A stretch of 64,000 nt of DNA from Nannochloropsis oceanica. Lineage: Eukaryota > Sar > Eustigmatophyceae > Eustigmatales > Monodopsidaceae. This document shows, piece by piece, positions 1 through 64,000 of the stretch (positions within the stretch are counted from its first letter, which is position 1; each line of letters begins with the position of its first letter). Both the position numbers and the translations under genes were made by a program. The notes below the pieces were generated by a model. The model was given only the letters and a program-made list of their open reading frames with translations, was not told where the DNA came from and ran no database searches. The stretch lies in assembly GCA_004519485.1 (NCBI GenBank), contig CP038131.1, positions 393,501-457,500 of the forward strand. Direction: 5' to 3'.

Positions 1-252
1 TCTTTTCGCGTCCGGGAGTGGAGACGTGATCAAAGAGGAGGACGGCAACGACGAGTCCTCCTCTCGGTAATCCCAGGAAGTGTCGGCCGCCATCGCGAGG
101 GATGGTCCTTGGTGACGAGATGGTCGGTGGTGCGTCCTCGTTTTCGCCGTGGTCTGCTTGGTAGGCCCGGAGAAGGAAAACTTGAGATCAAGTGGCCGCC
201 CCCCACGCTCCTGCAGGACCTGGTCCACGATCGCACGCAGGCTGTAGCGCAT
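1..252 (-). CDS. Partial unknown gene, cut by left window edge
   Basis: A minus-strand frame opens at an ATG at position 252 (begins MRYSLRAIVDQVLQERGGRP) and stays open to base 1, about 84 residues. The first 30 residues look like ordinary folded protein; the rest is Ser/Pro/Arg-rich. A pyrimidine stretch ending in CAG lies just upstream of the ATG, so this may be an internal exon rather than the true start. I do not recognise a family. The open frame and the predicted splice acceptor are the only support. Confidence 0.35.
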   Translation of the reverse strand, partial: MRYSLRAIVDQVLQERGGRPLDLKFSFSGPTKQTTAKTRTHHRPSRHQGPSLAMAADTSWDYREEDSSLPSSSLITSPLPDAKR

Positions 253-646
253 GGTTCCCACCTGTCTGAAAGCGTGCAGGAGGAATGAAAGAAAGAGAGG
301 CGTTGGCGATGCGTGTGATAGTTATGGTGGGACCGACAACTGGGAGGGAACGCGAGGAAGCAGGGCGATTTAGCGCGTCTAGGTTAGGGCAGAGTGAGAG
401 GTGGTGTGGGTAACAACGCGTGGGATAGCTCAAGTTTTGAAGGAGCGCGGACCGAAGGACCCCAAGGAACACACAGAAAACGCGAGGCCGGTGACAGAAT
501 CGGATGACGACGATTGCCCGCGGTATGCTCCCACACCGCTCCCACACTCCTCCTCGGCACTGGCCCTGTTGGAAAGTAAAAAGGGAGACCAAACAATTCT
601 GTGACCCGATGCCTCTTTGTTTTATAATTTGATTTGCCTTTTCCCC
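253..646. other. Intergenic, upstream of the partial gene
   Basis: No convincing coding frame. It holds the 5' side of the left-edge gene and the 3' flank of the methylthiotransferase gene. Short open frames on both strands have no recognisable content. Confidence 0.4.
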
Positions 647-2626
647 CTAAATACTGTATTCCACTTCCGACAAAACATAGCCTAGTTTACACGCCCCGGC
701 ATCCACCTCTCTATGCCCCGTTCTCGTCCATGCGCCATGGCCGGCAACAGCAGGGCCAGGAACCGCAGCAGCAAACTCCCGCACACTGCTCCGGCCTAAA
801 ATCTCGTCACAAAAGAGTGTCTGCGCCTTGGCCTCGGTCACGCGCACCCAGACATAATCCCCTGGCTGCAAAGACACCATTGGTCCCCTCCCCTCTCCAT
901 TCCTCACGCTCGCAGGCACGTCCCGATACGGAAAAATGCAGCGTTTATTCGTATCACTCCTTCCCGTCCATGTGGGACTATCCGGGGTCGATCGCTTGCT
1001 CGGTCCCTCCACCAGTAACAGATGCTCCCGCCCAACCTCAGCGGCATTACGCGCGGCGGCAACACGACGGAAAGTAGCAATTATCTCTGCCAGCCGTCGT
1101 TGTTTGTCGGATTCAGGCACATTGTCTTGAAGATGGTAGGCGGCATGCGTCCTCTCCCGCAAGGAATACGCAAACAAAAAAGCTTGATCATAGCCGACGG
1201 CTTCAATCAAGCTTAAGGTCTCTAGGTGTTCATCCTCCGTTTCCTCACAAAACCCCGCGATAAAATCAGACGACAAGGAAACGTTGGGAATCACCTCCCT
1301 CGCCCGCTCAACCAAGGCCAGGTAGGCCTCTCGAGTATAGCCTCTCCGCATCCGATGCAATACTGTGCTGCTGCCACTTTGAGCAGGCAAATGCAATGAC
1401 GCACATATCGAGGGCCGTTCGGCAATGAGCTGCAGTAACGGCAGAGGGAAATCCTTTGGGTGGGGAGAGGTGAAACGAATGCGCACCTCCTCGTCCACCC
1501 TTGATACTGCCTCGAGCAGGTCCACGAATCGGGCCCCGGCCTTATCTCTACTCTTGTACATGTTCGAGAACCCTTCCGAAGCCTCATACCTCCCCCCACT
1601 AATCACCGACGCGGTACTTGTGCTGGTGTCATGGAACGAATTCACATTCTGACCCAACAACACCACCTCCTTCACGCCCTGTCCTGCCAGCCTCCTCACT
1701 TCTTCCAAAATACTGTGTAACGGCCGCGAGCGTTCCCGTCCCCGGGTATGGGGGACAATGCAGTATGAGCAAAGGTTATTGCAACCACGCATGATTGAGA
1801 CAAAGGCGCTTTTGTTATCGGGAGAGATACGCGAAGGTTTGATTTCCGCATAGGTCTCATCCATCGATAATTGCACATTCACCCCCTTCTCCCCCGCCTC
1901 CACCACGTCCAGCAACCGGGGCAAGTCTCTATATGCGTCGGGTCCCACAACTAAATCTATCGCTTCCTCTTCCAGTAGCTTCTTCTTGAGTCGCTCGGCC
2001 ATACACCCCAACAAACCAATCACGGGCTTTTTGTATTCGAGTGCTCTTAGAGGAGGCCAAACCTGTGCTTGTCTTCGGCTTGGTGCCGGGGTGGCGCTTC
2101 GTGGCCGCCGAGGTGGATGTTTAAGGTGCTTAATTCGGCCCCAAATACGTTGTTCGGCGTTGTCACGAATGGCACAGGTATTGAGGAAGACGATGTCGCA
2201 TCCAATGTGATGGCCTTGCTCTCCACCTCCCTCAACCCATTTATACTTGGCCCCCTCCATGATGGCACGCACAACTTCTGAATCGGCCGCATTTTGTTGG
2301 CATCCATAGCTTTCAATGGTGAAGGTTTTGGGCCGGGGATTGGCTGGGAAGGAGGATGTGGTGCCCGTGGTGGGCACACTCATCTCAGAGCTATCTTGGT
2401 AGGCTGTCGATGCGACTTCTTGATGCGACGCGGCGAGAAAATCTTTGAGCGTCCGCTGGTCGTGAGCCGGCAGCCGAGATGTCCTTGTCGGTGTAATAGT
2501 GCTGCTGCTCCTGCTGCTGCTGTTGGTGGTTCTGGAGAGAGTGTCCTTGACTAGGCCCCGAGCGTGCCGTGGCAACATAGTTCCACGGGGGGAGGTCGAC
2601 AGGAGAAGGCGCACTTGTTGCAGCAT
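647..2626 (-). CDS. CDK5RAP1/MiaB-type tRNA methylthiotransferase
   Basis: Radical-SAM enzyme of the MiaB/CDK5RAP1 family, which adds a 2-methylthio group to N6-isopentenyladenosine at position 37 of tRNAs. Seen in order: an N-terminal UPF0004 domain with its three cluster-binding Cys (YGCQQNAADSE, LNTCAIRDNAEQR, LLGCMAERL); the radical-SAM CxxxCxxC motif in GCNNLCSYCIVPHTRGRERS; then GQNVNSF and the TIM-barrel strands; and a C-terminal TRAM-like segment. The likely start is the ATG at 2626, giving about 659 residues and an Arg/Ser-rich, acid-poor leader typical of mitochondrial import. The frame stays open to an upstream start at 2812. No intron is needed. Basic and Ser-rich insertions (for example after RIKHLKHPP and after NVNSFHD) make it longer than bacterial MiaB. 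The next gene is divergent, with about 260 bp between the two starts. Family is certain; mitochondrial location is inferred. Confidence 0.93.
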   Translation of the reverse strand: MLQQVRLLLSTSPRGTMLPRHARGLVKDTLSRTTNSSSRSSSTITPTRTSRLPAHDQRTLKDFLAASHQEVASTAYQDSSEMSVPTTGTTSSFPANPRPKTFTIESYGCQQNAADSEVVRAIMEGAKYKWVEGGGEQGHHIGCDIVFLNTCAIRDNAEQRIWGRIKHLKHPPRRPRSATPAPSRRQAQVWPPLRALEYKKPVIGLLGCMAERLKKKLLEEEAIDLVVGPDAYRDLPRLLDVVEAGEKGVNVQLSMDETYAEIKPSRISPDNKSAFVSIMRGCNNLCSYCIVPHTRGRERSRPLHSILEEVRRLAGQGVKEVVLLGQNVNSFHDTSTSTASVISGGRYEASEGFSNMYKSRDKAGARFVDLLEAVSRVDEEVRIRFTSPHPKDFPLPLLQLIAERPSICASLHLPAQSGSSTVLHRMRRGYTREAYLALVERAREVIPNVSLSSDFIAGFCEETEDEHLETLSLIEAVGYDQAFLFAYSLRERTHAAYHLQDNVPESDKQRRLAEIIATFRRVAAARNAAEVGREHLLLVEGPSKRSTPDSPTWTGRSDTNKRCIFPYRDVPASVRNGEGRGPMVSLQPGDYVWVRVTEAKAQTLFCDEILGRSSVREFAAAVPGPAVAGHGAWTRTGHREVDAGACKLGYVLSEVEYSI

Positions 2627-2886
2627 AGCGCCTGGCGCCTGAATAGATATGTGTGTTAAGTATGTGGCTATGTGTGAGCACGACTGGAAGTAATGCCGAG
2701 CAATGTCGAGACATGTGCGTGTGCGAGGAAATTGGATGAAATCCTTCCGCGCGGTATAGCTACCGCATCGATTTCTTGCCCATATCCTCGCTCTCCGGCC
2801 CAATCTCCACACTTATCTCTCAGCACACTCACGACAGGCCACGGCAATGGAGCTGCCGACACATCTTTTTACACCTCATTGAAACG

Positions 2887-3825
2887 ATGCCGGTCCTACC
2901 ACTGACCTCTGAAGGCGCCTCGACACGGCCTCCGTCGTCCTCCTGGCTGTCACGCCTACAATCGAGCGCATGGGGCGGCGGCAATGAAAGCAGCACATTA
3001 CCGACGGAAAAGGACCCACAACCGCCGCAGCAGCAGGCCGGGGTAGGATCTGCAAGTGAGGTGGAGAGAGATGTGCTTGTCGGTTCGCATGACGAGACCA
3101 CCAAAAGCACCAATGGAAGCCCCATCTTCTCTACCTCCTCCTCCCAAGAGGTCTGGCGGGACAAGCTGCACAAGGCCCTGCGGGCCAAAGTGATGCTTGT
3201 AAGCAACGCCTGGACGGCTACCTTGGTCCTAACAATTCTACTAGCGGTGGTCTTTCGAGCGCTGCAGCCTACGGAGGAACCAGGTATCGGTGTGGCGCAC
3301 TACGCATGGCGTGTTGATCCCCTAGACCCAGGGCAGCGAAGCCTGGCTGAGCTAGATTTGGATGTGCGTGTGACGGGTAGTTTCAGCATGGAATTTGATC
3401 CGAGTATAGTGGAGTTGTACCCGATGGACGCGGATGAATTGGTGAGTGTAGAGCATCGTGAGGAGGCGGCGTTGGCTGCTTTGAAACTAGCTGAGGTACC
3501 GATCCCGAACTGGAGCTTGACCCGTGGGCATAACATTGGCATAGTCTCCGCCAAAAAGCCCAGTGGATACTTTTCTACGGGTCAGAATATTCCAGGTAGG
3601 GGACGGGCGGGAGGTGACGACGAAATCAAGGAGGTAATTTTGACAGTTAATATGTATGGGTTTGTGACCGTGTTTGCTTCTTTACCGTCGCGGATTTTCA
3701 TGAAGTGCTATGTGATGACGGATCTGGCGAGTGTAAAGGGGCCGAGATGTGAGTCGGTGTACCTGCCGCATATAAAGAGAGGGGCGGTTGAGGAGGGTGA
3801 AGGAGAGGCAGGGAATGGAAGATAG
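2887..3825 (+). CDS. Unknown single-pass membrane protein
   Basis: A 312-residue open frame starting at ATG 2887 (MPVLPLTSEGAST); the frame extends upstream to 2776 only through a non-ATG codon. About 105 polar residues, rich in Ser, Gln and Pro, precede one hydrophobic segment (NAWTATLVLTILLAVVFRAL, about residues 107-126). A soluble domain of roughly 185 residues follows, with alternating hydrophobic positions and motifs such as DLDVRVTGSFSMEFDPS and VILTVNMYGFVTVFASLPSR. The layout suggests a type II membrane protein with a mostly beta ectodomain. I do not recognise the family. It is transcribed divergently from the tRNA methylthiotransferase gene and may share its promoter. Confidence 0.6.
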   Translation: MPVLPLTSEGASTRPPSSSWLSRLQSSAWGGGNESSTLPTEKDPQPPQQQAGVGSASEVERDVLVGSHDETTKSTNGSPIFSTSSSQEVWRDKLHKALRAKVMLVSNAWTATLVLTILLAVVFRALQPTEEPGIGVAHYAWRVDPLDPGQRSLAELDLDVRVTGSFSMEFDPSIVELYPMDADELVSVEHREEAALAALKLAEVPIPNWSLTRGHNIGIVSAKKPSGYFSTGQNIPGRGRAGGDDEIKEVILTVNMYGFVTVFASLPSRIFMKCYVMTDLASVKGPRCESVYLPHIKRGAVEEGEGEAGNGR

Positions 3826-4120
3826 GATGGAATAGAGTGAGGAAGATGCTACTGTCAGCAAAACAAATATGTTCGTGTGCATGAAAAGAAACGTAAAATA
3901 TAAAACCCAGGACAATCTCAATTCAATTCAAATAAATTAGAAAATAACAAGGATCGAACATGATGGTCGAAAGGCAATGGACGTCTTTAAGAAGTAATAA
4001 CTCAACGGATATTTCTTCCCAGTTCTCTCTCGCTTGTCAAATACATTTTCATTTTCACATCTTATCTACTAATCTTCTCTAATCCCTCGCCTCTCCTTCC
4101 CTCCTACCATTCTTTTATAA

Positions 4121-5896
4121 TTACGAACCCAATCCCAGTTTCTCCAACAGCTGATTGATCAACCCCAATTTCCTTTCCAGCTCCCCGTTCCTGTCAAACT
4201 TGTGCATGCGATACACAAAAAACCGTATCTCATCCACCACTGGAATAGAATCAATCTCCTCTCTTTTGTCCACCGTCGCTGCACTCTTCCTAACCATTTC
4301 CAAAAACTCATCCGTCCACACCACCTCCTCCAATATATCTGCCATTCGTTCCATCACAAAGTTTTCAAGGCGTGGCAAGTCGTACATTCTCCCCAACTCC
4401 AACAAGAAAAAGATGTCGATTTCTTCGGCGTTTTCCATTAGAGCGTTGCTGCACTGCTTCCTCAGACCAGATAGCATGTAGCGAGTTGCAGCGTCGAGAA
4501 CCTCGAAGACAGCGGGGACAGAAAGAGGGGTCAAACACTCATCGCAATACATATACTCCAGTACCTTCCGCAAGGCCTCAGACGAAATGGAGAGATGGAT
4601 GGAGAGAAGCGCCCCGCTGCTCGCATCCTCCTCCTCCGCTCCCTCCTCCTCCGCTCCCTCCTCCTCCGCTCCCTCCTCCTTCCCATCCTCCGTGCTGGCG
4701 ATACTACTCGCTTTCCTCCTCCCACCTATTCCCTCCTCCACCGAACCAGCACCAGCATCAACACCAGCACCAGCACCAGGAACCGCTTCCCCTCCTCCTC
4801 CTCCTCCTCCTTGCCCCTCCGCAAAACCTGACTTGAGCATGGTCCTAAAATATTGACTCCGCGCACACAATATTACCCGGTGCAATGCGAAACTCTTCCC
4901 GTCCGCCGTGAAAATGACAACGTCAGCATCGTCAGGGAACCTCGTCACAACCTCCCGGGCTAGCGCCTTGAAGTGCTCAACTACCGCCTCTTTTCTTGGC
5001 TCGATAATCAATACTTTTTGTCGCTGCTGCTGTTGCTTGAGCAAGTGACGGCGACTGGATCCACCTCCCACACCCATGGCCCTCTGTTCCTCCTCCTCCT
5101 CCTCTCTAATTGCGCATTCGATTACTTTTTTCTGAAGTTCTTCTTTCAAATCAGTCAGTCGCAGCAAATGACTGAGCTTCACACAATCCCTCAGTAAATA
5201 TAATGGCAATTCCAACCGCGCCGTGTATAAATACTGCAACACGCAGGCAAATGCCTCTTGGGAATGCAGCACGGCGATAGATGAAAAAGAGGAGAAAGGT
5301 GGAGATATGTGCTTACCCCTCCGGCAGCGTTTCCATTTCCCTTGTTTGAATTGGCGGGCAAAAAACTCGCAGCGGGTACGAAGAACGATTTGGTGGCATT
5401 GCCAAAATGCACGACCAGAGTTCTCCCTGCTGCTGCCACTACTGATTTCAATCGTGGTGTTACTTTTGTTCCTGCTGTTGCTAGAGGTGTTGTAATGAAA
5501 GCTCACATCAGGCCATAATCCATCCTTTTGCTCGAAAAGCAATCGTAGGCACTCCAAAAATGGTTCGCGGTGTGCGCGTGTCATTTTGCTCTGTCTCAAC
5601 AAGCGCCGGAGTGGGTCATTAAGCGCGGCATAAAAGCATCGTTCCCCCATAAAGTCGCCTTCGTCCGCGACAGCCCCCATCCCCAACATATACTCTACGC
5701 ACGCCACATGGCCGCAAAGCGCTGCGTAGTACAATGGAGAAGCGTTGACCTCGTTTATCCTATTGATATTGTGCCCTTTTGTTTCCACCAGGTACGAGAG
5801 CAAGGGTAAATCTCCTTCCCTGGCGGCACGCCAAATATCGAGGTGAGGTGGAAATGTGGTGGTAGCTATAGTGGTGGAGGGAGTGGCGGACGTCAT
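4121..5896 (-). CDS. ABTB1-like ankyrin-repeat, double BTB/POZ protein
   Basis: A 591-residue protein with the architecture of animal ABTB1, a putative substrate adaptor of cullin-3 ubiquitin ligases. N-terminal ankyrin repeats (about residues 16-95) carry DIWRAAREGDLPLLSYLVE and SPLYYAALCGHVACVEYML, then the family-typical DGERC/YAALNDPLRRLL region. A first BTB domain follows (FWQCHQIVLRTRCEFFARQF, AFACVLQYLYTARLEL). A second BTB domain (about residues 320-470) starts DADVVIFTADGKSFALHRVI and is split by an acidic, Gly-rich and Glu-repeat insertion of about 70 residues before VLEYMYCDE. The C-terminus keeps the ABTB1 signature EEIDSIPVVDEIRFFVYRM. The GAGGAG repeat at 4620-4690 encodes the Glu repeats. 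It appears to be a single exon. Orthology is judged from colinear motifs; the ligase role is family knowledge. Confidence 0.88.
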   Translation of the reverse strand: MTSATPSTTIATTTFPPHLDIWRAAREGDLPLLSYLVETKGHNINRINEVNASPLYYAALCGHVACVEYMLGMGAVADEGDFMGERCFYAALNDPLRRLLRQSKMTRAHREPFLECLRLLFEQKDGLWPDVSFHYNTSSNSRNKSNTTIEISSGSSRENSGRAFWQCHQIVLRTRCEFFARQFKQGKWKRCRRGKHISPPFSSFSSIAVLHSQEAFACVLQYLYTARLELPLYLLRDCVKLSHLLRLTDLKEELQKKVIECAIREEEEEEQRAMGVGGGSSRRHLLKQQQQRQKVLIIEPRKEAVVEHFKALAREVVTRFPDDADVVIFTADGKSFALHRVILCARSQYFRTMLKSGFAEGQGGGGGGGEAVPGAGAGVDAGAGSVEEGIGGRRKASSIASTEDGKEEGAEEEGAEEEGAEEEDASSGALLSIHLSISSEALRKVLEYMYCDECLTPLSVPAVFEVLDAATRYMLSGLRKQCSNALMENAEEIDIFFLLELGRMYDLPRLENFVMERMADILEEVVWTDEFLEMVRKSAATVDKREEIDSIPVVDEIRFFVYRMHKFDRNGELERKLGLINQLLEKLGLGS

Positions 5897-6432
5897 TCTG
5901 TGGCGAGAGAAAGCGGAAACCCCAGGGAAGGCACACTCAGTCGGTAGTCACTTTACGGTACTGTACTATACTGGTGAATACTAGTAGTATTCACCTCCGA
6001 GTCGTCGGGAGGAGGTCGAGAGCGATTGGACGGCGGCCTTGACAAACAATCGCCCTCATTGATATTGGATCCGCGCGCTTGTCTACGCCAAAATTGTACC
6101 TGGCATCTATGGTTGTGTACGAAGATTTCGAGTAATGCAATAGTTGTGGTGTGAGTCCTTCTATTTGGGTCCCTCGATGCATGCCATTATCATCTCAACT
6201 ATCTCTTCTCCTTTTCTTCCGATTTACGCTTACCCAAGTCTACGCCAACCATTACACATGACACTCATAGGGTCGTAGCCATCCATACGCGTAGCTAGGT
6301 GGGCTCCGGTTGACTCAATTGCGCCCTGCCGCGGCCACGCCTGTCGCTCGCTGACCCTCGCTCACCGCTCAGCCATCGCCAAGGCAGCTCACGTTCTTCA
6401 GTCCCACATTCTTGCGACCACAAACCACTAGC
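5897..6432. other. Divergent intergenic region
   Basis: Sits between the starts of the BTB gene (minus) and ARP1 (plus), so it probably carries both promoters. No gene or clear repeat seen. A small palindromic patch of ACTAGTAGTATTCACC type lies near 5970-5995. Confidence 0.4.
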
Positions 6433-8417
6433 ATGGAAGGCATAACAAACCAGCCCATAGTTATTGACAATGGCACGGGCATTCTCAAGGCCGGCTTTGC
6501 GGGTGGCGATCGGCCGCGTGTCATTTTCTCCTCGGCGGTCGGGCGGCCTAAACATGTCCGGATGATGCCAGGCGGGGCATTGGAGGGGACGGACGTGTGC
6601 GTGGGGAGCAAACTGCAAGAGCACAGGGGGGCTTTTCGTTGGAGCTATCCAATGGAGCACGGGATGGTGGTAGATTGGCAAGACATGGAGCGGGTTTGGG
6701 GCCATATTTATTCGCGGGACCATTTGAATGTGCCTTCCGAAGAACATCCGGTACGTGTGTGTGCTGCCGTGTCAGGTGTGGTGGGTGATTTGGCGGCAGC
6801 AGAAGATGTCAATTCATGAATATATATAAGTTATGTAACCGTACATACACCGCATAAATAGGTTTTACTGACCGAGGCGCCTTTGAACCCGCTAACCAAC
6901 CGCGAAAAGGCAGCAGAAGTGCTTTTCGAGACTTTCAATGTTCCGGCCCTATTCATAGCGCCGCAGGTGAGAAAGATTTTTGTTCGATAAATGGGGCCGA
7001 TAAGTGAGGGAAGATGATTTGAGTAAAGTATTAAGCAAGAAATACTTTCATGTTCGTGCCCGCATCTCTGCCCTTGTTTGTTTCCCCTTTTTACTCACAC
7101 TTCTCCTCTCCCTCTATCCTCAACGAACAGGCCATCCTAAGCCTCTACGCCTCAGGGCGGACGACCGGCGTGGTGCTCGACTCAGGGGATGGAGTCAGTC
7201 ATGTGGTGCCGGTGTACGAGGGTTTTGCCTTGCCTCACGCCATTACACGCACCGATGTGGCGGGGCGGGATGTTACGGATCAATTGCAGGTAGGGGCCGG
7301 AGGCAGGACAAGAAGTTGGAAAGGTGCGGGAGGTGAAGAAATTAGACCTCAAGTGACATAGCTGCATCGTCTTCACTCTAATCAGTACTTTGAATTTATT
7401 TATAACACAGCTACTGCTGCGACGGTCGGGCCGCAACCTCCAAACATCCGCCGAGAAGGAAGTAGTTCGTCAAATCAAGGAAGAAAAATGCTACGTCTCG
7501 TTTAACCCCCGGAAGGAAGAAGAGACCCCGCCCCACGCTGACGCTTACCAATTACCAGATGGCGTTACCCTTATGGTGGGTGCTGAGCGATTCCGTGCGC
7601 CGGAGATATTGTTTCGGCCGGAGCTGATCGGGAGTGAGGAGAAGGGTAGGTGAGGGAGGGAGGGGGAAGATGGCGGAGGGGATGTAGAAGATTTGGCGGG
7701 ACAAACATAGTTGAATCAGCGGGACGAGGATAGAGGTACTGGACTATTTACATCGAAATCGTCAAGATCCATTAATAGGCTTTTTCCTCGACCAGCGCTT
7801 TCCACACTCCCTTAACCCTGTCATCCTTCGGCTCTCCTTCCTCTCCACCCCCCACCACAGGCGTGCACGAATGCGTAGTCAGCAGCGTTCTGAAAGCCGA
7901 CCTAGACCTGCGCAAGGCCTTTTTCAGTCAAATTGTGCTTGCAGGGGGCTCTACCCTCTTCCCTGGATACGGCGATCGCCTCTTGAACGAGATTCGCAAG
8001 CTAGCCCCTCGAGATGTGAAAATTAGGATATCAGCCCCGCCGGAACGGAAGCACTCCACATGGATTGGCGGGTGGGTGTTTGAGGGTGGGGAGGGGTGGA
8101 ACGGGAGAGGGGGGAGATATAGGGGGAGAAAAATGGGTAAGAGGGTTTATTGAGTATGGCTCGCTGGCATGGCTGAAGGTGCCTTCGATTGCTTACTTGC
8201 CTGGTTCATCTTGTGGTAGGCTCATCCCTCTTCCTGACTACAACTCCCGCTCATTCATTACTCCCTCCTCCTGTTGCTCTCCCCCCACCACCCTCCCTTT
8301 AAAACAACAACCATAAGGTCCATCCTTGCCTCCCTCGCGACATTCAAGTCTCTCTGGGTCACCCGCAGCCAATATCAGGAGCACGGCGCTGCCATCGTCA
8401 ATAAACGAACATTGTAA
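6433..8417 (+). CDS. ARP1: Actin-related protein 1 (centractin), dynactin filament subunit
   Basis: Six exons join in frame to a 375-residue actin-fold protein, the usual length of ARP1: 6433-6750, 6862-6966, 7131-7289, 7411-7645, 7861-8071 and 8318-8417. All introns are GT-AG. Actin-fold motifs are present: phosphate-1 loop [29 protein letters not shown], phosphate-2 loop [17 protein letters not shown], adenosine motif [16 protein letters not shown], and the end [19 protein letters not shown]. The C-terminal Asn-Lys-Arg-Thr-Leu resembles the ARP1 end rather than the KCF end of conventional actin, and the DNase-loop region differs from actin. ARP1 forms the short filament of dynactin, the dynein cargo adaptor. 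An alternative in-frame ATG lies at 6412. A role in dynein-driven transport is inferred from family membership. Confidence 0.9.
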
Positions 8418-9142
8418 GAGAAAGCAGGCGCAATAAAGACAAAATGAAAGAAATGTGCGCTGCTGATGCAGACTGGATGTAAAAATATCGGCCGATGAAG
8501 TGACGAACTCGAACGAACGACGTATGACAGAAAGAAGAAGCATTTTTGAAAAGAAAAAGTAGTCTTCGAATATAGTGAGTGCCCTAGGTACCACGTGCTT
8601 GCTTCGTTTTTGTTCTTGACTTGATGTCTCTCTGCTTTTCGCCTCCTTCTTATTTAGCTACTCTTTCTTCCCGTCATCCACATAATGTGAATGTCCCTCG
8701 CCTTGTTTGGTGTAATGACGTCTCTTTGTGGTATCCCTTGTGTCGACTCCTCCCTGTCACATAGAAAAGAAAACACAACACCGTGACATGCACACGCTGC
8801 GCACGCGCCTTTAAAAAACACACAAGCCTGAACAATCCGGCCTTGGTCCATCCATTCCCGTATTCTATCATGTAGCTAAGTCTTGTCGGAGGGGTAGAGT
8901 CAGAAAATGTCCATATACACTGTGTAGGCCGGTTTCAGCTCCAAGTATCTTTTTGCCTGACTTCGTCTTCTTTACGCTGCTCTCTCTTCTCACACACGCA
9001 CTCCTGTCCATGTCCTTCAATTCCTTTGTGTTTATCATTTTTGACTGCACAAGAATAATGCACGTCTCAGACAATCTATGCATGCGCAACCAAAAATCAA
9101 TTCATGCGCAGATGAATAGAGGCACGGCAAGACATCGGACAC
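8418..9142. other. Intergenic, AT-richer, no gene seen
   Basis: Contains the 3' flank of ARP1 and the downstream flank of the LEA-like gene. Short frames on both strands (for example near 8654-8871 and 8868-9089) show no recognisable protein. Confidence 0.4.
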
Positions 9143-9439
9143 TTACATGCTACTGGAGCTCGCGCCGGTCCCACTGGTGCCGCCTGAGCGGCTCGAGCCG
9201 CTGGAGCCGCTGGACGACATGCCTTCCTGGGCCTTGTGTTTGGTGCGATCGTACGTCTCCTGTGCCGTGTCACTCGCCTTGAGGCCCGTCTCCATGCCCG
9301 AGTGCTTCGCGCTCTGTCCTGCCTCCTGAATGCGGTGGCCGGTATGTTGCGCCCCCTCTTTGGCCCGCCCGCTGGCCTGCGACGCCCCCTCGCGGATTGC
9401 CTGCCCGGCCTCGGAGATTTTTTCCTTTGCACTTTCCAT
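9143..9439 (-). CDS. Small hydrophilic LEA-like protein
   Basis: A 98-residue protein from ATG 9439 (MESAKEKISEAGQAIREGAS). It is almost free of large hydrophobic residues, with imperfect 11-mer-like repeats of Ala, Gly, Lys, Glu and Gln (SGRAKEGAQHTG, RIQEAGQSAKHSG, TAQETYDRTKHKAQEG) and a Ser/Gly tail. This is the composition of group 3 LEA stress proteins, which are disordered and fold into amphipathic helices on drying. The frame extends upstream, but a pyrimidine tract ending ACACAG just before the ATG suggests an intron in the 5' UTR or an upstream exon. The last codons ATG TAA GTG also resemble a splice donor, so the C-terminus is uncertain. Confidence 0.6.
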   Translation of the reverse strand: MESAKEKISEAGQAIREGASQASGRAKEGAQHTGHRIQEAGQSAKHSGMETGLKASDTAQETYDRTKHKAQEGMSSSGSSGSSRSGGTSGTGASSSSM

Positions 9440-10238
9440 CGCCTCATTACTGTGTAGTGGAAATTTGTGGGAAGGGGGGACAGAGATGGGTGGGGCATTA
9501 GACATTTAAAGCGGCAAGTACTCGTTATCTTGGTGGGAAAGGGAGAGGCGGGTAGCTGGGCAGACTGGCGGGACGCTCTTCATCTCGAAATGCGTCATAA
9601 GTAGACACTGCTTAGCCTTAGCTCACAATCCTCCCCCTTTACTTACACTCGCTCTCCGATGCCGGCCATTGTAGCTTGTTTTGAAAGTGGGTATGCTGCT
9701 TTGTCGGATAAAAGGAGGGAATGGGAAGAAGGGCAATGACAATTGGCTCATGAACAAGGACACGTAGGGCATCACAAAGGCGACACGTAGGGCATCACTT
9801 GGCACAAACAGTGCAAGGTACAGCAAGAAGCCACAAGTGTCTGCGCCCTTTCGCGTGCGAGAGGGGAGGTTGGCTTGGGGAGTCAGGCAATGCACAGAAA
9901 AGAAAGGCATAATTGAACGCTAAGCATAACAAAGTAAACGATACTTTCCAACAAACATAAGGTAGCAAAGGTGTCACGCACCTTGAGGTTGGTCAAATTT
10001 TGTCGTCAGGAATCCTTTAATCTCGTGCGGAACGTCGATGTGCACGTTCCCAGGGCCTGAAGTATGTTCCGGAGCTCCGTGTGGAATATATATAAAATAT
10101 AAGTGTTCGCTGGACATGCTACAAGGCGCGAAACACGTAGAGGGCTGTATTCCACCAACCCATAGCGTATGCACTCAGTCGGCATTCTCATATGTACAAG
10201 GGGATTCTTGCTAAAGTTTGTAATCTGCATACACGAAA
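9440..10238. other. Intergenic with one exon-like stretch
   Basis: No complete gene. On the minus strand, about 9983-10063 is an open stretch flanked by an acceptor-like CTTCAG and a donor-like AAGGTGCGTG. It could be an upstream exon of the LEA-like gene, but the product is not recognisable. Confidence 0.3.
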
Positions 10239-11030
10239 ATGGGGCTTCTTAACATGCTGTCGTCCAGCGTGCATCAGACCGGCCTGGCTATTTACATCAT
10301 CGCTCAATCAGTCTTCAGTGGCGTTATAGGAGGAGAGTCCGAGGGCTTTGTCCCGAGCAAGAAAGATGCCAAGCCCCATCGACACCATTTCCCGCACCCT
10401 TGCTCGCCTTCGCCCGCAATGACGCCAGAAAAAGGCTTGCACGCCCCGGTTGAGATAAAGGAGCAACAACATGGGGCTTTGGGTGGAGTGACATTTCGAA
10501 TGAGGAAAGGAGTCAGAGCCGCCGTCCCGTCGTGGGGCAAGGATGAGCCAGTCGAAATGCCCACGCTTATTATCCCTGGTGCCGGTGCCACGACGACGCA
10601 GACAGAGACGACACAAGCTGAGCAACGCCCCACGGAAAGCGAGGAAGGCGGGCAATCTAAGCTTTCGTTTGCTCGAGAGGCGCAAGGCGACAAAAAGGTA
10701 GATACGGCGGCGGAGCAGCAGGAGACGAAGATGGGCACTATTGCAGAGAGGAAGGTAGACTTGATGCTGCCGAGGGAGAGGGAACGGCGATATGAGTACG
10801 AAGAAGGGAAGCTGACGGCCTTGAGCCCCCTTAAGGATCGACCATTTAAGTCAATCACAGTGCATGAATCGAAGGAGGGGGGATCTTGGGCCGCCCCCGC
10901 GGAGATTCATTCAATGTCTTCATACCGGTCTGGGGCTTTTCGCAAGCGACATGCTCCCACCGGTGGCTTCACAGGTGGCCCGCCCCAGATTGATTCTAAC
11001 GCGAAGGAGTTGAAGTGCATTATCATGTAA
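10239..11030 (+). CDS. Unknown protein with C-terminal CaaX box (CIIM)
   Basis: A 263-residue single-exon frame. It starts MGLLNMLSSSV, so Gly2 could be exposed for N-myristoylation, although position 6 is Met rather than the preferred Ser/Thr. A mildly hydrophobic stretch follows (TGLAIYIIAQSVFSGVIGG, about residues 14-32). The rest is charged and probably disordered. The protein ends KELKCIIM, an ideal CaaX prenylation box: Cys, two Ile, and Met at X, which favours farnesyltransferase. A basic residue just upstream would help membrane binding. Motifs such as GGVTFRMRKGVRAAVPSWG and SLRYEYEEGKLTALSPLKD-like text do not match a family I know. Prenylation is predicted from the motif only. Confidence 0.65.
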   Translation: MGLLNMLSSSVHQTGLAIYIIAQSVFSGVIGGESEGFVPSKKDAKPHRHHFPHPCSPSPAMTPEKGLHAPVEIKEQQHGALGGVTFRMRKGVRAAVPSWGKDEPVEMPTLIIPGAGATTTQTETTQAEQRPTESEEGGQSKLSFAREAQGDKKVDTAAEQQETKMGTIAERKVDLMLPRERERRYEYEEGKLTALSPLKDRPFKSITVHESKEGGSWAAPAEIHSMSSYRSGAFRKRHAPTGGFTGGPPQIDSNAKELKCIIM

Positions 11031-11200
11031 AATGTCAAAGAGAGCGGAAGAAAAGTTGAGAAAACCAGTAAAAGCAAAATATGCACACGTTAGAGGGAGG
11101 ATGGAAGAGAAGGGGTATGCACAGACAAAATATAGACAAACAGAGAAAAAATCGGTAAAAAAGAGACAACTGAATACATACTACACTATATTTTAAATGT

Positions 11201-13343
11201 TCAATGGCCACAACAGCCCGCACCCAACCGTTTGTTTTGCAGTACCCACATGCCCTCCTCCTCCAGCTGTTGCGGTTGCTTTCGTCCTTGTCCTCGGAGC
11301 GGCCCATTTTTGCCCCGAATGAAGGGCCCCCCCAAAATTGCAGCCGATGCGAACACCTTTCTTTCGTTTTCCCCTTTTGTATCAAGGCGACACACACCCC
11401 CAACCCACACTTGCTCCACGGCCGCCTCAAGCAACGCGTGCCGACAGTCCTCCTCCCTCCTCGGCCCAGTCACATCCCTATCAATCACAACAAAATCAGC
11501 CTGATACCCCGGTGCTATCCGACCCAGCTTTCTCTCCGCATGACAAGCATACGCTCCACCAATTGTGTACAGCCTTAAAGCTTCCGAGAAACTCAAACAC
11601 TCCTCCGGCAAAAATGCCACTTCCCTTTCCTCCCTCCATCCTTCCTTCCCCCCCCTCGGCTTACCCGCATGCGGCACCCGGTGCATCGCGTCATAAATCC
11701 CTCCCAAAGGCCGACAGTCCTCCACTGGGGCATCCGATCCCCCTGCACACATCACTCCTCGCTCCCCAAGACTCTTCCAGCAATACGACACACGCTGCAC
11801 CTCAACCGGCAGCCGGGCTTGGACCCACTTACAATCCGTCGAGACAAACGACGGCTGGATCGAAGCAACTACCCCCTGCCAGGCCATCCTTTCCATCAGA
11901 TCTTCCCCCATGACTTGACAATGAGTTATCACGGGTCGAGCTCCCGAAGGCACCTCTGCCCCTTCCAGCGCGTCCAACACTGTCTCTAAAGCTCGATTTC
12001 CTATCGCATGAACCTCCAGCTGAAATCCTGCTTTGTGCGCACTCTTGATTTTTTCTCTGAGTTCTTCGAGTGTATGGATAAGCATGCCGGTGTTGGTAGT
12101 ACCAACGTAGGGAGAACGCAATGCTGCAGTTTCTGCACCGAGGCTTCCGTCGGAGTAGAGTTTTACACGCTCGCAGGAGAGGAGAGAGGAGGGGGAGGCG
12201 AAGGAGGGATGGAGGGGCTGGCTGTGGTTAACGTTGCTCTCAAATTCGTCGTGGTTGACGGTGAGAAAGACGCGGAGGGGGAGTTTCTGCTGAGATTCCA
12301 GCTTACGGTAAAGGTGCCAGGCATTGCTGTCATTTGTTTGAACCGACGTGAGGCCTGCGCGGAGGCACTGGTTGAGGGCGTTCCGGAAGTAGGTCTCGCG
12401 AACGTCGTCGTCGGCTTCGGCGATGTGGTCTGTGATGCTTGAGACTGCATTCTCTCGAAAGATTCCCGTAGGGAAGCCGCTAATGGCGTCGATATCTATT
12501 CCAGCGGGTGGCTATTGATTGTGGTGAGAGGGGGGACAGAAAGCGGGGGGGGACAGGTGTGCGACCTCTCATTGGGTTCAGGAAAGGCTTATACAAATTA
12601 GGAGGATGCATGAATCAAAGTTTACTTGTTGACTTCTACACCACTTTAGTAAAGGGGGAAAATTGCATCGTAAATGCACCGGACCACCCACTAATAAAAT
12701 CGGAAAGCATACAAACGTGTCCTGAATTCCCTTGCATTTCCCCCTAACCCACCTTCTTCGCGGGAATCAGCGATATCCCACTTACTTCCAAAGCAGCCGT
12801 ATTGGCCACGACTATGTGCCAACATGCACGGTACAATACGACAGGCCGCTTATCGTCACCCATGGCTTTGTCCAAGTCCTGCCGCGAGGGATAATCTCCA
12901 CCCCAGGCTGATTGGTCCCAACCTACTCCCACAACCCACGATTTGCTTGGATGCATCTTGCCGTAGGCCGCCACGGCCGCACCCAGCTCTGACAAGGTGC
13001 GACAGCCAGAAAGTTGCAGGTATTCTTGCGCCTCACCCATGTAACCGACGTGAATGTGCGCGTCGATTAGACCCGGTAGAATAATGCTGCCTTCGGCGCA
13101 TTTCATGTTCATGTCAATAATGCGGGTCGCCTTGGCTTGCGCAGCCTTGTAGGCCGCATGCTCTTCGTCGTCGTCTGCTACACAACCCACTGCATCGAAT
13201 ATGCCTTTTGTCGTGTCGATGAGGCACCACCCTGCCTCGGGCTGGGTAAGACGTCCTGATGAGGACGAGAGAGAGGACGAGGACGAGGATGCGGCTGAGT
13301 CGTCGTCCCATTGCCACAGACGAGCATTGTGGAGGAGCAGCAT
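11201..13343 (-). CDS. YtcJ-like amidohydrolase (Amidohydro_3 family)
   Basis: Two exons, 12753-13343 and 11201-12511, join in phase to about 633 residues. The N-terminus MLLLHNARLWQW and GSIILPGLIDAHIHVG give the composite beta-sandwich strand and the metal-binding HxH. Then come LYRACWHIVVANTAAL, the loop PTGIFRENAV just after the intron, LYSDGSLGAETAALRSPY, EVHAIGNRALETVLDAL, RPVITHCQVM (metal His), AGGSDAPVEDCRPLGGI (catalytic Asp) and LGRIAPGYQADFVVIDRD. These are the expected marks of the YtcJ/LAF3-type amidohydrolases, a family with poorly known substrates. A Ser-rich insertion follows the first strand, and about 50 C-terminal residues after VWVGGVCRL look like an unconserved tail. It starts head-to-head with the Gln-rich gene. 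Confidence 0.85.
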
Positions 13344-13906
13344 ACGGATCAAGTCGGTGATACGCTCCCTGACAATGTCGTGGGTAGATTCCACTGATTG
13401 GTATGATGTAGGGCGTTGTGTGATATGTGGCAGTGTACGTAAGAGTGGGAAGGAGCGAGCGGGGAGGTTGTCGTTTCCTCTGTGCTCGTATCTAGCATTT
13501 CCCCGATCGCCTCTCACCTTGCACTCTTATATTTTTTCACTCTTATATCACAAAGCCCACCAACCATGGCACCATAACCATAGTCTGACACGGCTCTATG
13601 TTTTTCACATTCACAGGCGGCAATCAATAAGGATTTCGGTCAAAGCCGCTTTTAAAAGGGTAGCACGATCACGATTACTGCACGATTCATTGAAGAGCCC
13701 TGCTTCACTTTGTGTTGTGGCCGTGCTTGAGCTACCTGTGGCAAGGGGAGGCCAGTCGTTAATTTGCTTACACGGGCACACGCATCTCACCGAGTGTGGT
13801 GCTTCGTTGATCTGTGGTCTTATCTGACGGCGGAGCAGCAGCAGCACTAGCAATATCATCATCCGAGGCCTCGAGCATCCTATTTGCATTCAATAACTCC
13901 ACCATA
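13344..13906. other. Divergent promoter region
   Basis: Lies between the starts of the amidohydrolase (minus) and the Gln-rich protein (plus). No coding content recognised. It probably holds the promoters and 5' UTRs of both genes. Confidence 0.4.
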
Positions 13907-14624
13907 ATGGCCAGGGCTCGAGGCATAAGCGACACGGGCGTCTGGTCCTTGACCACACGTGATGAGTATGTCAGCTACCTGCAATCGAAAAAGAGCCTGT
14001 CCAAGGCCTCTATTCATAGCTATTGCTGGCGCCTCGAGACACTCTTTCGGGCTCTGGTGACGGGCAAAAACATGCACGGCGACTTGAACCGGGACCAAAT
14101 TCGCCGGTTGGTCGAGCATAACTTTGACGAGGCTGAGCGTTTGGTGGCGCAAGACGACCGTCGGAGCCATTGGCGCCTTTTGAAGGAATTTTTGGGGTTG
14201 TCCGACGTTCCTTTTGTTATGGCAGGGGGAGGAGGCAACGACGTGATGAACCTGCACCAGCGATTGGCCAGCAGCGGTGGAGGCGCTGTCGAGAGCAGTC
14301 TTGACGGAAATGGAAGAGTGATAATCGGGAATGGAGATGGGGGACTCGTCGAGCATAGGGATGATAAGCCACCATCTTTTCCTGTGGGTGTGGGTGGTGG
14401 TGGAGGGGCTAGGAGGAGTGGGGAAGGCGGGGGTGGAGGGGGGGGGGGGAAGAACGAAAACAAGGTATGGGACATGGAGCTAAAGAAAGATTACCGAGCC
14501 TGGCTCCGAGAGCGTGGAGTCAAGGATAGGACTTGTGGCTCGTATTGCACTTTTGTGCATAACCTTTTACGAGCCCTGGCAGACGCACGCAAGCCGTTGC
14601 CCCTTTTTCAGCAGCAGCAGCAGC

Positions 14625-14718
<94 letters not shown>

Positions 14719-16855
14719 GCCACCACCACCGCCGCTTCATCAGCACCAACACCACCAGCTTCCGCAGCAACATAAGCAGCAGGAGCAAGACCACCACATG
14801 CCTCCACCCGTTGCGGAGGAGTCCATTGTCCCTAACAATGAGTGCGAGTTGCAGCAGCAGAACGAGGCATCGAAGGGAAATGGTGTTCTATTGCATCATG
14901 GCGAGAGTCCTCAGGACATAGGAGGAAGAGGAAACGGTGCTGCGTCAGCCGCGTCAGGAGGTCCCCTCATAGAAGAGCAGCAGCAGCCTGTGGTGCTGAT
15001 GATGGAGGGAGGAGAAGCAGGGATCATCCCCCCCCGCCGGGAAGGGTTAAACAGAGCCGAGCTTATCGAGCTGTTGGAAGAACAATACGAAGAAGCACAG
15101 CGGATCGTAAGGCAATCCAAGAAAAGTCGGTACTTGCGTTCTTTCCGCGAATTCTTAGGGATGGGTAACCATGAAGACAACGTCCCCCGAAATATGAACC
15201 ATTGGACAGACCGCATAGGGGGAGGGTACAAAAAATGGGTTGGGTCGGGGAGGGCCGGTAGCTCCCATGCACGCACCCGGGGATATGTTGGCGCAGCGAG
15301 AAGTATGTTGAGGGCAGTGAAGAGGCATGGATGGGTGATAGAGGCAGTAGGGGGGAGTATGGTGACGAGGGGGGAGGTTTTGAGAGCGATCGAAAAGCGT
15401 AAGGCGGAGCTGCAACAGGTGTGTGATAAGGCGGATGAGGAGCGGTTACAGGCTTTTTGTCGGTATTTGAGTGGTGGAGGAGGAGGGGGAGAAGGGAAGG
15501 GAGGGGGGAAAGAGGAGGAAGAGGAGTTTCATTTCTCGTCGGGGGCGTCGTCGTTTGGTATGGATGCGGAGGAAGAGGAGGAAACGGAGAAGGTGCTAGA
15601 GGAGATCAAAGAAGGAGGAGCAGGAAAAGCAACAGGAAGAGGGGTTGGTGAAATTGCCTCGAAAGTGAGTGCCACTACGATTTCCTCCGCCGCTGCTGGG
15701 CAAATGGTGCTGCCACAGCTGCTGCTGCTGCAGCATGAGCGAAGGAATGGGTCGGATGGAGGGTTGGTTGGAAGCGTCGACGTTGCGACCGAAGGAGGGG
15801 AGCGAGTGGTGATGTCATCACAGAAGGACGCGAGTGGAGGGGGGCAATATGTTCAGAGGGCAGTTGTCCATCACCAACAACAACAATCACCACTACAGCA
15901 ACCACAGCAGCACCAACACCAATATCAACAAGCACCATCATCACAACAACAGCAGCAACAAGAAGAGCCGCACCAGCAGCAGCAGCAGCAGCCATCCACG
16001 TCAAGCCCCAAACCAGCCGTGGGGGAAGGACAAAAGAGAAAGCGACTGATTGTAGAGAGGGAGAGGGGACTGCAGAAACGAATCATGATGCTCGAGCAAG
16101 AGGTGGATCGCACGACACGTGAGCGGGACAAGGCCCAAAGACGCGCGCAGAGACTGGAGGAGGAACTAAAGCACCTGCGAGATCGCTTACCGCCATTGCC
16201 GCCCGTCATGATCAGCTCCCCATCCACAGGTGACTCTCATCTGGCCATGTCGATAAATGTTGTTTCGATGCAGCAGCAGCAGCAAATGTTTGCTGTCGGT
16301 ACAGCGGAGGGAGATAGCGGTGGAAAGGCGGAGGTGCAGCAGAACAGAGTCGCTGTTGAAGGGGAGGGGAGGGAACAAGGAAGTGAGAGAGATGAAGGAC
16401 AAGATGCAAGAGTAGAGATTATTTGCCCGGGCCACAAGAAGCAGAAGCAGCAGCAGGAAAAGCATCACCACGTGGCGCAGAGGGAGTACCACGACCATCA
16501 CCACCACCAGGAGCAACAAGAGCAGCTGCATCAAGGCATTCATATATTGGAGGGGCACAAGCATCAGCTGCACCGGCAGCACCAGTCGCACGCAGAGGAG
16601 CCGGAGCAGCACCACCTCCTTCACCATAGGCATATGGACAACACTCGATTTGACATGTCCCTCCGCCGGCATCCAAACGGGGAGGAAGAATTAGAGGAGA
16701 GGGAGGAGGATGGGGAAGAGGAAGGGGTGCGTGCTATTCACGAGGATGCGATAGTTGTGATGGGCGGCGGAAGGGCTGATTTGGATGGACATGTTGAGAC
16801 GGAGGATGGCAATATGACGCAGCAAGGTTGGGCGGATCCGCAGGATGATATTTGA
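13907..16855 (+). CDS. Gln/His-rich protein with three diverged copies of an unknown module
   Basis: A 982-residue frame from ATG 13907. Three related modules of about 85-90 residues are visible. Module 1 (residues 12-100) runs VWSLTTRDEYVSYL to RRSHWRLLKEFLGL. Module 2 runs VWDMELKKDYRAWLRERG (from 187), is interrupted by a 37-Gln tract and about 105 further low-complexity residues, and resumes with REGLNRAELIELLEEQYEEAQ and SRYLRSFREFLGM (to about 418). Module 3 (about 432-523) runs HWTDRIGGGYKKWV to RLQAFCRYLSGG. Each has an aromatic start, a Y-x-x-x-L core and a final hydrophobic F/C-R-x-[FY]-L block. The helical pattern recalls the core-binding domain of tyrosine recombinases, but no catalytic domain follows. 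After residue 700 there is a basic coiled-coil (KRKRLIVERERGLQKRI, then heptads to about 765), then His/Gln-rich tails. Nuclear regulator is a guess from composition. Confidence 0.75.
14609..14719 (+). repeat. (CAG)5(CAA)n trinucleotide repeat encoding 37 Gln
   Basis: Five CAG codons followed by a long pure CAA run, closed by one CAG. It encodes an uninterrupted 37-residue polyGln inside module 2 of the Gln-rich protein. Other frames give long Asn or Thr runs, which are shadows. Confidence 0.97.
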
Positions 16856-17285
16856 AAGGACAGAGAGCATGCGGCGGAGGTGTTGTGAGTGTATATTATG
16901 TGAGGTGGAGCAAAGAAGAAGGGTGGAAGAGGACTGAAGTGTGAGGGTTTGGAACATCACACCAAATGGAGCAAAGTTGAGGCTGCCTTGCATTCCACAC
17001 TATCGAGGAGGTTGTAAAATAGATTAGACCTTTTGTCATATCGAAGTGCGTTTTACCCTTTCTTGCTTTTTCCTAAATGATTGTTTTTTTGGTCAATCTT
17101 TCTGTTTCGTTTGCTTGCCGTTGTTCTGTTGTGTCGTCTTCAATTTATACACCCAATCCCGCACATTACCTTCTCACACCATCTACCGCATTTCCAACTG
17201 TTTCAATTTATAATCCGCGTTTCCTTTCCACGCATGCACAGCTCTGAGGGATAAGGGGGGAGGAAGGGGATTCATACTCTTCCTT
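16856..17285. other. Convergent intergenic region
   Basis: 3' flanks of the Gln-rich gene (plus) and the HEAT-repeat gene (minus). T-rich; no gene seen. Confidence 0.4.
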
Positions 17286-19391
17286 TCACATGCCCACAAC
17301 GCTCGGTCGAGACTGCCGCATCGCCGCAGGCACCACCTCACCAACAGCAACTGCTGACGGATATAACAAGGAAGAGGAAAAGGAAGCATGACGCAGGTAG
17401 AGCCCCCGCTCCTCCTCTGAAAGCCGCCCAAGGAAAATAGAAGGTCCAATCTGTCGGCTCAATTCCTCCAGGCACTTGACAGCGTTGTGACGGGTCAGCG
17501 GGCTAACCAACGGGGAAGCCAAAGCATCGAGCAAGGCAGGGGTGAACAGCTCTAGATGCCGCTTCAGAACTGACTTTCCCAATTTCTGCATCGCATCAGG
17601 TAAGACCCGCCATAGGCTCTGACGCAAGCGGTCGGCATCTGCAAAGTGCTGCAGGCGCCCAAGCTCAGCTAACATAGGTAGGTAAGTCTCCGCAAATACA
17701 CCCTCCTTCCCGCCCGGGCGCACGTCCTCGGCACACAGCTCTCGGAAAAGGTACAAAGCCCCCTCCGAAACCTCCCACGGTTGCGCCTTGTAACGGCAAG
17801 GCGACGAGGAGGGAGTGTCCGAGTGGCCATGGACTGCAGCAGAAGCCGGCTGCGCTACCTCTCCCCCACAGCACCCAAGGGTAGGTCGTCCGGTGTGCGC
17901 CTGCGGATCATTGTAAAGCTTCAGCTGCTCCTCCTTCGTCTGAACCGGCTGGGCACGCACCGCCTCCAATGAAGTCATCAACCGGGCCGCTAACTGACTT
18001 TGTATCCCATTTTCTTCCCCACCAAATCGAACAAGCGCGGCCAGAACCCACGCAGCCTCTTCCCGGATCGACCACGACTCATCCTCCAACCGGGCAAAAC
18101 ACAACCCCACCACCTTTTCCTCCTTCCCCACCACCATCCCCGGAAAGTTTTCAAACAACTGCGCCAGTGTTACACAACCCGCCGACCGCACCTCCCAATG
18201 ATGGTCCTCCAAACACGGAAGCACGGTCGCCAGCATCCGCTCTGCAAACGGCTGCACCACCTCCCCTTCCAACTTTGCCGCCAACTCCTTCAAAGCATAA
18301 CACGCCGCAACCCTCGCAAAGTGACTACGGCCGTGAGTAACAGCATAGCAGTGATACTCCACCATCTCCCCCACATACCTCGCTACTGTTTCCCGTCCAC
18401 TTCCCGCCTTCCCTCGCGCAGTGGCAAACAAAGCCACCCACGTCTCCTGTGCATGCACTTGAACCCCCTCCGGAACATAATACCGACTCTGACACAATGG
18501 CGGTAACAACACATCAAATATGTCTTCATTCCCTGCCATTTGCGCGGCAGCCAAAAGGCTACGCGTGGCACAAGCAGCAGCATGCACGACCTGAGGCCAG
18601 GCATCAGCCAAGCCCTCCGCAGCCACCACAGCCAGCGATGGCAGCGGCAGCAACTCTTCGTTGGTGTCACTGAAGCAATGCTCCACGAGGACATGCACCA
18701 TCTTCATTGCAGCTTCACGAACGTAACGATTGGTGTGGGCAGCTGCCGCGTAGACGGCTTTGTCCAGCCAGTCATTAGAAGAGAGCAATCCTTGCCGCAC
18801 CAACTCAGGCCCGCAACCTTCCACCACCGCCTGCAATGCCAAAAGCGATGTTTCAAGCGCTCGCCAGCCCGTCACATCGTCCAAGGGAATGTCCCTCAGC
18901 GCACCCAGGTTCGTCGGTCGCGTCTCGGTGGCGCGCCGGACAAGTTGTGAATCGACGCTCGCCCACAACTGGGCCTGGAAATGCACATACGCGTCCGTGC
19001 CCACGGCCGGCAAAGTGCAAAGCAAGCCCAAAGTCTTTGCCACCAGGCCGCGCACACGCGGTTCGTCATGTTCCAAGTGCCGGGCAATGATTGAATAAAG
19101 CGTCTCTCGAATGGCGGGCGACAGTGCCGGGGCGGGGGCCATGCGAGCTATGGCATCGTTGCACACCAAGAGTCCTACGCACAAACAGTCCCATCGCTTG
19201 GCCTCATTTGATGCGCCAAGCAAAAGGGTCTGTACCGGTGCCTCGACGTCCTCGGGCATGAAGCTAGGCTTGGCCATGAGCGTCGAAGACAGGAGTTGAG
19301 CGGCCGGCAGGAGCAGGGAGGAAGACGTTCCCGCTTGCTGTAGGCGCTTGACCAGGCAGCTGGCCGCCTTCGAGGACGATGAAAAGTCCAT
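17286..19391 (-). CDS. HEAT/ARM-repeat protein of unknown role
   Basis: A 701-residue single-exon protein, nearly all alpha-helical. Repeating helix pairs of HEAT type are seen, for example DEPRVRGLVAKTLGLLC, NRYVREAAMKMVHVLVEH, ADAWPQVVHAAACATRSLLA, SHFARVAACYALKELAAKL, DHHWEVRSAGCVTLAQLFENF, DESWSIREEAAWVLAALVRF and PLTRHNAVKCLEELSRQIG. Such solenoids usually act as scaffolds for protein binding (importin-, PP2A- or tubulin-cofactor-like). A low-complexity loop (about 500-545) separates the last repeats. I cannot place it in a named subfamily. It ends next to the convergent Gln-rich gene and starts about 440 bp from the petC array. Confidence 0.75.
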   Translation of the reverse strand: MDFSSSSKAASCLVKRLQQAGTSSSLLLPAAQLLSSTLMAKPSFMPEDVEAPVQTLLLGASNEAKRWDCLCVGLLVCNDAIARMAPAPALSPAIRETLYSIIARHLEHDEPRVRGLVAKTLGLLCTLPAVGTDAYVHFQAQLWASVDSQLVRRATETRPTNLGALRDIPLDDVTGWRALETSLLALQAVVEGCGPELVRQGLLSSNDWLDKAVYAAAAHTNRYVREAAMKMVHVLVEHCFSDTNEELLPLPSLAVVAAEGLADAWPQVVHAAACATRSLLAAAQMAGNEDIFDVLLPPLCQSRYYVPEGVQVHAQETWVALFATARGKAGSGRETVARYVGEMVEYHCYAVTHGRSHFARVAACYALKELAAKLEGEVVQPFAERMLATVLPCLEDHHWEVRSAGCVTLAQLFENFPGMVVGKEEKVVGLCFARLEDESWSIREEAAWVLAALVRFGGEENGIQSQLAARLMTSLEAVRAQPVQTKEEQLKLYNDPQAHTGRPTLGCCGGEVAQPASAAVHGHSDTPSSSPCRYKAQPWEVSEGALYLFRELCAEDVRPGGKEGVFAETYLPMLAELGRLQHFADADRLRQSLWRVLPDAMQKLGKSVLKRHLELFTPALLDALASPLVSPLTRHNAVKCLEELSRQIGPSIFLGRLSEEERGLYLRHASFSSSLLYPSAVAVGEVVPAAMRQSRPSVVGM

Positions 19392-19828
19392 GACTTCGTT
19401 TGTATGGCTGCTTGATATGTGTGGAAAGGTTGCTGTGAGAGACGTGAGTCCGTTTGGCTAGGGGTATTGGAGCGGTTGCATGGATGATGGTGAATGATGA
19501 TTATGATGATTGTGGTTGAGGAGACGGGGCGGCCTGGTGGCACTGGCAACATGCCCGTCATAGCAATGACATGACTTCAGGCGTATAACTCATTGCTAAG
19601 AAGCAGTGCATCCTGTTTACTGGCTTCCGATTGCTTGCCACGCGCGTCTTCGGATGTTCAGGCGAAGCGGAAGAGCAAAGGAGGGAGACCTCGATTTCAC
19701 ACAATGTGTGCATAGCTCGCCTTGCCCACACGCACAAAGAAGGCCAAGATTTTGTTTCAGCTCCCCTGATCGAGCTAGAGTATATATCGACACACTATGT
19801 ACCGTATGGAGGCGGCTCTTGGCCTTGC
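19392..19828. other. Left flank of the petC array
   Basis: Unique sequence between the start of the HEAT-repeat gene and the first repeat unit. A short TGATGA-rich patch at about 19480-19510 and no recognisable gene. Confidence 0.4.
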
Positions 19829-22328
19829 TGGGCTTTGCCAATCATGACCTAACATGATCACCCCCACGGCCAGCCATTCCTTCCGACCCGGGGGATCTCA
19901 CTCCTCACGCATTTGGACCACGTTGTCAGATCTCTTGTCACCGCGAAAGAGAACTGAGAAAGAGGGCGAGGAGAGGCATGGCCTTGCGCCCCGGTACCCA
20001 ACGACAGCACTACCGGACAACGCCTGAAGCATTGCAAACGTAGTCAATGGCAGTGCCGGCAGGATCACATGTGCAAGCTCTCAGGGTCTTGCAGGGCTGC
20101 ATGCTCCCTGTAGTGCAATGCTACTGCCACTGCATCACCATACTCACTCGTATCCACGTTTTATCCCAAGCTTACTTGGTGTGCTCATCATTTTCCCCAT
20201 CTACCGACCCCATCTAGACACAGGTGTGTTTACTCGAATCGACTTTAATTCCGTCCAATCATGAAGACTGCCGTCGTATTGGCCACCCTCTTTTGCGGCG
20301 CTCAAGGCTTCTTGGCGCCCAGCTTGCCCACGACGGATGTTGTTGCCCGCAGCAACAGCGGGCGATTGACCACCAAGATGGCTGAGGTGGCGGGCGAGGA
20401 GCCTTTTGTCCCCGACATGGACCGCCGCAAGCTCATGAATAGCATTTTGTTGGGCTCCGTGGGCTTGAACGTTGCCGGTCTGGCCGTCCCTTACATCGCC
20501 TTCTTCGTGCCTCGCACGGGGGGCGGTGCCGGCGGGGGACTGGTCGCCAAAGATGCGCTAGGTGATGACGTGAAGGTGTCGGGCTGGTTGGCCACCCATC
20601 AGGCGGGCGATCGCTCCCTAGTGCAGGGCCTTAAGGGCGACGCCACGTATCTGATCGTGAAGGAGGACAAGACCATTGAGAACTACGGCTTGAACGCCGT
20701 CTGCACGCATTTGGGATGTGTCGTGCCCTGGAACAAGGCCGAGAACAAATTCATGTGCCCGTGCCACGGCTCCCAGTACGACAAGACCGGCAAGGTCGTG
20801 CGTGGCCCCGCCCCGCTCTCCCTGGCCCTCGCCCACGTCAACGAGAATGACGACAAGGTCGTGCTGACGCCCTGGACAGAAACGGATTTCCGAACGAACG
20901 TAGCCCCTTGGTACGTACCGACCGGTGCAGTGATGTATTGTGGTTGGGTGGGCAACTTGTGGCTGTGCCGCTCAGATGCATTCACCTCTTTCCTCTTTCC
21001 TCTCCCCCTCACGACACAGGTGGAAGTAAATCCTCTTGTGGACAACATAAGGGAGCTGCGCATAGAAACTGAGAAGGAAAGCGAGATACAGACACGTATG
21101 GATAGGCAGAGAGGGTGACTTTTATATCATTCTTTGTAAGCGATCTCCTTGGTCTGGAGAGTAGACGGTGGCAAAAAGGAGGACCCCGCCCAGAAGTAAA
21201 GCACCGGGGGAGTAGTTGGATGGTTAGAAAGGAGAGAGTTGATGCCAACCAAGAATGTGTAAATGTGCGTGCATGACTTTGTTTGTCTCTTTCTGTTGTG
21301 TCCGTGCAGTGTCGAATGAAAGTGAGGATGGTGCATCTTGGGGACTCCTTTTGATAAAACCTTGTGATATTGCATGCATGCTCGCACGGGCAGGGGGAAA
21401 GAGGTTGCTTGAAGTTCCCCTAGAACAAACTAAAAAACAAAAAGAAAAATATGAGACTTTATACCATCTCTAAAATTGAGAAAGTGTATTGTTTTTGCAT
21501 CATTGCGTGAATCCACAAAGTGGGTTGTACAGGCCGGTCAGCGGGGTTGGATTCCCCTCCATGTCCCGCCGCCCCCCTCCTTTTTCCTTCGAGACGTGGT
21601 TAGTGACTTGTTTTCTCGCTCTGTAAGGTGACCTCCTTCCAATTCAATTGATGCATGGCCCTTGCTCCACCTCGATTACTCGCCTCTCGTCACATGCGCT
21701 AGGGGACATGAATGAGACCTGGACATGTCAGCCGCGACACGATGTCTCGGGACCTGGGGCTCCCGGACTTGTCATATGTTCCCATCCAACCACTCCAGTG
21801 GGTTGACCCATGCAGTACTCCTCCGTGCCCATCAGTTCAGGCACAGATACGGTAGCTTCCCCTCTACCACTCCGTGTCCCTGGGTCTCCATTGACAAGCA
21901 AACAAACGGGAACGGAGAGATCGAGACATAAGAATTGACCACGTCGGTCCGACAGCTGCTTGCTCCACATGTTTTTGTTCATCAGTTGGTCGGAAGTTGA
22001 AGAAAACAATTGTTCTCCCTCGCTACCCCCGGCTACTTCTACGCTCCTTTTGTTTTGGGATTCACGATGCAATCGCCACTCGCTTCGACGCAACTCACAC
22101 ACCGTGGACAGGATCATGATAAAACGCACGCCGCTGGCAAGCCTTTCCTCGGAGGAGACAACACATAGAGACTATCGGGAAAAGTTGGGGCCTCACCCGT
22201 GGTTACCAAGTGTCGTCTCTAGCCGCGCTCTTTCTACGGCGTCCGAGGTTTCTTGCCGCCTACTATATTTACGGAAGATGTGCACACGGACTCATGACGT
22301 ATCGTATTGTTACGGCATTTGGCTATGT
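19829..22328 (+). repeat. petC tandem unit 1 (2,500 bp)
   Basis: First of four head-to-tail units. Each begins with the same TGGGCTTTGCCAATCATGAC text, about 430 bp before the petC start codon. The unit holds promoter, gene and about 1.3 kb of non-coding downstream DNA. It matches unit 2 at an exact 2,500-bp offset; at least one substitution is visible in the 5' part (CACGCATTTGG here, CACGTATTTGG in unit 2). Confidence 0.95.
20261..21029 (+). CDS. petC: Cytochrome b6f Rieske iron-sulfur protein, copy 1
   Basis: Rieske 2Fe-2S subunit of the thylakoid cytochrome b6f complex, which passes electrons from plastoquinol to cytochrome f. Two exons, 20261-20910 and 21020-21029, give 219 residues. 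The N-terminus has a signal peptide and ASAF-type site ([15 protein letters not shown]), then a transit region, a thylakoid-spanning helix ([20 protein letters not shown], about residues 64-83) with a Gly-rich hinge, and both cluster motifs, [11 protein letters not shown] and CPCHGSQYD. The [11 protein letters not shown] and TPWTETDFR text is the b6f type, not the mitochondrial bc1 type. The last intron starts GTACGT and ends in a pyrimidine tract plus ACACAG. Splicing makes the end PWWK, matching the conserved PWW end of PetC. Unspliced, the frame runs 285 residues into junk. Confidence 0.95.
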
Positions 22329-22760
22329 TGGGCTTTGCCAATCATGACCTAACATGATCACCCCCACGGCCAGCCATTCCTTCCGACCCGGGGGATCTCA
22401 CTCCTCACGTATTTGGACCACGTTGTCAGATCTCTTGTCACCGCGAAAGAGAACTGAGAAAGAGGGCGAGGAGAGGCATGGCCTTGCGCCCCGGTACCCA
22501 ACGACAGCACTACCGGACAACGCCTGAAGCATTGCAAACGTAGTCAATGGCAGTGCCGGCAGGATCACATGTGCAAGCTCTCAGGGTCTTGCAGGGCTGC
22601 ATGCTCCCTGTAGTGCAATGCTACTGCCACTGCATCACCATACTCACTCGTATCCACGTTTTATCCCAAGCTTACTTGGTGTGCTCATCATTTTCCCCAT
22701 CTACCGACCCCATCTAGACACAGGTGTGTTTACTCGAATCGACTTTAATTCCGTCCAATC
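21030..22760. other. Non-coding spacer between petC copies 1 and 2
   Basis: Contains the petC 3' flank, the end of repeat unit 1 at 22328, and the promoter side of copy 2. Open frames of 60-130 residues on both strands recur in every unit only because the whole unit was duplicated; none has recognisable protein content. Confidence 0.5.
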
Positions 22761-24828
22761 ATGAAGACTGCCGTCGTATTGGCCACCCTCTTTTGCGGCG
22801 CTCAAGGCTTCTTGGCGCCCAGCTTGCCCACGACGGATGTTGTTGCCCGCAGCAACAGCGGGCGATTGACCACCAAGATGGCTGAGGTGGCGGGCGAGGA
22901 GCCTTTTGTCCCCGACATGGACCGCCGCAAGCTCATGAATAGCATTTTGTTGGGCTCCGTGGGCTTGAACGTTGCCGGTCTGGCCGTCCCTTACATCGCC
23001 TTCTTCGTGCCTCGCACGGGGGGCGGTGCCGGCGGGGGACTGGTCGCCAAAGATGCGCTAGGTGATGACGTGAAGGTGTCGGGCTGGTTGGCCACCCATC
23101 AGGCGGGCGATCGCTCCCTAGTGCAGGGCCTTAAGGGCGACGCCACGTATCTGATCGTGAAGGAGGACAAGACCATTGAGAACTACGGCTTGAACGCCGT
23201 CTGCACGCATTTGGGATGTGTCGTGCCCTGGAACAAGGCCGAGAACAAATTCATGTGCCCGTGCCACGGCTCCCAGTACGACAAGACCGGCAAGGTCGTG
23301 CGTGGCCCCGCCCCGCTCTCCCTGGCCCTCGCCCACGTCAACGAGAATGACGACAAGGTCGTGCTGACGCCCTGGACAGAAACGGATTTCCGAACGAACG
23401 TAGCCCCTTGGTACGTACCGACCGGTGCAGTGATGTATTGTGGTTGGGTGGGCAACTTGTGGCTGTGCCGCTCAGATGCATTCACCTCTTTCCTCTTTCC
23501 TCTCCCCCTCACGACACAGGTGGAAGTAAATCCTCTTGTGGACAACATAAGGGAGCTGCGCATAGAAACTGAGAAGGAAAGCGAGATACAGACACGTATG
23601 GATAGGCAGAGAGGGTGACTTTTATATCATTCTTTGTAAGCGATCTCCTTGGTCTGGAGAGTAGACGGTGGCAAAAAGGAGGACCCCGCCCAGAAGTAAA
23701 GCACCGGGGGAGTAGTTGGATGGTTAGAAAGGAGAGAGTTGATGCCAACCAAGAATGTGTAAATGTGCGTGCATGACTTTGTTTGTCTCTTTCTGTTGTG
23801 TCCGTGCAGTGTCGAATGAAAGTGAGGATGGTGCATCTTGGGGACTCCTTTTGATAAAACCTTGTGATATTGCATGCATGCTCGCACGGGCAGGGGGAAA
23901 GAGGTTGCTTGAAGTTCCCCTAGAACAAACTAAAAAACAAAAAGAAAAATATGAGACTTTATACCATCTCTAAAATTGAGAAAGTGTATTGTTTTTGCAT
24001 CATTGCGTGAATCCACAAAGTGGGTTGTACAGGCCGGTCAGCGGGGTTGGATTCCCCTCCATGTCCCGCCGCCCCCCTCCTTTTTCCTTCGAGACGTGGT
24101 TAGTGACTTGTTTTCTCGCTCTGTAAGGTGACCTCCTTCCAATTCAATTGATGCATGGCCCTTGCTCCACCTCGATTACTCGCCTCTCGTCACATGCGCT
24201 AGGGGACATGAATGAGACCTGGACATGTCAGCCGCGACACGATGTCTCGGGACCTGGGGCTCCCGGACTTGTCATATGTTCCCATCCAACCACTCCAGTG
24301 GGTTGACCCATGCAGTACTCCTCCGTGCCCATCAGTTCAGGCACAGATACGGTAGCTTCCCCTCTACCACTCCGTGTCCCTGGGTCTCCATTGACAAGCA
24401 AACAAACGGGAACGGAGAGATCGAGACATAAGAATTGACCACGTCGGTCCGACAGCTGCTTGCTCCACATGTTTTTGTTCATCAGTTGGTCGGAAGTTGA
24501 AGAAAACAATTGTTCTCCCTCGCTACCCCCGGCTACTTCTACGCTCCTTTTGTTTTGGGATTCACGATGCAATCGCCACTCGCTTCGACGCAACTCACAC
24601 ACCGTGGACAGGATCATGATAAAACGCACGCCGCTGGCAAGCCTTTCCTCGGAGGAGACAACACATAGAGACTATCGGGAAAAGTTGGGGCCTCACCCGT
24701 GGTTACCAAGTGTCGTCTCTAGCCGCGCTCTTTCTACGGCGTCCGAGGTTTCTTGCCGCCTACTATATTTACGGAAGATGTGCACACGGACTCATGACGT
24801 ATCGTATTGTTACGGCATTTGGCTATGT
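22329..24828 (+). repeat. petC tandem unit 2 (2,500 bp)
   Basis: Second head-to-tail unit, essentially identical to units 1 and 3 by eye across gene and spacer. Confidence 0.95.
22761..23529 (+). CDS. petC: Cytochrome b6f Rieske iron-sulfur protein, copy 2
   Basis: Exons 22761-23410 and 23520-23529. The encoded 219-residue protein is identical to copy 1, with the same plastid signal, membrane helix, CTHLGC and CPCHGS cluster motifs, and spliced PWWK end. The 430 bp upstream and the intron also match copy 1, so regulation should be the same. Confidence 0.95.
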
Positions 24829-25260
24829 TGGGCTTTGCCAATCATGACCTAACATGATCACCCCCACGGCCAGCCATTCCTTCCGACCCGGGGGATCTCA
24901 CTCCTCACGTATTTGGACCACGTTGTCAGATCTCTTGTCACCGCGAAAGAGAACTGAGAAAGAGGGCGAGGAGAGGCATGGCCTTGCGCCCCGGTACCCA
25001 ACGACAGCACTACCGGACAACGCCTGAAGCATTGCAAACGTAGTCAATGGCAGTGCCGGCAGGATCACATGTGCAAGCTCTCAGGGTCTTGCAGGGCTGC
25101 ATGCTCCCTGTAGTGCAATGCTACTGCCACTGCATCACCATACTCACTCGTATCCACGTTTTATCCCAAGCTTACTTGGTGTGCTCATCATTTTCCCCAT
25201 CTACCGACCCCATCTAGACACAGGTGTGTTTACTCGAATCGACTTTAATTCCGTCCAATC
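23530..25260. other. Non-coding spacer between petC copies 2 and 3
   Basis: Same content as the spacer after copy 1. Unit boundary at 24828/24829. Confidence 0.5.
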
Positions 25261-27270
25261 ATGAAGACTGCCGTCGTATTGGCCACCCTCTTTTGCGGCG
25301 CTCAAGGCTTCTTGGCGCCCAGCTTGCCCACGACGGATGTTGTTGCCCGCAGCAACAGCGGGCGATTGACCACCAAGATGGCTGAGGTGGCGGGCGAGGA
25401 GCCTTTTGTCCCCGACATGGACCGCCGCAAGCTCATGAATAGCATTTTGTTGGGCTCCGTGGGCTTGAACGTTGCCGGTCTGGCCGTCCCTTACATCGCC
25501 TTCTTCGTGCCTCGCACGGGGGGCGGTGCCGGCGGGGGACTGGTCGCCAAAGATGCGCTAGGTGATGACGTGAAGGTGTCGGGCTGGTTGGCCACCCATC
25601 AGGCGGGCGATCGCTCCCTAGTGCAGGGCCTTAAGGGCGACGCCACGTATCTGATCGTGAAGGAGGACAAGACCATTGAGAACTACGGCTTGAACGCCGT
25701 CTGCACGCATTTGGGATGTGTCGTGCCCTGGAACAAGGCCGAGAACAAATTCATGTGCCCGTGCCACGGCTCCCAGTACGACAAGACCGGCAAGGTCGTG
25801 CGTGGCCCCGCCCCGCTCTCCCTGGCCCTCGCCCACGTCAACGAGAATGACGACAAGGTCGTGCTGACGCCCTGGACAGAAACGGATTTCCGAACGAACG
25901 TAGCCCCTTGGTACGTACCGACCGGTGCAGTGATGTATTGTGGTTGGGTGGGCAACTTGTGGCTGTGCCGCTCAGATGCATTCACCTCTTTCCTCTTTCC
26001 TCTCCCCCTCACGACACAGGTGGAAGTAAATCCTCTTGTGGACAACGTAAGGGAGCTGCGCATAGAAACTGAGAAGGAAAGCGAGATACAGACACGTATG
26101 GATAGGCAGAGAGGGTGACTTTTATATCATTCTTTGTAAGCGATCTCCTTGGTCTGGAGAGTAGACGGTGGCAAAAAGGAGGACCCCGCCCAGAAGTAAA
26201 GCACCGGGGGAGTAGTTGGATGGTTAGAAAGGAGAGAGTTGATGCCAACCAAGAATGTGTAAATGTGCGTGCATGACTTTGTTTGTCTCTTTCTGTTGTG
26301 TCCGTGCAGTGTCGAATGAAAGTGAGGATGGTGCATCTTGGGGACTCCTTTTGATAAAACCTTGTGATATTGCATGCATGCTCGCACGGGCAGGGGGAAA
26401 GAGGTTGCTTGAAGTTCCCCTAGAACAAACTAAAAAACAAAAAGAAAAATATGAGACTTTATACCATCTCTAAAATTGAGAAAGTGTATTGTTTTTGCAT
26501 CATTGCGTGAATCCACAAAGTGGGTTGTACAGGCCGGTCAGCGGGGTTGGATTCCCCTCCATGTCCCGCCGCCCCCCTCCTTTTTCCTTCGAGACGTGGT
26601 TAGTGACTTGTTTTCTCGCTCTGTAAGGTGACCTCCTTCCAATTCAATTGATGCATGGCCCTTGCTCCACCTCGATTACTCGCCTCTCGTCACATGCGCT
26701 AGGGGACATGAATGAGACCTGGACATGTCAGCCGCGACACGATGTCTCGGGACCTGGGGCTCCCGGACTTGTCATATGTTCCCATCCAACCACTCCAGTG
26801 GGTTGACCCATGCAGTACTCCTCCGTGCCCATCAGTTCAGGCACAGATACGGTAGCTTCCCCTCTACCACTCCGTGTCCCTGGGTCTCCATTGACAAGCA
26901 AACAAACGGGAACGGAGAGATCGAGACATAAGAATTGACCACGTCGGTCCGACAGCTGCTTGCTCCACATGTTTTTGTTCATCAGTTGGTCGGAAGTTGA
27001 AGAAAACAATTGTTCTCCCTCGCTATCCCCAACAACTCACACACCGTGGACAGGATCATGATAAAACGCACGCCGCTGGCAAGCCTTTCCTCGGAGGAGA
27101 CAACACATAGAGACTATCGGGAAAAGTTGGGGCCTCACCCGTGGTTACCAAGTGTCGTCTCTAGCCGCGCTCTTTCTACGGCGTCCGAGGTTTCTTGCCG
27201 CCTACTATATTTACGGAAGATGTGCACACGGACTCATGACGTATCGTATTGTTACGGCATTTGGCTATGT
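24829..27270 (+). repeat. petC tandem unit 3 (about 2,442 bp)
   Basis: Third unit. It lacks about 58 bp near 27026 that units 1 and 2 have (the stretch around GGCTACTTCTACGCTCC), which shortens the spacing to copy 4. One substitution is seen in the non-coding 3' part (ACAACGTAAGG instead of ACAACATAAGG). Confidence 0.93.
25261..26029 (+). CDS. petC: Cytochrome b6f Rieske iron-sulfur protein, copy 3
   Basis: Exons 25261-25910 and 26020-26029. Protein identical to copies 1 and 2 (219 residues, plastid signal, CTHLGC/CPCHGS, PWWK end). The one change noted against copies 1 and 2 in the downstream frame lies after the spliced stop, so it is silent for the protein. Confidence 0.95.
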
Positions 27271-27702
27271 TGGGCTTTGCCAATCATGACCTAACATGAT
27301 CACCCCCACGGCCAGCCATTCCTTCCGACCCGGGGGATCTCACTCCTCACGTATTTGGACCACGTTGTCAGATCTCTGGTCACCGCGAAAGAGAACTGAG
27401 AAAGAGGGCGAGGAGAGGCATGGCCTTGCGCCCCGGTACCCAACGACAGCACTACCGGACAACGCCTGAAGCATTGCAAACGTAGTCAATGGCAGTGCCG
27501 GCAGGATCACATGTGCAAGCTCTCAGGGTCTTGCAGGGCTGCATGCTCCCTGTAGTGCAATGCTACTGCCACTGCATCACCATACTCACTCGTATCCACG
27601 TTTTATCCCAAGCTTACTTGGTGTGCTCATCATTTTCCCCATCTACCGACCCCATCTAGACGCAGGTGTGTTTACTCGAATCGACTTTAATTCCGTCCAA
27701 TC
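26030..27702. other. Non-coding spacer between petC copies 3 and 4
   Basis: As the other spacers but with a deletion of about 58 bp near 27026. No gene recognised. Confidence 0.5.
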
Positions 27703-28850
27703 ATGAAGACTGCCGTCGTATTGGCCACCCTCTTTTGCGGCGCTCAAGGCTTCTTGGCGCCCAGCTTGCCCACGACGGATGTTGTTGCCCGCAGCAACAG
27801 CGGGCGATTGACCACCAAGATGGCTGAGGTGGCGGGCGAGGAGCCTTTTGTCCCCGACATGGACCGCCGCAAGCTCATGAATAGCATTTTGTTGGGCTCC
27901 GTGGGCTTGAGCATTGCCGGTCTGGCCGTCCCTTACCTCTCCTTCTTCGTGCCTCGCACGGGCGGAGGTAGCGCTGGGGGAGCATTAGCCGCCACGGATG
28001 CACTAGGCCGTAATGTGACGTTTCCGGGCTGGTTGGCCACCCATCAGGCGGGCGATCGCTCCTTAGTACACGGCCTCAGCGGCGATCCCACGTACCTGAT
28101 CGTGAAGGAGGACAAGACCATTGAGAAATATGCCGTGAATGCGATCTGCACGCATTTGGGGTGCATCGTGCCCTGGAACAAGGCTCAGAACAAATTCATG
28201 TGCCCGTGCCACGGCTCGCAGTACGACAAGACCGGCAAGGTCGTGCGTGGCCCCGCCCCGCTCTCCCTGGCCCTCGCCCACGTCAACGAGGAGGATAAGA
28301 AGGTTGTCGTGCTGACGCCCTGGACAGAAACGGATTTCCGAACAAACGAGGACCCCTGGTACGTACCGGTGTAGTGGTTTGTTGTGGTGTGGTAGTTTGT
28401 GGTTGGGTGGGCAACTTGTGGCCGTGCCATTTAGGTGTATTCACTTTTTATTTTCCTTTGCCTATCATCCCTTCTTCTTCTCGTCATAGGTGGAAGTAAA
28501 TCCTCTGGTGGGTCATGTAAAGTAGATTCGTATAGGAAAAGAGAAGGAAAGCGAGATGCGGGCACGCAATTGATAGGCAGAGAGGATAACTCCCATTTCA
28601 ATCTTTGAAAACGGCCTCCTCTGTAAAGCACCGGGGGAGGAGTTTGATGGGTAGAAAGGAGAGTAGTGGAACCAACCAAAAATGTGTGGATATGCGTGCA
28701 TGACTTTGTTTCTTTCTCTTTTGTCCGTGCAGTGCCGAATGAAAGTGAGGGTGGTCTGCGTCTTGGGACTCCTTTTGATTAAACCTTGTGATATTGCATG
28801 CACGCTAGCACGGTGAGGGCGAAGGAAGAGGTTGCCTCGCTCCTCGAGAC
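27271..28850 (+). repeat. petC tandem unit 4 (partial, diverged)
   Basis: The upstream 430 bp and the first 200 bp or so of the gene match the other units almost perfectly (visible changes: GATCTCTGGTC for GATCTCTTGTC; TAGACGCAGG for TAGACACAGG). From about 27910 the sequence differs in patches. The 3' flank is recognisable but degraded, and similarity fades near 28850. Confidence 0.9.
27703..28499 (+). CDS. petC: Cytochrome b6f Rieske iron-sulfur protein, diverged copy 4
   Basis: Exons 27703-28358 and 28490-28499 give 221 residues. The plastid signal and first 69 or so residues are identical to copies 1-3. The hinge, the membrane helix end and the loop before the cluster differ ([69 protein letters not shown]). 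Both cluster motifs and the PWWK end after splicing are kept, and the changes look conservative, so it should be functional. Long stretches around [17 protein letters not shown] are again identical at the DNA level, which suggests gene conversion with the other copies. Without splicing the frame stops at PWYVPV, so both forms end near the same place. Confidence 0.93.
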
Positions 28851-29495
28851 TTATCATGAATTTAAATAATTTAAAATTGGGCCTTACACAATCTAAAAGC
28901 TGCGAAAATGATGATTTTGGTTTGTATTAAGCGTTTTGCTCTATTCCGAGCCTGAGAAGTTGAAGAAAGCGCCGGCAATGTTCTTCGTTACCCGCGACTG
29001 CTCTTCTCCTTTTATAGTGACGCAGCTAATGGTAGGCCACCTATGGGTCATCAATGCCTTGATACGTTTTAATTCATGCATGACGCCCGAGCTACCATTA
29101 TGTATCTTTTATCTGCCCTTATCTATCGAAATAAGTGATTTGGACCGTATAAATCGCTGTAAACGAGAAGATGGAAGGGAAAGGAAAGGGGCGACAAGGA
29201 AGGCCCAAATGCGTGTTCAATACCCTAAATTCGATTTCCGCAAGGGGACGTCTTAGTTCCTGTTCGAACCCCCCCAAGAATGATTTTGTGATGATGAACT
29301 GACTGAGATGACAAAACAGCTGCGAGTAACGTGACAAAGATAAGGAAAAGTAAGGAGTAAGACTACAGTGCGCACTCGCCTGGAAACTCTTGATGTTGTG
29401 AGTTATCTTGCTTTATGCATCTGAGTCATGCGGGACAGCAAAATCAGAGCATTCCGCTTCACCCCACACCCGAATGCAACTAACTTGTATCTTTA
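28500..29495. other. Right flank of petC array, no gene seen
   Basis: The first 350 bp are the decayed tail of repeat unit 4. The rest is AT-richer unique DNA. Open frames such as 28936-29256 have no recognisable product. Confidence 0.4.
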
Positions 29496-31248
29496 CTACC
29501 TAGCCGCCTTCGCCTCCTCCTTCAATTTGCCTATGATGGCTTCAGCATTGAGATACACCCAATCAACCCTCGTCATATAGTTTTCCAATCTTGTGGTTAT
29601 ACTCGCAATATCATCCTCACCTGCTAACTTTCTCCCAACAAAATAAGCGACATTGCTCAATATTCGTAAGTTCACAAGTGTGGGAATGGCTTCAATCTCC
29701 TCGTCCATCAAGTGAGCATGCTGCATATACCCTTTTATGAAATCGTCAAAATAATCTCTTGCTTTGGACTCCCCCGCATATTTACTCAAACAGACAGCCA
29801 GTTCCATTGCCCTGTAGTCGATGGCGGCAAACTCGAAATCGAGCAGGCCGGTGACCTTGCCGTCCTTGACGAGGACACTAGGAAGCAGGGGAGGGATGAG
29901 AAAATGGACATATAGTGAAAGGTCAATCATTGTGCGCATGATGAGAAGTGAGAAGCCTGATTATTGGAAAGAAAGAAAATGACCTCCACAACCATTCCAT
30001 GCACTTACTTATCATAATGTAAATCAGCGTGCAGCAGATTCTTGGGTAGCTTCCTTGCCTCGAAGGACTCGAGTTTTCGTTCCATATCCTCAATGTAGGC
30101 CACAGCTTTAGTGGCGCTGGCACGAATAGCATCGAAATCAGGCCCAGCCATTTCTCGGTAAAATGACTCCCGAGTGATTGCATGGTGGACGTCGTAAAAC
30201 TGTGAGTACGGTGCGGTCGGGCACTCCAGGTGACTCACGTCTACCTTCTGGATGGCCTCCGATAGCTCGCCTGAGGCCCTACCGATATCTTGCACGCATG
30301 TGAGCTTAGGCAGCTCACCAGGGATTGTTTCGAACACGCAAGAATCGGCACCATTGGAAAGCACAGCGTAGGTCATGCTTGGATCGTCCTTGCAGGGCAA
30401 GGCTTTCGGAATGGCAAAGCTAAGTTTTTGTTCGTTCAGTTGCTTAAGAATAGTGTGCTCGTAATGGACGCGCGCGTGGTTGAAACCGTTGTTATAAATC
30501 CTTAAAGATGGCAGGCGGATGGAAGAGAGAGCAAAGTTTGGTAAAAATTGTGAGAATTTATGACAACGGTTTCAACCATGCGCGCGTCCATTACGAGCAC
30601 AATATTCTTAAGCAACTGAACGGACAAAACCTCAGTTTTGTGGGGGGGGAGAGGCGGGGCTCAGCAGAATGGAAGGGGGAAACATTACTGCTTTTCCTCT
30701 ATGTTGTTCATGTCTTTTGCTTGCGAAATTCTCGGCGCCAGCTCCGGTCTCTACGACCGAGTTCAGGAGGCGGCAGGTTGAGGAAACCGGTTTTCCTAAC
30801 TCAACGCGTGATACACGATGAGGCAGAGGAATTGTTAATTCTTACCTCATAACATAATGTCGCCCGTCCGGGAAGCTCACGTACATCCCCACCTAAAATG
30901 ATGCGTGTTACACGTAAGATTCGGCATGATATGATCCGTCGGCTTAATCGATCTTCTGCTTCTCCTTACATTGTTAACGCCACCACTAGTTTGCTTGAAC
31001 TTGATCCCCTCCGTGCTGTCGAAGAATTTACCAGCCGCTTCATAGGCCAGCTGTATATCCGTCAAAGTCGATCCCACAAAGCTGTTGCTTGGAGAGGTTG
31101 TGGTCGTGGCTGCGGCGGCTAACATTTTTGACCTGCTGCTGCAGCTTGAGCGGACGACAAGTCGGGTTTGAGGAGGCATAAAGGCCTGGACGCCTATGGA
31201 GGCCCACAAAACGAAAAATAGTGTACTGCAGACGATTTTCATCACCAT
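29496..31248 (-). CDS. Plastid-targeted homoserine-kinase-like (APH-fold) phosphotransferase
   Basis: Four exons join in phase to 399 residues: 30970-31248, 30846-30892, 30009-30500 and 29496-29877. The start has a signal peptide and ASAF-type site (VLWASIGVQAFMPPQ). The kinase begins GIKFKQTSGGVNNV (ATP loop) continuing through the 47-nt exon 2 (GMYVSFPDGRHYVMR) into RIYNNGFNHARVHYEHTILKQL. The catalytic loop LLHADLHYDNVLV is formed only by splicing exon 3 to exon 4 and supplies Asp and Asn; the Mg-binding motif is GLLDFEFAAIDYR. This is the aminoglycoside/choline/homoserine kinase fold. ThrB-like homoserine kinase is favoured because threonine synthesis is plastidial in algae, but choline kinase-like or other substrates are possible. 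Intron 2 contains an inverted copy of the first 88 nt of exon 3. Confidence 0.8.
30413..30500 (-). repeat. Inverted repeat, left arm (start of kinase exon 3)
   Basis: The first 88 nt of exon 3. They pair with 30553-30640 across a 52-nt spacer that includes the splice acceptor. Read on the minus strand it encodes RIYNNGFNHARVHYEHTILK. Confidence 0.93.
30553..30640 (+). repeat. Inverted repeat, right arm (antisense exon copy in intron 2)
   Basis: Plus-strand copy of the same coding segment, reading VRIYDNGFNHARVHYEHNIL. It differs from the left arm by seven or so bases, of which three are silent (CAC/CAT, CTT/CTC, AGC/AGT). It lies wholly inside intron 2 of the minus-strand kinase gene. Confidence 0.93.
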
Positions 31249-31716
31249 GGAGTCGCGCTGTCGTTTGTAGCGTTTTGAAGGGTGGGGTGATAGAGGTAAG
31301 CGGGAGGGACTTCACTATTGTACGTCATCCGCACATCACCCAAAAGATTGGGCACAATTCTTTGTGTCGGCGCTGAAAAGACAGGGGGGCTGCACTTTTC
31401 AGTCGCTATCGACACACTAAGGGTTGAGTCATAGTGCGGTGATGGCTAAAGTCGAAAACAAGAGAGTCAGGAGGGGGTTGACCACAAAGCGTGGACCGTT
31501 GGGGCGCACTCACGTCCTCCCCATCGTCGAGCCCTACTATAGTTTTTCGACTGTGCGCTCAGTCATGACACCCAAAGCTCACACACTGCCGCTTCACGCA
31601 GCCCATCCCTAGTATCCTTGATCCCGCAGTACACGCGCCTTCCAGTCAGCTACCAAGCTCTTGAAGCGCGTATTCCATCGCACTCCATCCGACCCTCAGC
31701 CCCCCACGCAACGCTT
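31249..31716. other. Divergent promoter region
   Basis: Between the starts of the kinase (minus) and the HIRIP3-like gene (plus). No gene recognised. Confidence 0.4.
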
Positions 31717-32598
31717 ATGGCGCAGGAAAACGGCGCTGGCCCAGGGAGAGGGGATGGCCCCTCGGCCGGCAAGATGAAGAAGGTAATCATCAAGCTGCTG
31801 GAAAACAACGATTACAACCCGGGCATCACGCTGGGTCAAATCCGCAATAAGCTGCAAAAGAAGTTCGTGGACAAGTACCCAGCCTTCGATTTCTCCTCGG
31901 TTGCCTTCAAGGTTCACTCGCGGGCGCTCATCGAGGAAGTCATCCACGCCTATGAGGAAGTCACACGAGCCGGTACTGCCGGAGACACTTCGGGGAATGG
32001 TGCGGCCAAGGCAACAGTGGGTAAGGACAACAAGGAGAAGGAGAAGGAGAAGAAACGCACGCACAGTGATCACAACGATACCAGCAGAGCTGCGGAGGCA
32101 ACCAAGAAGGTCAAGGTGGAGGGGCATGCTGAAGGAGGCGGCAAGTCAGCCGAGCAGCCGCCGGATCCCCGGCTTGTACGGCTGAAGAAACTGGCGACAG
32201 CTATGGGGCTGGTTCCTGGCATCTACAAAGACTTTGGGGTAATGGACGTCGAGGAAAAGGTCAAGGCCTTGCGGCAACGGCTTCACGCAAAGGGAGCAGT
32301 TTTTGACATTCTGCCCAGTCTTGATCAGATCAAGGCGGCGGAGGAAGCTTACAAATTGCGAAAAGACTTGGAGGGTATTGATGCCGGTAATATTGTCATG
32401 GGGAAGCGTGGAACTGTAGGTCCGTCAGCCTCAGGTAGCGCCTCTATCAGTTCATTACCGACGAGCAGCGCTTTATCACTGGCAATTAAAGTGTCGCCTT
32501 TGAGCGCACTCGAGAAGGAAAAGAAGGGGAATAAAGAGAACAAATCGAGCGGCGCCGGCACGGAGGGTTCGTCGTCAGAACAGGAGATGGACCTTTAG
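31717..32598 (+). CDS. HIRIP3-like histone chaperone
   Basis: A 293-residue protein from ATG 31717 (MAQENGAGPGRGD). An N-terminal helical region (KMKKVIIKLLENNDYNPGITLGQIRNKL to IEEVIHAY, about residues 18-84) resembles the DEK-C-like head of HIRIP3. A Lys-rich acidic linker follows (KDNKEKEKEKKRTHSDHND). The conserved C-terminal region (RLVRLKKLATAMGLVPGIYK, then VKALRQRLHAKGAVFDILPS and AYKLRKDLEGIDAGNIV, about 150-230) matches the HIRIP3 domain that ends with a CHZ-like H2A-H2B contact segment. In animals the protein binds HIRA and H2A-H2B. A Ser-rich tail follows, ending in EQEMDL. No intron is needed. Family assignment rests on the C-terminal region. Confidence 0.72.
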   Translation: MAQENGAGPGRGDGPSAGKMKKVIIKLLENNDYNPGITLGQIRNKLQKKFVDKYPAFDFSSVAFKVHSRALIEEVIHAYEEVTRAGTAGDTSGNGAAKATVGKDNKEKEKEKKRTHSDHNDTSRAAEATKKVKVEGHAEGGGKSAEQPPDPRLVRLKKLATAMGLVPGIYKDFGVMDVEEKVKALRQRLHAKGAVFDILPSLDQIKAAEEAYKLRKDLEGIDAGNIVMGKRGTVGPSASGSASISSLPTSSALSLAIKVSPLSALEKEKKGNKENKSSGAGTEGSSSEQEMDL

Positions 32599-33002
32599 GT
32601 TCACGAGGTCAGGGATCACCACCCACAGTCTGTGGGCCATGCATGCCGTGGAGGAAGTAGGCAGGTGTGGATCATGTGTGTGTAACAGTACAAAAAGAGG
32701 TAAAGGCTTCAAGTATATGTGTATGCGTTGGTGCAGCGCAAGAAGTAATGGCGAATGACAAAAAGAAAAAATAGACGGCATGGCGTCGTGTGTTCGACCA
32801 TGGTTGCTTCCGAGGCCTCGCCCACAAAAAAGAAATCGAATAAAAGGAGGCAATGAAGGCATGACTAGATAATTGCTTGGCGTATCAAAAGGAAAGCCTG
32901 TGTAGGTCAAAATTTAAATGCTTCGGGAAGTATACCGTAATTTTCATGTTTTACTTCTTCGGTGAATGTACAAGAGGTTGGTGTAAACGCGCGCAATTTG
33001 TC
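32599..33002. other. Convergent intergenic region
   Basis: 3' flanks of the HIRIP3-like gene and the ferroportin gene. AT-rich; no gene seen. Confidence 0.4.
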
Positions 33003-35030
33003 TCATTCTTGTCTGGGTTCAATAGCTTGATTGTCATCGTTAACACTCCTTGCCTTCACCCCCTCAATTACCTGTCCCTCCCGCTCCCGCTCGCCCTGCC
33101 TGGACGTGAGAGAAGGATTAAAAAGCACAAAACGATTTCCAGAATGCAACGGCACTTTAAAATGATGCGAGGGAGCGAAGGGAGAATCCACCAATGCGTC
33201 ACTCTCTCCTAAATCAAGGACGCTACCGCCGCTGCTAGTGCTGCCGCTGCCATGCTTGTCCATCTCGCCGACCCCAGCCTGAGTCCTTTGCTCGGGATCT
33301 AGACCTGATAGCCGTCCATTTATGCTGTACGCAAAGACAGTAAAAAAAGAGGCGGCGGCAATAACTTGAATGTAAGAAATGGCAGCCAAAGAGGGGAATT
33401 GTTCGAGGTGGGGTCGCCACAAGACCAAGCAGTACGACAACAGCTCAAAAACAGACTCCAAAGTGCGTTGAAATCCCCCGACGGCCCCTCTCGCATTCTC
33501 CTCAACCATGTATTGAGATATTTGCGCGGCGGCCACATCAAAGGCATATAGACCAAATCGGGAGAGGCCGATACCCATTATGAAAAACCAGAGCGCCGCC
33601 TGCGCCGTCTTGGCGTCGTCTTCAACATTTTTATTACTTGTATGATCCCCCCGCCATTTTGGGTAAAACAAAGCGCCCACCGCAACAGTCAGACAGGCTA
33701 CCTGCTGCCATATGGCCAGGAGACCCACCGTTATTGTTCCTACCCGAGCAGCAGCCCGTTCATAGCAGAAGGTGCCTAGAACACCCATCGCGGAGCTTCC
33801 CCCCTGCGCCAACGCAACGAAAGTAACACTCAGGCCCCGCTTCAAAAGGTAAGCAAGCATAGTGCTGTGAAAAGTTAGCACCGTTAGGTACAACATTGCG
33901 AGAGCCAAGCCGGGAGTGAACGCGCGCTGTTTTGCGTACGTGTGGGCATGCGAAAACAAATTGCGGAACGCCCCACCAGTACGCTTGCTCATGCATGCGA
34001 GGAGCAAAGATGGAGGAGCGCCGTCGCGAGCGTTCGAACCCAAAGCCTCGTCCTCTATATGATTATCGTTGTCAGTTTTCAGCCTTGCACAACGTCCACT
34101 TTCGCCCTCGCCTCCTTCGTCCTTCAAAGCCAGCGCTGGGACGTCGCGATAAATGCGGTGTAGCGCCGTATGCTGCGAGTAGATCATGACCAAATTACCA
34201 GCTGAAAAAACCCAAGCAAGGACTTCCACACCGCCCGCTATTTGGATTAGAGAAACAAAAAATGGCGCAACTAAATTGCAGCTCAAGTCGATCGATTTAA
34301 AGTTTGCAGTGATGGATCGGAGCCAGGCGTTGTCACCATCGGCTAGGACCACGACCCAGTCCCTTTCTAAAATGATGTTGCTGAGGCCTTGAAAAAGGAC
34401 GTTCAACGCACCGCTAACATGCACCAAAGCAATGCATAGGGACCAACCTCGACTGTATGTTGGCAGATAGCCCCGAAGCAGGACAGCGAAGCACGCACAA
34501 CAACCCAAAACACACGCATTTTGTGCCGTCGTCACGAGCACGACGGCACGCAGACGATTGGCGCGGTCGATCATGGCACCCGCCGAGGGGGACAAGAGCG
34601 CCACCGTGAGATTGACAGTGATACCATAGCTAGCTATCAAATAGAATGAGTTTGGTGGGCCCATGGCTGTAAGCAGTATTATCACCGCGAAATCCCACGC
34701 GCGCTGCAGGATTGCGCATCCCAGATGTCGCAATAGGATGATCTTGCGGCAATCGGCATGGTGGTTCGGGGAAGCTGGGGGGGCAATGGCAGGGTTGATA
34801 TCTAGGGAGACCGTAGATTGGCGTGTCGGGTCGATAAACACCGTCGACGGAATGCCAGATGCTACGTAGTCAGCGACCCTCTGCGAAAACGGTGATACTG
34901 GGGCCACACAGCAGGGTACGGTGGAGCATGACTGGGATTGGTGCCGCGATGGGTGGAGCAAGGCTGTCCTTTCTGTCTGTCTACTATCCTCTACCTGTGG
35001 GCGGACAGTGGGCAGTGGCAGCTTGCCCAT
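33003..35030 (-). CDS. Ferroportin-type iron exporter (SLC40A family)
   Basis: A 675-residue multi-pass membrane protein with ferroportin landmarks. The first helix pair reads ILLRHLGCAILQRAWDFAVIILL, with the family Trp-Asp and WxFAV. Then come VALLSPSAGAMIDRANRLR, where ferroportin has GxxxDxxxRL, and LSNIILERDWVVVLADGD (family: IQRDWIVVVAG). ITANFKSIDLSCNLVAPFFV is next and contains the D of the metal site region. The C-terminal half has LLKRGLSVTFVALAQGGSSAMG and SQYMVEENARGAVGGFQRTLES (family: ESERGIINGVQ). About 70 N-terminal residues and a charged central loop (around 285-340) are unconserved. Ferroportins export Fe2+ from the cytosol; plastid, vacuole or plasma membrane location cannot be told. 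A single exon suffices. Confidence 0.88.
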   Translation of the reverse strand: MGKLPLPTVRPQVEDSRQTERTALLHPSRHQSQSCSTVPCCVAPVSPFSQRVADYVASGIPSTVFIDPTRQSTVSLDINPAIAPPASPNHHADCRKIILLRHLGCAILQRAWDFAVIILLTAMGPPNSFYLIASYGITVNLTVALLSPSAGAMIDRANRLRAVVLVTTAQNACVLGCCACFAVLLRGYLPTYSRGWSLCIALVHVSGALNVLFQGLSNIILERDWVVVLADGDNAWLRSITANFKSIDLSCNLVAPFFVSLIQIAGGVEVLAWVFSAGNLVMIYSQHTALHRIYRDVPALALKDEGGEGESGRCARLKTDNDNHIEDEALGSNARDGAPPSLLLACMSKRTGGAFRNLFSHAHTYAKQRAFTPGLALAMLYLTVLTFHSTMLAYLLKRGLSVTFVALAQGGSSAMGVLGTFCYERAAARVGTITVGLLAIWQQVACLTVAVGALFYPKWRGDHTSNKNVEDDAKTAQAALWFFIMGIGLSRFGLYAFDVAAAQISQYMVEENARGAVGGFQRTLESVFELLSYCLVLWRPHLEQFPSLAAISYIQVIAAASFFTVFAYSINGRLSGLDPEQRTQAGVGEMDKHGSGSTSSGGSVLDLGESDALVDSPFAPSHHFKVPLHSGNRFVLFNPSLTSRQGEREREGQVIEGVKARSVNDDNQAIEPRQE

Positions 35031-35757
35031 CGCAACCCGAAGACCTTAGTCGTCCCTATAGTGTCGGGTGGTAAATGGTGCTTGTGAGGGATTGTTTTGT
35101 GTGACAGCGACGCAGCGGCAAACGTCACGCCATCCATCCCCCTCTTTACATTACTCGATGATTCTCGATGAGATGAGGACGGTGCTTGAGGTCAAATTGG
35201 TAAAAATTATGGTTTGGGAGGATGGGTAAGAGATGATGATCCGACGGCGTTCCCCTCCCGTCTGTTTCCTATCCCCTTCCCCAGATCCTTCATCCTTCAT
35301 CCCTGCGGTTTTGGGATGGCGACAAAGTGTGCTAGCTCAAATTTTTGAGACGATCCAATCAACTTGCACCAAGGGCCCCAAGGTCACGGCTGTTCCCGGG
35401 AATTATACTCAATCAACATTGCCCACCCACCCACCCCACCAAAGGAAGGAGTTCCGACGGCGCTCCTCTCCTATCTATATGCCACATCCCTTCCGGCGGG
35501 TAGATTGGAGACTGGGGCACTAGCATCTTGTCAGTGGCGTACCACAGGAGCTGACCGTTATTCCTGTGGTTTGGTAAGATTGGCTGGAATGGTAAGATAG
35601 AGGTCTTTGATAAGAGTTTTGCGGTTGCGTATGGAGGTTGCTGAAATTCTCTCCCTCGAGACCTCTACAACCCACCCACCTTTAATTCCATATCTCAACC
35701 CCAAGTGGTCCAATCATAAACTTTGAAGTAAAACTTACTCTGCCTGTGCTGTCAACT
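35031..35757. other. Intergenic with degenerate short repeats
   Basis: No gene. Loosely repeated motifs occur, such as TCCGACGGCG(T/C)TCC at about 35238 and 35455, and GGTAAGAT twice at about 35573-35597. These look like the remains of a minisatellite. Confidence 0.35.
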
Positions 35758-35992
35758 AGTTCTTTTTGAGTTCCTACATCTCTCTAGAACTATCGCATGC
35801 AACCTGACGTCTTCGAGGACTTGCATACGAGGGGGAGCCTTCCAACAATAAATTGTTTTCATCCCTTATTTCCTTGTCCGAGTTTTACTAGCGACTTTGA
35901 CAGGTTTTTTGACCTGGCAAAGTCCCCGGACGGCCCACACAGGGCCAGGAGGAGAAGGGGGGGGAGGATAAAAGAGGAGGTCAGCGGGAAGG

Positions 35993-36166
35993 CTACACAT
36001 AGAGTGTTCGCATATCTTGCCGCGCTTGACCAAACCGAAGATCATGGGGACGAGCTTCTCCACAGACCATACTCCTGTACACCCGCAGGATGTTACGTGC
36101 CCCATTGCCGTCCCGAGACACGAACTGTTCACAGGTGTTACACCAATACAGTCCTCGGAAACGCAT
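35993..36166 (-). pseudogene. Fanzor C-terminal zinc-finger and RuvC-III fragment, copy A
   Basis: About 57 codons plus stop. The fragment reads RGLYWCNTCEQFVSRDGNGA followed by RNILRVYRSMVCGEA. It has the CxxC half of the TnpB/Fanzor zinc finger and the following RD-x-N-x-A-x-N-I, which holds the third catalytic Asp of the RuvC nuclease. Fanzors are RNA-guided DNA nucleases carried by eukaryotic transposons. Only this tail remains; the rest is replaced by low-complexity DNA. The residues agree with copy B except at a few sites, so the copies are related by a fairly recent duplication. Confidence 0.72.
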
Positions 36167-36169
36167 CGT

Positions 36170-36500
36170 CTCCTCCTGCTCCTCCTCCTCTTCCCCCTTC
36201 TTCTTCTTCCTCTTCCTCTTCTTCTTCTTCTTCTCCCTCTTCTTTTTCTTCTTCTCCTTCTTCTTCTTCTTCTTCTTCTTCTTCTTCCTCTTCCTCTTAT
36301 TCTTCTTCCTCTTCTTCCTCTTTTACCTCTTCCTCTCCTCCTTCTTCTTCTTGTTCGTCTTCTTCTTCCTCCTCTTCTTCTCCTCCTCCGCCTCCTCCCC
36401 CTTCTCCCCCTCCTCCTCCTCCTCCTCCACCTCCTCCTTCTCCTTCTCCACCTCCTTCTCCTCCTTCTCCACCTCCTTCTCCTCCTTCTCCTTCTGCCAT
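36170..36500. repeat. Homopyrimidine tract (plus strand), CTT/CCT rich
   Basis: About 330 bp built of CTT and CCT triplets with hardly any purine on the plus strand. It gives artefactual open frames in several frames (poly Ser, Leu, Phe, Glu, Arg). Confidence 0.95.
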
Positions 36501-38469
36501 TCTCGCAATTGGGTTTAGACGCTGCCCACAATCGAGGTGTACCTTTGTCTGTGGTTTGAGGAGGGGGGGGGGGGAGGGGGGGAAATAGAGAGGAAGTGTG
36601 ACGGCTCTAATGGAGGGTGTGGTGTTGTCCTTGGCATAATGGCAAAATGTAAGTTGTAGTCGCGGTGAATGGGTGGGTAGGAAGGAGGGAACGGAGGGGG
36701 GGGGGGGATAGGTGGGTGCGGCGGCAGTAAACAAAACAGCTACGTGCCACGCACGCCTGCCTCGGCGCCCTCCTGTCCCTTTGGTGTGGCCACGATACTG
36801 TCATTCACCTCCAGGCCGACGCGCGGGGGAATCAGCTGTGGGTGTGTGGTGTGTGGCGCATGGGTGGGTAGGAAGGAGGGAACGGACGGAGGGGGGGGGG
36901 GGGATAGGTGGGTGCGGCGGCAGTAAACAAAACAGCCGCGTGCCACGCACGCTTGCCTCGGTTCTTGGGAGGAGGGGAAAACATTCTACTGCACCTGGCA
37001 TTCTACCATCATGGTAGTGTAGGAGCTGTTGTCCAACATGTAACAACTCGCCTGGACTAGCCTGAAGCCAATGCCCAAGTACGCATGCCTCGTCCCAGAA
37101 TGTCACAAAAAGCTTGTCAAACTATTTTTTGGTAGAAGAAGAGAGGAAGAGTCAACGAATGCACTTTCCTTGGGGGGAGCTCGGCGATTCGTTCGGATTT
37201 GGGGCGGGATGTGCTCACATTATCTGACGCACAGGCCAGATTTCATACCATGCTTTGTTTCTGCTTGGCTTTCATCCACGGCCGTATATATATGCTTTGT
37301 TTCTGCTTGGCTGTCATCCAAGACCGTATACGTGGGTTGTTGACTCAAAAGACGACGGGACTTTCCTTTCTAGGACATTCGGGTAGCGCCTGCCTTGCCG
37401 AGGGCGCACATACCACCCAACGGAAAAGCAGATGGACGCACGCGCTGGAATCACCGAAAGATCCGACAACTTCGAGCCTGGCCTTGCCGTTCTCCCCAAG
37501 GGATCCTGAGAATGTGCGGCCTGAAAAGCAGGATACCTTCTTCTGTGTCCAATTTTATAGTTGCTATCATGCTAAAATGATCGCCTGGCAATTAATCATT
37601 GCCAGGTGTACCTTTTGGTACATCTCCAACACATGGTATGTGCCCTGCAACGGGCACATACCAAAATATTTACGATTTTCACCTTTGTGTTTTTCCCAAG
37701 CACCACCCCGCCACTTGACCTGTCGCACAAAAGATGAAAAAGATTCAGGTCTACATATTTCACTACGTGACTTGGTGTGTCTTTTACCTCCGTGTTGTTC
37801 ATTTGGCGTTCCCAAGTAATTTCTAATTAATTTTAGGCCGCGAATTAAGACTTGTGGCCCTAAGCCATATCCTTCGGCCCGAATTGCCACACACTCCCCC
37901 TTTCATTTGGGCGGGGATTCGAGACTTGTGTCCCAACATCACTTTCTTGGGTCCAAAATTTTGATTCACACTCCCTTGGGCCGCAGTTCGAGACTGACTT
38001 TTCGTCCCAATTTTCTTCGATCCAAATCTCGATGTACACACTGCCAAATCTCGGGATATCCGCTGTCCTGTCCCCAATCTCAAGATCTCTACCTTCGTTA
38101 TCTGCACATAAACTATGCATCTTGAAAAGTATAACGGCTCGGACTCATTAACAACATTATGTATGTCTATAAAAGCAAATATGATAAATTAAAAGAATAA
38201 TGGTCCAGTAGGAGGGAGGGAGATGGAGAGGAGAGGAGGGACGCAGTGAGGGAGGAATAGAGATAGAGCAAGGCTTTGAAGACGATCTCAAGAAGTGAAA
38301 GAAGGGTGGGAATTAATGAGGAAATGTCAGAGCGACATCAAAGCGATTGAAATAATAAGGCATCAAAGTACTTGAGAAGATTTATTCATTTCCTCACACG
38401 GCGTATATATTTATAGGAGTCGGTGCCAAAAAAATACAAGATAAAAAAATTCCATGCGTCGGGGCATGA
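36501..38469. repeat. Long non-coding block with several short repeats and hairpins
   Basis: No supported gene. Items: a direct duplication of about 100 bp (36667-36766 and 36858-36962); a shorter direct duplication of about 43 bp (37250-37291 and 37292-37335, CTTTGTTTCTGCTTGGCT); three consecutive hairpins at 37584-37663; and a degenerate minisatellite at 37820-38070 with recurring motifs like TTCGAGACT and TCCCAA. Confidence 0.6.
37584..37663. other. Cluster of three perfect hairpins
   Basis: Stem 1: CCTGGCAAT (37584-37592) pairs with 37598-37606, 5-nt loop. Stem 2: TGTACC (37607-37612) pairs with 37617-37622, TTTT loop. Stem 3: TGGTATGTGCCC (37634-37645) pairs with 37652-37663, 6-nt loop. 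All stems are perfect. This may be a structured RNA or element end; no gene assigned. Confidence 0.6.
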
Positions 38470-38845
38470 TGTGCTTTGGTGTCGATAGGATCAAAAGATC
38501 TCCTTGTTCTCCTTTTTCTTGTTCCTTTTCGACTCCTGCTTTATTTTCTTCCTCTATTTCCTCTTCTCCCCCTGCTGTTTCTACTTTTATATTCTCTTCT
38601 ACCCGTCATCTTTGTTCTATTTCTTTTTCTCGTTGTTGTCGTTGCTGCCGTTGATGAAGCGGTCGTCATCGTGTTAAGATACTCTTCTTCACACTTCTCC
38701 TCAATCTCCTCCTCTTCCTCCTCCTCGTTTTCCTCTCTTTTCTTTCTTCTTCTTTTTCTTCTTCCTTCTTCTCTTTACAATCATTTTTATATCCTCTTTT
38801 TTGTGCTTGCAGGTCTCTCTCTCTTGTCATTTTCTCATTCTTATT
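38470..38845. repeat. Pyrimidine-rich low-complexity stretch
   Basis: CT-rich plus strand, mostly TTCT and TCCT words. Open frames here are compositional artefacts. Confidence 0.85.
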
Positions 38846-39309
38846 AATTCATCTCATCAACATCGTTCTTTCTCACATGTCTCCAAATCCTCCTCGCTTC
38901 CCTCCCTCCCATAGGCTAGGCCTCTAACCCATGGGCGTGGGCAATACTGATTCTGACAAAGCTTGGTATCCTTGGAGGACATAATAATAATGTCGATGGT
39001 TATTGTTGTGCCGCCTAATGCTACGATGGAGATGGGTAGAATAAAATTCAAGGCATTCAATTATGGTCAAGGCGACAGCATGCCCCGGAGAACACGAAAT
39101 ACCCTCGAAATAGCTGGGTAAGAGCGAGCTATTGAATCAAAGCTAAGAGTGCCTGCAGACCTCCTCGAGAACCAACCAAAGAGTCTCCACAGACAGACAA
39201 AGTAGGAACAAAGTAAGGGGAAAATTCCTCATCCAAAACTTCACACAAGGATGTTTTCAAGAGCAGCCTCCCTCAAGCCGATTTTTGTATCATGCGCCAT
39301 GGGCGAGCA
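38846..39309. other. Unassigned region downstream of the threonine synthase remnant
   Basis: No recognisable coding sequence. The missing C-terminal third of threonine synthase was looked for here and not found. Confidence 0.4.
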
Positions 39310-40606
39310 GCGAATGAGAGGACGATCACTTCAACGGGCGTGCCTATGTCCTGCCGCGCCCGTAGGCACAACAAACGAGAGGAGTGGCAAGGGGGAAGCA
39401 GGTACTGACCCTACTTTCCTCCCTCCCTCCCTCCCTCCCTCCCTCCCTCCCTCCCTCCTCGGGGGGAATGAGGTGGAGGTAAGCATAAAAATAGTGAAAG
39501 ATTTGAACCAGGAGACGCACGATGTTGACACTGTTGAGACTGCCTAGGCAGTGGTGGGACCTGAAGGGAGGGAGGGAGAGAAGGACGGAGGGAGGGAGGG
39601 AGGGAACGAGGGGTTAGTTAAGTGAGCAGCGACATGTGTGGGTAGGTAGACCTGTTTTCACAAATGCTAAGGGAAGGAGGCAGGGATTGAGGGATCGAGG
39701 GAGAGAATAGCACGCGCTGTCAAGCGCGTAGAGAGCGAGGGAAGGAGCGAGGAAGGGAGGGAAGGAGGGAGGGAGGAAAAGACAAGCAGACAGGCCATAC
39801 CTATAATCTTTATCCTGAAACAATTCGGCGATAGGTTCGTCCAGATCATCGCTTGTCCCCTCCACTGCCACCACCCGCACGTTCCCCCTCTTCTTCCCTT
39901 CCTTCTTCCTCCCCCCTCCCCCTCCCCCTCCCCCTCCCTCATGCGCGGCCAGCATCTGAGCTTCCTGCAAGGGACTGACCCTCCCGAGGGGGTATAATAC
40001 TATCACCCTCATGTTCTCTTTGCCCTTAACTGCCGCTGCTGCTGAAGGCCCCGTGTCTCCTGATGTGCCAACTAGAAAGGTCATTTTTTGGTGTTGCTTG
40101 GAGAGGTAGAAGTTGAGGACATGAGCTAAGACTTGCATGCCTAAGTCTTTGAATGCCAAGGAGGGCCCGTGGAACAATTCGGCGATATAGAGGGAGGGAG
40201 CAGAGGAGGGGGAGGAGGAGCAGGAGGAGGAGGAGGAAGAGGAGGAAGAGGAGGAGGAGGAGGACGACGACGAGGACGAAGGCCACGGCAAGGCCTTGAA
40301 TGTCACCACCTCGGGCGTAGCAAAGGAGGCAAAGCTGGCGTCCACAATCTCTTCCAATGGCACTTCCTCTTCGGTCTTCCCGTCGTCCTCGTCCCCGTCG
40401 TCCGTCACAAACAAAGCCAAGAGCCTGGTGACTAATTGGGGATATGAGAGGCCTCTCCATTCTTCCAGCATCGCAGGCGTCACCTGCGGGATGCGCTCTG
40501 GTAGGAGCATGCCTCCATCCGGAGCCCATCCTGCTAGCACGGCTTCACGAAATGTGAGGCGCGACGAAGAGGAGGAAGATTCTCCTCGGGTGCTAATGTA
40601 CCGCAT
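39310..40606 (-). pseudogene. Threonine synthase-like gene, apparently damaged
   Basis: PLP enzyme that converts O-phosphohomoserine to threonine, class with the yeast Thr4/THNSL N-terminus. Exon 1 (39801-40606) begins MRYISTRGESS and has AGWAPDGGMLLPERIPQVT, YIAELFHGPSLAFKDLGMQ (the PLP Lys is in FKD) and LVGTSGDTGPSAAAAVKG. It joins in phase to an exon starting at 39539 that reads SLNSVNIVRLLVQIFHYFYA. A (GGGA)n run at 39418-39458 follows, and after it FVVPTGAAG is in another frame. GTPVEVIV is in a third frame, with about ten residues missing between. Nothing matches the last 200 or so residues. A Ser run and a Gly run interrupt exon 1. Either a decaying gene or a region with sequence errors. 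An acceptor-like site upstream of the ATG suggests a lost or distant transit-peptide exon. Confidence 0.7.
39418..39458. repeat. (CCCT)n tetranucleotide repeat inside threonine synthase
   Basis: About nine to ten CCCT units on the plus strand (GGGA on the coding strand). Each gain or loss of a unit shifts the reading frame of the surrounding exon by one. Confidence 0.95.
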
Positions 40607-41153
40607 AGGGCGTTGCGTCGTGACTATCAATACTCCTGTGGTATGGCTGAAGGGGGGAGAGGGAGGGAGGAGGAGAGTAAGGTGTATTGAGCAAAGAGCC
40701 AGGCAGGTGATAAATAGCCGGGTAAGTACAAAGGGGTGGGTACATGTGCCTGCGTTGGCCCCTCAGAACGCGAGACGAACGAACGAACGAGCGGAGCGGA
40801 GAGACTTCGCCTCTTCTCGTGTCAAGTCACGACAAACACCACACACGCAAGTTTGCAACAAGGCGATGTGGATCTGTGAGTGGGTGTACGCACTACGTTG
40901 ACGTGAGGTGGCAGTCCTCGAGGCATAAAAATGACAAGGAACGAGATCTACTTCGCCCCAAAACCGGCATGGACAGAGTATCAATTTTCGTTGCCGCCAA
41001 GTAATGCTCTACTCTGTCTCATCTTGTGACCTTGGCTCGCTTTGAATTCTTCCCCTCTCGTTCTTGATTTCGATTGTCCTATCTAATTCCTCTCTTATTA
41101 CACTCACCACGAACACACACCACACAGGCAGATCTTTCCTCTCCCTGCACATC
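40607..41153. other. Divergent intergenic region
   Basis: Between threonine synthase (minus) and the ferredoxin-like gene (plus). May hide a 5' exon of the former. No other gene seen. Confidence 0.35.
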
Positions 41154-41832
41154 ATGACTACCATGCTTCGCCTGTCCGTTCTCCTGGTCCTGCTTTCCAT
41201 GGTAGCCTCCTTCCTAGTCCCCGCTCCCTTGCCGGCCATGACCTCTGTGCCACAGCAAACTCGGCGAGGGAAGATGATGATGCTGGGCATGTTTGGGAAG
41301 AAGTCGGCCGGAGGCAAAAAAAAGACATTTACGGTGACGGTGCAACAGAAGTTTTACAAGGACGCGGAGCTGGAAGTAGATGCGGGCGCACCAGTGAACC
41401 TGCGCAAGGAGCTCATGAAGAATAAGATTGACATCTACCCGTTGCAAGGCAAGATCTACAACTGCGGCGGAGGGGGCCAGTGCGGTACCTGTGCCGTGCA
41501 GATTATCAGTGGTGCCAAGAATCTTAAGTAAGTCTTGAGTAGTGAAGATGGTAGGGGCGGGTCTGGAATGCTCTTCCCGTGCAAGAAGGTTTTTGTTCAA
41601 TCATTTACTCCCCGATCTCTTTCCTTTGTTTGAGCATATTCAATATATTCAATTCTTCTCGCATTTGCCTTACGACTCATTTCGTTTCTTTCTAAATGTT
41701 AAATTTCATGCAAAAACTAGCCCCAAGTCGCCCGTGGAGGTCAAGGCGCTAGGCGGGAAGAGGGGAGACGACATTCGATTGTCATGCTGCACACGGGCCT
41801 CGGGGGACGTGGTGATTAAGACGAAGCCTTGA
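41154..41832 (+). CDS. Plastid 2Fe-2S ferredoxin-like protein
   Basis: Two exons, 41154-41527 and 41721-41832, join in phase (AAC Asn codon at the junction) to 161 residues. The N-terminus is a signal peptide with an ASAF-like site (LLVLLSMVASFLVPAPLP). After a basic linker comes a beta-grasp ferredoxin domain (KKTFTVTVQQKFYKDAELEV). Its cluster motif is NCGGGGQCGTCAVQI, spacing CX5CX2C, and the fourth Cys is in IRLSCCTRASG. The text is closest to the plant PNSB3/NDF4-type ferredoxin-like protein rather than to photosynthetic ferredoxin (CX4CX2C). Function in this alga is unknown; electron transfer in the plastid is inferred. Confidence 0.85.
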
Positions 41833-42394
41833 CTGATTGACTGACTAGCTTTTCAATGACTAAGAAGATATGACCGGGAAGGCACCAACGATGATGACTT
41901 TGCAGGAGGTTGGGGTCCACAAGAGCAATACCCAAAACGATGTGAGGAATGATGATAAAGAAGGAATCACGTACTGCCGAAGGAGACGGAGGAGGGGGGA
42001 AAGAAGAGATCGGAAAGGAGAGAAAAGAAGTAGAGATCATATACTGATCTGTATTGTGTCACTTCCTTTTTGTAGAATGGGCGGAAAGGCTTATGTGTGT
42101 GAGAGTGAGTGTGCGTTGAGCGTGTGTGCGTGTGCCCCGGTGCCCCGACTGATCTTTTGTTCAAGTGAAAAGCTGGTCTTCAAAGCACGCGTGTATCTCT
42201 TTTTCCTAGACCAGTGCGAAGCAAGCTATCAAAAAAGTGGAAAAGAATAATGACGAAAAAGAAAGGGGGGGAAACTAGGATGAAGACTTCGCCTCCTCCA
42301 CACATCCTCTCGTACTTGTTCTTCACTCTTTTCTCAGAACAGGGAGAAATCATCCCTGTGGTCCTCCTATCTCACTCCAAAAGGCAACACCACC
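41833..42394. other. Convergent intergenic region
   Basis: 3' flanks of the ferredoxin-like gene and bystin. Purine-rich and GT-repeat patches; no gene seen. Confidence 0.4.
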
Positions 42395-44319
42395 TTAAAC
42401 AAAATTCATACTCCTCAACAAAGCGTTCTGCCCATTCCCCCTGAAATTGCTCGGATCTAGTTCCCCCCGACTCCGACAATTAAACAACTCCCTCCTCACT
42501 TCCGGGGTGATCTGGTGATGCGAATGCGCCTTCAAAACCTCTCTCAACCGCTCCTTGTCTTCCTTCGTGATTTCTTCCTTATATCGCTGCGCGAACACAA
42601 GTAAAGACTGATGCCAGAGCACCGGAAGGATGGGCCCCGTGCTGCTGGCCGTGGCACTGGTAGCTGACGTCAGACCCTGCCCTTCATACTCAGCGAACCG
42701 AACGAAGTAATCAGCCAGAGCATCGATGACGCGATATGGCAAGGTGTATTTCTTATTTAAGAGAGCCTTCAGAAAAATGGAACAGGGAGCGGAGTAGTCT
42801 CGGGCGGTGGCCAGCTTGAGGAGGACGACCGCGGCGTGGTTGACAGGAATCGAGACCTTTCCCAACACACTTCCGATGATGGTGGCCTCGCGGATTGTGC
42901 AGTCCCCGGATTGGATAAGCGGAAGAAGAATGCCCTTGAAGAAGGCTCCGGGCTTGTACATGGCTTTTTTTAGCGCTGTTTTAGTTTTTAATTCGGAGGG
43001 AGAGAAGACGGAGAGAGAAAAATGTGGGCTCTACGCATCGCATGATGCACAATTCGAAAGATGTGCGTATCCCTCGGATAGATCTATTCGATTTCCCCAT
43101 TCCTTTATAGTACGCACCCGTGTAATAGTGATAATTCAGGTTCTTGTTTGCGCAAATATCATCGCGGCACTTTTCAAGCAAAATCAAATTGAAAAATCGC
43201 TGCGAGAGCTTCGCATTCAGATTCGAGGCAAAAATGCGCGTCGCCGCAAAGGTAGCATGAGGAGTCCATTCATCCGGGCGTGTCAAATACACTACCTCCT
43301 CCCAGTTTGCAAGAGCAGGCAAGATTTTGAAAGCCTTGGGCAGCTTCCCCGCCGTATAGGTCTTGAGTAATTTTCCAATCTCCGCATACACCTCTCGAAC
43401 CTTAAGAGATATCTTGGAACGGCCCCCGTCTTCCCCTTCCTGCCCTGGCAGCCCCTTGACCTCTAGATCATCCTCCTCAGCTCTTTCACGGATTTTATCC
43501 ATAATAATATCGGCCAGAGTTCGGCGCTCCCCTGCGCCAATGTCCATGAAGGACGAGACAACACGTTGCTCCGCCTCTGATAGACCCCCCGCTCCCATAT
43601 GCACCGCTCCCTCCTTGAATTCCACCATTCCATCCTCCTCCTCTTCCTCATGCTCGTACTTGTCCATTTCCTCCACATCCCACCCCAGCGTCCTATAGGC
43701 GTCTTCTCCGTCCTCGTCATCGTCGCTGTCCATCGAGTCGCCATGCCGCCGGGCCTGTGTCTTACCACATCTGCCGCTGGACGCGAAGCGAACAACCCCC
43801 TTTCCAGCCTCTGCAGCTCCACCACGCTGGTGGCTACTGCGTTCTTCCTCAGCCATCTGCTTCGAAGCCTGCAGCAAGATCTTACGGGAAAGCTTGGGGT
43901 CGAGAAACTTGTCAGACGCCCCCCCATCCGCGGCCTCTCCTTCTTCCTCCATCTGAGCATGGTTGCCTGCGCTTTCCTCGTCATCCCCCTGACCCTCAAT
44001 ACGCCGCCGCAACATGCGCTTTCGCTTCAGCTCCAGGACCCGTTCTTCCTTGGCGTCGTCGTCGAGCTGCGTAAATGGATGGGTAGATAAGGTTGTGGGG
44101 TGAGGAGGTCGAAAGTATTTTAGGTATTTGACGGTGGACGGGTTTATGATGCTCTGCACGGTACAGTACGGGTCTGCATTAGCATGCTCCATAAAGACCC
44201 CTCCCCGACCGTGCACTCTGAAGAAAGAAGTCAAGTCAATGTTTCGCTTGCCCATCTCTGTATCCAGGAAAACGTACCTCGACTGCCAAAGGCACCCGGC
44301 GCTTCTTTCCCTTGCCCAT
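42395..44319 (-). CDS. Bystin, ribosome biogenesis factor (Enp1)
   Basis: Three exons, 44278-44319, 43118-44066 and 42395-42975, join in phase to 523 residues. The short first exon encodes MGKGKKRRVPLAVE. The second has the acidic N-terminal half (LDPKLSRKILLQASKQ, RRTLADIIMDKIRE) and the family core AGKLPKAFKILPALANWEEVVYLT, ATRIFASNLNAKLSQRFFNL and LNYHYYTAL. The third continues KKAMYKPGAFFKGILLPLIQ, GSVLGKVSIPVNHAAVVLLK, KKYTLPYRVIDALADYF, LPVLWHQSLLVFAQRYK and TPEVRRELFNCRSRGE. Bystin/Enp1 is needed for 40S subunit assembly and export. Intron 1 is about 210 bp and intron 2 about 140 bp. Confidence 0.93.
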
Positions 44320-45172
44320 GAATTGTTGATGCGTGCAATGCTGTACGAAGAGGTGGGGTGCGTGTGTAGAGGGGACTGCATGAGAAGCCTGGAATATCAT
44401 TACCGAGAGCGCACCGCGCCAACAAACAAGCCAGCAACAAGCAACAACTTGCATCGGCCAACGGCTGCTGGCCCACACTCACACAACGACTTGCTCCTAC
44501 TGCCACTGAAGACCAACCTATCCGAGCGCATTAAAACCCGATGTGACAACACCCAGGCCTGGCAATAGTTGCACGAGAGGCCAAGAGAGCGCGAAAATGT
44601 CTACATTGGCCACCAACAAATACCCAGAACCCCCACAACCATCCCATCCAACCCTTCAAGAAGTTCTCCAACCCTACCGAGATTGTGCGCGAGATGCGAG
44701 AAACAGCGTGCGTGCGATTCACCTAGAGAAGTGAGAGGGTGGGAGGAACGTGAAAAAGAGGGGCGCTTCATAGTCTTGAAAGACGAGGAATCAGAGAAGA
44801 AAAGACACACCTGTGAGGAGAGGGTGTCAACCAGGAAATCGTGCTGCGGTGAGCCAGGAATAAACTCCTGTGTGCGTATGCATAAGTCAATATGTTTGTT
44901 TACACATATGATTATAATAACAGAGTTTGCTTCCATCCTTGTGAACCCCGCTCTTTACTTCACGTGCTCCCGCCTATTTCACCTTCTCAATACACAGCAC
45001 AACCCAGTGGACGGGCCCGCTGGTGAATGAGTACCAGGGCCCGTCATTCTCTGCCTCTTGCCACGGGCCCGGCATGGAAAAACGAAGCTGAGTGGGAACC
45101 CCACACTCCCCTCCGCTGTCTTCACCTGGTGGAAGGATGGAGGAGAGGAAAGAGTAGGGAGGGGATAGCAGG
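44320..45172. other. Intergenic, no gene seen
   Basis: 5' flank of bystin followed by unassigned DNA. Small frames only. The last part runs into the purine-rich tract. Confidence 0.4.
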
Positions 45173-45369
45173 ATGGATACAGGAGGGGATCCTGGAAGGG
45201 TAGGAGTGGGAGGAGTCGGGGCGGCCGGAGCGGCAACAGGAGGAGGAGGAGAGGGAAAAAGCGGAATCCCCACTATACTCTCTTTACCCGGAGAACAGGC
45301 AGCACGAGCACTAGCAACCATTGGTGCGGCACTTACTGGAGGAATGGAGAAGGGAAAGAGAAAGATAGT

Positions 45370-45586
45370 GAGGCTGCTCCGACGAGGGGGAAGAGGGGGA
45401 GGAGGAGGGGAAAGAGGGGCAGGAGGGGGAGGAGGAGGGGAAAGAGGGGCAGGAGGACGAGGTAAAGAAGGGGGAGGGGAAGGAGGGGGAGGAGGAGGGG
45501 AAAGAGGGGCAGGAGGACGAGGGGAAGGAGGGGGAGGAGGGGAAAGAGGGGGAGGAGGACGAGAAGGAGGAGGAGAAGAAGAGGAG

Positions 45587-45620
<34 letters not shown>

Positions 45621-46050
45621 GAGGAGAGGAAGAAGTAAAAGAGAAAGAAGAGGAAGAAGAGGAAGAAGAAGAAAAAGAAGAGGAAGAAGAAGAAGAGGAG
45701 GAAGAGGAAGAAGAAGAAGGGGGAGGAGGAGGAGGGGGAGGAGGAGGGAGACGAGGAGGGGGTGGAAGGGGAAGGGGAGGAGGAGGAGGAGGCGGTGGAG
45801 GCGGAGGCGGAGGCGGGGGAGGCGGAGGCGGAGGAGGATGCGGAGGCGGAGGAGGAGGAGGAGGAAGGGAAAGGGGAGGAGGAGGCGGAGGCGGTGGAAG
45901 CAGAGGAGGCGGAGGCGGTGGAAGCAGAGGAGGAGGCGGTGGAAGCAGAGGAGGAGGCGGTGGAAGCAGAGGAGGAGGAGGCGGAGGCGGAGGAGGCGGA
46001 GGCGGAGGAGGCGGAGGCGGAGGAGAACGAGGACGAGGCAGAGGAGGAGG
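45370..46050. repeat. Homopurine tract (plus strand), GGA/GAA rich
   Basis: Nearly 680 bp made of GGA, GAA and GGC words, with a 15-bp imperfect tandem motif (GGTGGAAGCAGAGGA) near 45890-45970. It yields artefactual frames of poly Gly, Glu or Ser on either strand. Confidence 0.95.
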
Positions 46051-46051
46051 T

Positions 46052-46473
46052 CATGGGCGGGCCATCCGAGGACTGTATTGGTGTGACACCTGTGAACAGT
46101 TCGTGTCCCGGGACGGCAATGGGGCACGTAACATCCTGCGGGTGTACAGGAGTATGGTCCGTGGAGAAGCTCGTCCCCATGATCTTCGGTTTGGTCAACC
46201 GCGGCAAGATATGCGAACACTCTATGTGTAGCGTTCCCGCTGACCTCCTCTTTTATCCTCCTCCCCCTTCTCCTCCTGGCCCTGTGTGGGCCGTCCGGGG
46301 ACTTTGCCAGGTCAAAAAACCTGTCAAAGTCGCTAGAAAAACTCGGACGATGAATAAGGGATGGCAATAATTTATTGTTGGAAGGCTCCCCCTCGTATGC
46401 AAGTCCTCGAAGACGCAGGTTGCATGCGATAGTTCTAGAGGGATGTAGGAACGACGACCACGACCAAAAAGAA
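46052..46473 (+). mobile_element. Fanzor (eukaryotic TnpB) remnant B
   Basis: Plus-strand counterpart of remnant A. The coding fragment and 240 bp of right end match A at about 95 percent by eye. They share the recognisable downstream text GTCAAAAAACCTGTCAAAGT and GATAGTTCTAGAG. Similarity ends near an AAAAAGAACTA motif at about 46473 (35758 in A). A copy-specific 9-bp or so insertion lies just before that end. The homopurine tract precedes it, as in A. Confidence 0.7.
46056..46231 (+). pseudogene. Fanzor C-terminal zinc-finger and RuvC-III fragment, copy B
   Basis: Fragment reading RGLYWCDTCEQFVSRDGNGA then RNILRVYRSMVRGEA, ending LYV and a stop. It has the same CxxC and RD-x-N-x-A-x-N-I signature as copy A. 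The open frame continues upstream for hundreds of codons only because the purine tract lacks stops; that Gly/Glu-rich text has no Fanzor features. Confidence 0.72.
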
Positions 46474-47081
46474 CTACCGAGAAACAGACCCACACCCACA
46501 CACACACACACACACACACAGACACACACACAGAGCATTCTTGCCCTTGTTACTATCAGCTTGTTTTACCACACAATATGCCCAGCAACAGTCACAAAAA
46601 CGAACACGAGAGGCCGCCTGATGTAGTAGTATACATCAGAGAGTTATGAACGCCATTTCAACTCCCGAGGTACACCGCCCAGCCCACTTTGACTTGACTT
46701 GACTTTTTCTTGAGTGCATCCTCGAGAGAGGGCTTTTGGCTTACTTGGCGGCTCTTGCCGAGCAAGTCCTGATCCCCTCCCCTCAACCTCACCCTCGACA
46801 TACAAAGCACAGCACCACACTAGAGAGCGACCACATTCACCACACCAAACAGAAAACTGGACATTACGGCCACACGGCTGTTCCTGGGAATAAGAAAGGC
46901 GCATCGCGCTCGGCGCCCCCCCAAAATGCAAGCTTAGCCGATGGATGCATCAGCGCCCTCACTCTGCTCCAGCTGGGCCCATGCCGCCCCGAACAGGCAT
47001 GCACAAGGGCTGCCATGCATGCATTTACTAAATCACTCATTTCCTGTTCTCACAATCCCCACAGGCCGTGAAAGCCCCACA
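46474..47081. other. Intergenic, with (CA)n microsatellite
   Basis: A CA repeat at about 46494-46530, then promoter side of the TMEM164-like gene. No other gene seen. Confidence 0.45.
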
Positions 47082-47912
47082 ATGAAGCAATTTCCCGCAG
47101 TGCGGTTGCTGGCCAGCCTCTTGGAAAGCCTCAATCCCGAGCTCCCCTTCGATGCCAGTGATCCCAAGGGAGATGAATACTTGAGCAGATGGCACTCATC
47201 ACCAACCCAGCATGCCGCTGAACTCATTGTGTCGTTTCTCCTCTTCAGTCCTTTGCTGTATGTGGCCTGGCGTAATATGCAAAAACAAATGCGTGCTTTG
47301 CGGATAACCTATACCCCCACGAAAGGGCAGGTGTTGTGGAGCTTTGGTCTTATCATGACGCTTCTTTTGCAGGTGCCTCTCAAGCTAGATGTCACCAACA
47401 TCTCCTCCCACCCTGCTTACTTTTTGCAGCCCTGCCACGTCACCACCATCCTTTATTTTATTTGCACCGTTGTCCCGTCGGAAACCTCCTTTATCTGCTT
47501 TCATGCACTAAGTCTTCTGACCTGGGGGCCGTCGCTTGCGTTCTGCTTTCCGAATCTGCCTGCAACTCGTCTCGAGGTCACCTTCTTCTATCTACAACAC
47601 ATTTTCCTCTGTACTGCGCCAATTTTTGCGGTAAACAAAACCCACCGACTCCTGTACAAGAGCTGGTCGTGGAACTACTTTTCGTTCGTGGTCCTGTCCG
47701 CATATCACTGGTGGCTGTTGCTTCCGTGGGCAATCAAAAGCGGTATAAACGTTGCGACCATGACCTCCCCTCCTCCCGCCCTCATACCCTTTGGGCGCTG
47801 CTACCGTTTTGTACAGGGGTTGGCATGTCTTGTGCTTCATAGCCTGAGTATCGGTGTCCATCTAGCGTTGAGTGCCTTGATGCAACGTATGGCCAAGAGG
47901 AAGGGTGCGTAA
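47082..47912 (+). CDS. TMEM164-like multi-pass membrane protein
   Basis: A 276-residue protein from ATG 47082 (MKQFPAVRLLASLLE); an acceptor-like CCCCACAG lies just upstream, so a 5' UTR intron is possible. Six or seven hydrophobic segments. The central text SHPAYFLQPCHVTTILYFIC, followed by GPSLAFCFPNLPATRLEVTF and FYLQHIFLCTAPIFAV, matches the TMEM164 family signature (PCHxxT, then FPD/N and a QH helix). SAYHWWLLLPWAI forms a later helix. TMEM164 is reported as an acyltransferase acting in ether-phospholipid synthesis with a Cys in this region. The Cys-His here fits that. Function in the alga is inferred from family. Confidence 0.7.
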   Translation: MKQFPAVRLLASLLESLNPELPFDASDPKGDEYLSRWHSSPTQHAAELIVSFLLFSPLLYVAWRNMQKQMRALRITYTPTKGQVLWSFGLIMTLLLQVPLKLDVTNISSHPAYFLQPCHVTTILYFICTVVPSETSFICFHALSLLTWGPSLAFCFPNLPATRLEVTFFYLQHIFLCTAPIFAVNKTHRLLYKSWSWNYFSFVVLSAYHWWLLLPWAIKSGINVATMTSPPPALIPFGRCYRFVQGLACLVLHSLSIGVHLALSALMQRMAKRKGA

Positions 47913-48060
47913 AATAATAACTGAGAAAAAAAACAAGCAGGGAAATTGAAACTAAAAGACAAATGATGCGTCTCTTTTATGTAGTCGCCTCATTAAATTT
48001 TTCTGACAGCAAAATTATGTACTCGTCGGCAACTCTCCCAAACATCTATTACTCAAGCTC

Positions 48061-49067
48061 TTACTCAGTGCGTTTTTCCCCTTGTTTCCTGAAGGAAACA
48101 CGGTCTACGTGATCCCTTAACAGCGTCTCTAAAATGACGTTCTCCATCATGGTGGAGCCTGTCGGAGGGAAAGGTGCTGATGCTTGCTGCTGCAGCTGTT
48201 GCTGATTCGGATGTGTCATTTTGCCTCCCTTTCCCCCGGCTAACGCAGATTCCTTTGGTGGGGGGGAGAGAGTGGAAGACGAGAATGAGAGAGTCGTAGG
48301 TGGTGATTGCCGTTAGGAAAAATAGGGCAAGTGGAGAAGTAATAAGTGCGTGACACAACAGACATGCGCATGCTTCGAAACTCTGTCATCGTATTTACCT
48401 GCCACAAAAGCTCGGCCATGGCCAACTCGCCTAGCTTTTTGTTACTGCTCCTGCTGCTTATGTTGCTGATGTCACGGACTCTTTGTGGCAAGGCTTCTCC
48501 CGGCATAGAATATATTGCCGATGAGACAGACGCAGAAATGATGTCACCGTGAGTTTTGGACAATTTCGGGTCGAGACTGCCTGCTGGAGGCGATCCCGTT
48601 GCGGGCATGCCTGGGCGACGGAGGCGAAACGGCTGCTTCTGCGAACCCGCGGCGCGTACCTCGCAGCGGATTGAGTCAAGCTCGTACATATTCTGTTGAA
48701 CCTCATGAGTAAGCTGTATGGGAGGATTAGAAGTGGCTTATTTAAAGATGCCTGCTTTTTTATGGGCTGCTACGTTTCCTTCCCTCTAACCCCAGACAGA
48801 CACGTACTCTGGAAAACTGCGTGTCTTGCGTGGCCTTGGTAAACTGATCCCGTGCCGTATTCAACAAAGCTACCATCTTGCCTGTACCTCGTCCCACGAT
48901 GCGCGCGAGCTGTGGTACTTCCCTCTTGCCTAGGATAAGGGGAATGGGGTGTGGGGGGGGTCACGACGGGGTCGAGGGGCGCGCTGTCGTGGGTGCGTCC
49001 ACTTACCGAGCAAAAACGAAGCCACCCCAACCAGCACCACTATCTCCAGGCCCGTCACTTCAAACAT
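48061..49067 (-). CDS. TatB/TatA-like twin-arginine translocase subunit, core in two frames
   Basis: Four exons: 49007-49067, about 48808-48927, 48399-48713 and 48061-48252. Exon 1 reads MFEVTGLEIVVLVGVASFLL, the short Glu-containing membrane helix of TatA/B proteins. Exon 2 starts GKREVPQLA, the hinge and amphipathic helix start, and continues RIVGRGTGKMVALLNTARDQ, exactly the TatB pattern. However, the two halves lie in different frames at a short CG run near 48903; a variant acceptor (after CAAGAG) would keep the second frame but lose the KREVPQLA text. Exon 3 gives LTHEVQQNMYELDSIRCEVR and a long polar tail; exon 4 ends EKRTE. Plastid (Hcf106-like) or mitochondrial location is undecided: no transit peptide is attached to this start, though a basic stretch MLGSGRAASLVRRRRG begins at about 49193. 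Confidence 0.6.
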
Positions 49068-49361
49068 ATGCTGCCCGTGGTGAGGATTGGAGAGATATGT
49101 GTGTAAGTGGTGGTCAATTTGCGTGGGCAGCAGGTCAGGTCAACCTCCTCGCCGCCGTCGAACAAGCGAAGCAGCCCTTCCACTTCCCAGCATGACAAGC
49201 AAGGCATTATACTTGCACGCTTCATAAGTAACCCTGCGCTTCGCTTATCATGAGCATCGTCCGTTTATTCACTCATTTCATACACGTGGGTGGCCTCCCA
49301 TACGAATCCTTGCAAATACACCACTCACAGGATCGTGGCGCTGGGCCAGCAACTTGACTCC
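49068..49361. other. Divergent promoter region
   Basis: Between the TatB-like gene (minus) and the PLP enzyme (plus). May contain a 5' exon of the TatB-like gene around 49140-49195. Confidence 0.35.
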
Positions 49362-51301
49362 ATGGCCATGTTGCTCCTGCAGCCATTACAACGGGAATGC
49401 TTCTGTTTGGGGGCCGCACTAATGCTGGTTTGTGTCTTGATCCATCCTATTGTGATGGCGTTTGTGCCTACTACCTTGTCGCATCATGTCCTGCTTTCTT
49501 CCTCTTGCATCCCCTCGGCCGGCACCATCCACGCCATGGGCCCAGCCCCTACAACGAGGAGCCAATCGCGAAGTCAATCGCGTTGGGACTTTTTGCCGCT
49601 ACAGCATACCGCCACCACTAGTGCTGATGAAGACACAATGGCCGAGAAGATTGTGGGCGAGGCGCAAGCACGGTTGCGACCTGCTTTTGAGGACGTAGAC
49701 CGCCGGACACAGCGCATCCTGAAGCGGGTGCTTACAGCCTTCCGGGAGCACCAGGTGGGGACGCACATGTTTAACGGCATCGACGGGTACGGACATGGCG
49801 ACGTAGGTCGTGACACGTTGGAAAAGGTTTACGCGTCTCTCTTTGGTGCCGAGGCTGCGCTTGTCCGCGTACAGATTTTTAGCGGAACCCACGCCATTTC
49901 TTGCGCCCTCTTTGGCGTCCTCCGGCCGGGGGACAAAATGTTGGGTTTGAGCGGCCCTCCATACGATACACTTGAAGAGGTAATTGGAACTCGAGTAGGA
50001 CACCAGGATGAAGGTAGTGGCCCAGCCCCGGGGCAGCGGCCGCTGACAGGGAGCTTAAAGGAATGGGGTGTGGCATATGATCAGGTGGATCTCCTCTCTT
50101 CCGTGGCACCAGGACAGTATTTTGACCTCGCCGAGATCGACCGCCGCATTACTGCAGATCCATGTATTCGGGTTTTGCACATTCAGCGCTCTTGCGGTTA
50201 CCAGTGGCGACCTTCCATTCCCGTGGCCGAGATTGGCCATGTTATTGCCCATATCCGCGCGGCCTTTCCAAGCCGGGAGTTGGTTGTATTCGTCGACAAC
50301 TGCTACGGGGAGTTTGTGGAGGACTTGGAGCCTACACATGTGGGTGCAGATATCGTAGCGGGCTCATTGATAAAGGTAAGGGAAAGCATCATCTGGAAAA
50401 GGATAGTCGGGTCGGGCGCCCCAGGGGGTGGGAGGGGTACTGAGTGGTCTGGGCCAATTTAAGCAGAGGCGTAGTTCGGGGACTAGGGTCCTTTTATGCG
50501 ATTAAAGCAAAAAAAAGGCTTAACAGGGTACAGCATCGTGTTAATTTCAAGCAATTGAACGCCTACGAGGGACAATCGCAAAAAGCAGCTGAACGCTTTC
50601 GTGATTGACCATTCTCAATCATACCCGCACCTGCGCTCACATCGTTACAGAATCCGGGTGGCACGCTCGCTCCGACGGGTGGGTATGTAATTGGCAAGCA
50701 ACATTACGTACAGGCAGCCTTCAAGCGATTGAGCGCACCTGGCGTGGAGGGCGGAGCCACTTTGGGTAAGACGCGTTGGATTCTACAGGGCCTCTTTATG
50801 GCCCCGGCTGTGGTGGGTGAGTCGCTCAAGGGCGCGATGCTATTGGCCGAGGTCATGGGCACTCGGTTCGGACTGCCTTGTAATCCAGCCCCAGGCACAT
50901 CACGAACCGATATTATTCAGGCCGTACAGGTAGGCAGTCGATACCAGGTTATCCAATTTTGCCAGCAGGTGCAGCGGTTGAGCCCCATCGGTGCGTACAT
51001 TCGGCCGACTGCGGGCATTTCGCCGGGTTACGGCGACGAAGTTGTCTTTGCCGTAGGCACATTTGTCGACGGCAGCACCCTAGAATTGAGCGCTGATGGA
51101 CCGCTGCGGGAGCCGTATACTGTCTTTTCGCAGGGTTGCACGCATTGGACACATTGGGCCCTCGTTCTAGAGGCAGCTTTGGTACAGATGGGCTTTTGCC
51201 ATGATGAATACAGTCCAGGAGGCATGGGTTGTGCAAAGGACTTCAGTGAAAACGTAAATAAAAGCACTCTACTCGCAGAAGGAGGAATGAGTAAGGGATA
51301 A
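49362..51301 (+). CDS. Plastid-targeted PLP enzyme, 'aluminium resistance'/methionine gamma-lyase-like family
   Basis: Exons 49362-50375 and 50651-51301 join in phase to 554 residues. The start (MAMLLLQPLQRECFCLGAAL then VCVLIHPIVMAFVPTTL) is a signal peptide with an ASAF-like site. The mature part matches the Met_gamma_lyase Pfam family (bacterial YnbB, 'aluminium resistance protein'): HMFNGIDGYGHGDVGRDTLE, VRVQIFSGTHAISCALFGVL, LHIQRSCGYQWRPSIPV, VVFVDNCYGEFVEDLEP and, spanning the splice, GSLIKNPGGTLAPTGGYVIG with the predicted PLP Lys. Then GLFMAPAVVGESLKGAMLLA and FSQGCTHWTHWALVLEAAL. The family is fold-type I PLP-dependent; its reaction is poorly known, probably a C-S lyase. The plastid location is inferred from the presequence. 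Confidence 0.88.
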
Positions 51302-53373
51302 GAGAAGAAAATTACCATGGGACAATTTGACGGGCTTTAAGCCGACCCTTGGGGAACAGGATTGCCAGAAAATGAAGTAATCAGCGTACGAATGCATGAA
51401 AAGAGGCCGATTTCGCTGGTGATATTTGTCTTTCTCGGTACTCTCAGACTTTAATGGACAGTTATGATATTCTCATATTCACCATCGTTTCGCCACATGA
51501 CCTAAAAGTCCTTTACATCGAGCTGTGCTATCGTCCGTTGGCTCTATTGCATTTGGCCACAATAAAGCACATATTTTTTCGTCAGAGTATAAACACGAGA
51601 CAACTATACCATATCTCGATCATGATAGCTCTCCATTTCGATAATCACTCTGCTAAATCCATGACCGCAGCTAATGCGGCGAAACGGGCTTCTGGTGCTT
51701 TTCTTGACTCTGTAGCATGGGATGTGGTTATGTGGAGGATATCTATCATATTGAACACAATTTGCTCCGGTATACGTTCATACAAAGGCAAAAGAGAGAC
51801 GAAAGTTGTGGCTTTGGAGATGAAGTGGTTGAGAGGGAAGGGAAGTGCGCGTATGATTGGTACCAGTGATAATTCAATGAGAAAGCGATGGAAAACGAAA
51901 GCACATCGTTTACAAATTCTTGGTCGGGGTGACGATTGCCGAGATAATGCGCCCGCCCATGTACCTTTGGTTTCAGGGTAATCAAGAAATCGTTTTCTAC
52001 ACAAACAGACCTCTACCGGCAAGACGATGGCTAGCCCCAGGATCACCAAATAATATTGCTAGCTTTCGACGTCCTTTTCCATAGCCTCATCATATATACA
52101 AACAAATATGAGCTGCCAGAATGAGCACTGACGCTCGGCGTCACAAAATAACGTCAAAGTGGGCTGCGAACCATTGTTAACTGTTTCAATATTTACCAAG
52201 CCGAAGATCTTTAATTTATATGGTCGCGTTCAAGCTTACCAGGCGTATAACCACATTTTGAAGTACAAGTTGCTCCAGCTAGCAGGACCGTAAAATCAGT
52301 AAGCTACCAGGAAGAGGTGGGCGTCAAGTCCGGTTATTCCGGGTACCCGGCAAACCTGGGTAAAGAGTTCAAGGACGACCCGGATCTGGTCTGGCAGCCC
52401 GGATTCTCTGGATAACAGGATATTTGGGCGATGAAGTACAAAAATTGCACTATACGAGGCAGAAAGGGGAAGGAGAAGACAAGGGAAAAGAAGAAAAAGA
52501 CAGGAACGCCACAGCCCTCCCTTCTCCCTTCAAACCCTTACTGTAGGAGGGGAGCTGGCACCCAATAACCATCCCCATACACATCCCTCCGCTGGGTCAA
52601 CCCTGACGAGTTTATCGGACCGGCGCCTACCCCTGCTACGAGGACCACACGTTGGACAACTACCACAATGGACAACCACCACAACTACTTAGTTAGTTGT
52701 CAGTTGTCCCGTCCTGCGATTATGCACAACTAATAGTTGTCATAGTTGTGAGAAAGTGGAAACGGTTTTAATAGTTGTCATAGTTGTGGGAGGGTCGAAA
52801 CATGCACAACTAACAGTTGAGCTAGTTGTCCCTCCTGGAGATCATGCACAACCAATAGTTGAGTTAGTTGTCCTTCCTGGAGATCATGCACAACTACAAC
52901 TAAAGGCACAGCTATGACAACTAATGACAACTAATTCAACTTTTTAGTTGTGCAGGCCTTTTTCGCAGAATAGTTATCCAACGTGTCACAAGGACAGTAA
53001 AATCGACTACCTCCTAACAATATCCCAGTCAATAAATGTATTGTGGATGAGGACTACGCTCGTGGCATTCGAGGCATCAAGACGGGAGAGGCAGATGCGT
53101 TTTCAATCCTTGCACATTCTTCCAAGAGCCCTCATGGCGACGGCCGGGGAGTGTCTGTAATCAGAGTGAAATGCGAAATGTTGTTAACGGTCTCTATCGG
53201 TTGGAACTTTGAAATGCTCGCAACATCATGCCTCCATTCAGCTACAATACACACGCTCCCTTCGCTGGCGGGACGTACACCTACTTCACACACACACACC
53301 GCACTCACTCTCTTGGTAATTCTGCCGGAACGCAGGGTCAGGTGGGTTCCCGCTGAAGACTGGGGCGCGATCG
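51302..53373. other. AT-rich intergenic region, no gene recognised
   Basis: The longest stretch without a recognised gene on the right half. Base composition is clearly AT-richer up to about 52250. Open frames at 51454-51981 (plus) and 51645-52049 (minus) overlap and have no recognisable content. A direct/inverted AGTTGT array occupies 52640-52960. The 5' UTR of N-myristoyltransferase is probably at the right end. Confidence 0.5.
52640..52960. repeat. Dense array of AGTTGT / ACAACT words
   Basis: More than 20 copies of AGTTGT or its complement within 320 bp, often as small palindromes (for example ACAACTAATAGTTGT near 52726) and in a repeat of about 50 bp containing CTGGAGATCATGCACAAC (near 52840 and 52877). 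No coding frame fits. Confidence 0.85.
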
Positions 53374-55487
53374 ATGGCGGAAGAGAAAGTTTCACCACAG
53401 AAGACGCCAGATGAAGCACCAGCACCCGCAGAGGCCGTGACGCATCAGCTTGCTGCCATGGGTATAGTTGCTGGGAATGAAAATGATGCTGCTGGAGGAG
53501 CCAAGGAGTTGCAGCCCAGAGTAGGTCAGGGTTTGACAGCAGGACAGGTAAGCATTCTGGTGGAGCACAAAAGGAGTCCTTGAGATGTGTGCGAAGGAGA
53601 CCTTCCACAAACGCCACATCTACACACATACAGCTGGACATGATGCTGCACGCCGAGCAGGGTATGTTTCGCATGCAGCCACAGGAGAAGACACAGGAAG
53701 ACTTTAAGTTCTGGAGCACCCAACCAATGCTGAAACTAGGTACGAAACATGATGAGCGACATGCGTTAATCGAGGCTCTCCGCCTATTGCTCACTTGCAA
53801 TACATCATTTGAATCAAATAAGGCGAGAAGCGCGAAGAAAATGGACCTATAGAGTCGGACAAGACTCCAGAAGACGTGCGACAAGAGTCCTATAATCTAC
53901 CGGCGGGCTTCATGTGGTGCGAGGTGGACATGACGGACGTACAGGAGGCCAAGGAGGTGTACGACCTCTTGAATCAGAATTATGTGGAGGACGACGACAA
54001 CATGTTCCGTTTTGACTATTCCCCTGCCTTTTTGGAATGGGCTTTGAGTCCGCCAGGGAACGCGAAGGAGTTCGTGGTGGGCATCCGCGTCGCCCCAACC
54101 GCGGCCGCGCTGGCCAAGGGGAAGGGACGGGGCAAGCTCGTTGGATTCATCACCGGTGTACCCGTGCAGATGCGTGTGTACGATAAAATCATGCCCATGG
54201 TGGAAATCAACTTCTTGTGCGTGCTCAAGAAGTTGCGATCTAAGCGCTTGGCACCTGTGCTCATCAAGGAGATAACCCGGCGGGTAAACCTGACTGGGGT
54301 AAGTGCATATTTTGTGCGTCTCGCTCTCGTGCGTTTTGGAAAAAGGCATTTTTATCCATGGGAAGCTATGAAGACTGTTGGCCAATACAATGCTATGGAT
54401 AAGGACTGCTATCCAAAATTCGCATGTTCAAATCTTTAACGTAGGTGTGGCAAGCGGTATACACTGCTGGTGTCCTCCTTCCAAAGCCGGTGGCAAGCTG
54501 CAGGTATCACCATCGCCTCATCCGGCCCAAGAAGCTTGTAGAGATTGGCTTTACGCGTCTGGCCCCGCGCATGACCATGGCCCGTACCGTCCGGCTGTAT
54601 CAGCTCCCTGAAACATGCACAAGCGGTACGTGTATGAGAAAGGAGGGCATCCAAACGCTGGCATTGTGACCCCTCTTTTGGCTGCACATCTTTTGTCAGT
54701 CAGTCAGTCTGCACAGTCTCATGCACATTCATGACATCATCCTCTCTCGTCATCTCTTTTTACATCATAAATATTTTATTTATCACACTGCACCGCAGGC
54801 ATCCGACCGATGACGCTCGCCGACGTACCCTCCGCGTGCGAATTGCTTAATTCTTACCTCAACAAATTCAACCTCGCACCCATGATGGACGACGCGGACT
54901 TCGCCCACTGGCTCTTGCCCCGACATAATGTCGTGGACAGCTTTGTGGTAGTGAATGAGAGGGGCCGCGTCACGGACATTTGCAGGTACGAATATGAGAA
55001 AGGAAATGATATATCTGTTTTCGCTGGCAATTTTTCACTTTTCCCCATGTCTTCCTCTCCCTTGTACTTATTCACTTTAAACACAGCTTCTACCATCTGC
55101 ACTCTACGGTCATCGGCAACACCACCTATCCCACCCTTAACGCCGTCTACTCCTTTTACAACGTCGCCACATCCATGCCCCTAAAGGTACGGTCTCCGTC
55201 TATGTCTCTTGCTCGGTCTCTCTTTCTGTACAGTTTTGCTCTCCCATACGCTCGAGCGACTCATGCTCCTTTCCGTGATTCTATCCGAGCAGTCTCTGAT
55301 GAAGGAAGCTCTGATCCTGGCCAAGCAGAAGGACGTGGACGTGGTCAATGCCTTAGACTTAATGGATAACCAAGAATTCCTCAAGGATCTCAAGTTCGGG
55401 CCCGGCGATGGCACACTCCACTACTATGTCTACAATTGGGGTTGTGCCGAGATTGAGTCGTCGAAAGTCGGCCTGGTCCTTCTCTGA
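53374..55487 (+). CDS. NMT: Glycylpeptide N-myristoyltransferase
   Basis: Seven exons join in phase to 484 residues: 53374-53547, 53634-53739, 53823-54298, 54445-54625, 54799-54985, 55087-55186 and 55257-55487. The enzyme transfers myristate from myristoyl-CoA to N-terminal Gly. Motifs in order: [147 protein letters not shown] and [20 protein letters not shown]. The C-terminus ends VGLVLL, close to the family's catalytic C-terminal Leu carboxylate. The EINFLCVHKKLRSKR signature is kept with Leu for His. The N-terminal 40 residues are variable, as usual. Confidence 0.95.
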
Positions 55488-55720
55488 GAGAGATTGGAAG
55501 GGCGATGAGTGTTTGATGCGGCGGAATGCTGTGTAACGCACAAGTGATGGCCCTAAGCCTAACAGAGCATGGGAGACATGAACAAGAAGAGGGCGGGAAA
55601 AGAAGAAGAGCAGGCCAAGCGAATGCTCTATATTCAGAATGTATACCCGCAACTGCATCTAAAGCAAGCAAGAACGAAGCGCGTACCAAAGGAGTTATGT
55701 CTGTTTATTTCTAACTTGAT
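55488..55720. other. Convergent intergenic region
   Basis: 3' flanks of N-myristoyltransferase and the TAN1-like gene; no gene. Confidence 0.4.
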
Positions 55721-56287
55721 CTATTCCTCTTCCTTTTCCACGTGCTCTTTCCGCGCTGTCTTGGCCTTTTCACGGGCCTGGTCTTGGAGCTGACGGAGAT
55801 TGTACTTCTTCAGCTCGATGAAACGCGGGCAAATACTAAAGCCGATTGTACCCTGTATCGTTAAGAGGTGGGCCAAAAAAAGAAAATTCAGAGAGCAGGA
55901 TGAAGACATCGCAACTGCAAAATGACACACCCAGTACATGGCCTTTCCCTATCCCCCTTCTCCACCCTCAGCTCAGCCTCCTCGGCCTTCTTACCTTTAT
56001 GGCCTCTATGAGGATGACATGGTCCGGGTTCTTCAAGTCCACCTTCCACCTGCCATCAATCACGTCACCCAGCGCTTCGAATATCTCGTCGCGAGTGTGG
56101 GCGGCGTAGTTGCGTCGACACAAACTTACCATATACTAAGGGTGAATGAGGGGATGATATTTAACTTGGCTTTGGTTACATGAAAATATTTTATTTTGCT
56201 ACGCACCGTGGGCCTCTTGGCCTCGTCGGCCCCTTTCCCGTCCTCCGCGCCTGGCGGTGCTGCTGCTGCTGCTACTGCTGCTGCTGC

Positions 56288-56360
<73 letters not shown>

Positions 56361-57477
56361 GCTGCTGCTGTTCCTTCTCCCCTGATTCCCGACACTTGTT
56401 CTTCTTTTTGATTTTTGAGCAGGAGGCCTTTCTCGTGCAGTAAATCCCGTACTTGTACCTTGATGGCTTCTAAGTCCCCCCCGAAGCTGATCCGCTCCAA
56501 CGGCATCAGCTTGACGATGCCTCTGTTAGGGAATTGGGCAGAGTGTGCTTCGTGAAGAGTGGAAGAGAAAGTTTTATCATGGCTGGAAACGAGAAACGTC
56601 ACGCACCGAGTACTACTGTGCCCTGCTTTAGCTTCCTCTAGCATGCGCAGGCACAGTTCAACGGGGGACAAATGCCCGTTTCTGGGGATGCTGATCCCAC
56701 ATGTGCCCTTGCAGCCGGTCTCGACCGTGGCCATAGTCGTCTTGGCCCCCTTCCTCTTTTCCTTCTTCAGTTCTGCGATTTCTTGCAGAAGCGAGGCCCG
56801 AACGCTTTCATTGGCCATGGTTTCAATCTCAGCAGAGTCTGTGACGGCGGCCATGGCAGCGGGGACTTCATCCTCGTCGTCCGTAGACTCTCTGCTGCCA
56901 GGTGTGCCGGAGCCTTTTGCTTCTTCCGCATACTGTTTGTGAGGTAAGGTGAGTGCGTGGTGAGTAAAGGGGCGAGAAAAATACCAAATTTCAGGATTTT
57001 TTTTTACATAAATAGGAGAATCTTGCTTTGCCAGGAGAATTGTGCAGGGGGACTGGCTTTGTTTTACGAGAGAACATCGATTCGACTGTGCTACTGCAGC
57101 AAGCATGCTATCGTTGCCATTCTGCCGTATCCTCCGTCCTCCACAAGACAGGATGACTAACCCGTTCTAGGACGACATACATCTCCTTGGCTGCTTTGGC
57201 CTCCCGGCCCACGTCGCACGTGAAGAGGATAGCCTGCCCGTTCCGCACCGCCTGCAACGACGATGACCAAGACGAGGACTGGTATCGTGGGCGCTTATAG
57301 CCACCACCGGCCCCACCTCCTCCACCATAGCCCTTCTTGTATTATGGCAGTGGATGGCCGGTGAGTTGATTGACGTACAGGTGCTGCGGCGTTCATTCTC
57401 GACCTCCTCTCTCCTCCGCCCCTGGGATCATCATCAGCAGCATCACTTACCAACGGCCGCTTTGAGTTGTCTGCCAT
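55721..57477 (-). CDS. TAN1/THUMPD1-like tRNA acetylation adaptor
   Basis: Six exons join in phase to 371 residues: 57451-57477, 57162-57335, 56607-56932, 56207-56522, 55995-56135 and 55721-55852. TAN1/THUMPD1 presents tRNA to the Kre33/NAT10 acetyltransferase for ac4C12. Seen: Gly-rich start (KGYGGGGGAGGGYKRPRYQ), the first domain strand AILFTCDVGREAKAAKEMYV, a Cys pair region GCKGTCGISIPRNGHLSPVE, the family RLxPM-like IVKLMPLERISF, then the THUMP domain: VSLCRRNYAAHTRDEIFEAL, WKVDLKNPDHVILIEAIK, GTIGFSICPRFIELKKYNLR, and a Lys/Glu tail. A run of about 24 Thr codons flanked by Ala codons sits between the two domains. One donor is GTTAGT, otherwise GT-AG is regular. Confidence 0.85.
56289..56360. 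repeat. (GTT)n trinucleotide repeat in TAN1-like gene
   Basis: About 24 GTT units flanked by GCT units. On the coding (minus) strand it is (AAC)n read in the ACA frame, giving poly-Thr flanked by poly-Ala. Confidence 0.95.
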
Positions 57478-57781
57478 GACGAGTTGGAAGCGAAAAGAGG
57501 AGCACGTCCGGATGAAAGTGCCGGCCCAGCTTCTCCTTGTCCTGTTGGGATATGTTTTGGTTCGCGGTGGAGGTTGAGAAGGGTGTGAATTTGTGAAGAC
57601 AGGAGCGTGCAGCGACCGTCGAGGTGACCTGCTCAACGGTGGAAGCCGTTGCCGTTGCGCATGTTGACCTGTCATGCTGCTTGGCCCATCAAATGCATTA
57701 TTACACCAAAGGCTCCGAGTTCAACCGAGTCACTAAGCCTTCTCCCTCTTCTTCACCATCCCTTCTATAACGAGCAGCAGT
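57478..57781. other. Divergent promoter region
   Basis: Between the TAN1-like gene (minus) and the muniscin-like gene (plus); no other gene seen. Confidence 0.4.
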
Positions 57782-59068
57782 ATGGAGGGCCGTCGTGCTC
57801 GCCGGAGCATCGACTCGCAGCTCCAGACCGCATCGTCACTGTGCACTGTGGGTGGGCATTGTGCCCGTGTCCTGACTATACCAGCTCCTCACTGGGACGC
57901 TAAGCCCTTTCCAAATGTATTTGGAGGGTCCTTTGACTATGTGGAGGTCCCTGTGGTGCGATCTTGTCTTCGTCCAGGTGCAGTCAACCTTTCTGAAGCC
58001 TCAAACACCGAGAACGGTGGCCCCTCCAGCATACAGGTCAACTCTCCACCCCTGCAGTCGTCACCCCTCCTCCCCGCCCGTATCGCGGCGTCCTTGGAGA
58101 CCAACCTATCCCCCTTGATCATGGCAAAAGTAGAATCGCTGCTTGACCCGCCGCCCCTGAAGGCTACAGTGGTAATCCTGGAAGACCTGAGCATGAATTT
58201 TGGAGAAAGCGACATCTGTTTGTCGCTTACAGGTACTGTCCAGGTCACATCTTATGCTGGCGGCCCTGCTGCGTCAAAGCAGCCTCTCGAAATAGGCGTC
58301 GAGCTTGTCGATGCCGCGTCCCAAATCGAAACGATCAAATCGAATGCTGTGGTTCTCCGGCCTTGGGTTTCACCTATGCGCGCTAATGCTGGACCTATAC
58401 CTGAGACGTCGTCGCCCTTGGCGTCATTCTCACCCCCCGTCCCTTCTCCCACGAAATTTATTTGCCGTCTTCCGTGCACCACGGACAATGTTGCTCTGCC
58501 TCTCAACTTGTTGCGGTACACGACCAAATCCACTGTTCGGCCGCTGCCTGTCCGCTTGCAACCAAGCAAAATTAGTGTGGAGGGAGATGTAGCACATATC
58601 ATCGTCGTGGTGACGAGCAATTGCAACCTCTACGTCCCTCTTTCTGCCATGTCCGTGACCGTTGAAGTCCATATGCCTGGCTTTGAGCTCGGTCCAGATG
58701 TCATAAGTGCCATGCCGACAAGCGTGAGCTGGACACCACCTTTCTTCCATTGGCTCTGCCCGCCACGCATGGAGATGCTACCTGGCCGGTCACACACGTT
58801 CCGTGCAAGCCTCTCTATTCAAAACAAGCCGTCACCGTCCGATTTTCCACTTGACGACCTCGCGTGCGTGTCTTCCCCGTCGTCCTCCGCTTATTTTCCT
58901 TCTGGCACGGTCTTTCGAGCAAAGAGTAATGCAGCATTAACCAAGTGCACCGTGCGGCTTATCAAGCTTGACAACGGGGCAGTAGAGGGGGTGAATACAT
59001 CGAGATGCGAGATCCAGCAAGAGGTCAGAAAGAGATATCGCATTACGGCGCATGCACAAGCAAGGTGA
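57782..59068 (+). CDS. Muniscin-like mu-homology-domain protein (tentative)
   Basis: A 428-residue single-exon protein (MEGRRARRSIDSQLQTASSL). Nearly all is beta-strand-like. The text ARIAASLETNLSPLIMAKVE with VVILEDLSMNFGES resembles the first strands of a mu-homology domain as in FCHO/SGIP muniscins. PLNLLRYTTKSTVRPLPVRL followed by AHIIVVVTSNCNLYVPLSAM and VTVEVHMPGFELG resembles the LLRY and N-x-x-LPLxxVxVxVP part. MLPGRSHTFRASLSIQNK and GTVFRAKSNAALTKCTVRLI fit the last strands. Muniscins initiate clathrin-coated vesicles. There is no F-BAR domain. The assignment rests on pattern similarity alone and could be wrong; any beta-sandwich trafficking protein is an alternative. Confidence 0.5.
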   Translation: MEGRRARRSIDSQLQTASSLCTVGGHCARVLTIPAPHWDAKPFPNVFGGSFDYVEVPVVRSCLRPGAVNLSEASNTENGGPSSIQVNSPPLQSSPLLPARIAASLETNLSPLIMAKVESLLDPPPLKATVVILEDLSMNFGESDICLSLTGTVQVTSYAGGPAASKQPLEIGVELVDAASQIETIKSNAVVLRPWVSPMRANAGPIPETSSPLASFSPPVPSPTKFICRLPCTTDNVALPLNLLRYTTKSTVRPLPVRLQPSKISVEGDVAHIIVVVTSNCNLYVPLSAMSVTVEVHMPGFELGPDVISAMPTSVSWTPPFFHWLCPPRMEMLPGRSHTFRASLSIQNKPSPSDFPLDDLACVSSPSSSAYFPSGTVFRAKSNAALTKCTVRLIKLDNGAVEGVNTSRCEIQQEVRKRYRITAHAQAR

Positions 59069-59749
59069 AAATAGAATGTTGTAAAAAAGAAAGAAGTATA
59101 TAAGAGCAAGGAGCAAAATTTGAAGACGCAGGAAAAATGTAGACAGCGAATCGCGATGAAGTCGTTCTCAATTGTTTGTTTCCTTTGTGGCTGGTGGTTT
59201 CATCCACTCGACCCCTCCCTGTGTCGTCGCCTCTCCGTGAAACGAAACGGAAGGGAAGGGCGACGATGTTATGTAAAGTGAATTTCAGCACGCCGCAGGA
59301 TCCGGCATGTCAAGTTTGAGAATCCAACATATTAAAAGTGCGAATACTGATAGATGTATGGTGGGGGGGTGTATGTGTTTTAAGTTCTTTCTCTCTCATT
59401 TTCTATCTGTCTTTGTCTGTCTCTCACTTATATCCCTTACTACCTAATAAAACACAGATCAAGGAGAACGGACTGCGTGAACGGACTACGTGTACTTCTT
59501 CTTCTTCTTCTTCATATCCTTATTTTTCTGTGCCTCCATATTCTCCTTCATCTTCTATCATTCTCTTTCTTCTCATCTGATTCTCGGACACAAAAGGCAT
59601 CACTGCTAGTTGTGGTCGTAACAGCCTTTTTATCGAGCAACAAAACAAAAATCGTGGAATCTTCCTTCTCCATTCCTTTCAAAATTATCTCGCACGCATG
59701 CCATGATGGCTCCTAATTGCGGGTAGGTGCATGACACTACACACTCTAC
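59069..59749. other. Convergent intergenic region
   Basis: 3' flanks of the muniscin-like and DAHP synthase genes; T-rich, short CTT run near 59493. No gene seen. Confidence 0.4.
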
Positions 59750-61695
59750 CTAGGCATCATTAAAGAGAGGAGGAAGGCCAGTCCGTGAGCGCATCCGCTC
59801 GGCGATCAAGAAAGCCAGCTCCAGGGCTTGCACACCATTAAGGCGGGGATCGCAGTGCGTGTGGTAACGCTTGTTCAAGTCGTCCACCTTTATGTCCTGG
59901 ATGGTACCGCCCGTGCACTCCGTCACATCCTTGCCCGTCATCTCCAGATGGACCCCCCCGGGGTGCGTGCCCATCTGGTCGTGCACGTCAAAAAACGCGC
60001 GAAGCTCGTCGCGGATCTTGTTGAACGGCCGGGTCTTCAGCCCATTCTCCGCCTTGATCGTGTTACCATGTACGGGGTCCGAGATCCAGACCACAAAGCG
60101 GCCTTCTTTCTGGACGGCCCGAATGAGTGCCGGCAGCTTTTCTCGGAGCTTGTCAGCACCCATGCGGACGATGATGGAGAGACGCCCAGGAATGTTGTTG
60201 GGGTTCAAATTGTCAATCACTTCCAGTAACTCATCGGGTGTGATCTTGTCCGAGATCTTGACACCCAAAGGGTTGCCGATGCCGCGGGTGAACTCCAGAT
60301 GCGCCCCATCGAGCTGCCGAGTTCGCTCGCCGATCCAAAGCATGTGGGCGGAGCAGTCGTACCACTTTCCAGTGGTCGAGTCTTGGCGGGTCAGGGCCTG
60401 CTCGTAGGAGAGGAGAAGACACTCGTGGGCGGTGTAGAACTGAGCTTGCTTGAAGGTGGCCGATTCGGTGTTGACGCCGATGGCCTTCATGAATCGCAGA
60501 GACTCATCCACCTTGGAGGCGAGCTTGCGGTAGCGGCTACCTTCCTCTGACTTCTCGACAAAATCCAGGTTCCAGGCGTGCAGACGGGAAATGTCGGCGT
60601 ACCCACCTGTGGCAAAGGCCCGGAGGATGTTCAACGTCTGTGTAGACTGGTGGTAGGCGTCCAGCATGCGCCAAGGGTCGTTGCGACGCCCCTCCTCTGT
60701 AAAGGCCTCACTGTTGATGATGTCGCCTCGGTAGGAGGGCAGGCGCAGGCCGTCAACCTCCTCGTGGGGCTCTGAACGCGGCCTGATCATGACATGGTAT
60801 GAGGCGGCAAATAAGAAACAAAAGAGGGTCACATGAAACCGCAGAGCAAAGGTAAGAGTTCATCCATCTATCTCCTATCCCTGTCTTACTTACTTGGCAA
60901 ACTGGCCAGCCATGCGGCCCACCTTAATTACGGGCATGGAGCCACCAAAGGTCAGGACCAGGGCCATCTGCAGCAACACACGGAATGTGTCACGAACCGT
61001 ATCCACGTGAAACTCCTTAAAGCTCTCGGCGCAATCCCCCCCCATCAGCAAGAAGCTTTGCCCCATAGCGGCCTTGGCTGTGTGCGAGTGGAATTTAAAA
61101 GGAAAAGGTCAGCAGGGTGCTAATACCATGAAAACACAGCTCCAGTCAGAATTTGAAATCAATCCCTCGATCACTTGACCATTCGCCTCAGCCTTCCCCC
61201 TCCGACTCTTACCAAGGTGCTCGTGAAGTTGCCGGCATTCGCCCGCAAAGACCAAGGGTGAAGATTTGGCCAGCGCCTGCTCCACCTTTTCAAGCTCCGC
61301 CTGTTGAAGAGAGAGGTGTTGGCCGATGTATGAAAATGTTTGTAACCTAATCCATGTGTGCCCCATCGTCACCCCCTTCTACTCCTGCTCCGCCCACTTG
61401 CGTTACTTACCTTATCCTCATAGATGGGCATCTGGCGGGGGGTGTAGTTGCGCCAGGACTCAGGCGACCACGAACCCTTTCCCGCAGACGAGGACGTACT
61501 GGTAGTGGTGGGTGGGGGCATAGACTGTACTGCTCGCACCAACCCACGCGTCCGGGCCTCCATTAATGGGCAGGTGCCGCTTGGCATGCGACTTGGAGGC
61601 TGCACGAAGGCCTGACCTTCGTCCACTGCCACAAGCAGGGCTGCGACACCCAAAGTGGCAATCGACAGCCACGAAGATGCCTTGTTAATCACCAT
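59750..61695 (-). CDS. Plastid class II DAHP synthase (shikimate pathway entry)
   Basis: Four exons join in phase to 529 residues: 61411-61695, 61213-61300, 60894-61077 and 59750-60782. The enzyme condenses erythrose 4-phosphate with phosphoenolpyruvate to 3-deoxy-D-arabino-heptulosonate 7-phosphate. The leader [20 protein letters not shown] followed by VQPPS is a signal peptide and ASAF site. Family motifs: [192 protein letters not shown] and [19 protein letters not shown]. These carry the metal-binding Cys, His, Glu and Asp. Length is normal for plant-type enzymes. Confidence 0.96.
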
Positions 61696-62612
61696 AACTG
61701 TGTGGGGATGGTGTGATAACATTTGTCAGGGTGAGTTTGTGAGGCGGATATTCAAGTGGAGGAGGGCTGGGGCGAGGTGGTGGTACTTGCCGCCTCGCCC
61801 CATACGGCCACTTGAAGAAGGGGGGTTGCTTGCACGACGGTGAGCGCCTGACCAGCACTTGCACCACTGCCATGCCATCATGTTAAATGAGTAGCTTTCA
61901 AGCGTGGAAAGTATACAATGGTTGCCGCTCCCATTGCTTTCTTATCGCCCCGTCAAGACAAGCAGAAAGGCAACTGGGCCAGGGCCGAATTATGATGATG
62001 AGATGCGGGAGGGAGGTCACAGGTGTCTTTACCGCGCTTCCTCCTCGTGCCAGAGCTCGGACATGTGGGCCACCCCACAACGTGAAGTAAAATGCTTCAA
62101 CGCACCTCCCGACCAATGGTGGAGGACGCCGGCGAGGGAAAAAGCGACGATGGCGTATGGTATGTCTTCTTTTCTTTGGAGTGTACCCTCTGGGGCTTTT
62201 AATGGCGCTGGTCGGAGCAGTCCGATCCAAAGTATCGCACCCTCGTGGATAAGGCGCTCAGTTCTTCTGCTTAATGGTCACGAGGATTGTGCGGCTCGGG
62301 CACATGTTTATGCCTGTCCTCGACCGGACCGTCAGTAAGCGGGAGGTAATGGCGTCACAGGGCAAACAAGCGCAATCACTGCCCCCAAATGGCATGTTAT
62401 GAGGATTTATTTATATGTTATGTTTCTTTTATGTGACTGTCGCTGTCCTGGGTTTGAAAGGCTGCGCTGGGGCGGGGGTCCTTGTTCTCCGGTTCCCCCT
62501 CGTCTCTCTATTGCACAACTCTTTAGTTTTGTTCTGATCGTCCATATATCCACATGATATTCACATACTCTTCTTAAAATATTCCTCTACCAGAAACACT
62601 TGCCTCGTCTCA
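61696..62612. other. Intergenic, no gene seen
   Basis: 5' flank of DAHP synthase and 3' flank of Ku70. Open frames near 61887-62340 on both strands have no recognisable product. Confidence 0.4.
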
Positions 62613-64000
62613 TCACAAGTCATCATCGGTCTCGAGGTCCATCTGTAAACGATCGATGATGTCTCCCTTCTTGCCTGACACGGGCAACCCACGTGCACGA
62701 CAGATCTCCTTCAGTTGAGGAACCGTCAGTTTGGCCAGCTTTCCCATCGAAAGGTCCTTCACCGATCTATCGCCACCGCCTCCTATCTTCTCATCATCCT
62801 CGTCTTCAGCCTTGCTGACCTTCTCAGCGACCAGCTTACCCTTAACAGTTTTCGTCACTGCATCTGCCTTCCGCTTCCTCCCCCTCCCCCTCTGCACACC
62901 CTTTCTTGGATCAGGAGACAGTTCCCACAGCTCCTCCAACTCTTCTTCTGCTCGGCCAAGCAACTCGTCCGAGGGCCAGGTGCTGTCATCCGTTATCTCA
63001 TTCCACTCCGTCTTTGCCTCCTCCAGCGCCAACGCCTGCAAACCCGAGTAAAACTTTTCCAAGGCCGGATTATTGAAGCCCACAGAGTACTGCTGTGGCT
63101 TTAAAGTCAAGCGCGCCACCACCTTCCTAGCTGCCTCCAGCTGTTCTTTCTCCGGCGGCGGCGGGGGACAGTCCAGATGCGGGCTCTCCACAGAACGCAG
63201 ATCGCCCAAGAAAGGCAACTCAACCAATTCTAAACCCTTGGTTGCCAATGAAGCAAGTAGCACAGCTAGACGAGGCTCTGACTTTGCCGACGCCTGATAC
63301 CGGACCACTGCCATCCGCTCACGCTTCAGCATCGCCTCCCGCAGGGAGATGAAGGCACGAGTGCAACCCTTGAGCGAGAGCTCTTCTGGGTAGACCGTCG
63401 TGCTGCTCGTCACGTTCAGCTCCCATGCCAGCTCCTCAGAGGGCACAAATCCCAGCAAATAGAGCCCGGGCTCGCTAAGACCAGCGCGGAGGGTGTATTC
63501 AAACTCAGGGCGTTTGAAGGGGACGGTGGTGTTGGAGGACCCGAAGTCAAGGCCGTAAGCTGCCTCCAGCTCCAAGTCAATGTATTGCACCAGCTCCTCA
63601 CATAGCCACTTGGTGCTCGGAACTAGCCGTCGATTTGTAGCCGCGGCCAGCTGCACGGGCGTGGGTTTTTTACAGGGTTGGATGGTCTTGTAAAGGGCAA
63701 CGTTGATGGAGAGGGGAGGCGAGTCAGTAACTTGCCAGATGGTGCAGGCGTAGCGACGCTTCTTAAATAGTCGACCCTTGGCTGCCCCCAGCAGAGTTGT
63801 CATGTCCCCGCTCCCGACATTTACCATCTTCGACTCGGACTCGGTCTCTTCCTCGTCTGCCTTGATGTAGTCTAGTTCGAAGGGCTGCTTACTCGCGGCG
63901 GAGAGCACGGGCCCATAAAGCTTTCGCTCGTCGAAATCCCGGCCGTCGGGATGAGGAAAATGCCACAAGCGTACATCCACCCCTCCCTCTTGGGCATCTT
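62613..64000 (-). CDS. KU70: Ku70 DNA end-binding protein, C-terminal part (cut by right edge)
   Basis: About 462 residues; the frame stays open to the window end, so the N-terminus lies outside. Ku70 forms a ring with Ku80 on broken DNA ends in non-homologous end joining. Seen: end of the von Willebrand-like domain (VRLWHFPHPDGRDFDERKLY), the Ku core beta-barrel (NVALYKTIQPCKKPTPVQLA, PEFEYTLRAGLSEPGLYLLG, TTVYPEELSLKGCTRAFISL), the Ku C-terminal arm (QQYSVGFNNPALEKFYSGLQ then ALALEEAKTEW), a basic linker (RGRGRKRKADAVTK) and a final SAP domain (LAKLTVPQLKEICRARGLPV then SGKKGDIIDRLQ). The SAP domain is what separates Ku70 from Ku80. No intron is seen in this part. Confidence 0.95.
   Translation of the reverse strand, partial: DAQEGGVDVRLWHFPHPDGRDFDERKLYGPVLSAASKQPFELDYIKADEEETESESKMVNVGSGDMTTLLGAAKGRLFKKRRYACTIWQVTDSPPLSINVALYKTIQPCKKPTPVQLAAATNRRLVPSTKWLCEELVQYIDLELEAAYGLDFGSSNTTVPFKRPEFEYTLRAGLSEPGLYLLGFVPSEELAWELNVTSSTTVYPEELSLKGCTRAFISLREAMLKRERMAVVRYQASAKSEPRLAVLLASLATKGLELVELPFLGDLRSVESPHLDCPPPPPEKEQLEAARKVVARLTLKPQQYSVGFNNPALEKFYSGLQALALEEAKTEWNEITDDSTWPSDELLGRAEEELEELWELSPDPRKGVQRGRGRKRKADAVTKTVKGKLVAEKVSKAEDEDDEKIGGGGDRSVKDLSMGKLAKLTVPQLKEICRARGLPVSGKKGDIIDRLQMDLETDDDL

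Follow-up and report, generated by a model that had tools for sequence, protein, structure and literature searches.

Probable non-autonomous members of a Fanzor1-type family with a purine-split zinc ribbon in Nannochloropsis oceanica

The presence in a 64-kb stretch of the Nannochloropsis oceanica genome (the window) of two inverted fragments, each resembling the C-terminal end of a Fanzor, an RNA-guided DNA nuclease, and preceded by an almost pure purine tract, raises the question of what these fragments are and where the purine DNA comes from. A sequence-only reading had proposed that they could be truncated, non-autonomous Fanzor derivatives rather than random debris, with the gene body replaced by the purine tract. 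The inverted pair was confirmed: copy A (minus strand) and copy B (plus strand) share 290 nt at 97% identity (35870-36159 versus 46065-46354), which correspond to the surroundings of the zinc-finger/RuvC-III end, and have in common the signature YWC[DN]TCEQFVSRDGNGARNI and an identical stop codon. Their common right end, previously given as about 235 bp, measures approximately 236-245 nt. Upstream of the C-terminal end, purines make up 95% of a 342-nt tract in A and 93% of a 675-nt tract in B, and the maximum elsewhere in the 64 kb, on either strand, is 82% in 340-nt windows and 68% in 675-nt windows. The extents of both fragments, however, had been underestimated, as A reaches 38071 and B, whose homology to the family starts at 45132, possibly begins at 44683. 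Taken together, our results make it probable that A and B are non-autonomous members of a single Fanzor1-type family with a purine-split zinc ribbon, A being deleted and B 5'-truncated.

Copy A (35757-38071, minus strand) has its right end at 35757, and its left part resembles fuller left ends up to 38071. In the coding direction, it starts with a 5' leader (37006-38071) shared with the long copy C9 (to ~38031) and with L014 (to 38071), followed by a segment that replaces the N-terminal and RuvC-I/II coding part (36549-37006) and whose end is formed by a polypyrimidine run with CAG|ACAAAGGTACACC. Next come the first zinc knuckle, TKVHLDCGQRLNPIAR (36501-36548), the homopurine tract (36158-36500), whose length is 1 mod 3 and which contains one stop in the frame of knuckle 1, the second knuckle with RuvC-III (CNTC..RDGNGARNI) up to the C-terminus (35996-36157), and the stop codon with the non-coding right end, a candidate guide-RNA region closed by the hairpin TAGTTCT/AGAACTA (35757-35995). 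The gene body is missing because A carries an internal deletion junction, which is present at 8 inspected loci including A, 6 of them also with the leader. Copy A is an internal-deletion derivative that kept the leader and the 3' part and lost RuvC-I/II, and the proposal of truncated, non-autonomous elements is thus supported as anatomy.

In copy B the body is gone because the element is 5'-truncated. The portion homologous to other copies (45132-46476, plus strand) includes a conserved non-purine island, IS2, in frame with the C-terminus (45164-45382), the homopurine tract, also in frame, mostly made of Gly/Glu codons and with zero stops in the C-terminal frame across its 675 nt (45383-46057), the second knuckle and RuvC-III to the C-terminus (46058-46228), and the stop codon and right end, with a terminal hairpin and the last bases GAACTA (46229-46476). 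A candidate target-site duplication, CTACCGAGA, occurs at 44674-44682 and again at 46474-46482, so that the element possibly starts at 44683; a rival 10-bp repeat, CGAGAAACAG, lies at 44697-44706 and 46478-46487. The ~430-450 nt upstream of 45132 had no match in the other fetched copies.

The two copies are far from alone, contrary to the initial count of two. The C-terminal peptide gave 106 matches in the 29.26 Mb genome (E<=0.001, 110/110 candidates scored), and since at least 5 copies appear as two pieces each, the family comprises ~100 copies. At the DNA level, where 40 of 195 initial candidates were scored, at least 41 matches had 91-100% identity. A 207-aa RuvC body query was matched over its full or nearly full length at 6 places in the genome. 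Some copies keep the body, but none of those examined was shown to be wholly intact: C4, open over insert and zinc ribbon, is 5'-truncated; C9 keeps its N-terminus but has two stops in the stretch that separates its knuckles, where C27 and C11 shift frame; C8 has an N gap and C15 a stop in the body.

These copies support Fanzor membership. The RuvC-I region is missing from A and B themselves, and its DPG motif is present as IDPGRVN in C4, C8, C9 and C27. The signature of C4, D163-PG-x154-E320-x6-H327xxC330...C408xxC411-x6-D418, with 154 residues after DPG, then Glu, six residues and the first zinc ligand, fits the reported pattern of a Glu 120-160 residues past DPG, a spacing that appears in print as x(120160), and six before the zinc finger (Yoon 2023, PMC10711439). 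The RuvC-III motif CxxC-x(4,8)-D is found as CNTC-EQFVSR-D in C4 and is also present in A and B. In place of a CxxC-x(12,18)-CxxC finger, C4 has HxxC as its first half and a gap of 77 residues, because the purine insert sits there. Joining the knuckles in silico gave matches to PF07282, the TNB/OrfB zinc-ribbon profile, at 26.7 and 27.0 bits (cut-off 26.3), versus 14.7 for knuckle 2 alone, no match for knuckle 1 alone and 18.5 for the swapped order; the native sequences with insert stayed below the cut-off, at 12.9-14.4 bits (14.0 and 14.4 for A and B). The Fanzor origin initially proposed is thus supported by motifs, by the body of related copies and by the joined-knuckle profile, although the native fragments alone do not pass a profile search. 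The finger might instead have belonged to another family, and RYYR-CCHC (PF23674) is indeed the top native match of copy A (16.0 bits, E 0.012; copy B, 12.4), but it does not reach its cut-off of 27, gives 14.3 bits for knuckle 2 alone and is unlisted for the joined ribbon. Searches of Pfam, NCBIfam and PDB sequences with the RuvC body gave nothing significant, and the PDB matches of the whole C4 frame (best 60 of 77) fell mostly on its glycine-rich stretch. A search of IMG/VR with the body of one copy gave four pattern-matching stretches and no relatives.

The purine tract is a family insert within the gene itself, between the zinc knuckles, and not foreign DNA. Among 44 sequences examined, it occupies this position in 16/16 that keep both knuckles, with a length of 177-1270 nt that varies among nearly all copies, and copies keeping the RuvC body carry it at the identical place, as do the old copies L067 and L074, whose knuckle 1 is only 68-72% identical. 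The longer versions contain two conserved non-purine islands, IS1 and IS2, which recur among copies and are in the knuckle-1 frame in 5/8 (C8, C9, C11, C27, L060); the join of insert to knuckle 2 is in frame in 7/12 (hand count; chance p ~0.07). C4 can be read through the insert without a stop, as a Gly/Glu linker. The family protein would begin with an N-terminal region, continue with a RuvC core that has DPG and, adjoining the finger, the Glu, and end in a zinc ribbon in which an insert of near-pure purine codons (Gly/Glu/Arg/Lys), putatively translated, sets the two knuckles apart. As purine-only DNA encodes no stop codon, such an insert can grow or shrink by three-base repeat slippage and stay readable. 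In the accessible portions of the Fanzor literature, our search found no report of a split-ribbon Fanzor.

We considered whether the tract could instead be a microsatellite that expanded without meaning in copies already dead, in which case the family would be debris and neither its tract nor its right end would have a function today. The variability in tract length suits this reading, as do the stops or frame losses in A and several others, with no copy wholly intact, and the near-neutral RuvC body of five copies (0.90, 32 events). Against it, the tract keeps one site even in old copies, the islands recur, and the reading frame is open through the insert in C4 and across the whole tract of B. 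Moreover, divergence at C-terminal codon positions 1/2/3 is 0.034/0.023/0.120 (30 copies), a strong third-position excess that directly adjoins the tract and indicates that the spreading lineage translated its C-terminus and kept it under constraint. We regard debris as somewhat unlikely.

The copies have one common right end, mostly finishing in GAACTA with a terminal hairpin, and matches to a copy-A query including its flank end near 35757 at most loci. This right end possibly encodes a guide RNA, in which case it would supply the scaffold of an omega-RNA, and the 3' flank would serve as the guide. The right ends of truncated copies might even be live "ghost" loci, their putative guide RNA being used in trans by a Fanzor; in Spizellomyces punctatus, ghost RNAs have been reported to be functional (Saito 2023, PMC10432273). 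Consistent with this, divergence is lower in the right end (0.075) and its last stem stretch (0.052) than at third codon positions, and the right end of C8 folds better than shuffled sequences (z -3.05; 3/200 shuffles as good). However, transposition signals by themselves could explain this conservation, an intact source of protein is absent among the copies examined, and the alignment of 34 right ends gave a covariation term of 0.09, with both-side changes in 3/54 pairs, useful covariation being absent because the sequences are too alike. Live ghost loci appear unlikely, and it would be speculative, with a rather small chance of being right, to propose a Fanzor zinc ribbon with a long-kept, hypervariable, stop-proof purine-coded domain together with ~100 trans guide-RNA loci in 29 Mb.

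As for mobility, the copies would transpose in a one-ended manner, driven by the right end, with CTA as the target site and the enzymes coming in trans, a proposal modelled on that for the Chlamydomonas elements CRe-1/2/3. Target repeats chosen by longest match alone were ambiguous, with controls reaching 10 bp, and a triplet test was therefore used: CTA plus at least 6 flank bases is repeated upstream of 5/34 copies, versus a mean of 0.21 and a maximum of 2 for the other 63 triplets. The remaining 29 copies lack a CTA-type duplication, most upstream stretches being only ~1.5 kb. The variable 5' ends, common 3' end and short duplications would also be expected of LINE-like, target-primed reverse transcription; this origin is quite unlikely, as the genome holds just two weak reverse-transcriptase traces, below cut-off, the 3' end is a hairpin and not poly(A), and L008, L014 and L022 keep both ends with differing internal deletions. 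A search for the Helitron Rep domain (PF14214) had no match, its control being silent too. One pair of ends 10.5 kb apart (C25) was considered as a possible autonomous element and rejected, since in the 6.0 kb of it covered the left end is followed by a host gene resembling an asparaginyl-tRNA synthetase.

Two further explanations of the tract fare worse. Splice-like signals do exist, namely the pyrimidine run and CAG before knuckle 1 at copy-A-type loci, but they fall outside the tract; introns have a 3' pyrimidine run, which the tract lacks, and IS1/IS2 hold the knuckle-1 frame in 5/8 copies, so that a spliced intron is very unlikely. The earlier reading, in which the 3' ends of a Fanzor gene became joined to homopurine DNA of foreign origin, suits copy B, where the coding sequence beyond the insert is knuckle 2 to stop alone, but is hardly credible: the body is indeed absent from A and B, yet the tract of A is preceded by knuckle 1 and body-keeping copies also have the tract, hence it did not substitute for the body.

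The nearest known systems are the Chlamydomonas CRe Fanzor1 elements and the Spizellomyces ghost guide-RNA loci. CRe-1/2/3 of C. reinhardtii (Bao and Jurka 2013, PMC3627910) similarly have common 5' truncation, internal deletions, an intact 3' end and short duplications after a fixed motif (7-19 bp after TTTT; here CTA). They differ in that CRe ends match verified Helitrons, with no such match here and a silent control, in that our target triplet equals the last three bases of the element, and in duplication frequency (~70, 57 and 10% in CRe-1/2/3 versus 5/34); the parts of that paper available to us hold no mention of the split ribbon present here. The S. punctatus ghosts likewise have a right-end RNA region without a Fanzor gene; according to the available parts of Saito 2023 (PMC10432273), they carry 30-nt inverted repeats, unlike here, and their guide function was tested in cells, whereas our loci are known from sequence alone. 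Compared with the Fanzors described in the accessible text of Yoon 2023 (PMC10711439), DPG, the repositioned Glu six before the finger and CxxC-x6-D are shared, whereas here the first ligand is His and the knuckle gap, 12-18 in that definition, amounts to 77 aa in C4 and exceeds this in other copies.

Because the split ribbon misses the Pfam cut-off in its native form, profile-based surveys may undercount Fanzors. N. oceanica, transformable and amenable to knockout according to the literature, would with its ~100 right-end copies be a testbed for Fanzor1 mobilisation and for whether orphan right ends are live guide-RNA genes. The sole Fanzor1 family tabulated for this species is NOc (Bao and Jurka 2013, PMC3627910, Table 1), which by its listing there shares species and Fanzor1 type with the present family. 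A second, ordinary Fanzor-like lineage is also present in the N. oceanica genome.

The two C-terminal fragments, copy A on the minus strand and copy B on the plus strand, form an inverted pair, as the sequence-only reading had claimed: self-comparison of the window gave 97% identity over 290 nt (35870-36159 vs 46065-46354), a part that encodes YWC[DN]TCEQFVSRDGNGARNI, with a stop codon common to both. Upstream lies, on the coding strand, a tract of 342 nt with 95% purine in copy A and of 675 nt with 93% purine in copy B, the maximum elsewhere in the 64 kb, on both strands, being 82% in 340-nt windows and 68% in 675-nt windows. That reading had taken the tract as a replacement of the gene body; instead, it lies between the two halves of the C-terminal zinc finger (knuckles 1 and 2) in all sequences retaining both. 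Our survey covered 44 sequences (the two window copies, five contig pieces and 37 loci), of which 16 have both knuckles on one strand, always with a spacer of 177-1270 nt between them and a purine fraction of 0.66-0.96 (the spacer of the copy on contig C8 includes a 100-base N gap). The spacer is also present in loci L067 and L074, whose knuckle 1 identity is only 68-72%. The purine tract is an insert that belongs to the family.

The copy on contig C4 carries the signature D163-P-G, 154 residues, E320, six residues, H327-x-x-C330, 77 residues, C408-x-x-C411, six residues and D418. In PMC10711439 the Fanzor pattern is 120-160 residues from DPG to Glu (printed x(120160), taken here as 120-160), six residues, CxxC-x(12,18)-CxxC and 4-8 residues, to which C4 conforms except for His as first ligand and for the gap between the knuckles. 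The TnpB/Fanzor assignment did not stand on the native fragments, which scored 14.0, 14.4 and 12.9 bits with PF07282 (cut-off 26.3), but it did once the knuckles were joined in silico (26.7 and 27.0 bits, profile positions 13-60). As for a zinc finger of another family, the best native profile match of copy A was the RYYR-CCHC zinc finger, also under cut-off (16.0 vs 27 bits), and this was absent from the matches of the joined knuckles. Among the PF07282 controls, knuckle 2 alone reached 14.7 bits, the swapped order 18.5 bits over positions 41-60 only, and knuckle 1 alone gave no match. Because PF07282 passes only with the knuckles joined in native order, what the insert interrupts is most likely a TNB zinc ribbon. 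The RuvC-bearing body alone had no significant match among Pfam, NCBIfam or PDB sequences. Fanzor1 transposon families that include non-autonomous copies are a known kind of element, within which the split zinc ribbon, the purine-coded insert and the His as first ligand set this family apart. For N. oceanica, Table 1 of PMC3627910 lists a single Fanzor1 family, which may be this one. Another lineage resembling TnpB/Fanzor, now decayed (L001-L005, on contigs C1, C8, C4, C8 and C11), has an ordinary C4-type zinc finger and exceeds the PF07282 cut-off at five places; ALDPGVRTF and E-YGTSET-CSSC are present in L003.

In its longer versions the insert contains IS1 and IS2, two conserved islands of non-purine sequence; IS2 occupies 45164-45382 in copy B, in frame with the C-terminus of that copy. 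The C4 copy has a single 456-aa open frame from body to stop, including a Gly/Glu linker, and the first residues of this frame are flanking sequence because the copy is itself 5'-truncated. By hand count, IS2 runs in frame into knuckle 2 in 7 of 12 copies, barely over one third (p ~0.07), matches below 60% identity not being taken as IS2 and C8 and L016 being left out for N gaps; the C9 copy is in frame yet has two stops there. Knuckle 1 is in frame with IS1/IS2 in five of eight copies. A second Gly-rich insert occurs in the N-terminal region, where three copies have an IS1-like piece (57% identity). No wholly intact copy was shown among the family sequences examined. IS2 is duplicated in tandem, in the same frame, in L007 and L009, the latter also having IS1 twice.

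We take the genome (29.26 Mb, 32 contigs) to be that of N. oceanica on one of two sequence tests: of two Cas9 targets for the N. oceanica gene NoDGAT2B given in PMC8964759, one (23 bases including the PAM) has a single exact occurrence here, and the other, searched with its PAM appended, gave no match. A genome search with the last 57 residues encoded by copy B, in which all 110 candidates were scored, yielded 106 matches at E<=0.001, and since at least five copies appear among them as two pieces each, the family numbers about 100 copies. For the right-part DNA, scoring 40 of the 195 first-look candidates gave at least 41 matches, their identity being 91-100%. The 207-aa body query was matched entirely or nearly so at only six places (C8, C4, C27, C9, C15 with one stop, and C11, decayed); 3' ends are therefore far commoner than bodies. 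In the C-terminal peptide, pairwise divergence was 0.034/0.023/0.120 at codon positions 1/2/3 (30 copies), and replacement events number 52 and silent ones 35, where 2.72:1 would be expected (ratio 0.55, 40 copies); the coding frame was under constraint in the spreading lineage. For the body, the ratio of 0.90 (five copies, 32 events) is close to neutral, and divergence of the non-coding right end is 0.075 as a whole and 0.052 in the part that includes the last stem.

The proposal of truncated, non-autonomous derivatives was borne out as anatomy. From its right end at 35757, copy A extends on the minus strand to a leader that matches more complete left ends up to 38071; this leader is separated from knuckle 1 by a segment of 457 nt (36549-37006) that the long copy on C9 does not have at this position. 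The deletion junction of copy A, a run of pyrimidines plus CAG|ACAAAGGTACACC, was found at eight inspected loci including A, so that copy A belongs to a set of copies that have the deletion in common and most likely spread in that form; a ninth candidate (C23:405860) agrees by coordinates only. The leader is also present at six of the eight (A, L013, L018, L024, L029 and L047). Copy B shows family homology from 45132, without everything preceding the insert. The unique segment of copy A contains a 70-nt repeat (36696-36765 and 36892-36961, 196 bp apart, 96% alike); L062, which lies upstream of the C11 copy, begins with sequence of this segment in the opposite orientation. Mirrored copies occur tail to tail on C11 (L013, right ends ~12 bp apart) and head to head at C27:183187-186672. 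At L089 (C25:48500-54500) a left-end fragment lies directly upstream of a host gene, presumably for an asparaginyl-tRNA synthetase.

With a query extending beyond the right end of copy A, matching ends near 35757 at most loci. Most copies terminate in GAACTA, others in GAGCTA, GAATTA, AACTTG or AACAAG; a hairpin, TAGTTCT...AGAACTA, closes the end, and the flank differs from copy to copy. Among 34 copies with distinct flanks, chosen by end motif, CTA plus at least six bases of 3' flank was repeated upstream in five (C8, C4, L023, L028 and copy B), against a mean of 0.21 and a maximum of 2 for the other 63 triplets; at seven bases the values were 3 vs 0.03. The other 29 had no CTA repeat, within only ~1.5 kb of upstream sequence for most. 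The repeat lies ~100 nt (L023) and ~450 nt (copy B) before the first family homology. In copy B it is CTACCGAGA (44674-44682), with a competing 10-bp repeat, CGAGAAACAG, 23 bp downstream; given that distance and competitor, this 5' border is only a candidate. A pyrimidine precedes CTA in all five, the element's own end being ACTA; this base could allow a nuclease to distinguish target from element, five cases being few.

The best supported mechanism, by analogy, would be one-ended spread driven by the right end with enzymes acting in trans, as PMC3627910 describes for the Chlamydomonas Fanzor1 elements CRe-1/2/3. The genome profile search gave no match to Helitron Rep, the control being likewise silent, and reverse-transcriptase traces were weak. 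It is also possible that the right end makes a guide RNA, on the model of the Spizellomyces punctatus ghost loci, guide-RNA loci without a Fanzor gene (PMC10432273). For the C8 right end (250 nt) the folding energy is -81 kcal/mol (z -3.05), equalled by 3 of 200 shuffles, but the covariation term over 34 rows is only 0.09.

Elsewhere in the window, three tandem gene copies occupy 19.9-27.0 kb (plus-strand ORFs at 20261, 22761 and 25261; period exactly 2500 bp), with 99-100% identity per 100 bp, either a recent amplification or an assembly artefact. We take their 285-aa product, with CTHLGC/CPCHGS motifs, to resemble the plastid Rieske protein.
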